From Neoarius graeffei (Eukaryota; Chordata; Actinopteri; Siluriformes; Ariidae), in NCBI RefSeq assembly GCF_027579695.1, contig NC_083578.1, positions 1,804,768 to 1,868,767 of the forward strand: a stretch of 64,000 nucleotides of DNA. The letters run 5' to 3'. The notes beneath the pieces are model-generated. The model did not search any database and was not told the origin of the DNA. It saw only the letters and a program-made list of their open reading frames with translations. Of this stretch, positions 1-64,000 are shown piece after piece; positions within the stretch are counted from its first letter, which is position 1; every line of letters begins with the position of its first letter. A program made the position numbers and the translations under genes.

Positions 1-59
1 ATCCTGAGATGTTTGACACAACTGTACTGATACAGCATAACATTTTCATTTTTTCTTAC

Positions 60-187
60 CATTTTTCTCCCTGATGGTGAATATCACTCCTCCACCAAGG
101 CCCATACTCTGTGGATTTATAACTGATGTACATATTAAAGCAGCTATAGCAGCATCTACAGTTGAACCTCCAGAGTGCAGGATATCA
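60..187 (-). CDS. ggt5: Gamma-glutamyltransferase (GGT5-like), coding exon 2 (partial gene)
   Basis: Reading the minus strand, this 128-nt exon encodes [17 protein letters not shown] and then [20 protein letters not shown]. This is the conserved N-terminal core of the gamma-glutamyltransferase large subunit. The [15 protein letters not shown] form resembles GGT5 more than GGT1, which has NAHSMGIGGGLFLTI. The exon is bounded by a good acceptor (pyrimidine-rich tract ending CTCTCAG, intron side at 188-189) and a donor GTAAG at 55-59. It starts with one base that completes the Arg codon left open by exon 1 at 12190, so the two exons join in frame as STIGRDILHSGG. Family role: an extracellular-facing type II membrane enzyme that cleaves gamma-glutamyl bonds; GGT5 converts leukotriene C4 to D4. 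The catalytic Thr and the remaining exons lie beyond base 1. The choice of GGT5 over GGT1 is an inference from this short region. Confidence 0.9.
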
Positions 188-277
188 CTGAGAGAGAAAA
201 ACAAGAAAACAGAATGATGTACAGGATAAAAGGAAAAAACAGAATAACATAAGGGTCTGAATGTTTAAACAGAGAGG

Positions 278-304
278 TGTGTGTGTGTGTGTGTGTGTGT
301 GTGT
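278..304. repeat. (GT)n microsatellite
   Basis: Uninterrupted GT dinucleotides inside the first GGT intron, just upstream of the LINE remnant. Confidence 0.9.
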
Positions 305-1069
305 AAGCAATTACAGAGGCATGTATGAGTCACAAATTCTCTATGGATGTAAGAGGCCAGATAATGGACACAACACTGTCAGGGGAACAAACCAGTGATT
401 GAATGTGATCCATCCCTCACAGTTTGATCAAAGTTGCCATGAACCACTACCACATCCCAAGTCACATTCAGGGCATGATCACCAGCTACTTGGCAGATAT
501 CAAAATGTGATTCCAATCCTCCAGCTTCACAATGAAGTTCCATCCTTTTGAGAAAGGGATTGTAACAGGATGCACCATCTCCCCCATCTTGTTCGTTATG
601 GGAACAAACCTGATCATTTCCATGGCCAGCAGAAAGACAAAAGGGCCAATGACTGCCACAGGGAGGAAATTGCCAGCAATCAGTGGTTTTATGGATGACC
701 TTACTGTAATAATACCAACTTATGTCCAAGCATGATCCAGATCCTAGTGGAACTGGATCGCATGACAACTTGGGCAAAGATGACCTTCAAGGCCAAGAAA
801 TCAAGGTGTCTGATGATTCAAAGGGGGAAACCCTCCAAAAAGTTTAAGCTATTTGTTCAAGAGAGTGATCCCAAGCATACAAGGAAACCCAATTAAGTGC
901 CTCGGAAAATGATATGACAATACCCTGTCAGATAAGAACATCTCCAGCACAGAACAGCAAGTTGATGAGTGGCTCAGGAAAAATCGACAGATCTGGCCTT
1001 TGCAGGAAATACAAGTGCTGGATATACCAGCATATCCTGCTTCCAAGGCTTATGTGGCTTCTGACGGTG

Positions 1070-2675
1070 TACAACCCCAATTCCAAAAAAGTTGGGACAA
1101 AGTACAAATTATAAATAAAAATGGAATGCAATGATGTGGAAGTTTCAAAATTCCATATTTTATTCAGAATAGAACATAGATGACATATCAAATGTTTAAA
1201 CTGAGAAAATGTATCATTTAAAGAGAAAAATTAGGTGATTTTAAATTTTATGACAACACATCTCAAAAAAGTTGGGACAGGGCCATGTTTCCCACTGTGA
1301 GACATCCCCTTTTCTCTTTACAACAGTCTGTAAACGTCTGGGGACTGAGGAGACAAGTTGCTCAAGTTTAGGGAGAGGAATGTTAACCCATTCTTGTCTA
1401 ATGTAGGATTCTAGTTGTTCAACTGTCTTAGGTCTTTTTTGTTGTATCTTCTGTTTAATGATGCGTCAAATGTTTTCTATGGGTGAAAGATCTGGACTGC
1501 AGGCTGGCCAGTTCAGTACCTGGACCCTTCTTCTACGCAGCCATGATGCTGTAATTGATGCAGTATGTGGTTTGGCATTGTCATGTTGGAAAATGCAAGG
1601 TCTTCCCTGAAAGAGACGTCGTCTGGATGGGAGCATATGCTGCTCTAAAACCTGGATATACCTTTCAGCATTGATGGTGTCTTTCCAGATGTGTAAGCTG
1701 CCCATGCCACACGCACTAATGCAACCCCATACCATCAGAGATGCAGGCTTCTGAACTGAGCGCTGATAACAACTCGGGTTGTCCTTCTTCTCTTTAGTCC
1801 GAATGACACGGCGTCCCTGATTTCCATAAAGAACTTCAAATTTTGATTCGTCTGACCACAGAACAGTTTTCCACTTTGCCACAGTCCATTTTAAATGAGC
1901 CTTGGCCCAGAGAAGACGTCTGCGCTTCTGGATCGTGTTTAGATACGGCTTCTTCTTTGAACTATAGAGTTTTAGCTGGCAGCGGCGGATGGCACGGTGA
2001 ATTGTGTTCACAGATAATGTTCTCTGGAAATATTCCTGAGCCCATTTTGTGATTTCCAATACAGAAGCATGCCTGTATGTGATGCAGTGCCGTCTAAGGG
2101 CCCGAAGATCACGGGCACCCAGTATGGTTTTCCGGCCTTGACCCTTACACACAGAGATTCTTCCAGATTCTCTGAATCTTTTGATGATATTATGCACTGT
2201 AGATGATGATATGTTCAAACTCTTTGCAATTTTACACTGTCGAACTCCTTTCTGATATTGCTCCACTATTTGTCGGTGCAGAATTAGGGGGATTGGTGAT
2301 CCTTTTCCCATCTTTACTTCTGAGAGCCGCTGCCACTCCAAGATGCCCTTTTTATATCCAGTCATGTTAATGACCTATTGCCAATTGACCTAATGAGTTG
2401 CAATTTGGTCCTCCAGTTGTTCCTTTTTTGTACCTTTAACTTTTCCAGCCTCTTATTGCCCCTGTCCCAACTTTTTTGAGATGTGTTGCTGTCATGAAAT
2501 TTCAAATGAGCCAATATTTGGCATGAAATTTCAAAACGTCTCACTTTTGACATTTGATATGTTGTCTATGTTATATTGTGAATACAATATCAGTTTTTGA
2601 GATTTGTAAATTATTGCATTCCATTTTTATTTACAATTTGTACTTTGTCCCAACTTTTTTGGAATCAGGGTTGTA
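1070..2675 (-). mobile_element. Tc1/mariner element A, complete ends, inserted in the LINE
   Basis: A 1.6-kb element with TA at both ends (1070-1071 and 2674-2675). Its long terminal inverted repeats begin TACAACCC(C/T)(A/G)ATTCC and continue for about 150-200 bp with few mismatches. A second internal copy of the AAAAAAGTTGGGACA motif sits near each inner TIR edge (1264-1278 and 2462-2476), an IR/DR-like arrangement. The transposase is on the minus strand. The TA target lies within the LINE coding sequence, so this insertion is younger than the LINE. Confidence 0.92.
1241..2365 (-). pseudogene. Tc1-like transposase of element A, interrupted by one stop
   Basis: The minus-strand reading frame from 2365 encodes an N-terminal paired-like helix-turn-helix region ([20 protein letters not shown], then [12 protein letters not shown]) and a DDE catalytic domain with [20 protein letters not shown] and [10 protein letters not shown]. 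These give the D, D and E of the DD34E family. A single in-frame TGA at 1468-1466 falls where the family has Trp (IENIW). The same frame then continues (RIIKQKIQQKRPKTVEQL and on) to a TAA at 1241-1243, giving about 374 codons in total. No other disruption is seen. One nonsense change therefore separates this copy from an open transposase, suggesting a young insertion or an assembly or sequencing difference. Confidence 0.88.
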
Positions 2676-3582
2676 CAAAGTGCCTGTAACATCTGTGGAA
2701 GAACTAGAATGAAGAATCAAGCACCTTCATAGATGGCTGAGAATACCCCTGAGTTTTATATCTGTCAGGCTATATATAAGATCTGGACAGCTTGAGCTTC
2801 CCTTTTCCTCTATTGTGGAGGAGTACAAAGTTGCCAAGTGTAGATTCTCTTTCACTTACTAAGACTCTCAAGACCAACTCATCCATGAAGCAGGAATAAG
2901 GACAAGGTCCGGGTGGAAGTGGGCCATCGAAACTGCAATTGGCCAGGCAGAATGTTCCCTTAAAACTAGAGACATCGTAGGCAATCCTTGCATCAAAAGA
3001 CAAGGCCTAGGAGCATCATGTTCCCAGCAGTGGTCCAAGTCCATGCCTAGGGAAAAGAAAACATTGATCCAGGATGAAGTCTGAAATCTAGAGGAGGAAG
3101 GCAGAAGAGCTAAAGCCATGGAGCTTGGTAGGGAACTGCCTAAAAGAACAATCACATGGGCTGAAATGTGGCAGATGGAGCCATTTTACATTTCCTCTCT
3201 GCTCAGAGCAGTGTATGACACCTTCCCAACTGCAGTAAACTTACAAAGGGCGGGGGCAATGTGAGAAGACCCCTTGTGTGGGCTGGATGGGATGAGAGAA
3301 ACCACAACACACATTCTATCAAGATGTAAAACTGCTCTGACCCAGGGCAGATACAGGTGGTGTCATGATAAAGTGCCGGCAATGCTCGCTGACATCTTCG
3401 TGCAGGAAAGGAGAAAAAAACACCCTGCCAAAATAAAAACACTGCTGAGTACTGTCATCTTTGTAAAGGAGGGCCAGAAGCCCACCATCCCAAGCAGTGC
3501 AAAACAAAGCCTTCTGCAGTCTACCCAGGGATGGAAAATGAAGGCAGACCTTGGGAGGCAACTTCAATTCCCAAAGGAGATA

Positions 3583-3767
3583 TGTGGCAGCGGGGGCGTG
3601 GTCAAGCGTCGGTCTGTGACCGGATGGTGGAGTCAGGGAAGGTAAGTGGCAGAATCACTGCACCTGATGTCTGTTAATCTGTGTTTGTGTGTCTTCCCCA
3701 GTGACCGCGCCCTATATAAGGAGAGAGAGAGAGCAGAGGAAGGGAGCTCTCTCCCCAACCAGACGAC

Positions 3768-3838
<71 letters not shown>

Positions 3839-3951
3839 TGTGTGGCTGGGAGAATAACTTTACACTGAAAAGTGGAAAATAAAGAGTTTTTCTGGAACTC
3901 AGTTCTGGCCTGCCGTACTTCTGTGCTCCACCCACCCGCTCTCATACTACA
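3583..3951 (+). mobile_element. Solo LTR of an LTR retrotransposon, with 5-bp target duplication
   Basis: A 369-bp unit starting TG and ending CA, flanked by the direct repeat AGATA (3578-3582 and 3952-3956). Inside are a TATA-type box (CTATATAAGG near 3711) and an AATAAA signal near 3879, in the order expected of U3, R and U5. A (TG)n tract of about 65 bp has expanded inside it (about 3767-3833). No internal coding region is present, so this is a fossil left by LTR-LTR recombination. It sits inside the older LINE. The 5-bp duplication fits Gypsy or ERV-like families; the exact family is not determined. Confidence 0.85.
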
Positions 3952-4200
3952 AGATAATATCTACAACTCTGAGACCAGATATTGTCATGTGCTTGCAGGA
4001 AGAAAAAAACGTTATCCTAGTGGAACTATCAATCCTGTGGGAGGAAGGCTGTGAGGAAGCAGCAGAAAGAAGAAAAGCCAAGTACCAACAGCTGGTCCAG
4101 GACTGTCAGGGCAAAGGATGGAAGACATGGCTGTTTACAGTAAAGGTGGGGTGCTAAGGATTTCCAGCTCATTCAGTCTGAAATCTGCTGTCAAAAGTCA

Positions 4201-4550
4201 GAGAGCGGCACCGGCGCGGGAACCGGGGGTGCGGGGGGTGCGGCAGCACCCCCTGGTGGTGGACCCTCAAAACTGACATGAACATAAAACAAAACTTATG
4301 TGAAAATATATTTGTTTATTTATTTGTTTTCATTTGGCTCTGCTGATTTTATATGTCATGTTTTAGATGTAGGATGATGAGGGCTACATTTTAGTTATTT
4401 AAAAAAGGATTTAATTAAAACTTATAACTTAATATGTAGCCTAGTGGACCATCAGAATTTTTTTTGTCGTGACGTTGACGTTCAGCTTTTCAGCGCGCGA
4501 AATTACAACAGGAAGCGAGTACGAGTCGACCGTCTGTAGAGAAGAGTAAG

Positions 4551-4605
<55 letters not shown>

Positions 4606-5055
4606 ACTTAATAGTTACTATGTCTCAGAAGAGAACCGTGTGGATTTAAGTGGAATAATTGCGAGAAGTCATATTATCAAGACAGCGTTTTAAGGTAAGG
4701 CCATTTGGTTATTAATTTTGCCCGCTGTGTCGTGTTCACTTGAGCCTATTTGGTATGCCTTGAACAAGTGCAGGTGTTGCTAGCATCGTGCTTTGAAGTT
4801 GACTCAGATGTAACTACAGTCTTAAAAAATTTTCGTTTAAAACGGTGTGTCCATGCTCATCATGTTTTACTTTTACTTTTCTTAATGGAGAGTGTGAAAT
4901 ACCGCTGCATCACTTTTATGGGTGATTTTTGCAATAGAACACTAAGTTAGTGTCACTAACCCATAGTAGTAGGATGAGTGGGTTCATGGATTTCGGTCTG
5001 TTGATTGAGAGAACCATGGTGTTTGTGTTGTTCCAGCGAGAGTGTTGTTCTGTTT

Positions 5056-5093
<38 letters not shown>

Positions 5094-5540
5094 CGACTAA
5101 CTACTGTATTTGAAATGCACACTCGCTTGACTGGATCTGGGTATGTAAGGCTGTAATCGGGTGGAATCCGCGTCTCCTTCAGTTTATCTAGAGCAGATGT
5201 AAAACCTGCGACTGTTAAACCACAGCTGTGCGCTTCTGCTTCTAAAATAACCTGTCCTTCGTAATCGTGTTAACTGAGAATTGTCATTGACAGACAGGCT
5301 TCAGATTCTTCCGTCATCACTCAAAAAAAAAAAAAAACGTCGTTTTTACGGATTAGGCCTATAAGTAGTAGGCAGTTTAACAAAATATTGCAATTGCAAG
5401 CTTAAAAGGATTTCGGACGCCTGATTGGTTAAAATGCAGGAAATTGCATCTAAGAAATACAAAATTTTCTGGGGGAGGACCCCCAGACCCCCCTTCAAAA
5501 AAATGTCCCAGGTCACGTCACAGCACCCCCTGCCGACAAT
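4201..5540. other. AT-rich non-coding block between two LINE parts, probably an insertion
   Basis: No gene is recognised here. The block separates the endonuclease part of the LINE (ending near 4200) from a further LINE-like C-terminal stretch near 5545. A CAGCACCCCCTG motif is present at both ends in direct orientation (4244-4255 and 5521-5532). Inside are a (TTAG)n microsatellite (about 4548-4602), a (TG)n tract (about 5057-5090) and a short start MSQKRTVW near 4620 followed by stops. It may be an internally deleted DNA transposon, but I cannot define terminal inverted repeats. Confidence 0.4.
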
Positions 5541-5544
5541 GTCT

Positions 5545-5700
5545 TCCCGCGCTGCTGGAGAGCGGAAGAGGAAAACTGCTGTGCCAAGGTTGGAAGAAGT
5601 GGCAGAGAGCCTCCTGTTGGCTCTGGCATATGTAAGCAGGAAGATACTAACTGGAAGCCTGGAGGAGAGGAGCAGTGACCTGGCCACCACTGCTGACCCA
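5545..5700 (+). mobile_element. Probable C-terminal tail of the same LINE
   Basis: Frames here read AAGERKRKTAV and WQRASCWLW, which resemble the extreme C terminus I associate with this fish LINE type. If this is right, the LINE extends from about 390 to about 5700 and the 4201-5540 block is a third insertion. The match is short and split between frames, so confidence is limited. Confidence 0.45.
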
Positions 5701-5944
5701 CCAACTGGAGAGTGTTGTGGTTAAGGGTCAAAACACTAAATGAAGGTTGAGTACTGCCTGATGACTTCTCATCCAGGCCAAGGCTACATCCATTGGAAAT
5801 AGATGTTATAAGGCATCTTTGATATAAAATGATATGAAAATGGGCAGTCACTCATTTGGACTCAGTCACAGTTGTGATGTAATGAATGGATTGTGGGATG
5901 TTCAATGTTTATGATTTTTTTATAACCAAATTCTGATTGATACT

Positions 5945-6110
5945 TTTCCAGAACTTTGTCCTGGACTTGTTTTGATCACTCCTTTGTGTTCATGATGCCG
6001 TATGTTTAGTGATCTCCTCTAACACACTCTGGGTTCTACATTCTCTGTTCTGCATTCCAGGAACAGGTGTGTGTATATTGTGTTAATGGGACACTTTAAT
6101 TGTAATCACA
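5945..6110 (-). mobile_element. Tc1 fragment related to element B
   Basis: The stretch starting TTTTCCAGAACTTTGTCC and containing TTCATGATGCCGT and GAACAGGTGTGTGTAT aligns by eye with 11640-11760 of Tc1 element B. That region covers the transposase start and upstream spacer. Only about 165 bp remain, and there is no coding capacity. Confidence 0.7.
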
Positions 6111-6136
6111 ATATTTACATTTTTATTTGTAAATAG

Positions 6137-6434
6137 AATTCTGGGTCATCGAGAGGAATCAGCTGAGGTGGCTTGGGCATCTCTTTTGGATGCCTCCTGG
6201 ACACCTCCCTGGGGAGGTGTTCCAGGCATGTCCCCCCGGGAGGAGGCCCCGGGGAAGACCCAGGACACGCTGGAGGGACTATGTCTCTCGGCTGGCCTGG
6301 GAACGCCTCGGTGTTCTTCCCGAGGAGCTGGCCAAGGTGTCTGGGGAAAGGGAAGTTTGGGCTTTCATGCTCAGACTGCTGCCTGTGCGACCCGGCCCCG
6401 GATAAGCAGAAGAAAATGAGATGAGAGATGAGAT
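6137..6434 (+). mobile_element. LINE 3' end (C-terminal coding plus GAGAT-rich tail)
   Basis: The plus strand encodes a LINE C-terminal sequence: RWLGHLFWMPPGHLPGEVF, then GRRPRGRPRTRWRDY, RLAWERLG and EREVWAFMLRLLP, with a stop after RPGPG. This is a very common teleost LINE 3' end (RTE/Rex-like; clade not certain). It ends in a short GATGA/GAGAT simple-repeat tail (6410-6434), as expected for target-primed insertion of a 5'-truncated copy. The tail resembles the tails of the SINE copies in this window. Confidence 0.75.
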
Positions 6435-8010
6435 GAATTCTGGGTCATGTACAGATTCATGACGTAAAATCTCAATTTCAGTTCTATGAGGTAATATGAC
6501 AAGATATCTAAAATCTCCATTTTAAACCATGCTAAACGCTCCCTTTGTTAATCTATCCAGCACCAGAAGTAGATCATGTAAAAAAAAAAAGAATTTAGAT
6601 CATGAAGAGTCATGTCTCGCTGCGAGTTGAGCAATTTTAAACCGAGATTTTAGAGCGTGCAGCCACACACACACACACACACACACACACTGCCATACAC
6701 ACTTTCTGTAGATCATGTGAGAAAAAGATTTTGCAGCGCAAATCTCATGTCTGATCCAGTTTCTGTCTGTGACACTCTGCCACAGCTGATCAAGCACGTG
6801 TTGCATTTTCTCTGTGGAAATGCAGTCTAGTTCCAACTCGTGCTTTCTTTTTAGCATCATTGTGGCATTTATATCCTACACAATGAGGCATACTTAATTA
6901 AAAACTGATAAATTCAATAAAAATACTTGTAAAACTAGCAAAGCTACAATGCAAATAGAGAATATAAACAGCTGAGCTGCTCCAAGTGACCACTACCTCA
7001 CATCATCGGATACGTCACCACCGCAGGGAGCCCATCTGGTATTCTAAAAACATTTTATTTTTCTTGACAACTATTTGGTCTCCGAAAATGAAAGTTTGAT
7101 TTTTGAAATCCAGGACTAATTTTACATGAAATAAATTTAAAAATCAATCTGCTGGAGGATCCCTTGAAAGAGTATCTGGGTTAGATAAACACTAAAGAGG
7201 ATGAAGATCTACATCAGTACAGTCACAGTGTGTTCTACAACATGACATACCAGCTCCAATTAGCCATGAACTCTCAATCAAATTCAGTTTATTCACTACT
7301 AACACCATTATCACCATCAACACCAGGTTATTGTAGTAACGCAACAAACATCTATATTTTCACACAGATGGATTTATTTCACAATTATTCAGCCTTTTGT
7401 TTGTGTTGAATTGATTTTTATACAATCTTAGATATAAACTATAATCACAGTGTTTCTGTTCAGTCCTTGATTTAATATTTAGTTGCTTTTGTTCAGACTT
7501 TATTTTCCAGTCAAGGTGTTTTCGTGTTCGGTGTTGGTGGCAAGTGTAACGCTGGTTAAAACAGGAAGGTGGTGTTTATTTGCACTATGCTGATCTTCAT
7601 CTCTTCTTCATCTCCTGTTTTGGAGGACGTTCACATGTCCTGACTGTTTCATGTTTACCACTGAGTGAAATACACACACAGCATCATTGGACACTTTCAG
7701 TGCAGGACATTACAACACTTCCTTCTGCATATCTGCCAAAAACTTGACCACAGAAATGTAAAGACTAAAACATGTATTCAGTTGAGATCCTCAAACCTTT
7801 GATCATGTAAGAGTATGTAACAAGTTCAATGAGGTTTTTTTACAACTGTTGCATCATGTCTAGTCTGTAAACTGCCTAAAAGCACTGGTAAATATGGTAG
7901 AACTCATGTTCAGCAATTTTATAGGAGCTTTGGCCCGCGCGAGTGGAGCACCATACCTAAGAAAAAATGGTGAACCCATCCAGTCGATTTTTTGTGTTTT
8001 GTCCGTGTCC
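6435..8010. other. Intron sequence without recognisable genes
   Basis: AT-rich unique-looking sequence within the GGT intron. It contains a (CA)n tract at about 6664-6691. I see no coding exon, RNA gene or named repeat here. Confidence 0.6.
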
Positions 8011-8961
8011 ATGTACCACCACTCATACACACCACCTAGTGACCAGTGTTAGTAATGACCAGTCATAAACACCGCCTAGTGGTCACTGTTAGTAATTACC
8101 AGTCATAAACACCGCCTAGTGGTCACTGTTAGTAATTACCAGTCATAAACACCGCCTAGTGGTCAGTGTTAGTAATTACCAGTCATACACACCGCCTAGT
8201 GGTCACTGTTAGTAATTACCAGTCACACACACCGCCTAGTGGCCAGTGTTAGTAATTACCACTCATACACACCACCTAGTGGCCAGTGTTAGTAATGACC
8301 AGTCATAAACACCGCCTAGTGGTCAGTGTTAGTAATTACCAGTCATACACACCGCCTAGTGGCCAGTGTTAGTAATTACCAGTCATACACACCGCCTAGT
8401 GGTCACTGTTAGTAATTACCAGTCTCACACCGCCTAGTGGCCAGTGTTAGTAATTACCAGTCACGCACCACCTAGTGGCCAGTGTTCGTAATTACCAGTC
8501 ATACACACCGCCTAATGGGCGGCACGGTGGTGTAGTGGTTAGCACTGCCGCCTCACAGCAAGAAGGTCCGGGTTCGAGCCCCGTGGCTGTCGAGGGCCTT
8601 TCTGTGCAGAGTTTGTATGTTCTCCCCGTGTCCGCGTGGGTTTCCTCCGGGTGCTCCGGTTTCCCCCACAGTCCAAAGACATGCAGGTTAGGCTAACTGG
8701 TGACTCTAAATTGAGCGTAGGTGTGAATGTGAGTGTGAATGGTTGTCTGTGTCTATGTGTCAGCCCTGTGATGACCTGGCGACTTGTCCAGGGTGTACCC
8801 CGCTTTTCGCCCATAGTCAGCTGGGATAGGCTCCAGCTTGCCTGCGACCCTGTAGAAGGATAAAGCGGCTAGAGATGATGAGATGAGATGAGACACACCG
8901 CCTAGTGGTCAGTGTTAGTAATTACCAGTCATACACACCACCTCGTGGCCAGTGTTAGCCA
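8011..8961. repeat. 40-bp minisatellite, split by a SINE
   Basis: Tandem units of 40 bp, core ACCGCCTAGTGG followed by TCACTGTTAGTAATTACC and AGTCATA(C/A)AC. About 12-13 copies precede the SINE at 8517-8892, and about 1.5 copies follow it. Units differ at a few sites (ggtcac, ggtcag, ggccag). Confidence 0.93.
8517..8892 (+). mobile_element. DANA/Mermaid-type tRNA-derived SINE, copy 1
   Basis: A head with an A-box (TGGTGTAGTGG) and B-box (GGGTTCGAGCCCC) of pol III type, a body with GTTTCCTCCGGGTGCTCCGG, and a GATGA tail. ACACACCGCCTA(A/G)TGG of the host minisatellite occurs on both sides (8503-8518 and 8893-8908), consistent with a target duplication of about 15 bp. Full length, about 375 bp. 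Confidence 0.9.
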
Positions 8962-8965
8962 GTAA

Positions 8966-10479
8966 AGAAATAAAACAAAAGAGACTGGCTATGATATAAG
9001 AAAATTCTACAACCCAGAAACAGATGGGAGCTCCGCTTTTAGGCAGTGTCTAAATCTATATATTAACAATGTGGTAAATGGTTTTTGTCTTTCCCAGGTA
9101 TCTACAGAGAATGTTTGCAAGATCTTGTCTAATCTAAATTCGAGCAAGGCTACCAGTTTGGACCAGTTATCTCCCAAATTTGTTAAAGATGGTGCCAAGC
9201 TCATCTCTGAACCCCTTGCCCATATTCTAAATTGATCTCTTTCTTCAGGTCAAATCCCGGAAGATTTAAAGATGGCAAGAGTTATTCCACTACATAAGAA
9301 AAACAGTAAAACGGATCCTGGTAACTATCAACCTGTGTCAATCCTCTCCAACATTTCCAAATTATTTGAGAGAGTGGTGTATGACCAACTGTACCATTAT
9401 CTCTCTAATCAGAAACTCCTATATGAGTTTCAGTCAGGTTTTCGATCATCTTTCTCAACCAAAACCTGCTTGGTCTACCTTATATAAGATTGGAAAAAGA
9501 CAAAGGCAATTACATAGGGATAGTATTGCTGGACCTCCAGAAAGCCTTTGATATCGTGGACCACAGTATTCTACTTATGAAACTGGAAGCAATAGGGCTT
9601 CACAAATCAGCTATAGACTGGTTTGCCTCATACTTACAGAACAGACAGCAACATGTTGAACTGGGGAACACATTATCTGAACCAGCAAATATTACCTGTG
9701 GTGTACCCCAAGGATATCTTCTTGGTCCGCTGCTGTTCTTAGTCTATGTAAATGATATTGCCTCAGCTGCTACATGTAAATTGCTCCTATATGCAGATGA
9801 CTCAGCCCTTATTGTGGCAGACAAGAGTCCAGAGGCTATCCAACATAGACTCTCAAGGGAAACAGAATCAATCAGAGAATGGCTGATTGACAATAGGCTC
9901 TCCCTACATCTTGGCAAAACCGAGACAATTCTCTTTGCTTCAAAGAGAAAACTCGACAAAATAAATTCCATTCAGGTGCAATGTACTGGCAACAAACTTG
10001 CATGCTGCTCACATGTCAAGTATCTGAGCTTAACTTTAGACCAATCTGAATGGAGAAAGCATTGTGGATAATATAGTTAAAAAATCCAATGCTAAACTAA
10101 AATTTCTCTATCGGCAAGTAAATCATGTGACCCGAGAAACAAAGAAATTGCTCGTATCGACCCTTATTCAAAGTCACTATGACTGTGCCAGTACTTCATG
10201 GTATTCTGGGTTATCGAAAAAGTTCCAAAATAGACTACATATATCCCAGAATAAATTAATTTGGTATATTTTGAATGCACCAGCCAGAAGTCATATTGGT
10301 GCTGAGGAATTTAAGCAGGCCAATATGTTACCAGTGAGTATGCGCATTGCCCAGTTTGAAGCTTAATCTTGTTTTCAAAATTCTAAATGGTTCTGCCCCA
10401 AATTTTTTGGCCCAAGGTTTCAGTTATACAAAGGAACTCCATTCAATCAATACAAGATCTAATGCATTATCCTTGCAGA
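8966..10479 (+). mobile_element. LINE remnant B (reverse transcriptase and downstream region), broken
   Basis: Plus-strand frames encode a non-LTR reverse transcriptase: ARVIPLHKKN, NYQPVSILSN, then FRSSFSTKTC, VLLDLQKAFDIVDH, GVPQGYLLGPLLFLVYVND, and the catalytic box LLYADDSAL (about 9785-9810). The C-terminal continuation is GLSKKFQNRL and FKILNGSAPNFLAQ. The frame changes near 9488, 10050 and 10360, and stops fall after AHILN and LVYLI, so the copy is dead. It is 5'-truncated at the minisatellite edge and cut at 10480 by Tc1 element B; I see no continuation after that element. The motif style fits the CR1/L2/Rex1 group, but I do not assign a clade firmly. Confidence 0.85.
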
Positions 10480-12072
10480 TACAGTGCCTTGAAAAAGTAT
10501 TCATACGCCTTGAACTTTTTCACATTTTTCCCACCTTACAACCATGAACTTAAAAGTTTTTATTGAGATTTTATGTGATAGACCAACACAGAGTAGCACA
10601 TAATTGTGAAGTGAAACAAAAATGATAAATGGTCTTCAAAATTTTAAACAAATAAAAATCTGAAAAATGTGATGTGCTTTCGTATTCAGCCCCCCTGCGT
10701 CAATACTTTGTAGAGCCACCTTTTGCTGCAATTACAGCTGCAAGTCTTTTGTGGTATGTCTCTACCAGCTTTGCACATCTAGACACTGAAATTTTTGCCC
10801 ATTCTTCTTTGCAAAATAGCTCAAGCTCAGCCAGATTGGATGGAGAGCGTCTGTGAACAGCAATTTTCAAGTCTTGCCACCACAATGGGATTTAGGTCTG
10901 GACTTTGACTGGGCCATTCTAACACATGAATATTCTTTGATCTAAACCGTTCCATTGTAGCTCTGGCTGTATGTTTAGGGTCATTGTCTTGCTGGAAGGT
11001 GAATCTCCTTCCCAGTCTCAAGTCTTTTGCAGCCTCCAACAGGTTTTCTTCCAGGATTGCCCTGTATTTAGCTCCATCCATCTTCCCATCAACTCTGACC
11101 AGCTTCCCTGTCCCTGCTGAAGAAAAGCATCCCCATAGCATGATGCTGCCACCACCATGTTTCACAGTGGGGATGGTGTGTGCAGGGTGATGAGCAGTGT
11201 TAGTTTTCCGCCACACATAGCGCTTTGCATTTAGGCCAAAAAGTTCAACTTTGGTCTCATCTGACCAAAGCACCTTCTTCCACATGTTTGCTGTGTCCCC
11301 TACATGGCTTCTTATGCCTGTCTTTCAACAATGGCTTTCTTCTTGCCACTCTTCCAAAAAGGCCAGATTTGTGGAGTGTACGACTTATAGTTGTCCTGTG
11401 CACAGATTCTCCCACCTGAGCTGTGGATTTCTGCAGCTCCTCCAGAGTGATCATGGGCCTCTTGGCTGCTTCTCTGACCAGTGCTCTCCTTGCTCGCTCT
11501 GTCAGTTTAGGTGGACGGCCATGTCTCGGTAGGTTTGCAGTTGTGCCATACTTTTTCCATTTTTGAATGATGGATTGAACAGTGCTTCTTGAGATGTTCA
11601 GAGCTTGGGATATTTTTTTATAACCTAACCCTGCTTTAAACTTCTCCAGAACTTTATCCCTGACCTGTCTGGTGAGTTCTTTGGTCTTCATGATGCTGTT
11701 TGTTCTTCAGTGTTCTCTAACAAACCACTGAGGCCTTCACAGAACAAGTGTATTTATGCTGAGAGTAAATTACACGCAGTAGGACTCTATTAACTAATTA
11801 GACGACTTCTGAAGGCAGTTGATTGCACTGGATTGTATTTAGAGGTATCAGAGTACAGGGGGCTGAATACTAATGCACACCACATTTTTCAGATTTTTAT
11901 TTGTTTCAAATTTTGAAGACCATTTATCATTTTCGTTTCACTTCACAATTATGCGCTACTCTGTGTTGGTCTATCACATAAAATCTCAATAAAAAACTTT
12001 TAAGTTCGTGGTTGTAAGGTGGAAAAATATGAAAAAGTTCAAGGGGTATGAATACTTTTGCAAGGCACTGTA
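10480..12072 (-). mobile_element. Tc1/mariner element B, complete ends, inserted in LINE B
   Basis: TA at 10480-10481 and 12071-12072, with terminal repeats starting TACAGTGCCTTGAAAAAG on the left and the inverted GCAAGGCACTGTA on the right. The inverted repeats extend roughly 200 bp (see the CAATAAAAA... and AAAATTTTGAAGACC stretches on both sides). The transposase lies on the minus strand. Confidence 0.92.
10700..11691 (-). pseudogene. Tc1 transposase of element B, frameshifted
   Basis: From 11691 the minus strand encodes MKTKELTRQVRDKV, a helix-turn-helix (YKKISQALNISRSTVQSII) and an AT-hook-like GRPPKLTERARR. A deletion and frameshift near 11285 remove residues before [13 protein letters not shown]. 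The catalytic D, D motifs WSDETK and [11 protein letters not shown] are present. At DLNPI (near 10890) a small deletion removes the ENLW residues that carry the catalytic Glu and shifts frame into [13 protein letters not shown], ending SVSRC, RLAAVIAAKGG and STKY. At least two frame breaks plus loss of the catalytic Glu make it inactive. Confidence 0.88.
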
Positions 12073-12189
12073 TATGCCCAAACACAAATCCCCACCCACC
12101 CACCCACACACACACCCACCCACACACACACTTTAGATAAGTTGAACACATTCTTCCTTGCCTACATGCCCAAACACACGCACACTCAC

Positions 12190-12374
12190 CGGCCGATGGT
12201 GGAGCATGTTAGCGAGTCTGTAGCCACAGCTGCTTTCCTGAACATCCCAGCCTCACACTCATCCTGCTTCAGGAGCCTGACTGTGCAGATGAGGATAAGG
12301 ATGAGGATGAGGAAGATGAAGATCACAGAGAAACACACAGTCTTTCGCAGACGATCCTTCCTCCTGCGAGACAT
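12190..12374 (-). CDS. ggt5: Gamma-glutamyltransferase (GGT5-like), coding exon 1 with signal anchor
   Basis: First coding exon, 185 nt, ATG at 12374-12372. The peptide starts MSRRRKDRLRK, continues with one hydrophobic segment (about residues 13-32, rich in Ile/Leu/Phe), then FRKAAVATDSLTCSTIGR. This is the expected cytoplasmic tail, type II signal anchor and start of the ectodomain of a GGT; the family motif is close to AAVAADSKxCSxIGR. The exon ends at a GTGAGTG donor (12183-12189) after two bases of an Arg codon, which exon 2 at 187 completes. This gives an intron of about 12.0 kb, far longer than the exons and filled with mobile elements. I chose this ATG because an upstream in-frame Met would place a long hydrophobic and Pro-rich stretch before the basic tail, which is not typical. 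The exon lies just upstream of a complete hAT element (12886-16748), whose transposase is on the same strand. Confidence 0.9.
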
Positions 12375-12500
12375 GCCTGCAATCTGACACACACTTACAT
12401 ACATGCCACATAGCTGCTCAGAAGTGCACCCTGGGGGAGGGGGAATAAGCCACACCCTCTTCTGTATGATTATGCAAATGAGCAAGAACAAGTAGAACAA
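12375..12500 (-). promoter_or_regulatory. Possible promoter / 5'UTR of the GGT5-like gene
   Basis: Sequence directly upstream of the GGT start codon. On the plus strand it contains an octamer-type motif ATGCAAAT (12472-12479) and a CACCC-type GC box near 12450. No TATA box is obvious. Whether this is promoter or transcribed leader cannot be settled from sequence alone. Confidence 0.3.
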
Positions 12501-12596
12501 CTTTTTTTTTTGTTTGTTGTGTTTTGCATATGATATTGATCACCCACATCACACTGAAACCATACACGCACATGCACACCCACACACACCCCGTCT

Positions 12597-12601
12597 CTCT
12601 C

Positions 12602-12668
<67 letters not shown>
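12597..12668. repeat. (ATCT)n microsatellite
   Basis: About 17 uninterrupted CTAT tetranucleotide repeats, upstream of the GGT5-like first exon. Confidence 0.95.
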
Positions 12669-12885
12669 CTGATCAGTTTCTCTACATCCTTCCTGTGACA
12701 GAAGGTATATCAACACACAACTGTACACAGTACAACATGCAGTAAAATGCTTTTTATAATGGTTTGGTGACAAAAAAAATCAGGATTTACATCAAACACA
12801 ATTTACTTTATTGAGCATAGCAGGAGAAAAAAATTTATACATATACAGAATCATATAAAAGATAGATGGCAGAAGATGTATGAAC

Positions 12886-15800
12886 CAGGGTTATAATAGT
12901 TTTGGATTTTTCAGTATAGTTTCGTTTTAGTTAGTTTTGCCTTGTAGCTCATTAGTTTTAGTTAGTTTTAGTTATTTTTTGAGCAACTACTTTAGTCTTA
13001 GTTAGTTTTAGTTTTGTCCAAAATGTTTAGTTTTAGTTTAGTTTTTATTAGTTTTAGTATTCGTTTTAGTTTTCCCATATCTTGTGAATTTGTGTAGTAC
13101 AAGATTCAAATGATCAAGTATGAAAATTAAAAGGCTTTATTTAATACAGACCATGGATAATAATGTAGGACAGAAGAATTTCCCCATTTCTCCAGAACAA
13201 CCAGAACCTGTGGCTACACGTAATCAAAATACCAACCTCAGTTGTTTAAAAAAAACAAAAAACACACTGTACTTCTGCAACACACGACTGAAAGACATTC
13301 CAAAAAGAAGCTACATTTTGGCCTGTATTATATGCGTTTATGTCTGTGACATTTACTTTGTCAAACTGTGATGCAATGAAACATAGCATCCTAAGAGCCA
13401 ACAGCCATCAAGACCTAACGTCTTCAACCAGAGGCATTCATGAGTAAACAACAAACCACTCATTTTGAATGTAAAACAAAAGGAAAAAAGTTAGTTTGTG
13501 TTCATGTCAGTGTATTGTATGTGTGTGAGATAATGTTGATTTATGTGCATCTATCCACCTGTCTTTGTCTTGTGTCCATCTCGTGTGTGTGTGTTCGTAT
13601 GCGCATGGGTGTGTGTGCTTGCGTGTGCATGATGTGCTTGCATGTGCGTGTGACCATGTGTGAACCAGTGTTATTGCGTACTGTATGCAAGTGTCAGAGA
13701 GATGAGTTTACTTGAGTAAGTCCTTGTTTATCTTCAGGAAAACTCGCTGCTCCAGAGATGTAGTCGCTCTATTCCTCAGACCAGAGGACAACAGTCCACA
13801 CACTGAGAAGATTCTCTCAACAAAGGCCTGTGAGGCAGGGGCACTGACAAGATCTAGTGCCAGAGGGGCAAGCTTTGGGTACACCGCCTCTCTGGACTGC
13901 CAGAATTTCAGTGGCTTCTCATCAGACACACCCCTTTTGACGTCATCCTCATACCTCCTTAGTTCTGCCATCAGAGATCCATACTCGGGGCCATTTTGGA
14001 AAAGTTCATTGACTTCCATACGAGTGGCAAGAAAGCGATACTTCTGGAAGACAGCACGAGCCGAAGGTGTTTCAGTTTCATTGCCAACGTCCTCCTGAGG
14101 AGTTGTTGGTGGGTTGTACTGGTTGTACTGAGCTGCCATGTTCTGAATGAAAGACTGTGCGGCCATTTTGAGTGGCACCATGTCTGGTGTCTGAAGAATT
14201 ACTGACACATTTGGATCGAGCAGGCAAGCGGCTGCTGGTGTTGCATCAAATTGTAGGGAAGCAGGGCTCAGAATGCCAGCAAAGCGCTCTCTTAAGGACT
14301 TAAGTAGCGTTTGTGCCAACGGCTTCGCAGCAACAGTAGTGGTCTGCAGGTGAGCCTCAAGGTTGAGCAAGCATGGCACTACTTGTGACAGTGACTGGCT
14401 GTCACTCTGAAGTTGGTCTGTGTGAACGGCAAAGGGCTCAAGCAACATGACCAGGTTCTCCATCTTGGACCAATCACTTGTGAGAAGTGTGTCCATGCCC
14501 AGCTCCTCCAGTACCTGGTTCAGTTCCGTTCTGATCTCCAGCAGCCTTCTCAACATGTCGAAAGTGCTGTTCCAACGTGTGCTGCAATCTCGGACCAGAG
14601 TTTTACCACACTTTTTGATCAGTGCTTCGTTTGCCAACGATGATTTCCTCACTGAGTGTACCAGCTTTCTTGCTCTTGTTAAAAGCAGATCTGTGCTTGG
14701 GTGCTTCATGGCATCTTTCAGGCTGAGCTGAAGGGTATGGGCCAGGCATGGCATCCTCTGGAATTTGCAGTCATCTGGCAGATCAAGTTCTAAGCCAAGA
14801 CATAAGAACAGACAGCACATTGAAACATTAAAATTTCAATACATTTTCATCAATCCGAATCCTTTATGTGGTTTTAGAGTTTTGTTTCACAGGAGCTGAG
14901 TAGAGTTCCACATTAAATACATTTAATATTTTATTTGTATAATTGAAGAGTTCAGATGGAAAACCTTCTACATGCTATCTCCTTGACACATTAGTTAACA
15001 ATGTTGTGTGAATCCTGTGTACATACTTAAACTGTGTACATACTTAAACGAAACCTACTACATAATTTACATACATAGATTTGAAATTGTGTTTCGCCAG
15101 ACTCCAGATATGCTCAGTGATACACAGCTCAACAACAACACACACGCCCCCGCGCGCACACACACACAAGATAAGAGACATGCCTAATAAAAACATCTTT
15201 AAAAATAAAATAAAAACCTCTCCCTACTTTGTTTAAACATTTGTTATCAAAACCCTACGTGCCACCACCCTTTGGCAGCAAGCGTCTATAGCCAAGAACA
15301 ACCAATAAAAACGTGACCAGGAGTAGCGTGGCATACTGTTCAGTACTAAGTGGTCACATCAGAGAAATGGCATCGTATTCAGAGGGAGAATTTTCGATTG
15401 TAGCGCGCGCGCACACACACACACACGTCAAGCCATTTTAGAGCATGCCACAAAACTTTTAAATAGGCTATAACTGTACTCACCAATGTCTCCACTCTCG
15501 CTGAGATCCTCCACATTCTCCTCGTCAGACTCTGGTTCATCCCACATCACGTCATCCAGGCCATCTCCAGGTTGAAGCCGTGCACTGTGTGTTGACTGCT
15601 CACTTTGATCAGGACGTCTTGCACTAAGCAGCCGCACTGCTTTTACGATGTTCGAGCCATTGTCCGTCACAACGAGCAGAACTTTGTCTCCAACAATATC
15701 CCATGCCACCATGGTCTCATCAATACAGCGAGCAATGCATTCCCCAGTGTGAGGATGGGCCAAACGATGCAAGCTTAGTAGCGTGTGGTATACCCGTCCC

Positions 15801-16748
15801 CCAGGTGGATGATAGAAACACGCTGACACACCTAGGAATGATGCAGTCAACCCCTTCTTAGTCCATCCATCTACACATAGGGTTATCTTCCTGGCATCCT
15901 TCAGTATGTCTTTCAACTTCATTTTGGCATTTCCCATCCGCCCTGCAATCAGGTTGTTCACTCGAGCAGCCCCTGGAACCTTGAACTTCGGCTCGAGTGC
16001 ATAGCTATATTGTTTGAAAGCCGGTGTCTCACAGAGTCGGGTAGACATTCCTGTATGGATAAACAAATTCACCAGAGCTTCCTCCCTCTTACAGTGTTCA
16101 TGTGTATTTACTGACCAGCTGTCTTGGCGACCTTTGAGGAAGTCGAATATTTTTGGAGTTTCCCCACTCCGTGTGCTCAGTTTGTCTGTCTCTGCTCGTG
16201 CTTCAGGAGGGCTAGCAGCTAATTGAGCCATATAGCAACTGTTAGCGTCCTTGTGGAAACTTCTCAGGTGGACTTTTAAATTTGTGGGATTTTTTCCTTT
16301 CAGCGCAGCTCCACATACATTTCCATTCTCCACCACCATACACACGCTCTTGTCCGTCTCGCATGAATATTCAAAGAAATCCCATATAGGGCTGGCGTTC
16401 CTCCTCTTAAGTTTCGCCATGCTCTGATAGCCTACTGGCTCCGCCTGATTGAAAGGTGCGGGCGCGCCCTTGAGCCAGCTGTAAACAATAGCCCCAAGGA
16501 ACCGGAATTGTCAATGGTGGTAAACGCGCTACAGTGGGTTTTTTTTTTTCATACAAAGACTAAAACGAATGGCAGTTTATCTCCAAATTCAGTTAGTTTC
16601 AATTAGTTTTGTTCACACGCATTTTAGTTTTAGTTAGTTATAGTTTTTTTATTTTAATGATCGTTTCAGTTAGTTTCCGTTAACGAAAAGTTTTTTTCCA
16701 TAATAGTTTTCGTTTTTTCGTTAGTTTTCGTTAACGATGATAACCCTG
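12886..16748 (-). mobile_element. Complete hAT DNA transposon with perfect 8-bp target duplication
   Basis: A 3,863-bp element starting CAGGGTTAT and ending ATAACCCTG, flanked by the identical 8-bp direct repeat GTATGAAC (12878-12885 and 16749-16756). The 8-bp duplication and CA...TG ends are diagnostic of hAT elements. Both sub-terminal regions (about 12890-13080 and 16550-16740) are packed with TTTTAGTTAG-type motifs in opposite orientation, probably transposase-binding sites. The interior carries one two-exon transposase on the minus strand with no stop or frameshift. All parts needed for mobility appear present. Confidence 0.95.
13708..16420 (-). CDS. hAT transposase with BED zinc finger, two exons, open
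   Basis: Exon 1 spans 16420-15484 and exon 2 spans 14789-13708. The donor at 15483 (GTGAGT) and acceptor ending CTTAG at 14790-14791 join in phase (GDI|ELDLPDD). This gives 2,019 nt, or 672 residues plus stop. Domains: a BED-type zinc finger (Cys27, Cys36, His51, His56), then the hAT RNase-H-like fold with CVDGWTKKGL (first Asp) and VVTDNGSNIVKAV (second Asp). These are followed by RMPCLAHTLQLSL and CSTRWNSTFDML in exon 2, and the C-terminal dimerisation region APASQAFVERIFSVCGLLSS, which carries the catalytic Glu. The family binds element ends and performs cut-and-paste transposition in the nucleus. Length and domains are normal and I see no disabling change. Alternative reading: a domesticated ZBED gene, but the flanking TIRs and target duplication argue for a mobile copy. 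Confidence 0.92.
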
Positions 16749-16756
16749 GTATGAAC

Positions 16757-17485
16757 TACACTCACCAGCCACTTTATTAGGAACACCCAGCCACCTGCTG
16801 TTTTCTGCGGTTCTGTAATCAGCCGATCCCTCGACAGCAGCACGACGCATCAAATCTCGCAGATACAAATCAAGAGCTTCAGTTAATGTTCACAATGTTC
16901 AAACATCAGAACGGGAAACATTGTGATCTCACAGTGTGACTTTCTTTCTCTCACTGTGGTATGGGTGTTGGTTTGATCCAGATGGACTGGTTTGAGTATT
17001 TCAGAAGCTGCTGATCTCCTGGGGTTTTCACACACAACAGTCTCTAGAGTTTACACAGAATGGTGCAGAAAACAAAAAACACTGAGTGAGTGAGCGACAG
17101 TTCTGTGGGTGGAAACAAACGCCTTGTTGATGAGAGAGGGTCAGAGGGAAATGGACAGATTGGTTCGAGCTGCCAGGAAGGATATAGTAACTCATATAAT
17201 CACTCTTTACAACTGTGGTGAGCAGAAAAGCATCTCAGCATGCAACAGCAGAAGAACACATTGGGTTCCACTCACTGCTCCCCGGGCGCTGTTAGCATGG
17301 CTGCCCACTGCTCTGGGTATGTGTGGGCATGTGTGTGTTCACTGCTTCAGATGGGTTAAACGCAGAGAGGAATTTCACAAGCATTTGATGAATAAAGTTC
17401 TTCTTCTTTTTCTTCTTCCTGCAGACAAGAACAGGGATCTTAGAATCAACAACAAGTTCCTATTAAAGTGGCCGGTGAGTGTGTA
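16757..17485 (+). mobile_element. Internally deleted Tc1/mariner element C
   Basis: The left end TACACTCACCAGCCACTTTATTAGG and the right end CTATTAAAGTGGCCGGTGAGTGTGTA are inverted repeats with TA termini. The 5' half follows the transposase region of a familiar fish Tc1 family (for example TTTGAGTATTTCAGAAGC and ACAACTGTGGTGAGCAGAAA near 17210). The catalytic domain is missing, and a SINE-like piece occupies its place (17276-17415). The hAT target site lies directly beside the left end. Confidence 0.8.
17276..17415 (+). mobile_element. SINE 3' fragment (second, non-Mermaid family)
   Basis: CTGCTCCCCGGGCGCTGTTA, then TGGCTGCCCACTGCTC, AGATGGGTTAAACGCAGAG and AATAAAGTTCTTCTTC form a familiar teleost SINE body and tail. 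The tRNA-like head is absent. It lies inside Tc1 element C. Confidence 0.6.
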
Positions 17486-17620
17486 TGAGAAATAAAGTGC
17501 AGATAGGTGCAGTTGTATGTGCAACATTGTGCTGAGGTGGGTGCAGTGAAATAGCTAATGTACATTATAAATATTAACTAATACAGATAGATTAATAGGA
17601 TTGTAGATGGTATGAGTGTT

Positions 17621-17683
17621 AGATTAGATTAGATTAGATTAGATTAGATTAGATTAGATTAGATTAGATTAGATTAGATTAGA
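17621..17683. repeat. (ATTAG)n pentanucleotide array
   Basis: About 12 perfect pentamers. This is most simply the 3' tail of the minus-strand LINE that ends here. Confidence 0.9.
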
Positions 17684-17761
17684 TTCACTTTATTCATCCC
17701 ACATCGGGGAAATTCACGTGTTACAGTAACAAGAAAATGTCAAACAGATAACAAATAAAAC

Positions 17762-18092
17762 TCATCTCATCTCATCTCATTATCTGTAGCCGCTTTATCC
17801 TGTTCTACAGGGTCGCAGGTGAGCTGGATCCTATCCCAGCTGACTACGGGTGAAAGGCGGGGTTCACCCTGGACAAGTCGCCAGGTCATCACAGGGCTGA
17901 CACATAGACACAGACAACCATTCACACTCACATTCACACCTACGCTCAATTTAGAGTCACCAGTTAACCTAACCTGCATGTCTTTGGACTGTGGGGGAAA
18001 CCGGAGCACCCGGAGGAAACCCACGCGGACACGGGGAGAACATGCAAACTCCGCACAGAAAGGCCCTCGCCGGCCACGGGGCTCGAACCTGG
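17762..18092 (-). mobile_element. DANA/Mermaid-type SINE, copy 2 (head truncated)
   Basis: Reverse orientation, with the ATCTC tail at 17762-17780 and the body in full. It ends inside the B-box region at about 18090, so the A-box is lost. Confidence 0.88.
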
Positions 18093-18249
18093 ACAAATAA
18101 AACTGAAATAAAAATTAGACAAACAAAGGATTAAATACAGAGGGCTATTTGCATTATCTACCATGAAAAAGTATAGAAAAATTGCCTTATTGAGAGGCTC
18201 AGAAAAATTGCACATTACAGGTAGAATCTGTATATATACACATATATAC

Positions 18250-18282
<33 letters not shown>

Positions 18283-18660
18283 GGCGGCACGGTGGTGTAG
18301 TGGTTAGCACTGTCGCCTCACAGCAAGAAGGTCCTGGGTTCGAGCCCCGGGGCCGGCGAGGGCCCTTCTGTGCGGAGTTTGCATGTTCTCCCCGTGTCCG
18401 CATGGGTTTCCTCCGGGTGCTCCGGTTTCCCCCACAGTCCAAAGACATGCAGGTTAGGTTAACTGGTGACTCTAAATTGACCGTAGGTGTGAATGTGAGT
18501 GTGAATGGTTGTCTGTGTCTATGTGTCAGCCCTGTGATGACCTGGCGACTTGTCCAGGGTGTACCCCGCCTTTCGCCCGTAGTCAGCTGGGATAGGATCC
18601 AGCTTGCCTGCGATCCTGTAGAAGGATAAAGCGGCTAGAGATAATGAGATGAGATGAGAT
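18283..18660 (+). mobile_element. DANA/Mermaid-type SINE, copy 3, inside a (TA)n tract
   Basis: Full-length copy with A- and B-boxes and a GAGAT tail. TA dinucleotides lie on both sides (about 18256-18282 and 18659-18672), so it inserted into, or seeded, a TA microsatellite. Confidence 0.9.
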
Positions 18661-19258
18661 ATATATATATATAAAGTATGCATAAAAATAGTTTAGGGCC
18701 TATATTAATTGCACATAATAATTGCATCGATGAAAGATGGCAGAGGTAGTAGTGGTGAAGTAGTGCAAATATAACGACAAACAGGTTATTGGTGTTACGT
18801 TACAAGCTGTGGGTGTTATACAAGTTATACTTGTTTGTTGTGCAAACAAGTCCAAACTCAGGATTAGGTGTTTCCTGGTCGAGGGCACAAATAGCCTGCA
18901 GGAAGAAGCTCTTCCTCATTCTCTCTATGTTGGCCTTCATGGAGCAGAAGTGCTTTCCTGACCGCAACAGACAGAAGAGTCTGTTGTTCGGATGGCTGAG
19001 GTCCTTCACATCTTGGTGGCCTCGGTCCAGCACCACTTGCTGTAGGTAGACTGCAGGTCAGGGAGCTCAGTGAGGAGGGTGGACTCAGCTGATCACACCA
19101 CCCTCTGGAGATCTGTCTATCCTGTTCCCAAACCAGGCTGTGATTTAAAAAAAAAAATTTAATTAAATGTTTTAATCAGGTTTACTAGAAGGCAGCCTCC
19201 TTTTAGTTTATTTACTGTATGTCTGTAGTTTCAGTGAAGGGAGTGGGTTCAGGTGTGC

Positions 19259-19261
<3 letters not shown>

Positions 19262-19336
<75 letters not shown>
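19262..19336. repeat. (TA)n microsatellite
   Basis: About 37 uninterrupted TA units. Confidence 0.95.
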
Positions 19337-19338
<2 letters not shown>

Positions 19339-20070
19339 GCTTCCTAAAAGCAGAGCTCCCAATGAATGTAAAACATGTGAGCAAATAATCCCAACGTACG
19401 GTCAGGATCCCTGTGGTGGTACACATACGTCATTCATACAGTCACAAAAGCCATAAAAAATCAGGTCAATGAATTACCGTATTCTCTTCAGTATGGACCT
19501 TCGCTCCAGTATTACCACAATGATGTCATATATTTGTTATCAATAATTTTCCCTGCAAGGTTAGCATGCTTGCTTAAATAGCATTAAAAATTCTCGACTT
19601 GAAATCATTGAAACGATGACATGTTTAACAATGACTATAGGTTAGCATTTCAAATGTACATAATCATGTTTATTTATAAATTCTGGTATTTTTAATGAGG
19701 TTAAATATTTCAAAGTAATTCTGAAGCTTCTTGAGCATTTTAAATACTTGGTAGAATTACAGCTTCACTTTGAACATACGGGGTTTTTTTGGATACAACT
19801 ATAATTGTTAAATAATGTTACACCTATAACGAGCCCCCAGCGCACTCTTTACCTGCGTCTTAAGTGATGTACTTTCTTTACTTTCAGTGCAGTGTGTTCA
19901 CATCGCTAAATAGATACACTCTCAATACCTGGACAGTGTACTTAAACTAATGAGAAATGATACACGGATAACAGAAACTCCCTGGTCGTGCTCAGTAGAC
20001 CACAAACCTGGAGTGGGAATAAAACCGTTAGGGCGGCTATTTTGGATTGCATGCTTCTGAATACTTAATG
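19337..20070. other. Unannotated intergenic sequence
   Basis: AT-rich single-copy-looking DNA with no exon, RNA gene or named repeat that I can support. Confidence 0.5.
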
Positions 20071-20278
20071 CAGAGGCTCCAACTCTCCCGCCGTGGGTGG
20101 GAGATCTCCTGCTTTAGGGAACATTTAGAAAATCCTCCCGACCTCCCATTGACAACATAAAAATCTCCTGCCCGCCCTTACTACACATGATTAGTTAAAA
20201 AAAATGCATAACTTGATACATTTATGTTGACGAAAATTAATAGTTGACTTTCTGCTTTTCGTGTGTCTGACGCTGTAT

Positions 20279-20452
20279 GGGTGGACTTGAGTGTGTACCC
20301 CACGGTATATGCCGATTCCCCGGTCGGTACACCGATCGGCGTAACGGGGGGATTGGAGTGAATGCCGGAGGCATGCACGCGCAAATCAAGCGTGCATATG
20401 AATCGAGCGGAATTTGGTATGCTGCGGGGTACACACCTGAGCCCACCCAATG
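20279..20452. repeat. Fold-back (imperfect inverted repeat)
   Basis: The left arm TGGGTGGACTTGAGTGTGTA continues CCCCACGG. The right arm, read on the other strand, gives TGGGTGGGCTCAGGTGTGTA then CCCCGC. Arms of about 40 bp match at most positions around a core of about 90 bp. It may be a small nested MITE inside the TIR element. Confidence 0.6.
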
Positions 20453-21035
20453 TCTTAGCAGTTACCGATAAAGCATACAGATGGCGCTATTAATGATACG
20501 CGTGAGAGAACTAGAAAACCCTCGACACTCAACCATTTTGTTTGTTTTTTTGCGTCTGCATTTCGTCTGCATTTATCGCCTGCTCGTCTTTAACTTTATG
20601 TTCTCTTGAATGTGATAATGAAACGAAGTTCCGTTGGTGGGAATGGCGAAACCCAAACTACGAAGGAGAAATATCAGAAAATCATCAAGATAAAGTTCGG
20701 ATCCCCCGTCGCGATGGTTGCCAGGGACGAATGGCGGACTATTTTGGATGGCAGCAAGACGACCCTATACCTGACAAGGTTAGATCACCAGGCCAGACAT
20801 TAGATTCTAATGAACTTGTCTGACTTTTTTTGTCTGACTTTTACTAACTTAGAAATAGAATATTATGAGAAGAACATTATCATCAGAGGGTCTACCATTG
20901 GCAATTTATAATAGTCATTATTGGCATTAACATTGACTTTAGGCATATTGAAGTTTGGTCTATAGTCACTGGATTTATCTAGATCTATCACTATTAATAA
21001 GATTTAATTGACATGAAATGTGGTGAATCATTCAT

Positions 21036-21040
<5 letters not shown>

Positions 21041-21088
<48 letters not shown>
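21041..21088. repeat. (TA)n tract at a Tc1 insertion site
   Basis: TA repeats directly before Tc1 element D; a shorter TA run follows it (22690-22702). Confidence 0.9.
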
Positions 21089-21093
<5 letters not shown>

Positions 21094-22690
21094 TGGGGCA
21101 AAAAAGTATTTAGTCAGTCACCAATTGTGCAAGTTCTCCCACTTAAAAAGATGAGAGAGGCCTGTAATTTTCATCATAGGTATACCTCAACTATGAGAGA
21201 CAAAATGAGAAAAAAAAAATCCAGAAAATCACATTGTCTGATTTTTAAAGAATTTATTTGAAAATTATGGTGGAAAATAAGTATTTGGTCAATAACAAAA
21301 GTTCATCTCAATACTTTGTTATATATCCTTTGTTGGCAATGACAAAGGTCAAACGTTTTCTGTAAGTCTTCACAAGGTTTTCACACACTGTTGCTGGTAT
21401 TTTGGCCCATTCCTCCATGCAGATCTCCTCTAGAGCAGTGATGTTTTGGGGCTGTCGCTGGGCAACACGGACTTTCAACTCCCTCCAAAGATTTTCTATG
21501 GGGTTGAGATCTGGAGACTGGCTAGGCCACTCCAGGACCTTGAAATGCTTCTTATGAAGCCACTCCTTCGTTCCCCGGGCGGTGTGTTTGGGATCATTGT
21601 CATGCTGAAAGACCCAGCCACGTTTCATCTTCAATGCCCTTGCTGATGGAAGGAGGTTTTCACTCAAAATCTCACGATACATGGCCCCATTCATTCTTTC
21701 CTTTACACGGATCAGTCGTCCTGGTCCCTTTGCAGAAAAACAGCCCCAAAGCATGAAGTTTCCACCCCCATGCTTCACAGTAGGTATGGTGTCCTTTGGA
21801 TGCAACTCAGCATTCTTTCTCCTCCAAACACGACAAGTTGAGTTTTTACCAAAAAGTTCTATTTTGGTTTCATCTGACCATATGACATTCTCCCAATCCT
21901 CTTCTGGATCATCCAAATGCTCTCTAGCAAACTTCAGACGGGCCTGGACATGTACTGGCTTAAGCAGGGGGACACGTCTGGCACTGCAGGATTTGAGTCC
22001 CTGGCGGCGTAGTGTGTTACTGATGGTAGCCTTTGTTACTTTGGTCCCAGCTCTCTGCAGGTCATTCACTAGGTCCCCCCCGTGTGGTTCTGGGATTTTT
22101 GCTCACCGTTCTTGTGATCATTTTGACCCCACGGGGTGAGATCTTGTGTGGAGCCCCAGATCGAGGGAGGTTATCAGTGGCCTTGTATGTCTTCCAAATT
22201 GCTCCCACAGTTGATTTCTTCACACCAAGTTGCTTACCTATTGCAGATTCAGTCTTCCCAGCCTGGTGCAGGTCTACAATTTTGTTTCTGGTGTCCTTTG
22301 ACAGCTCTTTGGTCTTGGCCATAGTGGAGTTTGGAGTGTGACTGTTTGAGGTTGTGGATAGGTGTCTTTTACACTGATAATGAGTTCAAACAGGTGCCAT
22401 TAATACAGGTAACGAGTGAAGGACAGAGGAGCCTCTTAAAGAAGAAGTTACAGGTCTGTGAGAGCCAGAAATCTTGCTTGTTTGTAGGTGACCAAATACT
22501 TATTTTGCCGAGGAATTTGCCAATTAATTCATTAAAAATCCTACAACGTGATTTCCTGGATTCTTTCCCCCCATTCTGTCTCTCATAGTTGAAGTATACC
22601 TATAATGAAAATTACAGGCTTCTCTCATCTTTTTAAGTGGGAGAACTTGCACAATTGGTGGCTGACTAAATACTTTTTTGCCCCACTGTA
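21089..22690 (-). mobile_element. Tc1/mariner element D, complete ends
   Basis: Terminal inverted repeats start TACAGTGGGGCAAAAAAG on the left, with the inverted CTTTTTTGCCCCACTGTA on the right. They remain almost identical for about 200 bp, including CAAGTTCTCCCACTTAAAAA on both sides. TA lies at both ends within a TA microsatellite. The transposase is on the minus strand. Confidence 0.94.
21308..22322 (-). pseudogene. Tc1 transposase of element D, one frameshift in a G-run
   Basis: From ATG at 22322 the minus strand reads [19 protein letters not shown], then a helix-turn-helix ([19 protein letters not shown]). The frame breaks only at a run of seven C (22075-22081 on the plus strand). After that it continues [44 protein letters not shown] and [15 protein letters not shown], ending NKGYITKY and a stop at 21308. 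All three catalytic acidic residues are present. Total length is about 338 codons, normal for Tc1. The only defect is one extra base in a homopolymer, a place where sequence or assembly error is also common. Confidence 0.9.
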
Positions 22691-22703
22691 TATATATATA
22701 TAT

Positions 22704-23086
22704 GGCGGGCGGCACGGTGGTGTAGTGGTTAGCGCTGTCGCCTCACAGCAAGAAGGTCCTGGGTTCGAGCCCCGGGGCCGGCGAGGGCCTTTCTGTGCGG
22801 AGTTTGCATGTTCTCCCCATGTCCGCGTGGGTTTCCTCCGGGTGCTCCGGTTTCCCCCACAGTCCAAAGACATGCAGGTTAGGTTAACTGGTGACTCTAA
22901 ATTGAGCGTAGGTGTGAATGTGAGTGTGAATGGTTGTCTGTGTCTATGTGTCAGCCCTGTGATGACCTGGCGACTTGTCCAGGGTGTACCCCGCCTTTCG
23001 CCCGTAGTCAGCTGGGATAGGATCCAGCTTGCCTGCGACCCTGTAGAACAGGATAAAGCGGCTACGGATAATGAGATTAGATGAGG
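22704..23086 (+). mobile_element. DANA/Mermaid-type SINE, copy 4
   Basis: Full-length copy with pol III boxes and a GATAATGAGATTAGATGAG tail. It follows directly on the TA run that borders Tc1 element D. Confidence 0.9.
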
Positions 23087-23399
23087 TCATTATATATACA
23101 CACACACACATATATATATATATATAAAACTCGCCTTTGTGCCTATGGCGCTCAAACTTGTCTCCCTCCAAGCTACTCGCAGAGAGGGAGAATCTCCCTC
23201 TTTGCAATTTCCCAAGTTGGAGCCTCTGTTAATGGCGTGAAGTAACTGTGCAGCGCTATCATTTTCCTTTAGTGCAAAATCAGTAAACACGTGGGTAAAT
23301 AGTGCTATCATTATCTTTTATCGCAAAATATTAGTGTTTGATTTGAGGCGTTACTGAACCACACACACATCCCGGTACTTTAGTGTCGAGTGGAACAGT

Positions 23400-25206
23400 G
23401 CAGTGTGTGGTTGAGGCAGAGTCCTCAGTGTGTGGTTGAGGCAGAGGGTTGAGGCAGAGTCCTCAGTGTGTGGTTGAGGCAGAGTCCTCAGTGTGTGGTT
23501 GAGGCAGAGGATTGAGGCAGAGTCCTCAGTGTGTGGTTGAGGCAGAGGATTGAGGCAGAGTCCTCAGTGTGTGGTTGAGGCAGAGGGTTGAGGCAGAGTC
23601 CTCAGTGTGTGGTTGAGGCAGAGTCCTCAGTGTGTGGTTGAGGCAGAGGATTGAGGCAGAGTCCTCAGTGTGTGGTTGAGGCAGAGTCCTCAGTGTGTGG
23701 TTGAGGCAGAGTCCTCAGTGTGTGGTTGAGGCAGAGGATTGAGGCAGAGTCCTCAGTGTGTGGTTGAGGCAGAGGATTGAGGCAGAGTCCTCAGTGTGTG
23801 GTTGAGGCAGAGGATTGAGGCAGAGTCCTCAGTGTGTGGTTGAGGCAGAGTCCTCAGTGTGTGGTTGAGGCAGAGGATTGAGGCAGAGTCCTCAGTGTGT
23901 GGTTGAGGCAGAGGATTGAGGCAGAGTCCTCAGTGTGTGGTTGAGGCAGAGGGTTGAGGCAGAGTCCTCAGTGTGTGGTTGAGGCAGAGGGTTGAGGCAG
24001 AGTCCTCAGTGTGTGGTTGAGGCAGAGTCCTCAGTGTGTGGTTGAGGCAGAGAATTGAGGCAGAGTCCTCAGTGTGTGGTTGAGGCAGAGGGTTGAGGCA
24101 GAGTCCTCAGTGTGTGGTTGAGGCAGAGTCCTCAGTGTGTGGTTGAGGCAGAGGATTGAGGCAGAGTCCTCAGTGTGTGGTTGAGGCAGAGGATTGAGGC
24201 AGAGTCCTCAGTGTGTGGTTGAGGCAGAGGATTGAGGCAGAGTCCTCAGTGTGTGGTTGAGGCAGAGGATTGAGGCAGAGTCCTCAGTGTGTGGTTGAGG
24301 CAGAGGGTTGAGGCAGAGTCCTCAGTGTGTGGTTGAGGCAGAGGGTTGAGGCAGAGTCCTCAGTGTGTGGTTGAGGCAGAGTCCTCAGTGTGTGGTTGAG
24401 GCAGAGTCCTCAGTGTGTGGTTGAGGCAGAGGATTGAGGCAGAGTCCTCAGTGTGTGGTTGAGGCAGAGGATTGAGGCAGAGTCCTCAGTGTGTGGTTGA
24501 GGCAGAGGATTGAGGCAGAGTCCTCAGTGTGTGGTTGAGGCAGAGGATTGAGGCAGAGTCCTCAGTGTGTGGTTGAGGCAGAGGGTTGAGGCAGAGTCCT
24601 CAGTGTGTGGTTGAGGCAGAGGGTTGAGGCAGAGTCCTCAGTGTGTGGTTGAGGCAGAGTCCTCAGTGTGTGGTTGAGGCAGAGGATTGAGGCAGAGTCC
24701 TCAGTGTGTGGTTGAGGCAGAGGATTGAGGCAGAGTCCTCAGTGTGTGGTTGAGGCAGAGGATTGAGGCAGAGTCCTCAGTGTGTGGTTGAGGCAGAGGA
24801 TTGAGGCAGAGTCCTCAGTGTGTGGTTGAGGCAGAGGGTTGAGGCAGAGTCCTCAGTGTGTGGTTGAGGCAGAGGGTTGAGGCAGAGTCCTCAGTGTGTG
24901 GTTGAGGCAGAGGATTGAGGCAGAGTCCTCAGTGTGTGGTTGAGGCAGAGGATTGAGGCAGAGTCCTCAGTGTGTGGTTGAGGCAGAGGGTTGAGGCAGA
25001 GTCCTCAGTGTGTGGTTGAGGCAGAGGGTTGAGGCAGAGTCCTCAGTGTGTGGTTGAGGCAGAGGGTTGAGGCAGAGTCCTCAGTGTGTGGTTGAGGCAG
25101 AGGGTTGAGGCAGAGTCCTCAGTATGTGGTTGAGGCAGAGGGTTGAGGCAGAGTCCTCAGTATGTGGTTGAGGCAGAGGGTTGAGGCAGAGTCCTCAGCG
25201 CGTGGA
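23400..25206. repeat. 25-bp / 13-bp compound minisatellite with higher-order structure
   Basis: About 1.8 kb built from unit A (GTCCTCAGTGTGTGGTTGAG plus GCAGA, 25 bp) and an optional 13-bp unit B (GG(A/G)TTGAGGCAGA), itself a partial copy of A. A and AB alternate irregularly. From about 24140 a super-unit recurs (four AB with ggatt, two AB with gggtt, then A), about 253-278 bp, at least three times. The array ends at the start of the CpG-rich region upstream of asphd2. Confidence 0.95.
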
Positions 25207-25945
25207 GAAAACCCGCAGGGAAACTTTTGGCCGTTAGTGACGTGTTGTGAGACGCGAGCGTCCTGGGCTGTGACGTGGTCACGTGCTCAAAACCCGGAAC
25301 TAGGTCCCTGTAGTAAATGATAAACTAACAAACCATTAATTAACTTTTACCATCAACAACTGTTGAATCGTAGAAAAATATAATGTCACTTCGTTCCCAA
25401 CAGTTTTTACGCACAGCTTTGTAGTTCAGCCCGTAAACACTAACCCCAGTGTGAATAAACAGGGCTGTGTTTTATTTACGCTGTAAAAACTACAGCCGCC
25501 ATTTTGCTGCCGTTGTTTCCAGCGCGCGCCGAAGCGTAAACACATGTTTTTAATGTCAGTGTGTGGAATAATTCCATAATTCTGCCGCAGTTTTACACAT
25601 TTATAAAACTAACGTGCTGATAAAACGCCAGAAAGAAATGACAAAATCAGTCGTTTTGTTTCTGTTGTATGTTTTAATTGAAATGTCTCTCGGTGGGGAA
25701 GTCTCCTGTGCGCGCAGTGCATCATGGGATTTGTGGTTCTCGGTCAGGGAGGCGCTCGGTTTCTGTCTCCCCGCAAACGGCTGCGTGTTTCTGCTGCGGC
25801 TCCTTCATCACGCAGCTGCAGGACCAGAAACACCCGGATTATTAGTGAAAACGCCGCGGAGGGTCAGAGACGCGCGGTTAGTGGTGAATAGTCGCGGTTT
25901 GGTGTGGCACTGCGGGGTTTATTATCCGTGCAGCAGGACAGGTGG
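25207..25945 (+). promoter_or_regulatory. CpG-rich promoter-like region, likely for asphd2, with a possible 5'UTR exon
   Basis: CpG-dense sequence on the 5' side of asphd2. It contains a CACGTG E-box (near 25281), a YY1-type GCCGCCATTTTG (near 25497) and a ZNF143/THAP11-type element GTGCATCATGGGATTTGT (25717-25734). These motifs are typical of broad vertebrate promoters at or near the start site. A possible first-exon donor, GGACAG|GTGGGG, lies near 25940. The first asphd2 coding exon is 3 kb downstream, fitting a non-coding first exon. No other plus-strand gene lies between. Confidence 0.6.
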
Positions 25946-26081
25946 GGACACACACACTGTTTATACTTTATTACACTTCAGGAATGTGTTATTAATGCAG
26001 GAATACACTCTCAGACGCGTGCTTTGGATTATTATTATTATTGATTCATTGGTAGTAGTAGTATTGATCATTGGTGATGAT

Positions 26082-26088
<7 letters not shown>

Positions 26089-26112
<24 letters not shown>

Positions 26113-26141
26113 ATCACACACAGACTGCAGAGAATCTGAAT

Positions 26142-26184
<43 letters not shown>
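26089..26184. repeat. (TG)n and (CT)n microsatellites
   Basis: TG repeats at about 26089-26112 and CT repeats at about 26145-26184, in the presumed asphd2 first intron. Confidence 0.9.
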
Positions 26185-26188
<4 letters not shown>

Positions 26189-26244
26189 GTCTCTGTCCAT
26201 CAGCTGCCCTGTTAATGGAGGACGAACGACAGCGCTCTGTCCAT

Positions 26245-26753
26245 ACGGCAATGAAGAGAGAGACTGACCCCGGTAATGATGGCGGGAGAAAAAGTGGGAA
26301 AGGGAGGAGGATGGAGAGAAAGAGAAAGATGGTTGGAGTGGTAGAGGGAGGAAGGGATAGTGGTGATGATGAAGGAGGGAGAAAACATGGGGAAAGGAAA
26401 GTGGAGGAAAACAAGGTTGGGAGGAGAGAATAATGGAGGGAGAGAGAATAAGGAACAGAAACAGAAGTAGAAAATGAAAAGTAGGGAAAGATTGAGACAG
26501 AGAAGGAGGGGGAAAGAAGGGCAGAAAGGATGGAGACAATTCAGGATAAAGGTTAAAGTGTGAGAACAAGAGAGGGGAGAGGAAGAGAAGGAGGGAAGAA
26601 TAGAGAGAATTTGGGATAAAAAGAAAGAGATGGAGAAAGAAGGAGAGTGGTGGAGAGAGGGATGGGAGAAGGAGAGAGAGGAAGAGGAGAGAAGACATGA
26701 GAAAAGATGAGAAGCATTTGGAAAATTTGGGCTTGAGGGAGAGAAAGGATGGC

Positions 26754-26780
<27 letters not shown>
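26245..26780 (+). repeat. Long purine-rich tract (GA/GGA)
   Basis: Over 500 bp in which the plus strand is overwhelmingly A and G (GGGAGGAGGATGGAGAGAAAG-type sequence), ending in a pure (GA)n run near 26755-26780. Minus-strand translations are only Ser/Leu/Pro/Phe low complexity and I do not regard them as genes. Confidence 0.8.
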
Positions 26781-26785
<5 letters not shown>

Positions 26786-27529
26786 TTAAACATGACTCAT
26801 GGTTTTACACAGTTCATTGCAGAGGTGTGCACAACAATGGAATTTCAAATGCTTCTCTGCAGCTGTGTGTGTGAGAGAGAGAGAGAGCAAGAGCAAAAAA
26901 AATCAAGTGCTCCATATTAAAGGAGAAGTTTAGCCAAAAATGAAGCGTCCCCGTTGCCCCTCCCACTTTACCAACATGTTTGGCGTCTTGTGTTTGTTTG
27001 ATACTGAAGCTACAATGCTAATGTTGCTAACATCTCACTGCAAACCTTTAGTGTAAATCTGTCTCTCAAACCGTGTCCAGTGCTCAGTGTCTTCTCTCCC
27101 TGTCTCACACACTGACATGGTGACGTTTCTTGACTTTTGGAGGCGATGAGCACAACCTTCTTCAGATCTTCGAGTCTTTACTTCGAAAACCTCGAGCCGA
27201 GTCCCCGAGTGCGTTCACACCTGTTACTCTGTGAGTCAAATCTGAATCAGTATGAAATTGATTCTTTTGATTTGTTTGCTATTTGAACCAAAAAGCAGAA
27301 GAAATGTTGTGCGGGGCTTGTGTCGGTCTGAAAACGTCCTTTTCAAACATTTATTGCACATCGAAGTCACACAACTCACCTGAGCAGAAATAACGAGTTT
27401 AAACAGTTTGTGTATCACATCCAGTATTTTTTTTTCTTTTTTTGTACTTGTCTGTCTGAAGCTCCAGAATTCATGGCATTTCTGCAGAGCTACAGCTCTG
27501 TGCTTTGGTTCAGTTTAGCAGCTCACTTC

Positions 27530-28256
27530 CACTACGTTCACACTGCAGGCTGAAGTGACTCAAATCCGATCTTTTCACCCATATGTGACCTGTATCCGAT
27601 CTTTTATTGACAATATGAACGACACAGATCCGATTTTTTCAAATCCGACCCAGGCCGTTTGGATATGTGGTCCTAATTCCGATTCCTATCGGATCTTTTC
27701 ATATGCGACTTCAGTCTGAACCGCCAGGTCGCATTCATCCGACTTACACGTCATCAACAAGCCACAAATGTCACTATTCTGCGCTGAAGTAGGCGGCGGG
27801 TCTCTCAAAAAAAGTTACAACAACATGGAGCATGACATCAATGTGACTCCGCACCCACACGTTCCTTTGAACGGAGGTTGCAGTCACTACCCCGCAGAAC
27901 GCCCGAGCCAAACCCCTTGCCCTCTTCCTTCTCAACCTCCTCCTTAACATCAGGCTATTGTGCATGTTCTGGCTCCATCGCAACAACAACTGCATCATCG
28001 CCAGGTACTCCATGCTGGCTACTGTCATACACAGGAAACCTTAGGTTACTTCCGTAAACACTGGCCATGCTCACTGCGTGTGACGTCGTCGTATCCTGCA
28101 ATGCGCGTGCGGAACACTTTTAGGTCGCTTTTCGTTCATACTGAGGATCACATACAAGTCGCATATATTTGTTAATGTGAACGACCTCACAAAAAAATCG
28201 GATTTCACAAAAAAATCAGAATTGAGCATTAAGCCTTGCAGTGTGAATGTAGTGAA
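27530..28256. mobile_element. TIR transposon relic in asphd2 intron 1
   Basis: The left end CACTACGTTCACACTGCAGG and the inverted right end CCTTGCAGTGTGAATGTAGTG match as terminal repeats, followed inward on both sides by AAATCCGAT-type motifs. The interior has a minus-strand coding-like stretch (about 27774-28028, with RRRLRRKRARGLARAF) that may derive from a PIF/Harbinger-like ancestor. No transposase can be recognised and target duplications are unclear. Confidence 0.55.
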
Positions 28257-28984
28257 AAACTCTTAAAGGAAACGCAGCAGCTCCAAGTGTTCCGTTCAAA
28301 TAGACAAAACACTGTTTCCTTTGGTTGCCACGGTTTTGCCGATAGTCTCTGGTTCCAGTGCATGAAAACGAACCCTTGCGAGAACATTAGGACCTGCACA
28401 CCTCTGAAGAAATTTGACCTGGCCACTGGGGGGTGCTGTTTACAGAGGGTGCTTGGACCCCACAGATCTGCTATAGGGGGCGAAGGATGAAGGGGGTTGG
28501 ATCAAGGAGTTTTTGGGAGGTGTGTGTACAGAACAGAAGATTTCAGGTGACTTGTTAGCGACATTAGCATCGTAGCTCGAGTACTAAAGAAAATTAAAGA
28601 AGTGAATTTCAAACACCGTCTCAGCTCGTTGATGACATCTGGGGGTTTTATTTTTATCCAGCTTGGTCCTTCAACAGCAGTGTGTGTGGGTGGTGTAGGA
28701 ACAGTACTGAGCTGTCAGAGGGAGACAGGTGTGTGTGTTCTGTCACTCTAAAATGTATCTTATCCCCTCCAGGTGCGTTGTGGTGAAATCCTGAAACATC
28801 TGGACGCATACACACACACACACACACACACACACTTACTTCTTCTGCTCCAGCATGAACACACTGTTAAGGAAACCAGACAGAAGATTGGAGGCTCCTG
28901 GTGTGTGTGATTGACAGATCCCACATCGAGAAGATCAGAGCGTGTGTGTGAGTGAGTGAGAGAGAGAACGAGAGAGAGAGAGAA

Positions 28985-30166
28985 ATGGATTGGATGCGGG
29001 ACTGGGTGCAGGCCGTGCGGGAGTGCGAGGGCGGGGCTTTGGGCACAGTGCTCTGTTTAGCTGTGCTGTTTATATGGTACTGTTACCGTGTGGGCTGTGA
29101 ACATGCCTCCTACACACCTGAGTCTCGCTCCAGCCCTCCTGAACTCTCATCAGCAAAACTCCGCCCTACACTGGGTGGAGTCAGAACAGGGGGTGGGGCC
29201 AGTGAGGAGGAGCTGAACGGATTTGCGTACTGTCAATCACCCGAGTGTTTCCGGTGCTCACGGCCCGGCGATGGATTTAATCAACGACTTTATCACAATC
29301 TACAGGACTACGCTAAACGCTACACATGGGCAGGTCTGTGTGTGTTACGTTGTATTATATTTACAGCAAATATCTTGCAATTACAAAACATTAAGTATTT
29401 TAAACTATTTTTACTTCTATATCTGTGTAATGTGTGTGTATATATATAATTTATATATATTATATACTGTTTTATTTATTGCTTATAATTTAATGTTTAG
29501 TAAACAGGTTAAATACTCGCTTTTTATTTGAGCTTTTTATATATAACTGTTTTTTGTATTTAATTTATATTTGTGACATTACTCTCTGAACATTTTTCAA
29601 ATGTGTTTATTGATTTATTTTGCCGTTGTTTTATTTTGGAAGTATAAACTGATTATTATTATTGTCGTTGTTGTTGTTTATGAATCTACAGGTATGGGGC
29701 GTGTGTATAAAGGTGTGCGTGAACAGGACCGGTATCGTCTGTGTAATCGTCCATCCATCCAGAAGGCGGAGGTGTTTTTCCTGCCCGATCTTCCGTCGGC
29801 TCCGTTTTTCTCTCGTGAAGCTCAGAAGCATGATGTGGAGCTGCTGGAGAGAAGTTTCCCTGCACTGCTGGCTGAGTTTGAGAGCGTGTACCGCACGCCC
29901 CCGCCCCTCGCGCCCGGCTGGAAGGCTAACAGCACGCCACGGGGACACTGGTGGACCTTCTACCTGGTGAACCAGGGCACGACGCTGGCGCTGAACGCTC
30001 GCCGCTGCCCGCGTACGTGGAGGGTCCTGGGACAACTGCGCACCTTCATCACCAACAACGTGTTCGGAAACGCCTGCTTCTCCGTCATCAGCCCCGGAGC
30101 CACCATCACTGAGCACTACGGACCCACCAACGTCCGCCTGCGCTGCCACCTGGGTGAGACTCGCAC

Positions 30167-30224
<58 letters not shown>

Positions 30225-30290
30225 AAAGAGAGGGCAGAGAAAGGGTGTTAGTAGATCAGCTGTAGTTTGGATTCTCATTTTTTTAATGTG

Positions 30291-30336
<46 letters not shown>

Positions 30337-30826
30337 AGAGAGAGAGACACACACACACACAACGGTGAAAGTGTGTTACTGGTTCACTTGCACAGCCTGG
30401 TTTTGGGTAGATGATTTATTATATACACACACTGAGTTACCATTTCAACACACACGTTCTTGTACTTCTATCTTTGTGGGGACTCAATGACAAAATACAT
30501 TCCTGAGCCCTTTACCATCACAACTAAATGCTTAACTCCACCCCTTACCCTAACCCACCCCTTATCCTAACTCCTTACCCCCACCCCTTACTCCCACCCC
30601 TTACCCTAACCCCACCCCTTACCCTAACCCCACCCCTTACCCTAACCTCACCTCTTAACCCCACCCCTTAGGCTGACCTCAACCTCATTCAAACCTGATC
30701 CCTAAAACTGAGTCTTAACTATCAAACAGCCCTGTGAAGAACTGAGGACCGGACAAAATGTCCTCACGTCCCACAAATGTCCTCACTCTGGTGGTACAAA
30801 ACATATTCCAGTCCTCAATATGTAGC

Positions 30827-30878
<52 letters not shown>

Positions 30879-31816
30879 CAGGTCAGTAATTGTTACTGAT
30901 AATGCTTGTGTGTAATTTTGTCAGGAGAAAGGTGTGGGAGTTGATGTGCAGATCTGTATGTAAGGTGTGTGCATGTGTGTATAATGTGTGTGTGTGTTTA
31001 GGGCTGAAGGTGCCTCCTCACTGTGAATTGGTGGTAGGCGGGGAGCCGCAGTGTTGGTCTGAGGGAAACTGTCTGCTGTTTGACGACTCGTTCCTCCACA
31101 CAGCCTTCCATGATGGTGAGGCACGCACACACACACACAATCACTGTAGACCTCAGTAGCACAGGTTATGGCCTTTATATGCCTGATATAACAGGAAATT
31201 GTGATGTCAAAAATGAATGTGTGCGATCTCCACACACTGAGTGTACACACTGGGTCCGACCTGCCCCGTGTCCAAGATCGCTCACTCGTTCACTCCTCCC
31301 TACTCCGTATATAGGGGATTACTCTATAGAGGACTATACAGTGAGCTCATTGGTAAAATGTAAAAACGCTTTTGGACACTAGTCCGTCGTGCTGGTATTT
31401 ACGTCATTACTGTCGCACAATTAAAACGTGCCGGATCAGTCGGCTGGTGGGTTTCAAAATAATAAATACGTGCGTGTGTTTTTGTGATAAATCCATATTA
31501 TACTGAGCGCATTTCACACATTAATCAATACAAAGTCCCTGCAGCTTTCAGTTCTTTTAAATCAAGGCTGAATCCTTTCTGCTTCGCCGCTGCCTTTTAT
31601 TAAATCACATTTAACACGAGAGACACGAGAGAGTGAGAAGTCAGTGCTGTTGTTGGCGTTGAAAAGAAATTAATATTCGTGTGTTTGTCACAGAAATCTA
31701 CTTCAGGCCTTTAAGTGTCGAGATCACAGTCTTTAAAACAAAACCGTTCAGTCGTGTCGTGTAAATGTTTTAGTATCAATGTAGTCACTGTCCTGGTTCT
31801 GGTTCCTGTACCTTCA

Positions 31817-31880
<64 letters not shown>

Positions 31881-31995
31881 ATCAGGTGCTCCAGAAGACG
31901 GACCCCGTGTCGTGTTCATGGTGGATTTGTGGCATCCAAACGTAGCAGCAGCTGAGAGACAGGCACTCGACTACATCTTCACCCCGGGACGCTGA
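28985..31995 (+). CDS. asphd2: Aspartate beta-hydroxylase domain-containing protein 2, complete coding region (4 exons)
   Basis: Exons: 28985-29333, 29692-30153, 31002-31115 and 31886-31995. Every junction is GT-AG in phase 1 and each splits a Gly codon. The total is 1,035 nt, 344 residues; human ASPHD2 is slightly longer. The ATG has G at -3 and +4. Residues about 18-36 form one membrane anchor ([17 protein letters not shown]), so it should be a type II membrane protein with a lumenal enzyme domain. Conserved blocks: [33 protein letters not shown], then [40 protein letters not shown] and [13 protein letters not shown]. It ends [15 protein letters not shown] and [21 protein letters not shown]. 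The His in EHYGPTN and the His in SFLHTAFH correspond to the two iron ligands of the aspartyl/asparaginyl beta-hydroxylase family, 2-oxoglutarate-dependent enzymes. Substrates of ASPHD2 itself are not established. The introns are rich in TG/CA repeats. Confidence 0.96.
30172..30350. repeat. (TG)n and (GA)n runs in asphd2 intron 2
   Basis: A (GT)n of about 50 bp begins 18 bp after the exon 2 donor, and a second TG/GA compound run lies at about 30292-30348. Confidence 0.9.
30455..30830. repeat. Dispersed fish repeat with degenerate CCCTAACCCC array
   Basis: Between CTTCTATCTTTGTGGGGAC and CCTCACTCTGGTGGTAC lies a degenerate 18-bp array (CCTTACCCTAACCCCACC) of about 130 bp. The flanks form a weak inverted relation (GTACTTCTA ... 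GCAAGTAC), typical of a common teleost MITE-like repeat. The telomere-like CCCTAA steps are part of this unit. Confidence 0.55.
31258..31530. mobile_element. MITE-like repeat, left end and interior (copy 1)
   Basis: Starts CCGTGTCCAAGATCGCTCAC, then TCCCTACTCC. Its interior (GGTATTTACGTCATTACTGT, then CGCACAATTAAAACGTGCC) is nearly identical to 41490-41620. The right terminal repeat is missing here. It lies within asphd2 intron 3. Confidence 0.7.
31820..31879. repeat. (TG)n tract directly before the asphd2 exon 4 acceptor
   Basis: About 29 TG units end six bases before the AG of the last intron (…GTGTGAGATCAG|GTGC), replacing the usual pyrimidine tract. Confidence 0.92.
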
Positions 31996-32179
31996 GATGG
32001 AGCGAGAGATGGAGAGAGCGAAAGCGATGGATGGAGAGAGAGAGAGAGAGAAGAGGGGTGGAATGAGGGATAGATAAAGATAAATGAGTAATAACAGTGA
32101 AGTGAAGCTGATAACTTTCACATTTTACTGTACATAGGTGTTTCCTTATGAAGCGTCACAGTTCAGTCTCTCCTGAAAT

Positions 32180-32214
<35 letters not shown>

Positions 32215-35200
32215 AGATGGACAGATTCAGCGATAAACAGAAAGACAGAGAGAGAGAAATGAGTAACAGAACAGTGAGACAGAAGTGAAGTGGAAAAAAC
32301 CCAAATTACACTTTTTATGTAAATAGATTTTCACAAATCAGTCTCTCTGTGGTAGAAAAGTAGAAAGATGGATGGATTGAAGGATGGATAGATTGAAGAG
32401 TGAACAACTTAATGCACATTTTTCTGCACATGCAGATTTCCTGATGAAGCGTCACAGAGAGAGAAACGCCAGCAGAGGGACGAGTAACAGAGCAGTGAGG
32501 AGGACAAACCGCTCATATTTATACAGATTTATGCAAGTCACTCTCTCATCAGAGAGAGAGAGAGAGAGAGAGAGTAAATGATGATGGAGAGAGAGATGAG
32601 AAAGAGAACTGAGGGAAATCGTTACATGTGCACCTTTTTCTGTACATAAGTGTTTTCTAGTTTTTCAGTATTTGGTCAAAGAAAACAAAATGAAAGGAAG
32701 GAAGGAAGAAAAAGAGAAGAGGCGCTGTAGTGTTAGTGAAAGCACAGTTTTTGTACACGAGTGTTTCCTGATGCCTCGTGGTCCAGTCTGTTCAAAAATG
32801 ATGGGAAAGAGAGAAGGATAAAGTAGAGGAGTGCATCAGGACACGAATTAGCCATTGATCACACACTCATTTACTTTATTTATTTCATCTTCACGAATTG
32901 TTTTATCCTCATCAGCGTCGCTTATATCCATATACACACATTTTTAAAACTTATTTTATAAAAAAAAAGATTTCTCATCCGAAAATCTCTCCATCCACAC
33001 GAACACACAAACCGTTTGGAAGCGTTCACATGATCACATCAAAACCTCAAGAACAGCATCAGGGAAGGAGAAATGCAGAAAAAAATCAACCTGAACACAT
33101 TTTTAAATGCAATGGCAAACGCGAAGATTGATACGAGTGACACTGGCAGTGAGGTGGAACTAAAGGTTCCTCTCGAATACAGCGGCTTCTCCAGGATCTT
33201 ATCCTAAATCTGCGTGGATTCACTCCAGTCTGACTCGGTCTCCTCCACACGACGTGGAAATAAACTGCAAAGACGATAGCAAATACATTTCAGAGCACAA
33301 AGAGACATCCTGATCACGAGTCATGACACGTGCAACCAACACAAGATGTAAAAACACTGAGAATGTACAGATTTCTCCAGCTTTTCAAAACACAGAATGA
33401 AAAAACTACATTTTCTAAAATATCTGTTCCGTGTGAACAGGGCGTAAAAATGTCAGAGAAGGTGATTATAAAAAAATAATAATAATAACCATGTGACAGC
33501 AATTAAAAAACCACCCCCACGACACGCACAGCAGTTAAACTTTTATACACATGCATGCTGATGAAGCCTCATGGTCTGGTGTCCTGATAAAGAAGAAAGG
33601 AAGATGTAGAAGAGTGAGGAAAAAGAGAGAAATAGATTGAGATGCACTGCATGTGAAGAGAGAGAGAGATGAATAACAGGCAGTAAAACAGCTAAAGTAA
33701 ACAATCAGACTGACATTGGGATATTTTCTGTATATAAGCAGTGAAGACATGAGCACACGACTGCATCATTACTGCTGAAAGACAGAGAGAGAGAGAGTGA
33801 GAGTGACGGGTCTGAGGTGAACAATATTTCTTGCACATTTTCTGTACATAAATGTTTACAGATCGGATCCAGTCTAAGTGTTTATTAAATGTCCAGGCCA
33901 GGGTGTACAAACTTATGAAAGTATGAATGTATAGCACTTTTCAGGTCAAAAGCGTTCACGGTGCATTTTTTTAACATTCTGGCATGGATGGAAAATGTAC
34001 ATATCTAAAAATATAAATATATTCTGTATTTTCTCTCCATGTCAGAAGGACAGTAAACAACGTCGCACTGACGCTAACGACATCTTTACGACCTGTTTAT
34101 GTAGTGTTTATACACACGCTGGTGTGACGTAAAGACTGTGCTATAATGCTGTTTAACACACTCACTCCTCGTCCACTTCCCTTTGGCTCCATCCCAAATT
34201 GTGCACTTTATCCTTATACACTTGATTATTTACCTGAACAGAACTAAGAATTGTTCATAATTAGCACACAAGCTAGTCAGTATGCTAGTTGTTTAGCTAG
34301 CCACTCAATAAACCAATGTAACTATGTATAAATATCACACAAATATCCTTGGTCACTTTAAAACGTTTCTAATTAAGGTTGTACAATTTAGCAAACTGTA
34401 GTTAGTTGCCATGCTAGCAACTTAGCGAGGTTTTTCTGAGGAAATCAATTCAGCTACATTTCCTGGCATGTAATAAACTTGTATGTCTTTGGGTTTTTAA
34501 GTCAGTAGGGCAAGTGGACAAACAGTATTGAAACACAGGAGCAGATAGCGTAAAAATAAATCAGTTGGATGAGGTAAAGCACTAGCAGCAGCACCAAAGC
34601 CTGCTAACTTTCTCTTTAATATTCCGATCAATTTTTGCGCCACTTTGAAGCGCTTTGTATTTCTAGTTGTGTTCAAGGCGAACTCGTGAACCGGTGTTTT
34701 CAGTGGGATGATGCTTAAAAGAAACAGTATGTTACAGACACAGTGTATGAGCTAGCTAATGGCTAAGGCTAGTGATTTAGCTAGCTAAAAAGTACACAGT
34801 GACAGTTGGAACATCAACGTTTACCTCAGATGTGTGGGTAAATTGTTGAAAAAACACTCCAGATGGCTAAAATCACTCTGTAGTTACACTGAGCATCAGC
34901 CGCCAAGAGGAATAATGTGATCTGGCTTATTTAAAGAAAAACGAATGCAACCAACAGCTGCTTGCTCTGAACTTTTGTGTCCTACACCATGAGAACCTTC
35001 TCGTGAACACAATGACACACGACTGTGTTTGAACGCAGTGTCTTGTACAGAAGCACACTTTGAAGTTTACAGTATCGATATAAACAAACGCAGCACTTTC
35101 AGCTCATTCAGACGCTTCAGTGGTCGACCGCTTCGTTCGTTCTGTGCTACTCGTACATTCCTTTTGTAAGGACCCGAACTGATCGGGACACGCCGTATCG

Positions 35201-35360
35201 TAATCGGTGGCTTTTTTTCTAGCGTCGTGTGACTTTTGCAGCCGAGCGTGTGACGGGTTTTATGCTGAAGTTCTGACTTTCTGTGTTTCCTAGATGTGAT
35301 TTTTGCTACAGCTGAGAGATGATGATGTGTGTTTAATAAAGAGCTGATTGTACAACCTTG
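31996..35360 (+). other. asphd2: Probable asphd2 3' untranslated region
   Basis: No coding exon is seen after the asphd2 stop. A poly(A) signal AATAAA at 35335-35340 is followed by a GT-rich run (35357-35378), a good cleavage context. An earlier AATAAA lies at 34307-34312. The region contains diverged repeats of a segment resembling CTGTACATAAGTGTTTCCTGATGAAGC (near 32125, 32413, 32640, 32745, 33550 and 33840) mixed with (GA)n. Six UGUANAUA motifs are present. The true end of the transcript is an inference. Confidence 0.55.
32129..34003 (+). promoter_or_regulatory. Cluster of six Pumilio-type motifs (TGTANATA)
   Basis: Exact matches on the asphd2 sense strand at 32129-32136 (TGTACATA), 32318-32325 (TGTAAATA), 32641-32648 (TGTACATA), 33729-33736 (TGTATATA), 33843-33850 (TGTACATA) and 33996-34003 (TGTACATA). 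In a 3'UTR these would be Pumilio response elements that promote mRNA repression or decay. Confidence 0.5.
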
Positions 35361-35378
35361 TGTGTGTGTGTGTGTGTG
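35335..35378 (+). terminator. Likely asphd2 polyadenylation site
   Basis: AATAAA at 35335-35340, with a (TG)n downstream element starting about 17 bases later. Confidence 0.5.
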
Positions 35379-35466
35379 CGTGCACACGTGCAAGCTCTCT
35401 GTTTTTATTTGATAAACCAGTGACTGTACTTGAGTGTGTAAATTTAAGCTAAAATGTCTCTCATGC

Positions 35467-35842
35467 ACAGCACAGTGGTGTAGTGGTTAGCGCTGTCGCC
35501 TCACAGCAAGAAGGTCCTGGGTTCGAGCCCCGTGGCCGGCGAGGGCCTTTCTGTGCGGAGTTTGCATGTTCTCCCCGTGTCCGCGTGGGTTTCCTCCGGG
35601 TGCTCCGGTTTCCCCCACAGTCCAAAGACATGCAGGTTAGGTTAACTGGTGACTCTAAATTGAGCGTAGGTGTGAATGTGAGTGTGAATGGTTGTCTGTG
35701 TCTATGTGTCGCCCTGTGATGATCTGGCGACTTAGCCAGCTGTGAATCCTGCCTCTCACCCATAGTCAGCTGGGATAGGTTCCAACCCGCCCGCAACCCT
35801 GTGGAACAGGATAAGCGGCTACAGATAATGGGTGGATGGATG
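35467..35842 (+). mobile_element. DANA/Mermaid-type SINE, copy 5
   Basis: Full-length head and body. The tail is GATAATGGGTGGATGGATGG instead of GAGAT repeats, and the 3' part carries more differences than other copies, so it may be older or a different subfamily. Confidence 0.88.
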
Positions 35843-36071
35843 GCTGTCTCTGATGCCCTCTAGTGGCGAACAGCAGTAAAAAAAAATTTTTATTTATTTA
35901 TTTAACTCCCAACCACATTCCACTATTCTTTTATTTCCCTTTTCTTTTGTTAACCTCTAAAGTGTTCAGGGTTAATACATATAGATAAAACAGCTTGTTA
36001 TAAATCAACAAGGTTTTTGAAAAAACTGTGAAATTGATCTTTCAAATTTCTCATAAATATAGGCTCTGAGG

Positions 36072-36218
36072 GACCTGGCAACTTGTCCAGGGTGTACCCC
36101 GCCTTTCGCCCGTAGTCAGTTGGGATAGGCTCCAGCTTGCCTGCGACCCTGTAGAACAGGATAAAGCGGCTAGAGATAATGAGATGAGATGAGATGAGAT
36201 GAGATGAGATGAGATGAG
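36072..36218 (+). mobile_element. DANA/Mermaid-type SINE, copy 6 (5'-truncated)
   Basis: Only the last ~110 bp of the SINE plus about eight GAGAT units. A perfect 13-bp target duplication ATAGGCTCTGAGG is present at 36059-36071 and 36219-36231, showing that truncation happened at insertion by LINE-type reverse transcription. Confidence 0.92.
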
Positions 36219-36299
36219 ATAGGCTCTGAGGACAAAACACTGCAATATGTGGCTCCATTTTACACATTAATGCCTCCTCCACCTCCTGCACTCTGAGAG

Positions 36300-37151
36300 C
36301 AGCTCAATCTCGCAGATAGAAAGAAATTCATTGGTTCAAACAGCGGGTGAGTGGAGCTTGTTTTTTTTTAAACGTTGTTCCTCCCTGAGCTAGTTACTGT
36401 CGCTGGAATGCACTTTGCGTGAAGCTAACTTCATACTCTCATGTTGGTGCATTTTCTAGCTTCAGCTACATAAGGCATATAAACTCTAAACTCTTTTGAC
36501 TATTAGTGTTAACTTATTATCAAGACAGGTAAATAACTGGCTACTAGGTGTTGGTGAGAAACTTGATATTAGCATGTTGGTTCATTTTCTAATAGTGATG
36601 TTAAACTAGAAAGCTGCTCAGAAAGCTAGCTAAAGCTTAGGTTACTGTCTATGCATGCTCTCATTGTGTCCATGTGAGGTTCTTCTGGGTTCTCCAGTTT
36701 CCTCCTACCTCCAAAACATGCTGTTAGTGGGATCAGTGAGTTTATATTCACATGAAGGTGTGTGTATGTCTGTGAGAGAGAGAGAGAGGAGGGAGGCCAT
36801 GTTGTGTGCTGACCTGCTGTTATAAACCATTTGAGATTTCTGCGAGTTTTTAATGAGGTTTAATGTGTTTCTGATGATCTGTGATGGTAGTTTAATGTAA
36901 TGTGTGGTTCCTAATGATGCCTGATGGCTTTTCTAATTTTATTCTGATGGTCATCAGGTCCCCGTGAAAGACACAGTTTCCAAATGTTCATTTGTTTTGA
37001 GGTGAATAAAGCACTGACAGTGTTTTCTCCTCAGTCACACTGCATTTACATTACAGTTCATGGCACCAGGTGCCATCAGGGTTCTTAACACGTCACAGTT
37101 CAGCATTTCTGGTACTGACTATGATAAAATGGAGGATGATCACTGGTGCAG

Positions 37152-37207
<56 letters not shown>

Positions 37208-37466
37208 TCACCCTATACTGAAACACACACTGCAGTAAACTAGAACCTGACTGAGATGTACAGCTGTTATGTAAATGAGGTTCCTGGGAACATTATCAGC
37301 ATCTGTTTTTGTAAGATAGCGTCGCATACTGAACCCTGACTGCGATGTGGACATGGACACAGCTTCTTCTCTTCCTCTACCTGCTGACTGGGATTTGAGA
37401 GTTGAAATCACCAGCAGCAGAATTTGTACTGGCTGCAAAATCGGTTGCTAAAATAAAACTTATTGC

Positions 37467-37509
<43 letters not shown>

Positions 37510-37985
37510 TTTGCATAAGCTACAGTCTTACACAATAATATGAACGACTCAAACTGCAGATAGTGAACAACAGGGAAACATCACCTGAAGCATTGACCCT
37601 GTGTGCACTCACCTGTCCCATCATGCACCACTGAAAGTGGGCGGGGCTTGTACAAGATACAACTGATGCAAAATGACTCCATCACTACAGATGATTAAGA
37701 TACATTGAAGCGAAAATCATAATCACACAACCCCGGAGATAATGAGTGCAGATCACAAATAAATATATAAAATATAAATTTGGGAAAAAAAAGAAACATA
37801 TGATTAAACAATTGTAACTATACACATGACAATAGTATAAACGTATTGTAAATACTTCAGTATAAATATATGAAAATAATGTCCATTAAATCATTTCACC
37901 ATCTATGAAAATGTATAATATCACTTTGTTGTACATTTACAGTGAAGAAGAATGAACGATAAAAATATACTATACAGTATATAAA
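36300..37985. other. Intergenic sequence with microsatellites
   Basis: No gene is recognised. It includes (TG)n at about 37147-37203 and (CA)n at about 37468-37506. The rest looks single-copy and AT-rich. Confidence 0.55.
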
Positions 37986-37987
37986 CA

Positions 37988-38785
37988 CATTGATCAGGCA
38001 TAACATCAAAACCGCTGACAGGTGACGTGTAAAACTCATGTGATTATGTCGTTACAATGGCACCTGTAAAAGGGGTGTGGTATATTATGTAGTGAGGGAA
38101 CAGTCAATTCTTGAAGTTCATGTGTTGGAAGCAGGAAAAATGGGCGAGTGTAAGAATCTGAGTGACTCTGACAAGGGCCACATTGTGATGGCGAGATGAC
38201 TGGGTCTGAACATCTCCAAAATGGCCCATCCTGTGGGGGTGTTCCCAGTGTGCAGTGGTTAGTACTGAACAAAAGTGGTCCAAGGAAGGAGAACCGGTGA
38301 ACGGGCGATAGGGTCATGGGCATCCAAGGCTCACTGAAGTGCTCCTGTAGCACAAACTGCTGGAAAAGTGAATGCTGGCTCTGACAGAAAGGAGTCAGAA
38401 CACACAGTGTCTCACAGCTTGCTGTGTCTGGAGCTGTGTAGTTGCAGATCAGTCAGAGTGACCATGCTGACCCCCTGTACACCACCGAAAGACCTACAAT
38501 GGGCACGTGAGCATCAAAACTGGACCATGGAGCAATGGAAGAAGGTGGTCTAGTCTGATGGATCACGTTTCCTTTTACATCATGTGGATGGCTGGGTGCG
38601 TGTGTGTCACTCACCTGGTGAAGAGATGGCACTGGGATACACTATGAGAAGAAGGGAAGCTGGTGGAGGCATGTGATGCTCTGGGTGATGTTCTGCTGGG
38701 AAACCTTGGGTCCTGATGTTCATGTGGATGTTATTTTAACACATACCTCCTACCTGAACATTGCTGTTGACCGAGTACATATATA
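37988..38785 (+). mobile_element. Tc1/mariner element E, 3'-truncated
   Basis: Begins CATTGATCAGGCATAACATC, then CCGCTGACAGGTG, a familiar fish Tc1 end. It follows the transposase gene in sense orientation (GCAGGAAAAATGGGCGAGTG; GGACCATGGAGCAATGGAAG; CATGTGGATGTTATTTTAAC). It stops near 38785 before the catalytic Glu region and has no right end. Several in-frame stops and deletions show it is an old dead copy. Confidence 0.78.
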
Positions 38786-39668
38786 TTCATTCATGCAGTA
38801 TAGAAATGAAATGAACTATATTATAGAATGATACATTATATTGTAAATTATATTAAACATTAATTTAAAATAATATACCATTATAATTGATGCACTAAAA
38901 ACATTTTAACTATTAAACCAAGAATATTTTGGGAATAATGTTTTTAGAAAATTAACATACTCAAATATTATAATTAGAGATATTAAAGGGGAACTGAAGT
39001 CATTTTTAAACTTGCTTTATTTCTTAATTAATGTTTTATTCAATTAAATTTTTGGTTTTATTAACCTTATATCGTGACTCATATTGGCATATTATATTAC
39101 ACTTGTCAGCCTTTTTGGTTTTTAGTCATGTTGAATGTAGTTCGTTTGGTCCACGGTAGGCGTCGCTTATCTGCACGATCTTCGCGAGACTTGTGCAAAA
39201 TTTAAAACGTGAAGTGTCAGCACTGCCATTTTGAAAACTGTTTACGCAGCGGCCAGATCGCCATATCATTCGAATTTAGATTAATTTCAAAATTTGCCAG
39301 CTTCATCAGTGATGGAGTGTCAGTCCTGCGCGCTGTGGCGTGTGCACCTGAAGGCGCGCCGAGTGGACTCCAGCACGCGCGCCATGAACAAGGCGCACCT
39401 GAGCTCAATTAAGGAACTATGTGTTTGCCTATTTAAGGACTGTGCTGATGCATTTGCACTGCAAAGTATTACAATACGCATGTATGCATTACTGAGCCTT
39501 TCTAATAGTTGTCTTGATTTCCTGTTTCACGATCCTTGTGCCTGTTTCTCGTTCTTGTCCTCGCTTAGCCTTTGATGTCCTGTTTGAGCCTCGACTGACC
39601 CTTTTGCCTGTATTCTCGTTTGTGATCTCGCCTGCCGTTTTGGATTGTTTGCCTGTGTATATATTGTC

Positions 39669-39673
<5 letters not shown>

Positions 39674-39734
<61 letters not shown>
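39674..39734. repeat. (TA)n tract at a Tc1 insertion site
   Basis: About 30 TA units immediately before Tc1 element F. Confidence 0.93.
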
Positions 39735-39739
<5 letters not shown>

Positions 39740-41347
39740 TGGTGCTTGAAAGTTTGTGAACCCTTTAGAATTTTCTATATTTCTGCATAAATATGACCTC
39801 AAACATCATCAGATTTTCACACAAGTCCTAAAAGTAGATAAAGAGAACCCAGTTAAACAAATGAGACAAAAATATTATACTTGGTCATTTATTTATTGAG
39901 GAAAATGATCCAATATTACATATCTGTGAGTGGCAAAAGTATGTGATCCCCTAGGATTAGCAGTTAATTTGAAGGTGAAATTAGAGTCAGGTGTTTTCAA
40001 TCAATGGGATGACAATCAGGTGTGAGTGGGCGCCCTGTTTTATTTAAAGAACAGGGATCTATCAAAGTCTGATCTTCACAACACATGTTTGTGGAAGTGC
40101 ATCATGCCATGAACAAAGGAGATTTCTGAGGACCTCAGAAAAAGCGTTGTTGATGCTCATCAGGCTGGAAAAGGTTACAAAACCATCTCTAAAGAGTTTG
40201 GACTCCACCAATCCACAGTCAGACAGATTGTGTACAAATGGAGGAAATTCAAGACCATTGTTACCCTCCCCAGGAGTGGTCGACCAACAAAGATCACTCC
40301 AAGAGCAAGGCGTGTAATAGTTGGCAAGGTCACAAAGGACCCCAGGGTAACTTCTAAGCAACTGAAGGCCTCTCTCACATTGGCTAATGTTAATGTTCAT
40401 GAGTCCACCATCAGGAGAACACTGAACAACAATGGTGTGCATGGCAGGGTTGCAAAGAGAAAGCCACTGCTCTCCAAAAAGAATATGGCTGCTCATCTGC
40501 AGTTTGCTAAAGATCACGTGGACAAGCCAGAAGGCTATTGCAAAATGTTTTGTGGACAGATGAGACCAAAATAGAACTTTTTGGTTTAAATGAGAAGCGT
40601 TATGTTTGGAGAAAGGAAAACACTGCATTCCAGCATAAGAACCTTATCCCATCTGTGAAACATGGTGGTGGTAGTATCATGGTTTGGGCCTGTTTTGCTG
40701 CATCTGGGCCAGGACGGCTTGCCATCATTGATGGAACAATGAATTCTGAATTATACCAGCGAATTATAAAGGAAAATGTCAGGACATCTGTCCATGAACT
40801 GAATCTCAAGAGAAGGTGGGTCATGCAGCAAGACAACGACCCTAAGCACGCAAGTCGTTCTACCAAAGAATGGTTAAAGAAGAATAAAGTGAATGTTTTG
40901 GAATGACCAAGTCAAAGTCCTGACCTTAATCCAATGGAAATGTTGTGGAAGGACCTGAAGCGAGCAGTTCATGTGAGGAAACCCACCAACATCCCAGAGT
41001 TGAAGCTGTTCTGTATGGAGGAACGGGCTAAAATTCCTCCAAGCCGGTGTGCAGGACTGATCAACAGTTACCGCAAACGTTTAGTTGCAGTTATTGCTGC
41101 ACAAGGGGGTCACACCAGATACTGAAAGCAAAGGGTCACATACTTTTGCCACTCACAGATATGTAATATTGGATCATTTTTCTCAATAAATAAATGACCA
41201 AGTATAATATTTTTGTCTCATTTGTTTAACTGGGTTCTCTTTATCTACTTTTAGGACTTGTGTGAAAATCTGATGATGTTTTAGGTCATATTTATGCAGA
41301 AATATAGAAAATTCTAAAGGGTTCACAAACTTTCAAGCACCACTGTA
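39735..41347 (+). mobile_element. Tc1/mariner element F, complete ends
   Basis: Ends TACAGTGGTGCTTGAAAG and the inverted CTTTCAAGCACCACTGTA, with TA at 39735-39736 and 41346-41347. The inverted repeats are near-identical over about 220 bp. The transposase is on the plus strand. Confidence 0.94.
40104..41125 (+). pseudogene. Tc1 transposase of element F, broken
   Basis: The frame starts at ATG 40104, but codon 3 is a stop (MP*TKEISEDLRKSVVDAHQ). A helix-turn-helix (YKTISKEFGLHQSTVRQIV) and GRPTKITPRARR follow. One missing base near 40538 (where the family has GYWQNV) shifts the frame. After that come [26 protein letters not shown], a stop after NVLE (TGA where TGG is usual), and SPDLNPMEMLWKDLK with the catalytic Glu, ending GGHTRY. 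Two stops and one frameshift; all three catalytic acidic residues survive. Confidence 0.9.
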
Positions 41348-41484
41348 TATATTCTGCACTTTATTAAACTGTATACTTCTGCACATACATCCACCTCCCT
41401 CACATACGTGACATGGAAATTATTCCATACGACTTCAAACCAACATGGAGTAGAGAAGAGTTGGAAAGATGACAGAATAAGGAC

Positions 41485-41722
41485 GAGTCCGTTGCGCTGG
41501 TATTTACGTCATTACTGTCGCACAATTAAAACGTGCCAGATCAGGCGGCTGGTGGGTTTTCAAAATAATAAATACATGCGTGTATTTTTGTGATAAATCC
41601 ATATTATACTGAGTGCATTTCCCACATAATCCTCACAAAGGTTTTGGACAGCACTACAAAATGGCGTCCCCACTACATAGTGCCCTATATAGCGAGTAGG
41701 GAGCGATTTCGGACACAGGGAA
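41485..41722. mobile_element. MITE-like repeat, interior and right end (copy 2)
   Basis: The interior matches copy 1 at 31382-31505. The right end CTATATAGCGAGTAGGGAGC, then GATTTCGGACACAGGG, is the inverted partner of the left end seen in copy 1. The left terminal repeat is missing. Confidence 0.7.
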
Positions 41723-42359
41723 AACTTCCGGCTTGATTAAGTCAGCATTCAAAAGAGAACGCACGCGTCTTTTGACAATGTTGGCAGATGTTGGTGACTT
41801 TGATTTCCGCTGTACGTTTTACTTCCGTCCTACGATGTCTCGCACAGGTCTCAACGAATCTTGCTTACGGCCGTTGCTTTGACATATAGACTGATATATT
41901 ACAGAGCATACGGTATTTCAAACACTCAGAACTTGCTACAGCAGCGACAAAATAGCGATCAAAAATGCATTCCTATATTTAATAAAATGAGATAAATAGA
42001 ATTTTGATCATAAAAAATTTGCCTTCAGTTCCCCTTTAAAGGGACAGTTTATATATATATATTTTAAAAATTAAACTTCTGCTTTGTTATTTTATGATAT
42101 GACAGTGATGTTGGTACATGTGTGTTCAAAACAGTAACATGCTCTTTTACATAAAGAGTTAATCAGAGGTGCTTTGGACAGTTAAAGGTTTTTTTTTTTT
42201 TTTTGCTTTGTAAAGGGGTTCTACTTGAAAACACCTTTAAAAAAGTGAACCGTTCTGTTCCAGGGTTCTGTGTAAAATCTTCAGTAACACAAGAGGGAGC
42301 TAAAGAGTTATGGATTTATTGATAATCAACAGAAACAGAAAACTATAATGTGAAAAATG

Positions 42360-43376
42360 GGATGTAACTTTAACTCACAGGCTCGTTCTTTATCTCACAC
42401 ACTCATACACACACTTGCCCACTCATACACACCATCACACACACTCATACACACCATCACACACCCTCATACACACACTCGCACACTCATACACACCCTC
42501 ACACACTCATACACACCATCACACACCCTCACACACACTTGCACACTCATACACACCCTCACACACTCATACACACACTTGCACACTCATACACACCCTC
42601 ACACACTCATACACACCCTCACACACTCATACACACACTTGCACACTCATACACACCCTCACACACTCATACACACCATCACACACCCTCACACACACTC
42701 GCACACTCATACACACCATCACACACTCATACACACCATCACACACCCTCACACACACTCGCACACTCATACACACCATCACACACCCTCACACACACTC
42801 GCACACTCATACACACCCTCACACACTCATACACACCATCACACACCCTCACACACACTCGCACACTCATACACACCATCACACACTCATACACACCATC
42901 ACACACCCTCACACACACTCGCACACTCATACACACCCTCACACACTCATACACACCATCACACACCCTCACACACACTCGCACACTCATACACACCATC
43001 ACACACTCATACACACCATCACACACCCTCACACACACTCGCACACTCATACACACCATCACACACCCTCACACACACTCGCACACTCATACACACCCTC
43101 ACACACTCATACACACCATCACACACCCTCACACACACTCGCACACTCATACACACCATCACACACTCATACACACCATCACACACCCTCACACACACTC
43201 GCACACTCATACACACCATCACACACTCATACACACCATCACACACCCTCACACACACTCGCACACTCATACACACCATCACACACTCATACACACCATC
43301 ACACACCCTCACACACACTTGCACACTCATACACACCCTCACACACTCATACACACACTTGCACACTCATACACAC

Positions 43377-43445
<69 letters not shown>

Positions 43446-44750
43446 CACTCATACACACCCTCACACACACACACTCATACACACACTTGCACACTCATAC
43501 ACACCCTTGCACACTCATACACACCCTTGCACACTCATACACACCCTCACACACTCATACACACCATCACACACACTCGCACACTCATACACGCCATCAC
43601 ACACCCTCATGCACACACATACACGCCCTCACACACTCATACACACACATACACACCCTTACACACCTTCACACACTCATACACACACTCACACACTCAT
43701 ACACACACTTGCACACTCATACACGCCCTCACACACTCATACACACACATACACACCCTTACACACCTTCACACACTCATACACACACTCACACACTCAT
43801 ACACACCCTCACACACACTCACACACCCTCACATACTCATACACACACTTGCACACTCATACACACCCTCACACACCCTCACATACTCATACACACCCTT
43901 GCACACTCATACACACCCACACACACCCTCATACACACACTCGAACACTCATACACACCCTCACACTCTCATACACACACAAACACACCTTTACACACCT
44001 GCACACACTCATACACACCCTCACACACTCATACACACTCATACACAGCCTCACATGCTCATACACACCCTTACACACCTTCACACACTCAGACACACCC
44101 TCATACACACCTTCACAGTCTCATACACACACTCTTACACTCAAACATACCCTCACACACTTGTACACAACCTCAAACACTCATAAATACTTTCACACAC
44201 TCGTATACACCTTCACACACTCATACACAACCTCAAACACTCATACACACCCTCACACGCTCATACACACCCTCACACACTCATACACACCCTCACACAC
44301 TCATACACACCCTCACACGCTCATACACACCCTCACACACTCATACACACCCTCACACGCTCATACACACCCTCACACGCTCATACACACCTTCACACAC
44401 TCATATAAACACTCGCACACTCATACACACCATCACACACCCTCACACACACTCGCACACTCATACACACCCTCACACACTCATACACACCATCACACAC
44501 CCTCACACACACTCGCACACTCATACACACCATCACACACTCATACACACCATCACACACCCTCACACACACTCGCACACTCATACACACCATCACACAC
44601 TCATACACACCATCACACACCCTCACACACACTCGCACACTCATACACACCATCACACACTCATACACACCATCACACACCCTCACACACACTTGCACAC
44701 TCATACACACCCTCACACACTCATACACACACTTGCACACTCATACACAC

Positions 44751-44806
<56 letters not shown>

Positions 44807-44822
44807 GCACACTCATACACAC

Positions 44823-44881
<59 letters not shown>

Positions 44882-45602
44882 CACTCATACACACCCTCAC
44901 ACACACACACTCATACACACACTTGCACACTCATACACACCCTTGCACACTCATACACACCCTTGCACACTCATACACACCCTCACACACTCATACACAC
45001 CATCACACACACTCGCACACTCATACACGCCATCACACACCCTCATGCACACACATACACGCCCTCACACACTCATACACACACATACACACCCTTACAC
45101 ACCTTCACACACTCATACACACACTCACACACTCATACACACACTTGCACACTCATACACGCCCTCACACACTCATACACACCATCACACACCCTCACAC
45201 ACACTCGCACACTCATACACACCATCACACACTCATACACACCATCACACACCCTCACACACACTCGCACACTCATACACACCATCACACACCCTCACAC
45301 ACACTCGCACACTCATACACACCCTCACACACTCATACACACCATCACACACCCTCACACACACTCGCACACTCATACACACCATCACACACTCATACAC
45401 ACCATCACACACCCTCACACACACTCGCACACTCATACACACCATCACACACTCATACACACCATCACACACCCTCACACACACTCGCACACTCATACAC
45501 ACCATCACACACTCATACACACCATCACACACCCTCACACACACTTGCACACTCATACACACCCTCACACACTCATACACACACTTGCACACTCATACAC
45601 AC

Positions 45603-45663
<61 letters not shown>

Positions 45664-46960
45664 CACTCATACACACCCTCACACACACACACTCATACAC
45701 ACACTTGCACACTCATACACACCCTTGCACACTCATACACACCCTTGCACACTCATACACACCCTCACACACTCATACACACCATCACACACACTCGCAC
45801 ACTCATACACGCCATCACACACCCTCATGCACACACATACACGCCCTCACACACTCATACACACACATACACACCCTTACACACCTTCACACACTCATAC
45901 ACACACTCACACACTCATACACACACTTGCACACTCATACACGCCCTCACACACTCATACACACACATACACACCCTTACACACCTTCACACACTCATAC
46001 ACACACTCACACACTCATACACACCCTCACACACACTCACACACCCTCACATACTCATACACACACTTGCACACTCATACACACCCTCACACACCCTCAC
46101 ATACTCATACACACCCTTGCACACTCATACACACCCACACACACCCTCATACACACACTCGAACACTCATACACACCCTCACACTCTCATACACACACAA
46201 ACACACCTTTACACACCTGCACACACTCATACACACCCTCACACACTCATACACACTCATACACAGCCTCACATGCTCATACACACCCTTACACACCTTC
46301 ACACACTCAGACACACCCTCATACACACCTTCACAGTCTCATACACACACTCTTACACTCAAACATACCCTCACACACTTGTACACAACCTCAAACACTC
46401 ATAAATACTTTCACACACTCGTATACACCTTCACACACTCATACACAACCTCAAACACTCATACACACCCTCACACACTCATACACACCCTCACACGCTC
46501 ATACACACCCTCACACACTCATACACACCCTCACACGCTCATACACACCCTCACACACTCATACACACCCTCACACGCTCATACACACCCTCACACACTC
46601 ATACACACCCTCACACGCTCATACACACCCTCACACACTCATACACACCCTCACACGCTCATACACACCTTCACACACTCATATAAACACTCACACACTC
46701 ATACACACCATCACACACTCTCAAACACTCATACACAATCTCACACACTCACATGCTCATACACACCCTCAAAGACTTGTACACACCCTCATACACTCGT
46801 ACACACATTTATGTACACAACCATCGATGATTCTACATAAACTCATACACTTGTATATTATCACACACACTCGTACACAACCTCACGCACTTCTATATTA
46901 TCTCACAGACTCATCCAAAACCTCCTACACTCATACTCAACCTCACACACTCACTTACAC
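42360..46960. repeat. 16-bp CACACTCATACACACC satellite with higher-order duplications
   Basis: About 4.6 kb of short units based on CACACTCATACACACC mixed with CACACACC, CATCACAC and pure (CA)n. A long segment at about 43440-44190 reappears at about 45658-46430 (about 2.2 kb away), and part of it at about 44876-45170. Because the repeat lacks stop triplets, all three plus frames stay open for kilobases (His/Thr/Ser/Tyr/Pro-only peptides). I consider these translations meaningless. Confidence 0.95.
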
Positions 46961-47283
46961 ATAAGCTCACACTCTTACATAACCTCGCACACTTCTACAC
47001 AACCTTAAATACTCATACACAAACCATGTAAAGAAATCTAAAAAGATAAGTGGTCTCAATGAATTATGCAGATGATCAGATAACAGAGGTGTATCATGCA
47101 GGTTATTCTGAATATGGGCCTGTACTGGGACGTGGTGTTTAGTCAGGTGGAAGTGCGTAGGCGAGAGTGAGAGCGTGATGCATCCTGAAAGTTCACTGCT
47201 GTCTGGGAGTAAGGGGACATGGTCAAGATGGCAGAAAAAAAGAGCAGAAAGAAGAAACAAGGAGGCGTTGATGCTAATCATGG

Positions 47284-47358
<75 letters not shown>

Positions 47359-47422
47359 AGGTGATCCACCTACATACCAGAACTGAGTGCTTGAGAGACA
47401 CATGGTGCCTTATGAAACTGTG

Positions 47423-47471
<49 letters not shown>

Positions 47472-47640
47472 ACTATTACTACTTCACATTATCATTCACT
47501 ACCTCACACTTTCATACATTATGTCACATCCTCAAACACAACTTCAAACCATCATACGCTCTCACACATTCATAAGCAAACTCACATCCTCATACACTAT
47601 CTCACACAATCATACACAAATTCACATCAACATATACTAC
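46961..47640. repeat. Diverged edge of the satellite with microsatellites
   Basis: Degenerate CTCATACAC-like units, a single-copy-looking stretch (47000-47285), (TG)n at 47288-47354, (TAA)n at 47423-47469 and further CTCACAT/CATACACT units up to the SINE. Confidence 0.75.
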
Positions 47641-47644
47641 CTCA

Positions 47645-48014
47645 GGCGGCACGGTGGTGTAGTGGTTAGTGCTGTCGCCTCACAGCAAGAAGGTCCGGGT
47701 TCGAGCCCCGTGGCCGGCGAGGGCCTTTCTGTGCGGAGTTTGCATGTTCTCCCCGTGTCCGCGTGGGTTTCCTCCGGGTGCTCCGGTTTCCCCCACAGTC
47801 CAAAGACATGCAGGTTAGGTTAACTGGTGACTCTAAATTGAGCGTAGGTGTGAATGTGAGTGTGAATGGTTGTCTGTGTCTATGTGTCAGCCCTGTGATG
47901 ACCTGGCGACTTGTCCAGGGTGAACCCCGCCTTTCGCCCGTAGTCAGCTGGGATAGGCTCCAGCTCGCCTGCGACCCTGTAGAAGGATAAAGCGGCTACA
48001 GATAATGAGATGAG
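47645..48014 (+). mobile_element. DANA/Mermaid-type SINE, copy 7
   Basis: Full-length, with a perfect 13-bp target duplication ATATACTACCTCA at 47632-47644 and 48015-48027. It lies within the diverged satellite edge. Confidence 0.95.
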
Positions 48015-48029
48015 ATATACTACCTCACA

Positions 48030-50430
48030 TACCAGAGGTGTACGTGTGTGAGGTAGTGCATGAGAATCTGAGGTTGTGTATGAGCGTGTGAGGTAGTGCA
48101 TGAGGATCTGAGGTTGTGTAAGTGTGTGAGGTAGTGCATGAGGATGTGAAGTTGTGTATGAGCATGGGAGGTAGTGCATGAGGAACAGAGGTTGTATATG
48201 AGCATGTGATGTAGTGCATAAGGATCTGAGGTTGTGTATGAGTGTGTGATGTAGTGCATAAAGATGTGATGTACATGAGTGTGTGAGGTAGTGCATGAGG
48301 ATGTGAGGTTGTGTATAAGTGTGTGAGGTAGTGCGTGAGGATGTCTAGAAGTGTGTGAGGTAGTGCATGAGGATGTAAGGCTGTGTATAAGTGTGTGAGG
48401 TAGTGCATGAGGATCTGGGGTTGTGTATAAGTGAGAGGTAGTGCATGAGGATGTGAGGCTGTGTATAAGTGTGAGAGGTAGTGCATGAGGATCTGGGGTT
48501 GTGTATAAGTGTGAGAGGTAGTGCATGAGGATGTGAGGTTGTGTATAAGTGTGTGAGGTAGTGCGTGAGGATGTGTATAAGTGTGTGAGGTAGTGCATGA
48601 GGATGTAAGGCTGTGTATAAGTGTGTGAGGTAGTGCATGAGGATCTGGGGTTGTGTATAAGTGAGAGGTAGTGCATGAGGATGTGAGGCTGTGTATAAGT
48701 GTGAGAGGTAGTGCATGAGGATGTGAGGCTGTGTATAAGTGTGAGAGGTAGTGCATGAGGATGTGAGGCTGTGTATAAGTGTGAGAGGTAGTGCATGAGG
48801 ATGTGAGGCTGTGTATAAGTGTGAGAGGTAGTGCATGAGGATGTAAGGCTGTGTATAAGTGTGTGAGGTAGTGCATGAGGATGTGAGGCTGTGTATAAGT
48901 GTGAGAGGTAGTACATGAGGATGTGAGGCTGTGTATAAGTGTGAGAGGTAGTGCATGAGGATGTAAGGCTGTGTATAAGTGTGTGAGGTAATGGATGAGG
49001 ATGTGAGGCTGAGTATAAGTGTGAGAGGTAGTGCATGAGGATCTGGGGTTGTGTATAAGTGTGAGAGGTAGTGCATGAGGATGTGAGGCTATGTATAAGT
49101 GTGAGAGGTAGTGCATGAGGATCTGAGGTTGTGTGTAAGTGTGAGAGATAGTGTATGATAATGTGTGGTTATGTATAAGTGTGTGAGGTAGTGTGTGAGG
49201 ATGTGTATAAGTGTGTGAGGTAGTGCATGAGGATGTAAGGCTGTGTATAAGTGTGTGAGGTAGTGCATGAGGATCTGGGGTTGTGTATAAGTGTGAGAGG
49301 TAGTGCATGAGGATGTGAGGCTGTGTATAAGTGTGAGAGGTAGTGCATGAGGATGTGAGGCTGTGTATAAGTGTGAGAGGTAGTGCGTGAGGATGTGTAT
49401 AAGTGTGTGAGGTAGTGCATGAGGATGTAAGGCTGTGTATAAGTGTGTGAGGTAGTGCATGAGGATCTGGGGTTGTGTATAAGTGAGAGGTAGTGCATGA
49501 GGATGTGAGGCTGTGTATAAGTGTGAGAGGTAGTGCATGAGGATGTGAGGCTGTGTATAAGTGTGAGAGGTAGTGCATGAGGATGTGAGGCTGTGTATAA
49601 GTGTGAGAGGTAGTGCATGAGGATGTGAGGCTGTGTATAAGTGTGAGAGGTAGTGCATGAGGATGTAAGGCTGTGTATAAGTGTGTGAGGTAGTGCATGA
49701 GGATGTGAGGCTGTGTATAAGTGTGAGAGGTAGTACATGAGGATGTGAGGCTGTGTATAAGTGTGAGAGGTAGTGCATGAGGATGTAAGGCTGTGTATAA
49801 GTGTGTGAGGTAATGGATGAGGATGTGAGGCTGAGTATAAGTGTGTGAGGTAATGCATGAGGATGTGAGGCTGAGTATAAGTGTGAGAGGTAGTGCATGA
49901 GGATCTGGGGTTGTGTATAAGTGTGAGAGGTAGTGCATGAGGATGTGAGGCTATGTATAAGTGTGAGAGGTAGTGCATGAGGATCTGAGGTTGTGTGTAA
50001 GTGTGAGAGATAGTGTATGATAATGTGTGGTTATGTATGAGTGTGTGAGGTAGTGCATGAAGATGTGAGATTGTGTATACGTGTGAGAGGTGGTGCATGA
50101 GGATCTGAGGTTGTGTAAGATAGTGTGAGGTAGTGTATGAGGATGTGGGGTTGTGTATACGTGTGAGAGGTGGTGCATGAGGATCTGAGGTTGTGTAAGA
50201 TAGTGTGAGGTAGTGTATGAGGATGTGGGGTTGTGTGTAAGTGTGAGAGGTAGTGTATGATAATGTCACATCATACACTTATACATAATCCCACATCCTC
50301 ATGCACTACCTCTCACACTTATACACAGACTCATGTCATCATACACTACCACACACACACTCATATGGTATCTCACATCCTCATACTGTACATAACCTCA
50401 CATCCTCATATGTGACCTTACGTCCTTGTA
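48030..50430. repeat. 40-bp GTGTGAGGTAGTGCATGAGG minisatellite, inverted relative to the preceding satellite
   Basis: Units of 40 bp (GTGTGAGAGGTAGTGCATGA followed by GGATGTGAGGCTGTGTATAA). A block containing the rare variant TAGTGTATGATAATGTG occurs at about 49150 and again at about 50010, showing a higher-order duplication of about 0.86 kb. At about 50265-50280 the orientation flips back (ATCATACACTTATACATAAT) and continues for about 150 bp as CTCATAC-type units. Minus-strand open frames are repeat artefacts. Confidence 0.93.
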
Positions 50431-50449
50431 CACTACCTCACACTGCCCT

Positions 50450-51013
50450 CCAGTGTTGTGAAAGTTCACACTTAACAAGAGTTAACTCAAAGTTCAATTC
50501 ACACTCCAAAAAAATAAACTCGTCTTGTTCACTTTCATTTCTTCCTCATTTTTTTAATAAGCTGCTGAATCCAAAGTGAAAATTTTGATCGTCAATTTAA
50601 AAAACAAATTTCACCTACCATTAGAAAACTCTTGCAGTCTACACAAATCAGTTGTGTCACGACCAGCTCATTGGAGCACATCACTGTAAGACAAGACTGG
50701 TCAAGACAAGGAACCTGCTAGAACATTGGGATGGTCACGTAATACTTTTTCAAGGTGTGATCATGAAACACCGTTACACATCGTATTTCATATCTCAACA
50801 TGAAAGTTTTGCCTGTGATCGCTACTTCTGCTCTGTGAGCATCGTTCACTCTCACCAGTGTGAGCTACACTCACGTTCCCATTGATTAGTTACAAACTGA
50901 TTCTTTCAGTTCACCAAAAATATGAACACATTCAGTGAACATCACTGGTGTCCTCCATGCTGTAGATATGAATATAACAGCGATAACAACAGCTTATAGA
51001 GCAGCACTACACA
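50450..51013. other. Intergenic sequence, nothing recognised
   Basis: Unique-looking sequence between the minisatellite and SINE copy 8. No exon or named repeat is seen. Confidence 0.5.
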
Positions 51014-51026
51014 CCACCATGTGTCC

Positions 51027-51400
51027 ATCCATCCATTATCTGTAGCCGCTTTATCCTGTTCTACAGGGTCGCAGGCGAGCTGGATCCTATCCCAGCTGAC
51101 TACGGGTGAAAGGCGGGGTTCACCCTGGACAAGTCGCCAGGTCATCACAGGGCTGACACATAGACACAGACAACCATTCACACTCACATTCACACCTACG
51201 CTCAATTTAGAGTCACCAGTTAACCTAACCTGCATGTCTTTGGACTGTGGGGGAAACCGGAGCACCCGGAGGAAACCCACGCGGACACGGGGAGAACATG
51301 CAAACTCCGCACAGAAGGGCCCTCGCCGGCCACGGGGCTCGAACCCAGGACCTTCTTGCTGTGAGGCGACAGCGCTAACCACTACACCACTGTGCCACCT
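51027..51400 (-). mobile_element. DANA/Mermaid-type SINE, copy 8
   Basis: Full-length reverse copy with an ATCCATCC tail. A perfect 13-bp target duplication CCACCATGTGTCC is present at 51014-51026 and 51401-51413. Confidence 0.95.
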
Positions 51401-51708
51401 CCACCATGTGTCCGATTTTAATATTTAACGTTACCATAAAATATTTTTAAATGACGTGTTAAAGTTTTATATTTATTTTTTGTGAAGCTCTTTCTTTATT
51501 AAAGGGTCCCTTCCTTTCTCCCAACCTGGAATTCAGCCACTGATGTGTTGTGCGCCCTGAATACCGCGGTATATTGTATAACCGAATACCACCACGTGCA
51601 TATCCACCAAACACACACACACACACGCACACCAGCATGATGTTATTGGCTCACCTTGAATTCCCCTCTCTCTCTCCTCTCCCTCCCTTTCTCCTTCCCT
51701 CTCTTTAG

Positions 51709-52383
51709 GATGAACAGATGAAGCCTATCATGAGTCTCTCGCTCCCTAAAAGCGACTCGACCGCTTCTCTCATCAGATCTTCCGCGGCGGACCGGAGATC
51801 GCGAGCCCCGGACGAGCCGCTCTGGAGCCCCGAGAGCGACGCGAGCTCGCGCCGGCCGCTCTGCCACCCGGCGCTGCTGCTGCCGTCGCCACCGGACCGG
51901 AAGCGCGCGGCGGGGAAGAGCCAGCCCAAACTGCGTGACGATGCACCGGAGCAGCCGGGCGCGAGCAGCGGCGGTGACGGTGGTGGGAAAGAACGCAAGA
52001 CCTCCAGACACGCGCACCGACACCATCACCATCACCATCACCATAACAATCACCACCACCATCATCACCATCATCACCATCACCGGTCCGCGCGGGACGA
52101 CCTGCCGCACGAGCCGCGCACCAGACATGCTCACGGTGCTCGCGTGCCCAACCGGACTCGGTCTTTCTCCGAGGGCTCGGAAGAGACGGCCTCCACTTCT
52201 TCTTCCACCTCGCTCCTGTTCTTCCAGTCCCCCCGGACACACCAGCGGACATCCGGCACCGGGGGACAAGCGCGCGACCCCGACCCGGGCTCGTGCTCAC
52301 CGGCACCCGCAGCCTCCGCGAGCGCAGCATCTTCCGACTCGGACGTGAAACTGCGGCCTATTCTCAACTCCGTGTTCGGACAG
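51709..52383 (+). CDS. GC-rich, His-rich coding exon of an unrecognised gene
   Basis: A 675-nt open exon between a strong acceptor (long CT tract ending CTCTTTAG at 51708) and a consensus donor (ACAG|GTGAGG at 52384). Both ends are phase 0. It reads DEQ then MKPIMSLSLPKSDSTASLI, so translation may start at the ATG at 51718 or come from an upstream exon. The peptide is low complexity: basic and Ser/Pro-rich, a His tract (about residues 100-122, broken by two Asn) encoded by CAC/CAT, then RTRSFSEGSEETASTSSST and a conserved-looking end KLRPILNSVFGQ. No catalytic or membrane domain is seen, and I do not recognise the family. Codon composition is strongly GC/CpG-rich, unlike the surroundings, which supports a real exon. 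The following exons lie beyond the window or are not visible before the 56-kb array. Confidence 0.7.
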
Positions 52384-52889
52384 GTGAGGAGCAGAGACCG
52401 TGCCGAGACACTACAGGGCTTCATTAACACCTGGACTAGCTTATTCACATCTGGACTGTTTAAATAACACCGACAGTGCAGAATGAACATCTGCAGAGTT
52501 TAAGTAACACCTGGATTTGGTCATTAACACCTGGACACATACAGTGCAGCTAGATTAAAACACAGAGATGATTAACACCGGCACTATCTAAACAATATCT
52601 CAAAACAGTATGTAATGAACATGTGCAGAGTTTAATCCACACCTGTGACACAGAATTCACGCCTACGGTACAAGATTGAATTAAAATCTAAAATAAAGGT
52701 TTCACTCCTCCAGCAGCTGCACTGTCTAAATAACACCTACAGTATTTTTTTAATGTACTGATTTAACACCAACAGCACCACATGAACACCTACAGAGTTT
52801 TACATGATTAAACAAACACTGAGAGTTGAATTAAAACCTAAAATATTGAATTAGCGCCTGCATTGGGCTGTTAAACACTGCACTCTTTA

Positions 52890-53105
52890 AAGACCATGCT
52901 GTGAATTAACACCATGGGGCAAGAATCATGGTTAGAGAAGCAGCTTTGGGACCAAAAGGTCGCTGGTTTGATTCCCAGGACAAGCAGGAATGACTGAAGT
53001 GCCCTTGAGCAAGGCATCGAACCCCCGGCTGCTCCCCAGGCTGCCCTGGGTGTGTTGTACACCGCTCTGGATAAGAGCGTCTGCTAAACGCCTGTAATGT
53101 GATTA
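52890..53105 (+). mobile_element. SINE with tRNA-like head and GAGCGTCTGCTAAA tail
   Basis: CTGGTTTGATTCCCAGGAC resembles a B-box region. The body includes TGCCCTTGAGCAAGGCATC and the 3' end TGGATAAGAGCGTCTGCTAA, a widely shared fish LINE/SINE tail. This is a different family from the eight Mermaid-type copies. Confidence 0.75.
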
Positions 53106-53956
53106 TACAGAGTGTGTGTGTGTAATTACAGTATGATTATATTGAGTGTATTTAATCAATTCAGTTTTATTTATTTTAACAATGCACATGTCACAAAGCA
53201 GCTTTACACTAATCTGGATAAAAATTTAAAGAAATGTGTTGATTAATTATTTCACCAGCTCATGTAAAGTGTTAAATAACGCTTCAGATAAAGATCGTGT
53301 TCCTCTCAGCGTAACTGCTAGTTTAGTTCGTGTTGCTGTTTACTGTGTAATTAAAACTAGCATTCTGTGTTAATCATTACACAGACCCATTTTTCAATAC
53401 ATCTTTGAACGTTTAATCAATTCTAGCTTCAGTTTAAGTTTTACTCTTCTGGAAGTTTCTTTGAGAACTCATCACGTTCTGAAGTCTGAAAATTAGCACA
53501 TGCAAAATACACCCCCCCGAAGTATTGCTTACACACAACATCATTTAATGAATCAGACTGTACACAGACAACTTAGCTTCGTAATTTGTGACGTTAGTTG
53601 TAATAAATCAGAACCTGAATCAAACAGACACGTGTGTGATGTGACACGCACTAAAGCGGAGATTATAGGCGTTCATTATGTATTAGCTGCATTAGCATTG
53701 TAGCTCCAGTGCTAACATCAGGAATGTCACACACACAACTTTTTTTTTTTGGCTGATGAACTGCATTTTTTAAACACTGTATGCATTTTATTATGCCCAA
53801 ACTATTTTTTATTAACTGTGTGTGTGTTTTGTGTGTGTGATGTAATGTTGGGTTAGCGAATGAGAACGCACACATAATTTAATGGGAAAAACATTCTGTT
53901 TGGCCGTGTGTTGTTTTGCCTGTCACTCTAATTCACACCATGAATCAGTGGCTCAG

Positions 53957-53959
<3 letters not shown>

Positions 53960-54034
<75 letters not shown>
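53960..54034. repeat. (TG)n(GA)n compound microsatellite
   Basis: TG repeats run directly into GA repeats. Confidence 0.93.
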
Positions 54035-54038
<4 letters not shown>

Positions 54039-54961
54039 TCTCAGCTTGCGTTGTGAACAGATGCTTCTGCAGTTTGTCTTCACAAGAACGAGGGAAATGT
54101 CCTCATGTGAAAATGCCATTTGCGCTTTTTTTACAGCTGTTTCCATATTTATCCTTTTTTATCTCTCATTCTTCTCCGTATTCCCGTTAGTGCTCTGTTC
54201 TCTCATGTCTTTCCCAGATCAATCTTTGCTTTCATCAAAAATACACTGCCACCATCATAACTCATTTCCCAGAAGACCAGAACAAGGTCAGAGAGATCTC
54301 AAAAAAATCAGTGTGTGTCTGAGAGAGAGAGAGAGAGAGAGAGATCACATAAAAATGTTCTTGCTAACATCAGGTTCAGTTCTGAGGATGAGAATATTTC
54401 TGTCGAGAGATGGATGTACATTTAATCACAGTTTATGGTGTTGTTCAAAAACGATTACTTTAGAACAGAGGGCAGGGTTAAGGTGGGGGGTCTGTGGGGG
54501 GGGGGGGATGGCTCCGCTTAACCACCTCACGACTGATAGATTATTGAAATGTGGTGTAAAATTTATGAAACAGATCCTCTTTGGTCATGAAGGTTAATTT
54601 TTCACTGAAACAGTGATGGAGCTGAGGGGACTGTGAAATGATGAATCCCTGTGAAAAAGAATCTGATCTAATTTATTCCATATTTAAGTGTTACACGTTA
54701 CAGTGCCACGGACATGTCAGGATTTCTTCATGTCAGACTGATTAAGACCGGTACAAAACGGTCCTGATTTAATCTAAACTTAGTCTAATCAAACTCTATT
54801 CCAATTTTAGTCCATTTCAGCCTGTTAATCAGATAAATCAGATCAGAACCAAAGCAGGCTTAATCCACCCCGATCTAATTAAACTGGGATCATTTTTCCA
54901 AAACAGAATCTGAACTAAATGTGGTGTAATCTAAACCTGATCTAATTTTAATCGTGTAATC

Positions 54962-55510
54962 TAGAAACTAACGGCGAGTGCGGAAGAGAAGTGAAGAAGA
55001 GAGTGTGAGCAGGTTGGAATGGATGGAGGAGAGGAGCAGGTCAGGAGCAATCTGTGACAGAAGGTTGCCAGCAAGAGTGAAAGGGAAAGTGTAGAAGACG
55101 GCAGTAAGAGCAGCGATGTTGTACGGTTTGGAGACAAAAAGACAGGAGGCTGAACTGGAGGGAGCAGAGCTGAAGATGCTGAGATTCTCACTGGGAGAAA
55201 CAAAGTTGGAAAGGATTAGAAATGAGAATATTAGAGGGACAGGATATGTAGGACGGCTTGGAGACAAAGTGAGAGAGTTGAGATTGAGATAGTTTGGACA
55301 CGTACAGAGGAGAGATCCAGGGTTTACTGGGAGAAGAACACTGGAGATGGAGTTGCAGGTAGAAAGGAAAGAGGAAGAGCAAAGATGCGATTTATGGATG
55401 TGGTGAAGGAGGACATGAGGATGGTTGGTGGGACAGAAGAAGATACGGACAACAGGAGGGACATTATCCACTGTGGAGACCCCGAACAGAAAGAGGAAGA
55501 ATCTAGAATG
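54962..55510 (+). mobile_element. LINE C-terminal fragment (RTE-like), broken
   Basis: Plus-strand frames read AAMLYGLETKRQEAELEGAE, then LKMLRFSLGETKLERIRNE, RELRLR*FGHVQRRDPG and LEMELQVERKE, with the ...RRFMDVVKEDMR-type end split by a frameshift. This is a common 5'-truncated fish LINE 3' end. Stops and shifts show it is inactive. Confidence 0.75.
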
Positions 55511-55686
55511 TGATCTAACTGAAATCTGGTCTAATCCAGACCTGGGTTTGAATTGCTGTGGAACTGAAAAGAAGTGACTCAGTGTGTGACAGCACAAAGA
55601 GAAAGTTTCCCCGAGTGTGAATCTACACTCATCCTGTTTGTCCCATGAGAACATACGACTGCAGAAACCCTTGTTAACAAACCCAG

Positions 55687-55687
<1 letters not shown>

Positions 55688-55764
<77 letters not shown>

Positions 55765-55872
55765 ATTTGTAGAATCTCCTATTAATGAATGTTTGGATTA
55801 GCAGCTTGGCTTCCTGCTGTGAGAACGCTAATATGGATGTCTGAATGAGAGGCACACTCCTCCTCCTACTGT

Positions 55873-55930
<58 letters not shown>

Positions 55931-56045
55931 AACTGACCCAAGTGGATAAAGCTTAATGGTGAAAAAACAGTTTTATTTAAGATGTAAAATGAACAGGTGT
56001 TAATGTGTGATGCAGTGTTTTTTGTTCAGTGGAAGCACTGAAGAA

Positions 56046-56104
<59 letters not shown>
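55688..56104. repeat. Three long TG/CA microsatellites
   Basis: (TG)n at 55688-55761, (CA)n at 55876-55926 and (TG)n at 56050-56104, spaced by about 110-130 bp of unique sequence. The opposite orientations could fold together. Confidence 0.92.
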
Positions 56105-56106
<2 letters not shown>

Positions 56107-56198
56107 TAAACTGCTCCCTGTGGATTATGGTGAGAAATCAGGAATCACTGCATGCATAAACATGTACACAATAACAACACAGTAAATTCCCCATGCTA

Positions 56199-59100
56199 CC
56201 ACTCTCAGCCAATCAGAACACACCGTACTGCTCTCAGCCAATCAGATCACAATGTGCTGCTCTCAGCCAATCAGAACACACCGTACTGCTCTCAGCCCAT
56301 CAGAACACACCGTACTGCTCTCAGCCCATCAGATCACACCGCGCTGCTCTCAGCCCATCAGATCACACCGTACTGCTCTCAGCCCATCAGAACACACCGT
56401 ACTGCTCTCAGCCCATCAGAACACACCGTACTGCTCTCAGCCAATCAGATCACACCATACTGCTCTCAGCCCATCAGATCACACCGTACTGCTCTCAGCC
56501 CATCAGAACACACCGTACTGCTCTCAGCCCATCAGAACACACCGTACTGCTCTCAGCCCATCAGATCACACCGCGCTGCTCTCAGCCCATCAGAACACAC
56601 CGTACTGCTCTCAGCCCATCAGAACACACCGCGCTGCTCTCAGCCCATCAGATCACACCGCGCTGCTCTCAGCCCATCAGAACACACCGTACTGCTCTCA
56701 GCCCATCAGAACACACCGTACTGCTCTCAGCCCATCAGATCACACCGCGCTGCTCTCAGCCCATCAGAACACACCGTACTGCTCTCAGCCCATCAGAACA
56801 CACCGTACTGCTCTCAGCCCATCAGATCACACCGCGCTGCTCTCAGCCCATCAGAACACACCGTACTGCTCTCAGCCCATCAGATCACACCGTACTGCTC
56901 TCAGCCCATCAGAACACACCGTACTGCTCTCAGCCCATCAGAACACACCGTACTGCTCTCAGCCAATCAGATCACACCATACTGCTCTCAGCCCATCAGA
57001 TCACACCGTACTGCTCTCAGCCCATCAGAACACACCGTACTGCTCTCAGCCCATCAGAACACACCGTACTGCTCTCAGCCCATCAGATCACACCGCGCTG
57101 CTCTCAGCCCATCAGAACACACCGTACTGCTCTCAGCCCATCAGAACACACCGCGCTGCTCTCAGCCCATCAGAACACACCGTACTGCTCTCAGCCCATC
57201 AGATCACACCGCGCTGCTCTCAGCCCATCAGATCACACCGTACTGCTCTCAGCCCATCAGAACACACCGCACTGCTCTCAGCCCATCAGAACACACCGCG
57301 CTGCTCTCAGCCCATCAGAACACACCGTACTGCTCTCAGCCCATCAGATCACACCGTACTGCTCTCAGCCCATCAGATCACACCGCGCTGCTCTCAGCCC
57401 GTCAGACCACACCATACTGCTCTCAGCCCGTCAGACCACACCATACTGCTCTCAGCCAATCAGATCACACCGCGCTGCTCTCAGCCCATCAGAACACACC
57501 GCACTGCTCTCAGCCCATCAGAACACACCGCGCTGCTCTCAGCCCATCAGAACACACCGTACTGCTCTCAGCCCATCAGATCACACCGTACTGCTCTCAG
57601 CCCATCAGATCACACCGCGCTGCTCTCAGCCCGTCAGACCACACCATACTGCTCTCAGCCCGTCAGACCACACCATACTGCTCTCAGCCCATCAGAACAC
57701 ACCGCGCTGCTCTCAGCCCATCAGAACACACCGCACTGCTCTCAGCCCATCAGAACACACCGCGCTGCTCTCAGCCCATCAGAACACACCGTACTGCTCT
57801 CAGCCCATCAGATCACACCGTACTGCTCTCAGCCCATCAGATCACACCGCGCTGCTCTCAGCCCGTCAGATCACACCGTACTGCTCTCAGCCCATCAGAA
57901 CACACCGTACTGCTCTCAGCCCATCAGAACACACCATACTGCTCTCAGCCCGTCAGATCACACCATACTGCTCTCAGCCCATCAGATCACACCGTGCTGC
58001 TCTCAGCCAATCAGAACACACCGTACTGCTCTCAGCCCATCAGATCACACCGTGCTGCTCTCAGCCAATCAGATCACACCGTGCTGCTCTCAGCCCATCA
58101 GAACACACCGTACTGCTCTCAGCCCATCAGATCACACCGTACTGCTCTCAGCCCATCAGAACACACCGTACTGCTCTCAGCCCGTCAGATCACACCATAC
58201 TGCTCTCAGCCCATCAGATCACACCGTGCTGCTCTCAGCCAATCAGAACACACCGTACTGCTCTCAGCCCATCAGAACACACCGTACTGCTCTCAGCCCG
58301 TCAGATCACACCATACTGCTCTCAGCCCATCAGAACACACCGTACTGCTCTCAGCCCATCAGATCACACCGTACTGCTCTCAGCCCATCAGATCACACCG
58401 TACTGCTCTCAGCCCATCAGATCACACCGTACTGCTCTCAGCCCATCAGATCACACCGTACTGCTCTCAGCCCATCAGATCACACCGCGCTGCTCTCAGC
58501 CCATCAGATCACACCGTACTGCTCTCAGCCCATCAGAACACACCGCACTGCTCTCAGCCCATCAGAACACACCGTACTGCTCTCAGCCCATCAGAACACA
58601 CCGTACTGCTCTCAGCCCATCAGAACACACCGCACTGCTCTCAGCCCATCAGAACACACCGTACTGCTCTCAGCCCATCAGAACACACCGCACTGCTCTC
58701 AGCCCATCAGAACACACCGCACTGCTCTCAGCCCATCAGATCACACCGTACTGCTCTCAGCCCATCAGAACACACCGCACTGCTCTCAGCCCATCAGATC
58801 ACACCGTACTGCTCTCAGCCCATCAGAACACACCGTACTGCTCTCAGCCCATCAGATCACACCGTACTGCTCTCAGCCCATCAGAACACACCGTACTGCT
58901 CTCAGCCCATCAGAACACACCGTACTGCTCTCAGCCCATCAGATCACACCGTACTGCTCTCAGCCCATCAGAACACACCGTACTGCTCTCAGCCCATCAG
59001 AACACACCGTACTGCTCTCAGCCCATCAGAACACACCGTACTGCTCTCAGCCCGTCAGAACACACCGTACTGCTCTCAGCCCATCAGACCACACCGCGCT

Positions 59101-62100
59101 GCTCTCAGCCCATCAGATCACACCGCGCTGCTCTCAGCCCATCAGAACACACCGTACTGCTCTCAGCCCATCAGAACACACCGTACTGCTCTCAGCCCAT
59201 CAGACCACACCGCGCTGCTCTCAGCCCATCAGATCACACCGTACTGCTCTCAGCCCATCAGAACACACCGTACTGCTCTCAGCCCATCAGAACACACCGT
59301 ACTGCTCTCAGCCCATCAGAACACACCGTACTGCTCTCAGCCCATCAGAACACACCGCACTGCTCTCAGCCCATCAGAACACACCGTACTGCTCTCAGCC
59401 CATCAGATCACACCGTACTGCTCTCAGCCCATCAGAACACACCGTACTGCTCTCAGCCCATCAGAACACACCGCGCTGCTCTCAGCCCATCAGAACACAC
59501 CGTACTGCTCTCAGCCCATCAGATCACACCGCGCTGCTCTCAGCCCATCAGATCACACCGTACTGCTCTCAGCCCATCAGAACACACCGCACTGCTCTCA
59601 GCCCATCAGAACACACCGCGCTGCTCTCAGCCCATCAGAACACACCGTACTGCTCTCAGCCCATCAGATCACACCGTGCTGCTCTCAGCCCATCAGATCA
59701 CACCGTACTGCTCTCAGCCAATCAGATCACACCGCGCTGCTCTCAGCCCGTCAGACCACACCATACTGCTCTCAGCCCGTCAGACCACACCATACTGCTC
59801 TCAGCCAATCAGAACACACCGTACTGCTCTCAGCCAATCAGAACACACCGTACTGCTCTCAGCCCATCAGAACACACCGCACTGCTCTCAGCCCATCAGA
59901 TCACACCGTACTGCTCTCAGCCCATCAGACCACACCGCGCTGCTCTCAGCCCATCAGATCACACCGTGCTGCTCTCAGCCCATCAGAACACACCGCACTG
60001 CTCTCAGCCCATCAGAACACACCGCACTGCTCTCAGCCCATCAGACCACACCGCGCTGCTCTCAGCCCATCAGATCACACCGCGCTGCTCTCAGCCCATC
60101 AGAACACACCGTACTGCTCTCAGCCCATCAGATCACACCGCACTGCTCTCAGCCCATCAGACCACACCGCGCTGCTCTCAGCCCATCAGATCACACCGTG
60201 CTGCTCTCAGCCCATCAGAACACACCGCACTGCTCTCAGCCCATCAGAACACACCGTACTGCTCTCAGCCCATCAGACCACACCGCGCTGCTCTCAGCCC
60301 ATCAGACCACACCGCGCTGCTCTCAGCCCATCAGATCACACCGCGCTGCTCTCAGCCCATCAGAACACACCGTACTGCTCTCAGCCCATCAGATCACACC
60401 GTACTGCTCTCAGCCCATCAGAACACACCGCACTGCTCTCAGCCCATCAGAACACACCGTACTGCTCTCAGCCCATCAGATCACACCGCACTGCTCTCAG
60501 CCCATCAGATCACACCGTACTGCTCTCAGCCCATCAGATCACACCGTACTGCTCTCAGCCCATCAGATCACACCGTACTGCTCTCAGCCCATCAGAACAC
60601 ACCGTACTGCTCTCAGCCCATCAGATCACACCGTACTGCTCTCAGCCCATCAGATCACACCGTACTGCTCTCAGCCCATCAGATCACACCGTACTGCTCT
60701 CAGCCCATCAGATCACACCGTACTGCTCTCAGCCCATCAGATCACACCGTACTGCTCTCAGCCCATCAGAACACACCGCACTGCTCTCAGCCCATCAGAA
60801 CACACCGTACTGCTCTCAGCCCATCAGATCACACCGCACTGCTCTCAGCCCATCAGATCACACCGTACTGCTCTCAGCCAATCAGATCACACCGTACTGC
60901 TCTCAGCCCATCAGATCACACCGTACTGCTCTCAGCCCATCAGAACACACCGTACTGCTCTCAGCCCATCAGATCACACCGTACTGCTCTCAGCCCATCA
61001 GATCACACCGTACTGCTCTCAGCCCATCAGATCACACCGTACTGCTCTCAGCCCATCAGATCACACCGTACTGCTCTCAGCCCATCAGATCACACCGTAC
61101 TGCTCTCAGCCCATCAGATCACACCGTACTGCTCTCAGCCCATCAGATCACACCGTACTGCTCTCAGCCCATCAGAACACACCGTACTGCTCTCAGCCCA
61201 TCAGATCACACCGCACTGCTCTCAGCCCATCAGATCACACCGTACTGCTCTCAGCCAATCAGATCACACCGTACTGCTCTCAGCCCATCAGATCACACCG
61301 TACTGCTCTCAGCCCATCAGATCACACCGTACTGCTCTCAGCCCATCAGATCACACCGTACTGCTCTCAGCCCATCAGATCACACCGTACTGCTCTCAGC
61401 CCATCAGATCACACCGTACTGCTCTCAGCCCATCAGATCACACCGTACTGCTCTCAGCCCATCAGATCACACCGTACTGCTCTCAGCCCATCAGATCACA
61501 CCGTACTGCTCTCAGCCCATCAGAACACACCGTACTGCTCTCAGCCCATCAGATCACACCGTACTGCTCTCAGCCCATCAGATCACACCGTACTGCTCTC
61601 AGCCCATCAGAACACACTGCACTGCTCTCAGCCCATCAGATCACACCGTACTGCTCTCAGCCCATCAGATCACACCGTACTGCTCTCAGCCCATCAGATC
61701 ACACCGTACTGCTCTCAGCCCATCAGATCACATCGTACTGCTCTCAGCTCATCAGAACACACTGCACTGCTCTCAGCCCATCAGATCACACCGTACTGCT
61801 CTCAGCCCATCAGAACACACCGTACTGCTCTCAGCCAATCAGAACACACCGTACTGCTCTCAGCCCATCAGATCACACCGTACTGCTCTCAGCCAATCAG
61901 AACACACCGTACTGCTCTCAGCCCATCAGATCACACCGCACTGCTCTCAGCCCATCATATCACACCGTACTGCTCTCAGCCCATCAGAACACACCGCGCT
62001 GCTCTCAGCCCATCAGAACACACCGTACTGCTCTCAGCCCATCAGATCACACCGTGCTGCTCTCAGCCCATCAGATCACACCGTACTGCTCTCAGCCAAT

Positions 62101-64000
62101 CAGATCACACCGCGCTGCTCTCAGCCCGTCAGACCACACCATACTGCTCTCAGCCCGTCAGACCACACCATACTGCTCTCAGCCAATCAGAACACACCGT
62201 ACTGCTCTCAGCCAATCAGAACACACCGTACTGCTCTCAGCCCATCAGAACACACCGCACTGCTCTCAGCCCATCAGATCACACCGTACTGCTCTCAGCC
62301 CATCAGACCACACCGCGCTGCTCTCAGCCCATCAGATCACACCGTGCTGCTCTCAGCCCATCAGAACACACCGCACTGCTCTCAGCCCATCAGAACACAC
62401 CGCACTGCTCTCAGCCCATCAGACCACACCGCGCTGCTCTCAGCCCATCAGATCACACCGCGCTGCTCTCAGCCCATCAGAACACACCGTACTGCTCTCA
62501 GCCCATCAGATCACACCGTACTGCTCTCAGCCCATCAGACCACACCGCGCTGCTCTCAGCCCATCAGACCACACCGCGCTGCTCTCAGCCCATCAGATCA
62601 CACCGCGCTGCTCTCAGCCCATCAGAACACACCGTACTGCTCTCAGCCCATCAGATCACACCGTACTGCTCTCAGCCCATCAGAACACACCGCACTGCTC
62701 TCAGCCCATCAGAACACACCGTACTGCTCTCAGCCCATCAGATCACACCGCACTGCTCTCAGCCCATCAGATCACACCGTACTGCTCTCAGCCCATCAGA
62801 TCACACCGTACTGCTCTCAGCCCATCAGATCACACCGTACTGCTCTCAGCCCATCAGAACACACCGTACTGCTCTCAGCCCATCAGATCACACCGTACTG
62901 CTCTCAGCCCATCAGATCACACCGTACTGCTCTCAGCCCATCAGATCACACCGTACTGCTCTCAGCCCATCAGATCACACCGTACTGCTCTCAGCCCATC
63001 AGATCACACCGTACTGCTCTCAGCCCATCAGAACACACCGCACTGCTCTCAGCCCATCAGAACACACCGTACTGCTCTCAGCCCATCAGATCACACCGCA
63101 CTGCTCTCAGCCCATCAGATCACACCGTACTGCTCTCAGCCAATCAGATCACACCGTACTGCTCTCAGCCCATCAGATCACACCGTACTGCTCTCAGCCC
63201 ATCAGAACACACCGTACTGCTCTCAGCCCATCAGATCACACCGTACTGCTCTCAGCCCATCAGATCACACCGTACTGCTCTCAGCCCATCAGATCACACC
63301 GTACTGCTCTCAGCCCATCAGATCACACCGTACTGCTCTCAGCCCATCAGATCACACCGTACTGCTCTCAGCCCATCAGATCACACCGTACTGCTCTCAG
63401 CCCATCAGATCACACCGTACTGCTCTCAGCCCATCAGATCACACCGTACTGCTCTCAGCCCATCAGATCACACCGTACTGCTCTCAGCCCATCAGATCAC
63501 ACCGTACTGCTCTCAGCCCATCAGATCACACCGTACTGCTCTCAGCCCATCAGATCACACCGTACTGCTCTCAGCCCATCAGATCACACCGTACTGCTCT
63601 CAGCCCATCAGAACACACCGTACTGCTCTCAGCCCATCAGATCACACCGTACTGCTCTCAGCCCATCAGATCACACCGTACTGCTCTCAGCCCATCAGAA
63701 CACACTGCACTGCTCTCAGCCCATCAGATCACACCGTACTGCTCTCAGCCCATCAGATCACACCGTACTGCTCTCAGCCCATCAGATCACACCGTACTGC
63801 TCTCAGCCCATCAGATCACATCGTACTGCTCTCAGCTCATCAGAACACACTGCACTGCTCTCAGCCCATCAGATCACACCGTACTGCTCTCAGCCCATCA
63901 GAACACACCGTACTGCTCTCAGCCAATCAGAACACACCGTACTGCTCTCAGCCCATCAGATCACACCGTACTGCTCTCAGCCAATCAGAACACACCGTAC
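56199..64000. repeat. 29-bp minisatellite, more than 260 units, continuing past the window
   Basis: The unit CTGCTCTCAGCCCATCAGAA plus CACACCGTA is 29 bp. Variable sites are CCCATC/CCAATC/CCCGTC, AGAAC/AGATC/AGACC, and GTACTG/GCGCTG/GCACTG/GTGCTG/ATACTG. The edge units at 56199 carry CCAATCAG and are probably closest to the ancestor. Blocks with the rare pair CCCGTCAGACC recur at about 57398, 57630, 59749 and 62127. The region from about 59640 repeats from about 62018 (2,378 bp = 82 units). No coding potential is claimed. Confidence 0.97.

Follow-up and report, generated by a model that had tools for sequence, protein, structure and literature searches.

The hAT superfamily is characterized, as described in PMC3942097, by 8-bp target-site duplications and terminal inverted repeats (TIRs) of 10–25 bp. 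For Hermes, the housefly element (PDB 2bw3, 4d1q, 6dww, and 8edg), PMC10368747 gives the duplication consensus nTnnnnAn and names AAGT motifs. Active hAT elements are described as rare in vertebrates, and Tol2 and Tgf2 are known active hATs of fish (PMC4890040). Another family, hAT-6_XT, occurs in turtles, fishes, and a frog; it has a low copy number and a divergence of less than 1% in two turtles, was interpreted there as a case of horizontal transfer, and has published transfers into both fishes and turtles (PMC11008031).

Here, we analyzed a hAT element in a 64,000-nucleotide stretch of the Neoarius graeffei genome (NC_083578.1, positions 1,804,768 to 1,868,767; hereafter, the window). Judged by its sequence, it is a young hAT with all structural parts in place and a Hermes-like transposase, and not a new kind of element. 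We assign a probability of roughly 0.93 to the reading that it is a complete autonomous-type Hermes-like hAT that was inserted by cut-and-paste and whose family multiplied recently. It resembles Hermes in the homology of the transposase (best stretch, residues 324–656), in 8-bp duplications that lean toward nTnnnnAn, and in repeated motifs close to both ends. In contrast, the sequences are distant, the gene studied here has two exons and a finger with C-x8-C spacing, and AGTTTT and AGTTAGTT stand where PMC10368747 has AAGT for Hermes. Likened by description, Tol2 and Tgf2 are also fish hATs with an intact transposase, and hAT-6_XT, likewise compared by description, is also a low-copy young hAT family.

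Structure of the element and its target site

The element is 3,863 bp long (12886–16748, on the minus strand, which is that of the transposase gene) and is flanked by the duplication GTATGAAC at 12878–12885 and 16749–16756, with 8 of 8 bases identical. Its termini, CAGGGTTATAATAG at the left and ATGATAACCCTG at the right, have the CA...TG form of hAT ends. The TIRs (CAGGGTTAT and ATAACCCTG) match exactly over 9 bases and then continue as an imperfect extension, and only when this extension is counted is the 10-bp minimum of the superfamily attained. Both ends were annotated over 200 bp on the plus strand: the left (12886–13085) consists of the TIR CAGGGTTATAATAG followed by AGTTTT and TTTTAGTT subterminal repeats, and the right (16549–16748) of AGTTAGTT and AGTTTT repeats followed by the TIR ATAACCCTG. 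The subterminal repeats have the same orientation at both element ends, and no reverse-oriented AGTTTT, TTTTAGTT, or AGTTAGTT was found within the 200-bp ends.

When each 200-bp end was compared with its own 500 dinucleotide shuffles, AGTTTT occurred 10 times at the left (matched by 0 of 500 shuffles) and six times at the right (3 of 500). TTTTAGTT occurred six times at the left (0 of 500) and twice at the right (27 of 500), and AGTTAGTT three times at each end (17 of 500 at the left; 0 of 500 at the right). The enrichment is thus clear in four of the six motif–end pairs and marginal in two. A search of the literature for the terminal 14-mer found no mention of it, repeat libraries such as Repbase lying outside that search.

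Another element, of approximately 725 bp (16758–17482), starts one base past the right duplication and has 27-bp inverted ends that are 93% complementary. The left part of this element is repeated in high copy number, with 2,617 first-look candidates in the genome, and the insertion point of the hAT in the window lies at the very edge of this neighboring repeat.

Transposase gene and protein

The transposase is encoded on the minus strand by two exons that together specify 672 residues and a stop, with no stop or frameshift inside. Exon 1 (15484–16420) covers residues 1–312 and the first base of codon 313, and contains a C-x8-C / H-x4-H BED-like finger (C27, C36, H51, and H56) and the catalytic-type residues D184 and D253. 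Exon 2 (13708–14789), which extends to residue 672 and the stop, contains W385, E637, and the hAT dimerization region PF05699 (residues 593–654). Downstream of the stop, still inside the element, motif matches alone mark two candidate AATAAA signals on the minus strand, at 13136–13141 and 13044.

The exons are separated by a predicted intron of 694 bp (14790–15483, minus strand; GTGAGT...TTAG), which places GT...AG borders at residue 312/313. The junction is supported by homologous sequences, because the tblastn matches of a sister family in the same genome (family B) mostly break at residues 309–313 and those of a more distant hAT family (approximately 35–42% protein identity) stop and restart near the same position. 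Both GTGAGT and TTAG are present in all six full-length copies of the element. An open frame through the intron was considered for two of the copies (L003 and L004) and was rejected, as the ATG frame stops at codon 331 in 7 of 7 copies. Part of the intron (14914–15024) matches at least 10 other genomic places at 80–85%, suggesting that it contains or donated a dispersed repeat.

The protein matches Hermes overall with an E-value of 2.3e-20, and the strong stretch covers residues 324–656; this match probably gives the fold class of the transposase. D184, D253, W385, and E637 align to Hermes residues that we take to be catalytic; the stretch that aligns D184 and D253 with two aspartates has an i-Evalue of 6.3 and is non-significant alone. 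Dimer_Tnp_hAT (PF05699) was recognized at E = 2.3e-8 (34.2 bits against a cut-off of 21.4), DUF659 (E = 3e-7) and zf-BED (E = 0.016) fell under their Pfam cut-offs, and an NCBIfam search matched no family. The four finger residues are also kept in two family B exons. By the mechanism of Hermes, binding of the transposase to the element ends would rely on the N-terminal BED-like finger of the protein and on the subterminal repeats of the DNA. Excision would be carried out by an RNase H-like DDE site, the excised element would be joined to a target cut at an 8-bp stagger, and repair would convert this stagger into the target-site duplication.

These results agree with the initial annotation, which had described an element of about 3.86 kb with CA...TG ends, identical flanking duplications, and a two-exon, 672-residue transposase without a stop or shift; the frame and its GT...AG borders were confirmed, the splicing itself being predicted. 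Its assignment of an intact hAT also held (Hermes E-value of 2e-20, exact duplications, and an open frame), and its claim of dense subterminal motifs stood for the four motif–end pairs above the shuffles and was marginal for the other two.

Copies of the family in the genome

The whole element was searched against the 2.34-Gb assembly (best 40 of 135 candidates scored), as were its left 230 bp (best 40 of 52 scored) and its right 269 bp (all eight candidates scored). The searches with the left and right ends, run apart, led to an identical set of seven places at 98–100%, and these seven copies, including that in the window (L001), constitute the young family found in the assembly. The whole-element search returned five full-length copies at 99–100%, the window copy among them, together with two further copies in two pieces each: one on contig C26, split by an insert, and one on C8, with an internal deletion. 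The next matches among those scored were at approximately 80% (82% over one 390-bp piece), along with intron pieces of up to approximately 110 bp at 80–85%. Beyond the seven copies, the best 40 of the 52 left-end candidates comprised family B at 79–80% and pieces of up to 75 bp at up to 92%, and the eight right-end candidates included one further place at 77%.

The 8-bp duplications are exact in 7 of 7 copies and all different. Against nTnnnnAn, T at position 2 is present in six of the seven, A at position 7 in five, both in four, and at least one in all seven. Buster-type elements, as opposed to Ac-type hATs, have the consensus nnnTAnnn, and the central TA was found in none of the seven copies. 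Pairwise identity over aligned bases is 99.4–100% in all 21 pairs, and L003 (contig C15) and L004 (contig C1) do not differ at any of 3,855 bases; the only match shared by their flanks (approximately 1.5 kb) is 144 bp at 71%.

The transposase frame is open in five of the six full-length copies (L003, L004, L005, the C26 copy, and the window copy) and is interrupted in L002 by a stop at residue 661. The window copy has five private substitutions among these six (ungapped columns), and at residue 213 it alone has T; A stands there in the other six copies and in both of the exon-1 sequences compared from family B. The six full-length copies vary at 16 codons, 12 of them nonsynonymous (one a stop) and four synonymous, which looks like unconstrained decay following insertion. 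L007, on C8, is without approximately element bases 248–1975, has some filler bases where the deletion lies and intact ends and duplication, and is a fresh non-autonomous derivative. No other non-autonomous derivative with the ends of the young family was found among the best 40 of 52 left-end and all eight right-end candidates.

Empty sites and nested repeats

The target of the C26 copy, with a single GTGATGAC, is uninterrupted at 12 distinct places among the window and the loci examined, six of them in the window and six in other loci, one of the latter in a SINE inside the C26 copy. The insertion of the C26 copy with a duplication of exactly 8 bp can therefore be read directly. The repeat that hosts this copy (L006/L008, approximately 28.97–28.98 Mb) resembles, on visual inspection, a tRNA-derived SINE, and a second such repeat, which adds 394 bases and has a 12-bp duplication (ATAATTGAAGAG), lies in the intron. 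The presence of this SINE inside a young copy means that it moved after, or within, the life of the young family.

The joined flanks of the window copy gave no match spanning the junction among the best 40 of 2,617 candidates. The right flank of this copy is a high-copy repeat, and 38 of the 40 scored matches were other places aligned almost wholly to the right of the junction; five of the best partial matches continued beyond it into AT-rich sequence, for no more than 31 bases. The empty sites that the initial annotation proposed to look for were found for the C26 copy (12 targets) and not, within the best 40 of 2,617, for the window copy.

Sister family and a possible mosaic history

Family B is a sister hAT family of the same genome, from which nine copies, in eleven stretches, were taken. 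It shares the plan and exon junction of the young family and has the ends CAAGGTTATAATAG, and its C28 copy, the one read at both ends, has the duplication GTGATAAC on both sides. The DNA identity between the two families is approximately 76–82% in the exon 2 region, and at the ends it is 79–80% (left) and 75–78% (right). Family B is the older of the two: its long pairwise matches are at 92–97%, and, in the tblastn matches listed, none of its nine copies has both exons stop-free.

For the selection test of the young family against family B, two family B exons chosen to be stop-free were used per half, the halves coming from different copies and the other family B copies being excluded. Exon 2 gave dN of 0.131–0.135 and dS of 0.575–0.584 (bootstrap 95% range of dS, 0.45–0.76), and exon 1 gave dN of 0.278–0.280 and dS of 1.425 (1.01–2.43). 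The dN/dS ratio is approximately 0.2 in both exons, indicating that the lineage was kept functional by purifying selection before its burst, whereas dS is approximately 2.5-fold higher in exon 1 than in exon 2. At fourfold sites, exon 2 differed at 36 of 131 and exon 1 at 43 of 80 (Fisher p = 2e-4); the other pair gave 36 of 132 and 45 of 80 (p = 4e-5).

This contrast may have arisen because related hAT lineages recombined at a breakpoint close to the intron, an event that the identities of the ends (left 79–80%, right 75–78%) fit without proving it. Alternatively, exon 2 may have been subject to a different mutation pressure or to hidden constraint. The apparent absence of copies between approximately 82% and 98%, the single young cohort of seven, and the contrast in dS together led us to a more far-reaching and rather unlikely reading, namely that this is an autonomous vertebrate hAT family that is still active and whose arrival in the lineage was recent and probably came about through horizontal transfer. 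In this reading the family is a mosaic, and its exon 2, possibly together with the left end, would have a later ancestor in common with the resident sister family than exon 1 has. Recent entry from outside would account for the identity gap, and so would regrowth of the family from one survivor. For virus-borne relatives, one scan of viral contigs with a single protein, suited to close relatives only, gave five pattern matches, none of which was confirmed.

The distant hAT family mentioned above lies on C1 at 113.8–116.3 Mb (L027–L034). Four stretches there share 9–15 kb at approximately 98%, and exon 2 copies occur as inverted pairs in two of the four; the region looks like a large duplicated array.

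Recent mobility and alternative explanations

That the family was recently mobile follows from its seven near-identical copies and the separate duplication around each of them, from the two that are 100% identical, and from the C26 target that is uninterrupted elsewhere. The initial annotation had made the window copy a candidate for recent or current activity and had held that a lack of near-identical copies would speak against this; the seven copies at 98–100%, each with its own duplication, bear out recent activity at the level of the family. If substitution rates of 1e-8 or 2.5e-9 per site and year are assumed as orders of magnitude, the lack of any difference between L003 and L004 limits the age of this pair, at the upper 95% bound, to roughly 40,000 to 160,000 years, and gene conversion could be an alternative cause of their identity.

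Taken on its own, the identity of L003 and L004 could stem from duplication of genomic segments, or of assembly segments, but the 8-bp duplications differ in all seven copies, and the flank-to-flank matches between copies are just 33–322 bp long and at most 97% alike. We regard this origin of copy identity as very improbable, and segmental duplication was ruled out by the differing duplications and flanks. Equally hard to credit is domestication of the transposase gene by the host near the GGT5-like gene described below: the open frame and the purifying selection between the families speak for it, but the ends and duplications are intact, near-identical copies exist elsewhere, and the variation within the family, with 12 nonsynonymous and four synonymous codons, is not visibly constrained. 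A much stronger competitor, to which we give slightly less than even odds, is that the family was recently mobile and is now silent, the window copy being a fixed, decaying relic. It differs from our main reading only on continued mobility. The finding of only seven copies, the stop in L002, the internal deletion of L007, and the five private substitutions of the window copy, A213T among them, all suit a silent family, but two copies identical over 3,855 bp and open frames in five of six leave little time for silencing.

Under the main reading of a complete element from a recently multiplied family, present mobility of the family is plausible, and we infer splicing, protein activity, and continued mobility as further steps from the sequence. 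With its low copy number, open frames, exact duplications, and identical pair, the family offers a good candidate for a vertebrate transposon that still works. It should be useful for studying young insertions beside genes and for tracing the spread of DNA transposons in a large genome, and its unusual point is the possible mosaic history, with far greater divergence in exon 1 than in exon 2.

Genomic neighborhood in the window

Outside the element, a first coding exon of a GGT5-like gene lies at 12189–12374 on the minus strand (low end provisional), with a membrane anchor recognized by eye. Its ATG, at 12374, is 504 bp from the left duplication, in keeping with the distance of about 0.5 kb upstream first estimated. 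A gamma-glutamyltransferase exon (PF01019) occurs at 49–186 on the same strand, and both exons presumably belong to one gene, which, judged by eye, is probably GGT5 and not a different GGT. The transposase gene shares its strand with the GGT5-like gene and is read toward it; any regulatory effect of the hAT on this gene is a guess. Elsewhere in the window, long open frames resembling Tc1/mariner-type transposases, one of 302 amino acids and stop-free, were seen by eye on the minus strand at 1466–2374 and 10827–11706, and open frames resembling pieces of LINE reverse transcriptase, also recognized by eye, lie on the plus strand at 8966–10366.
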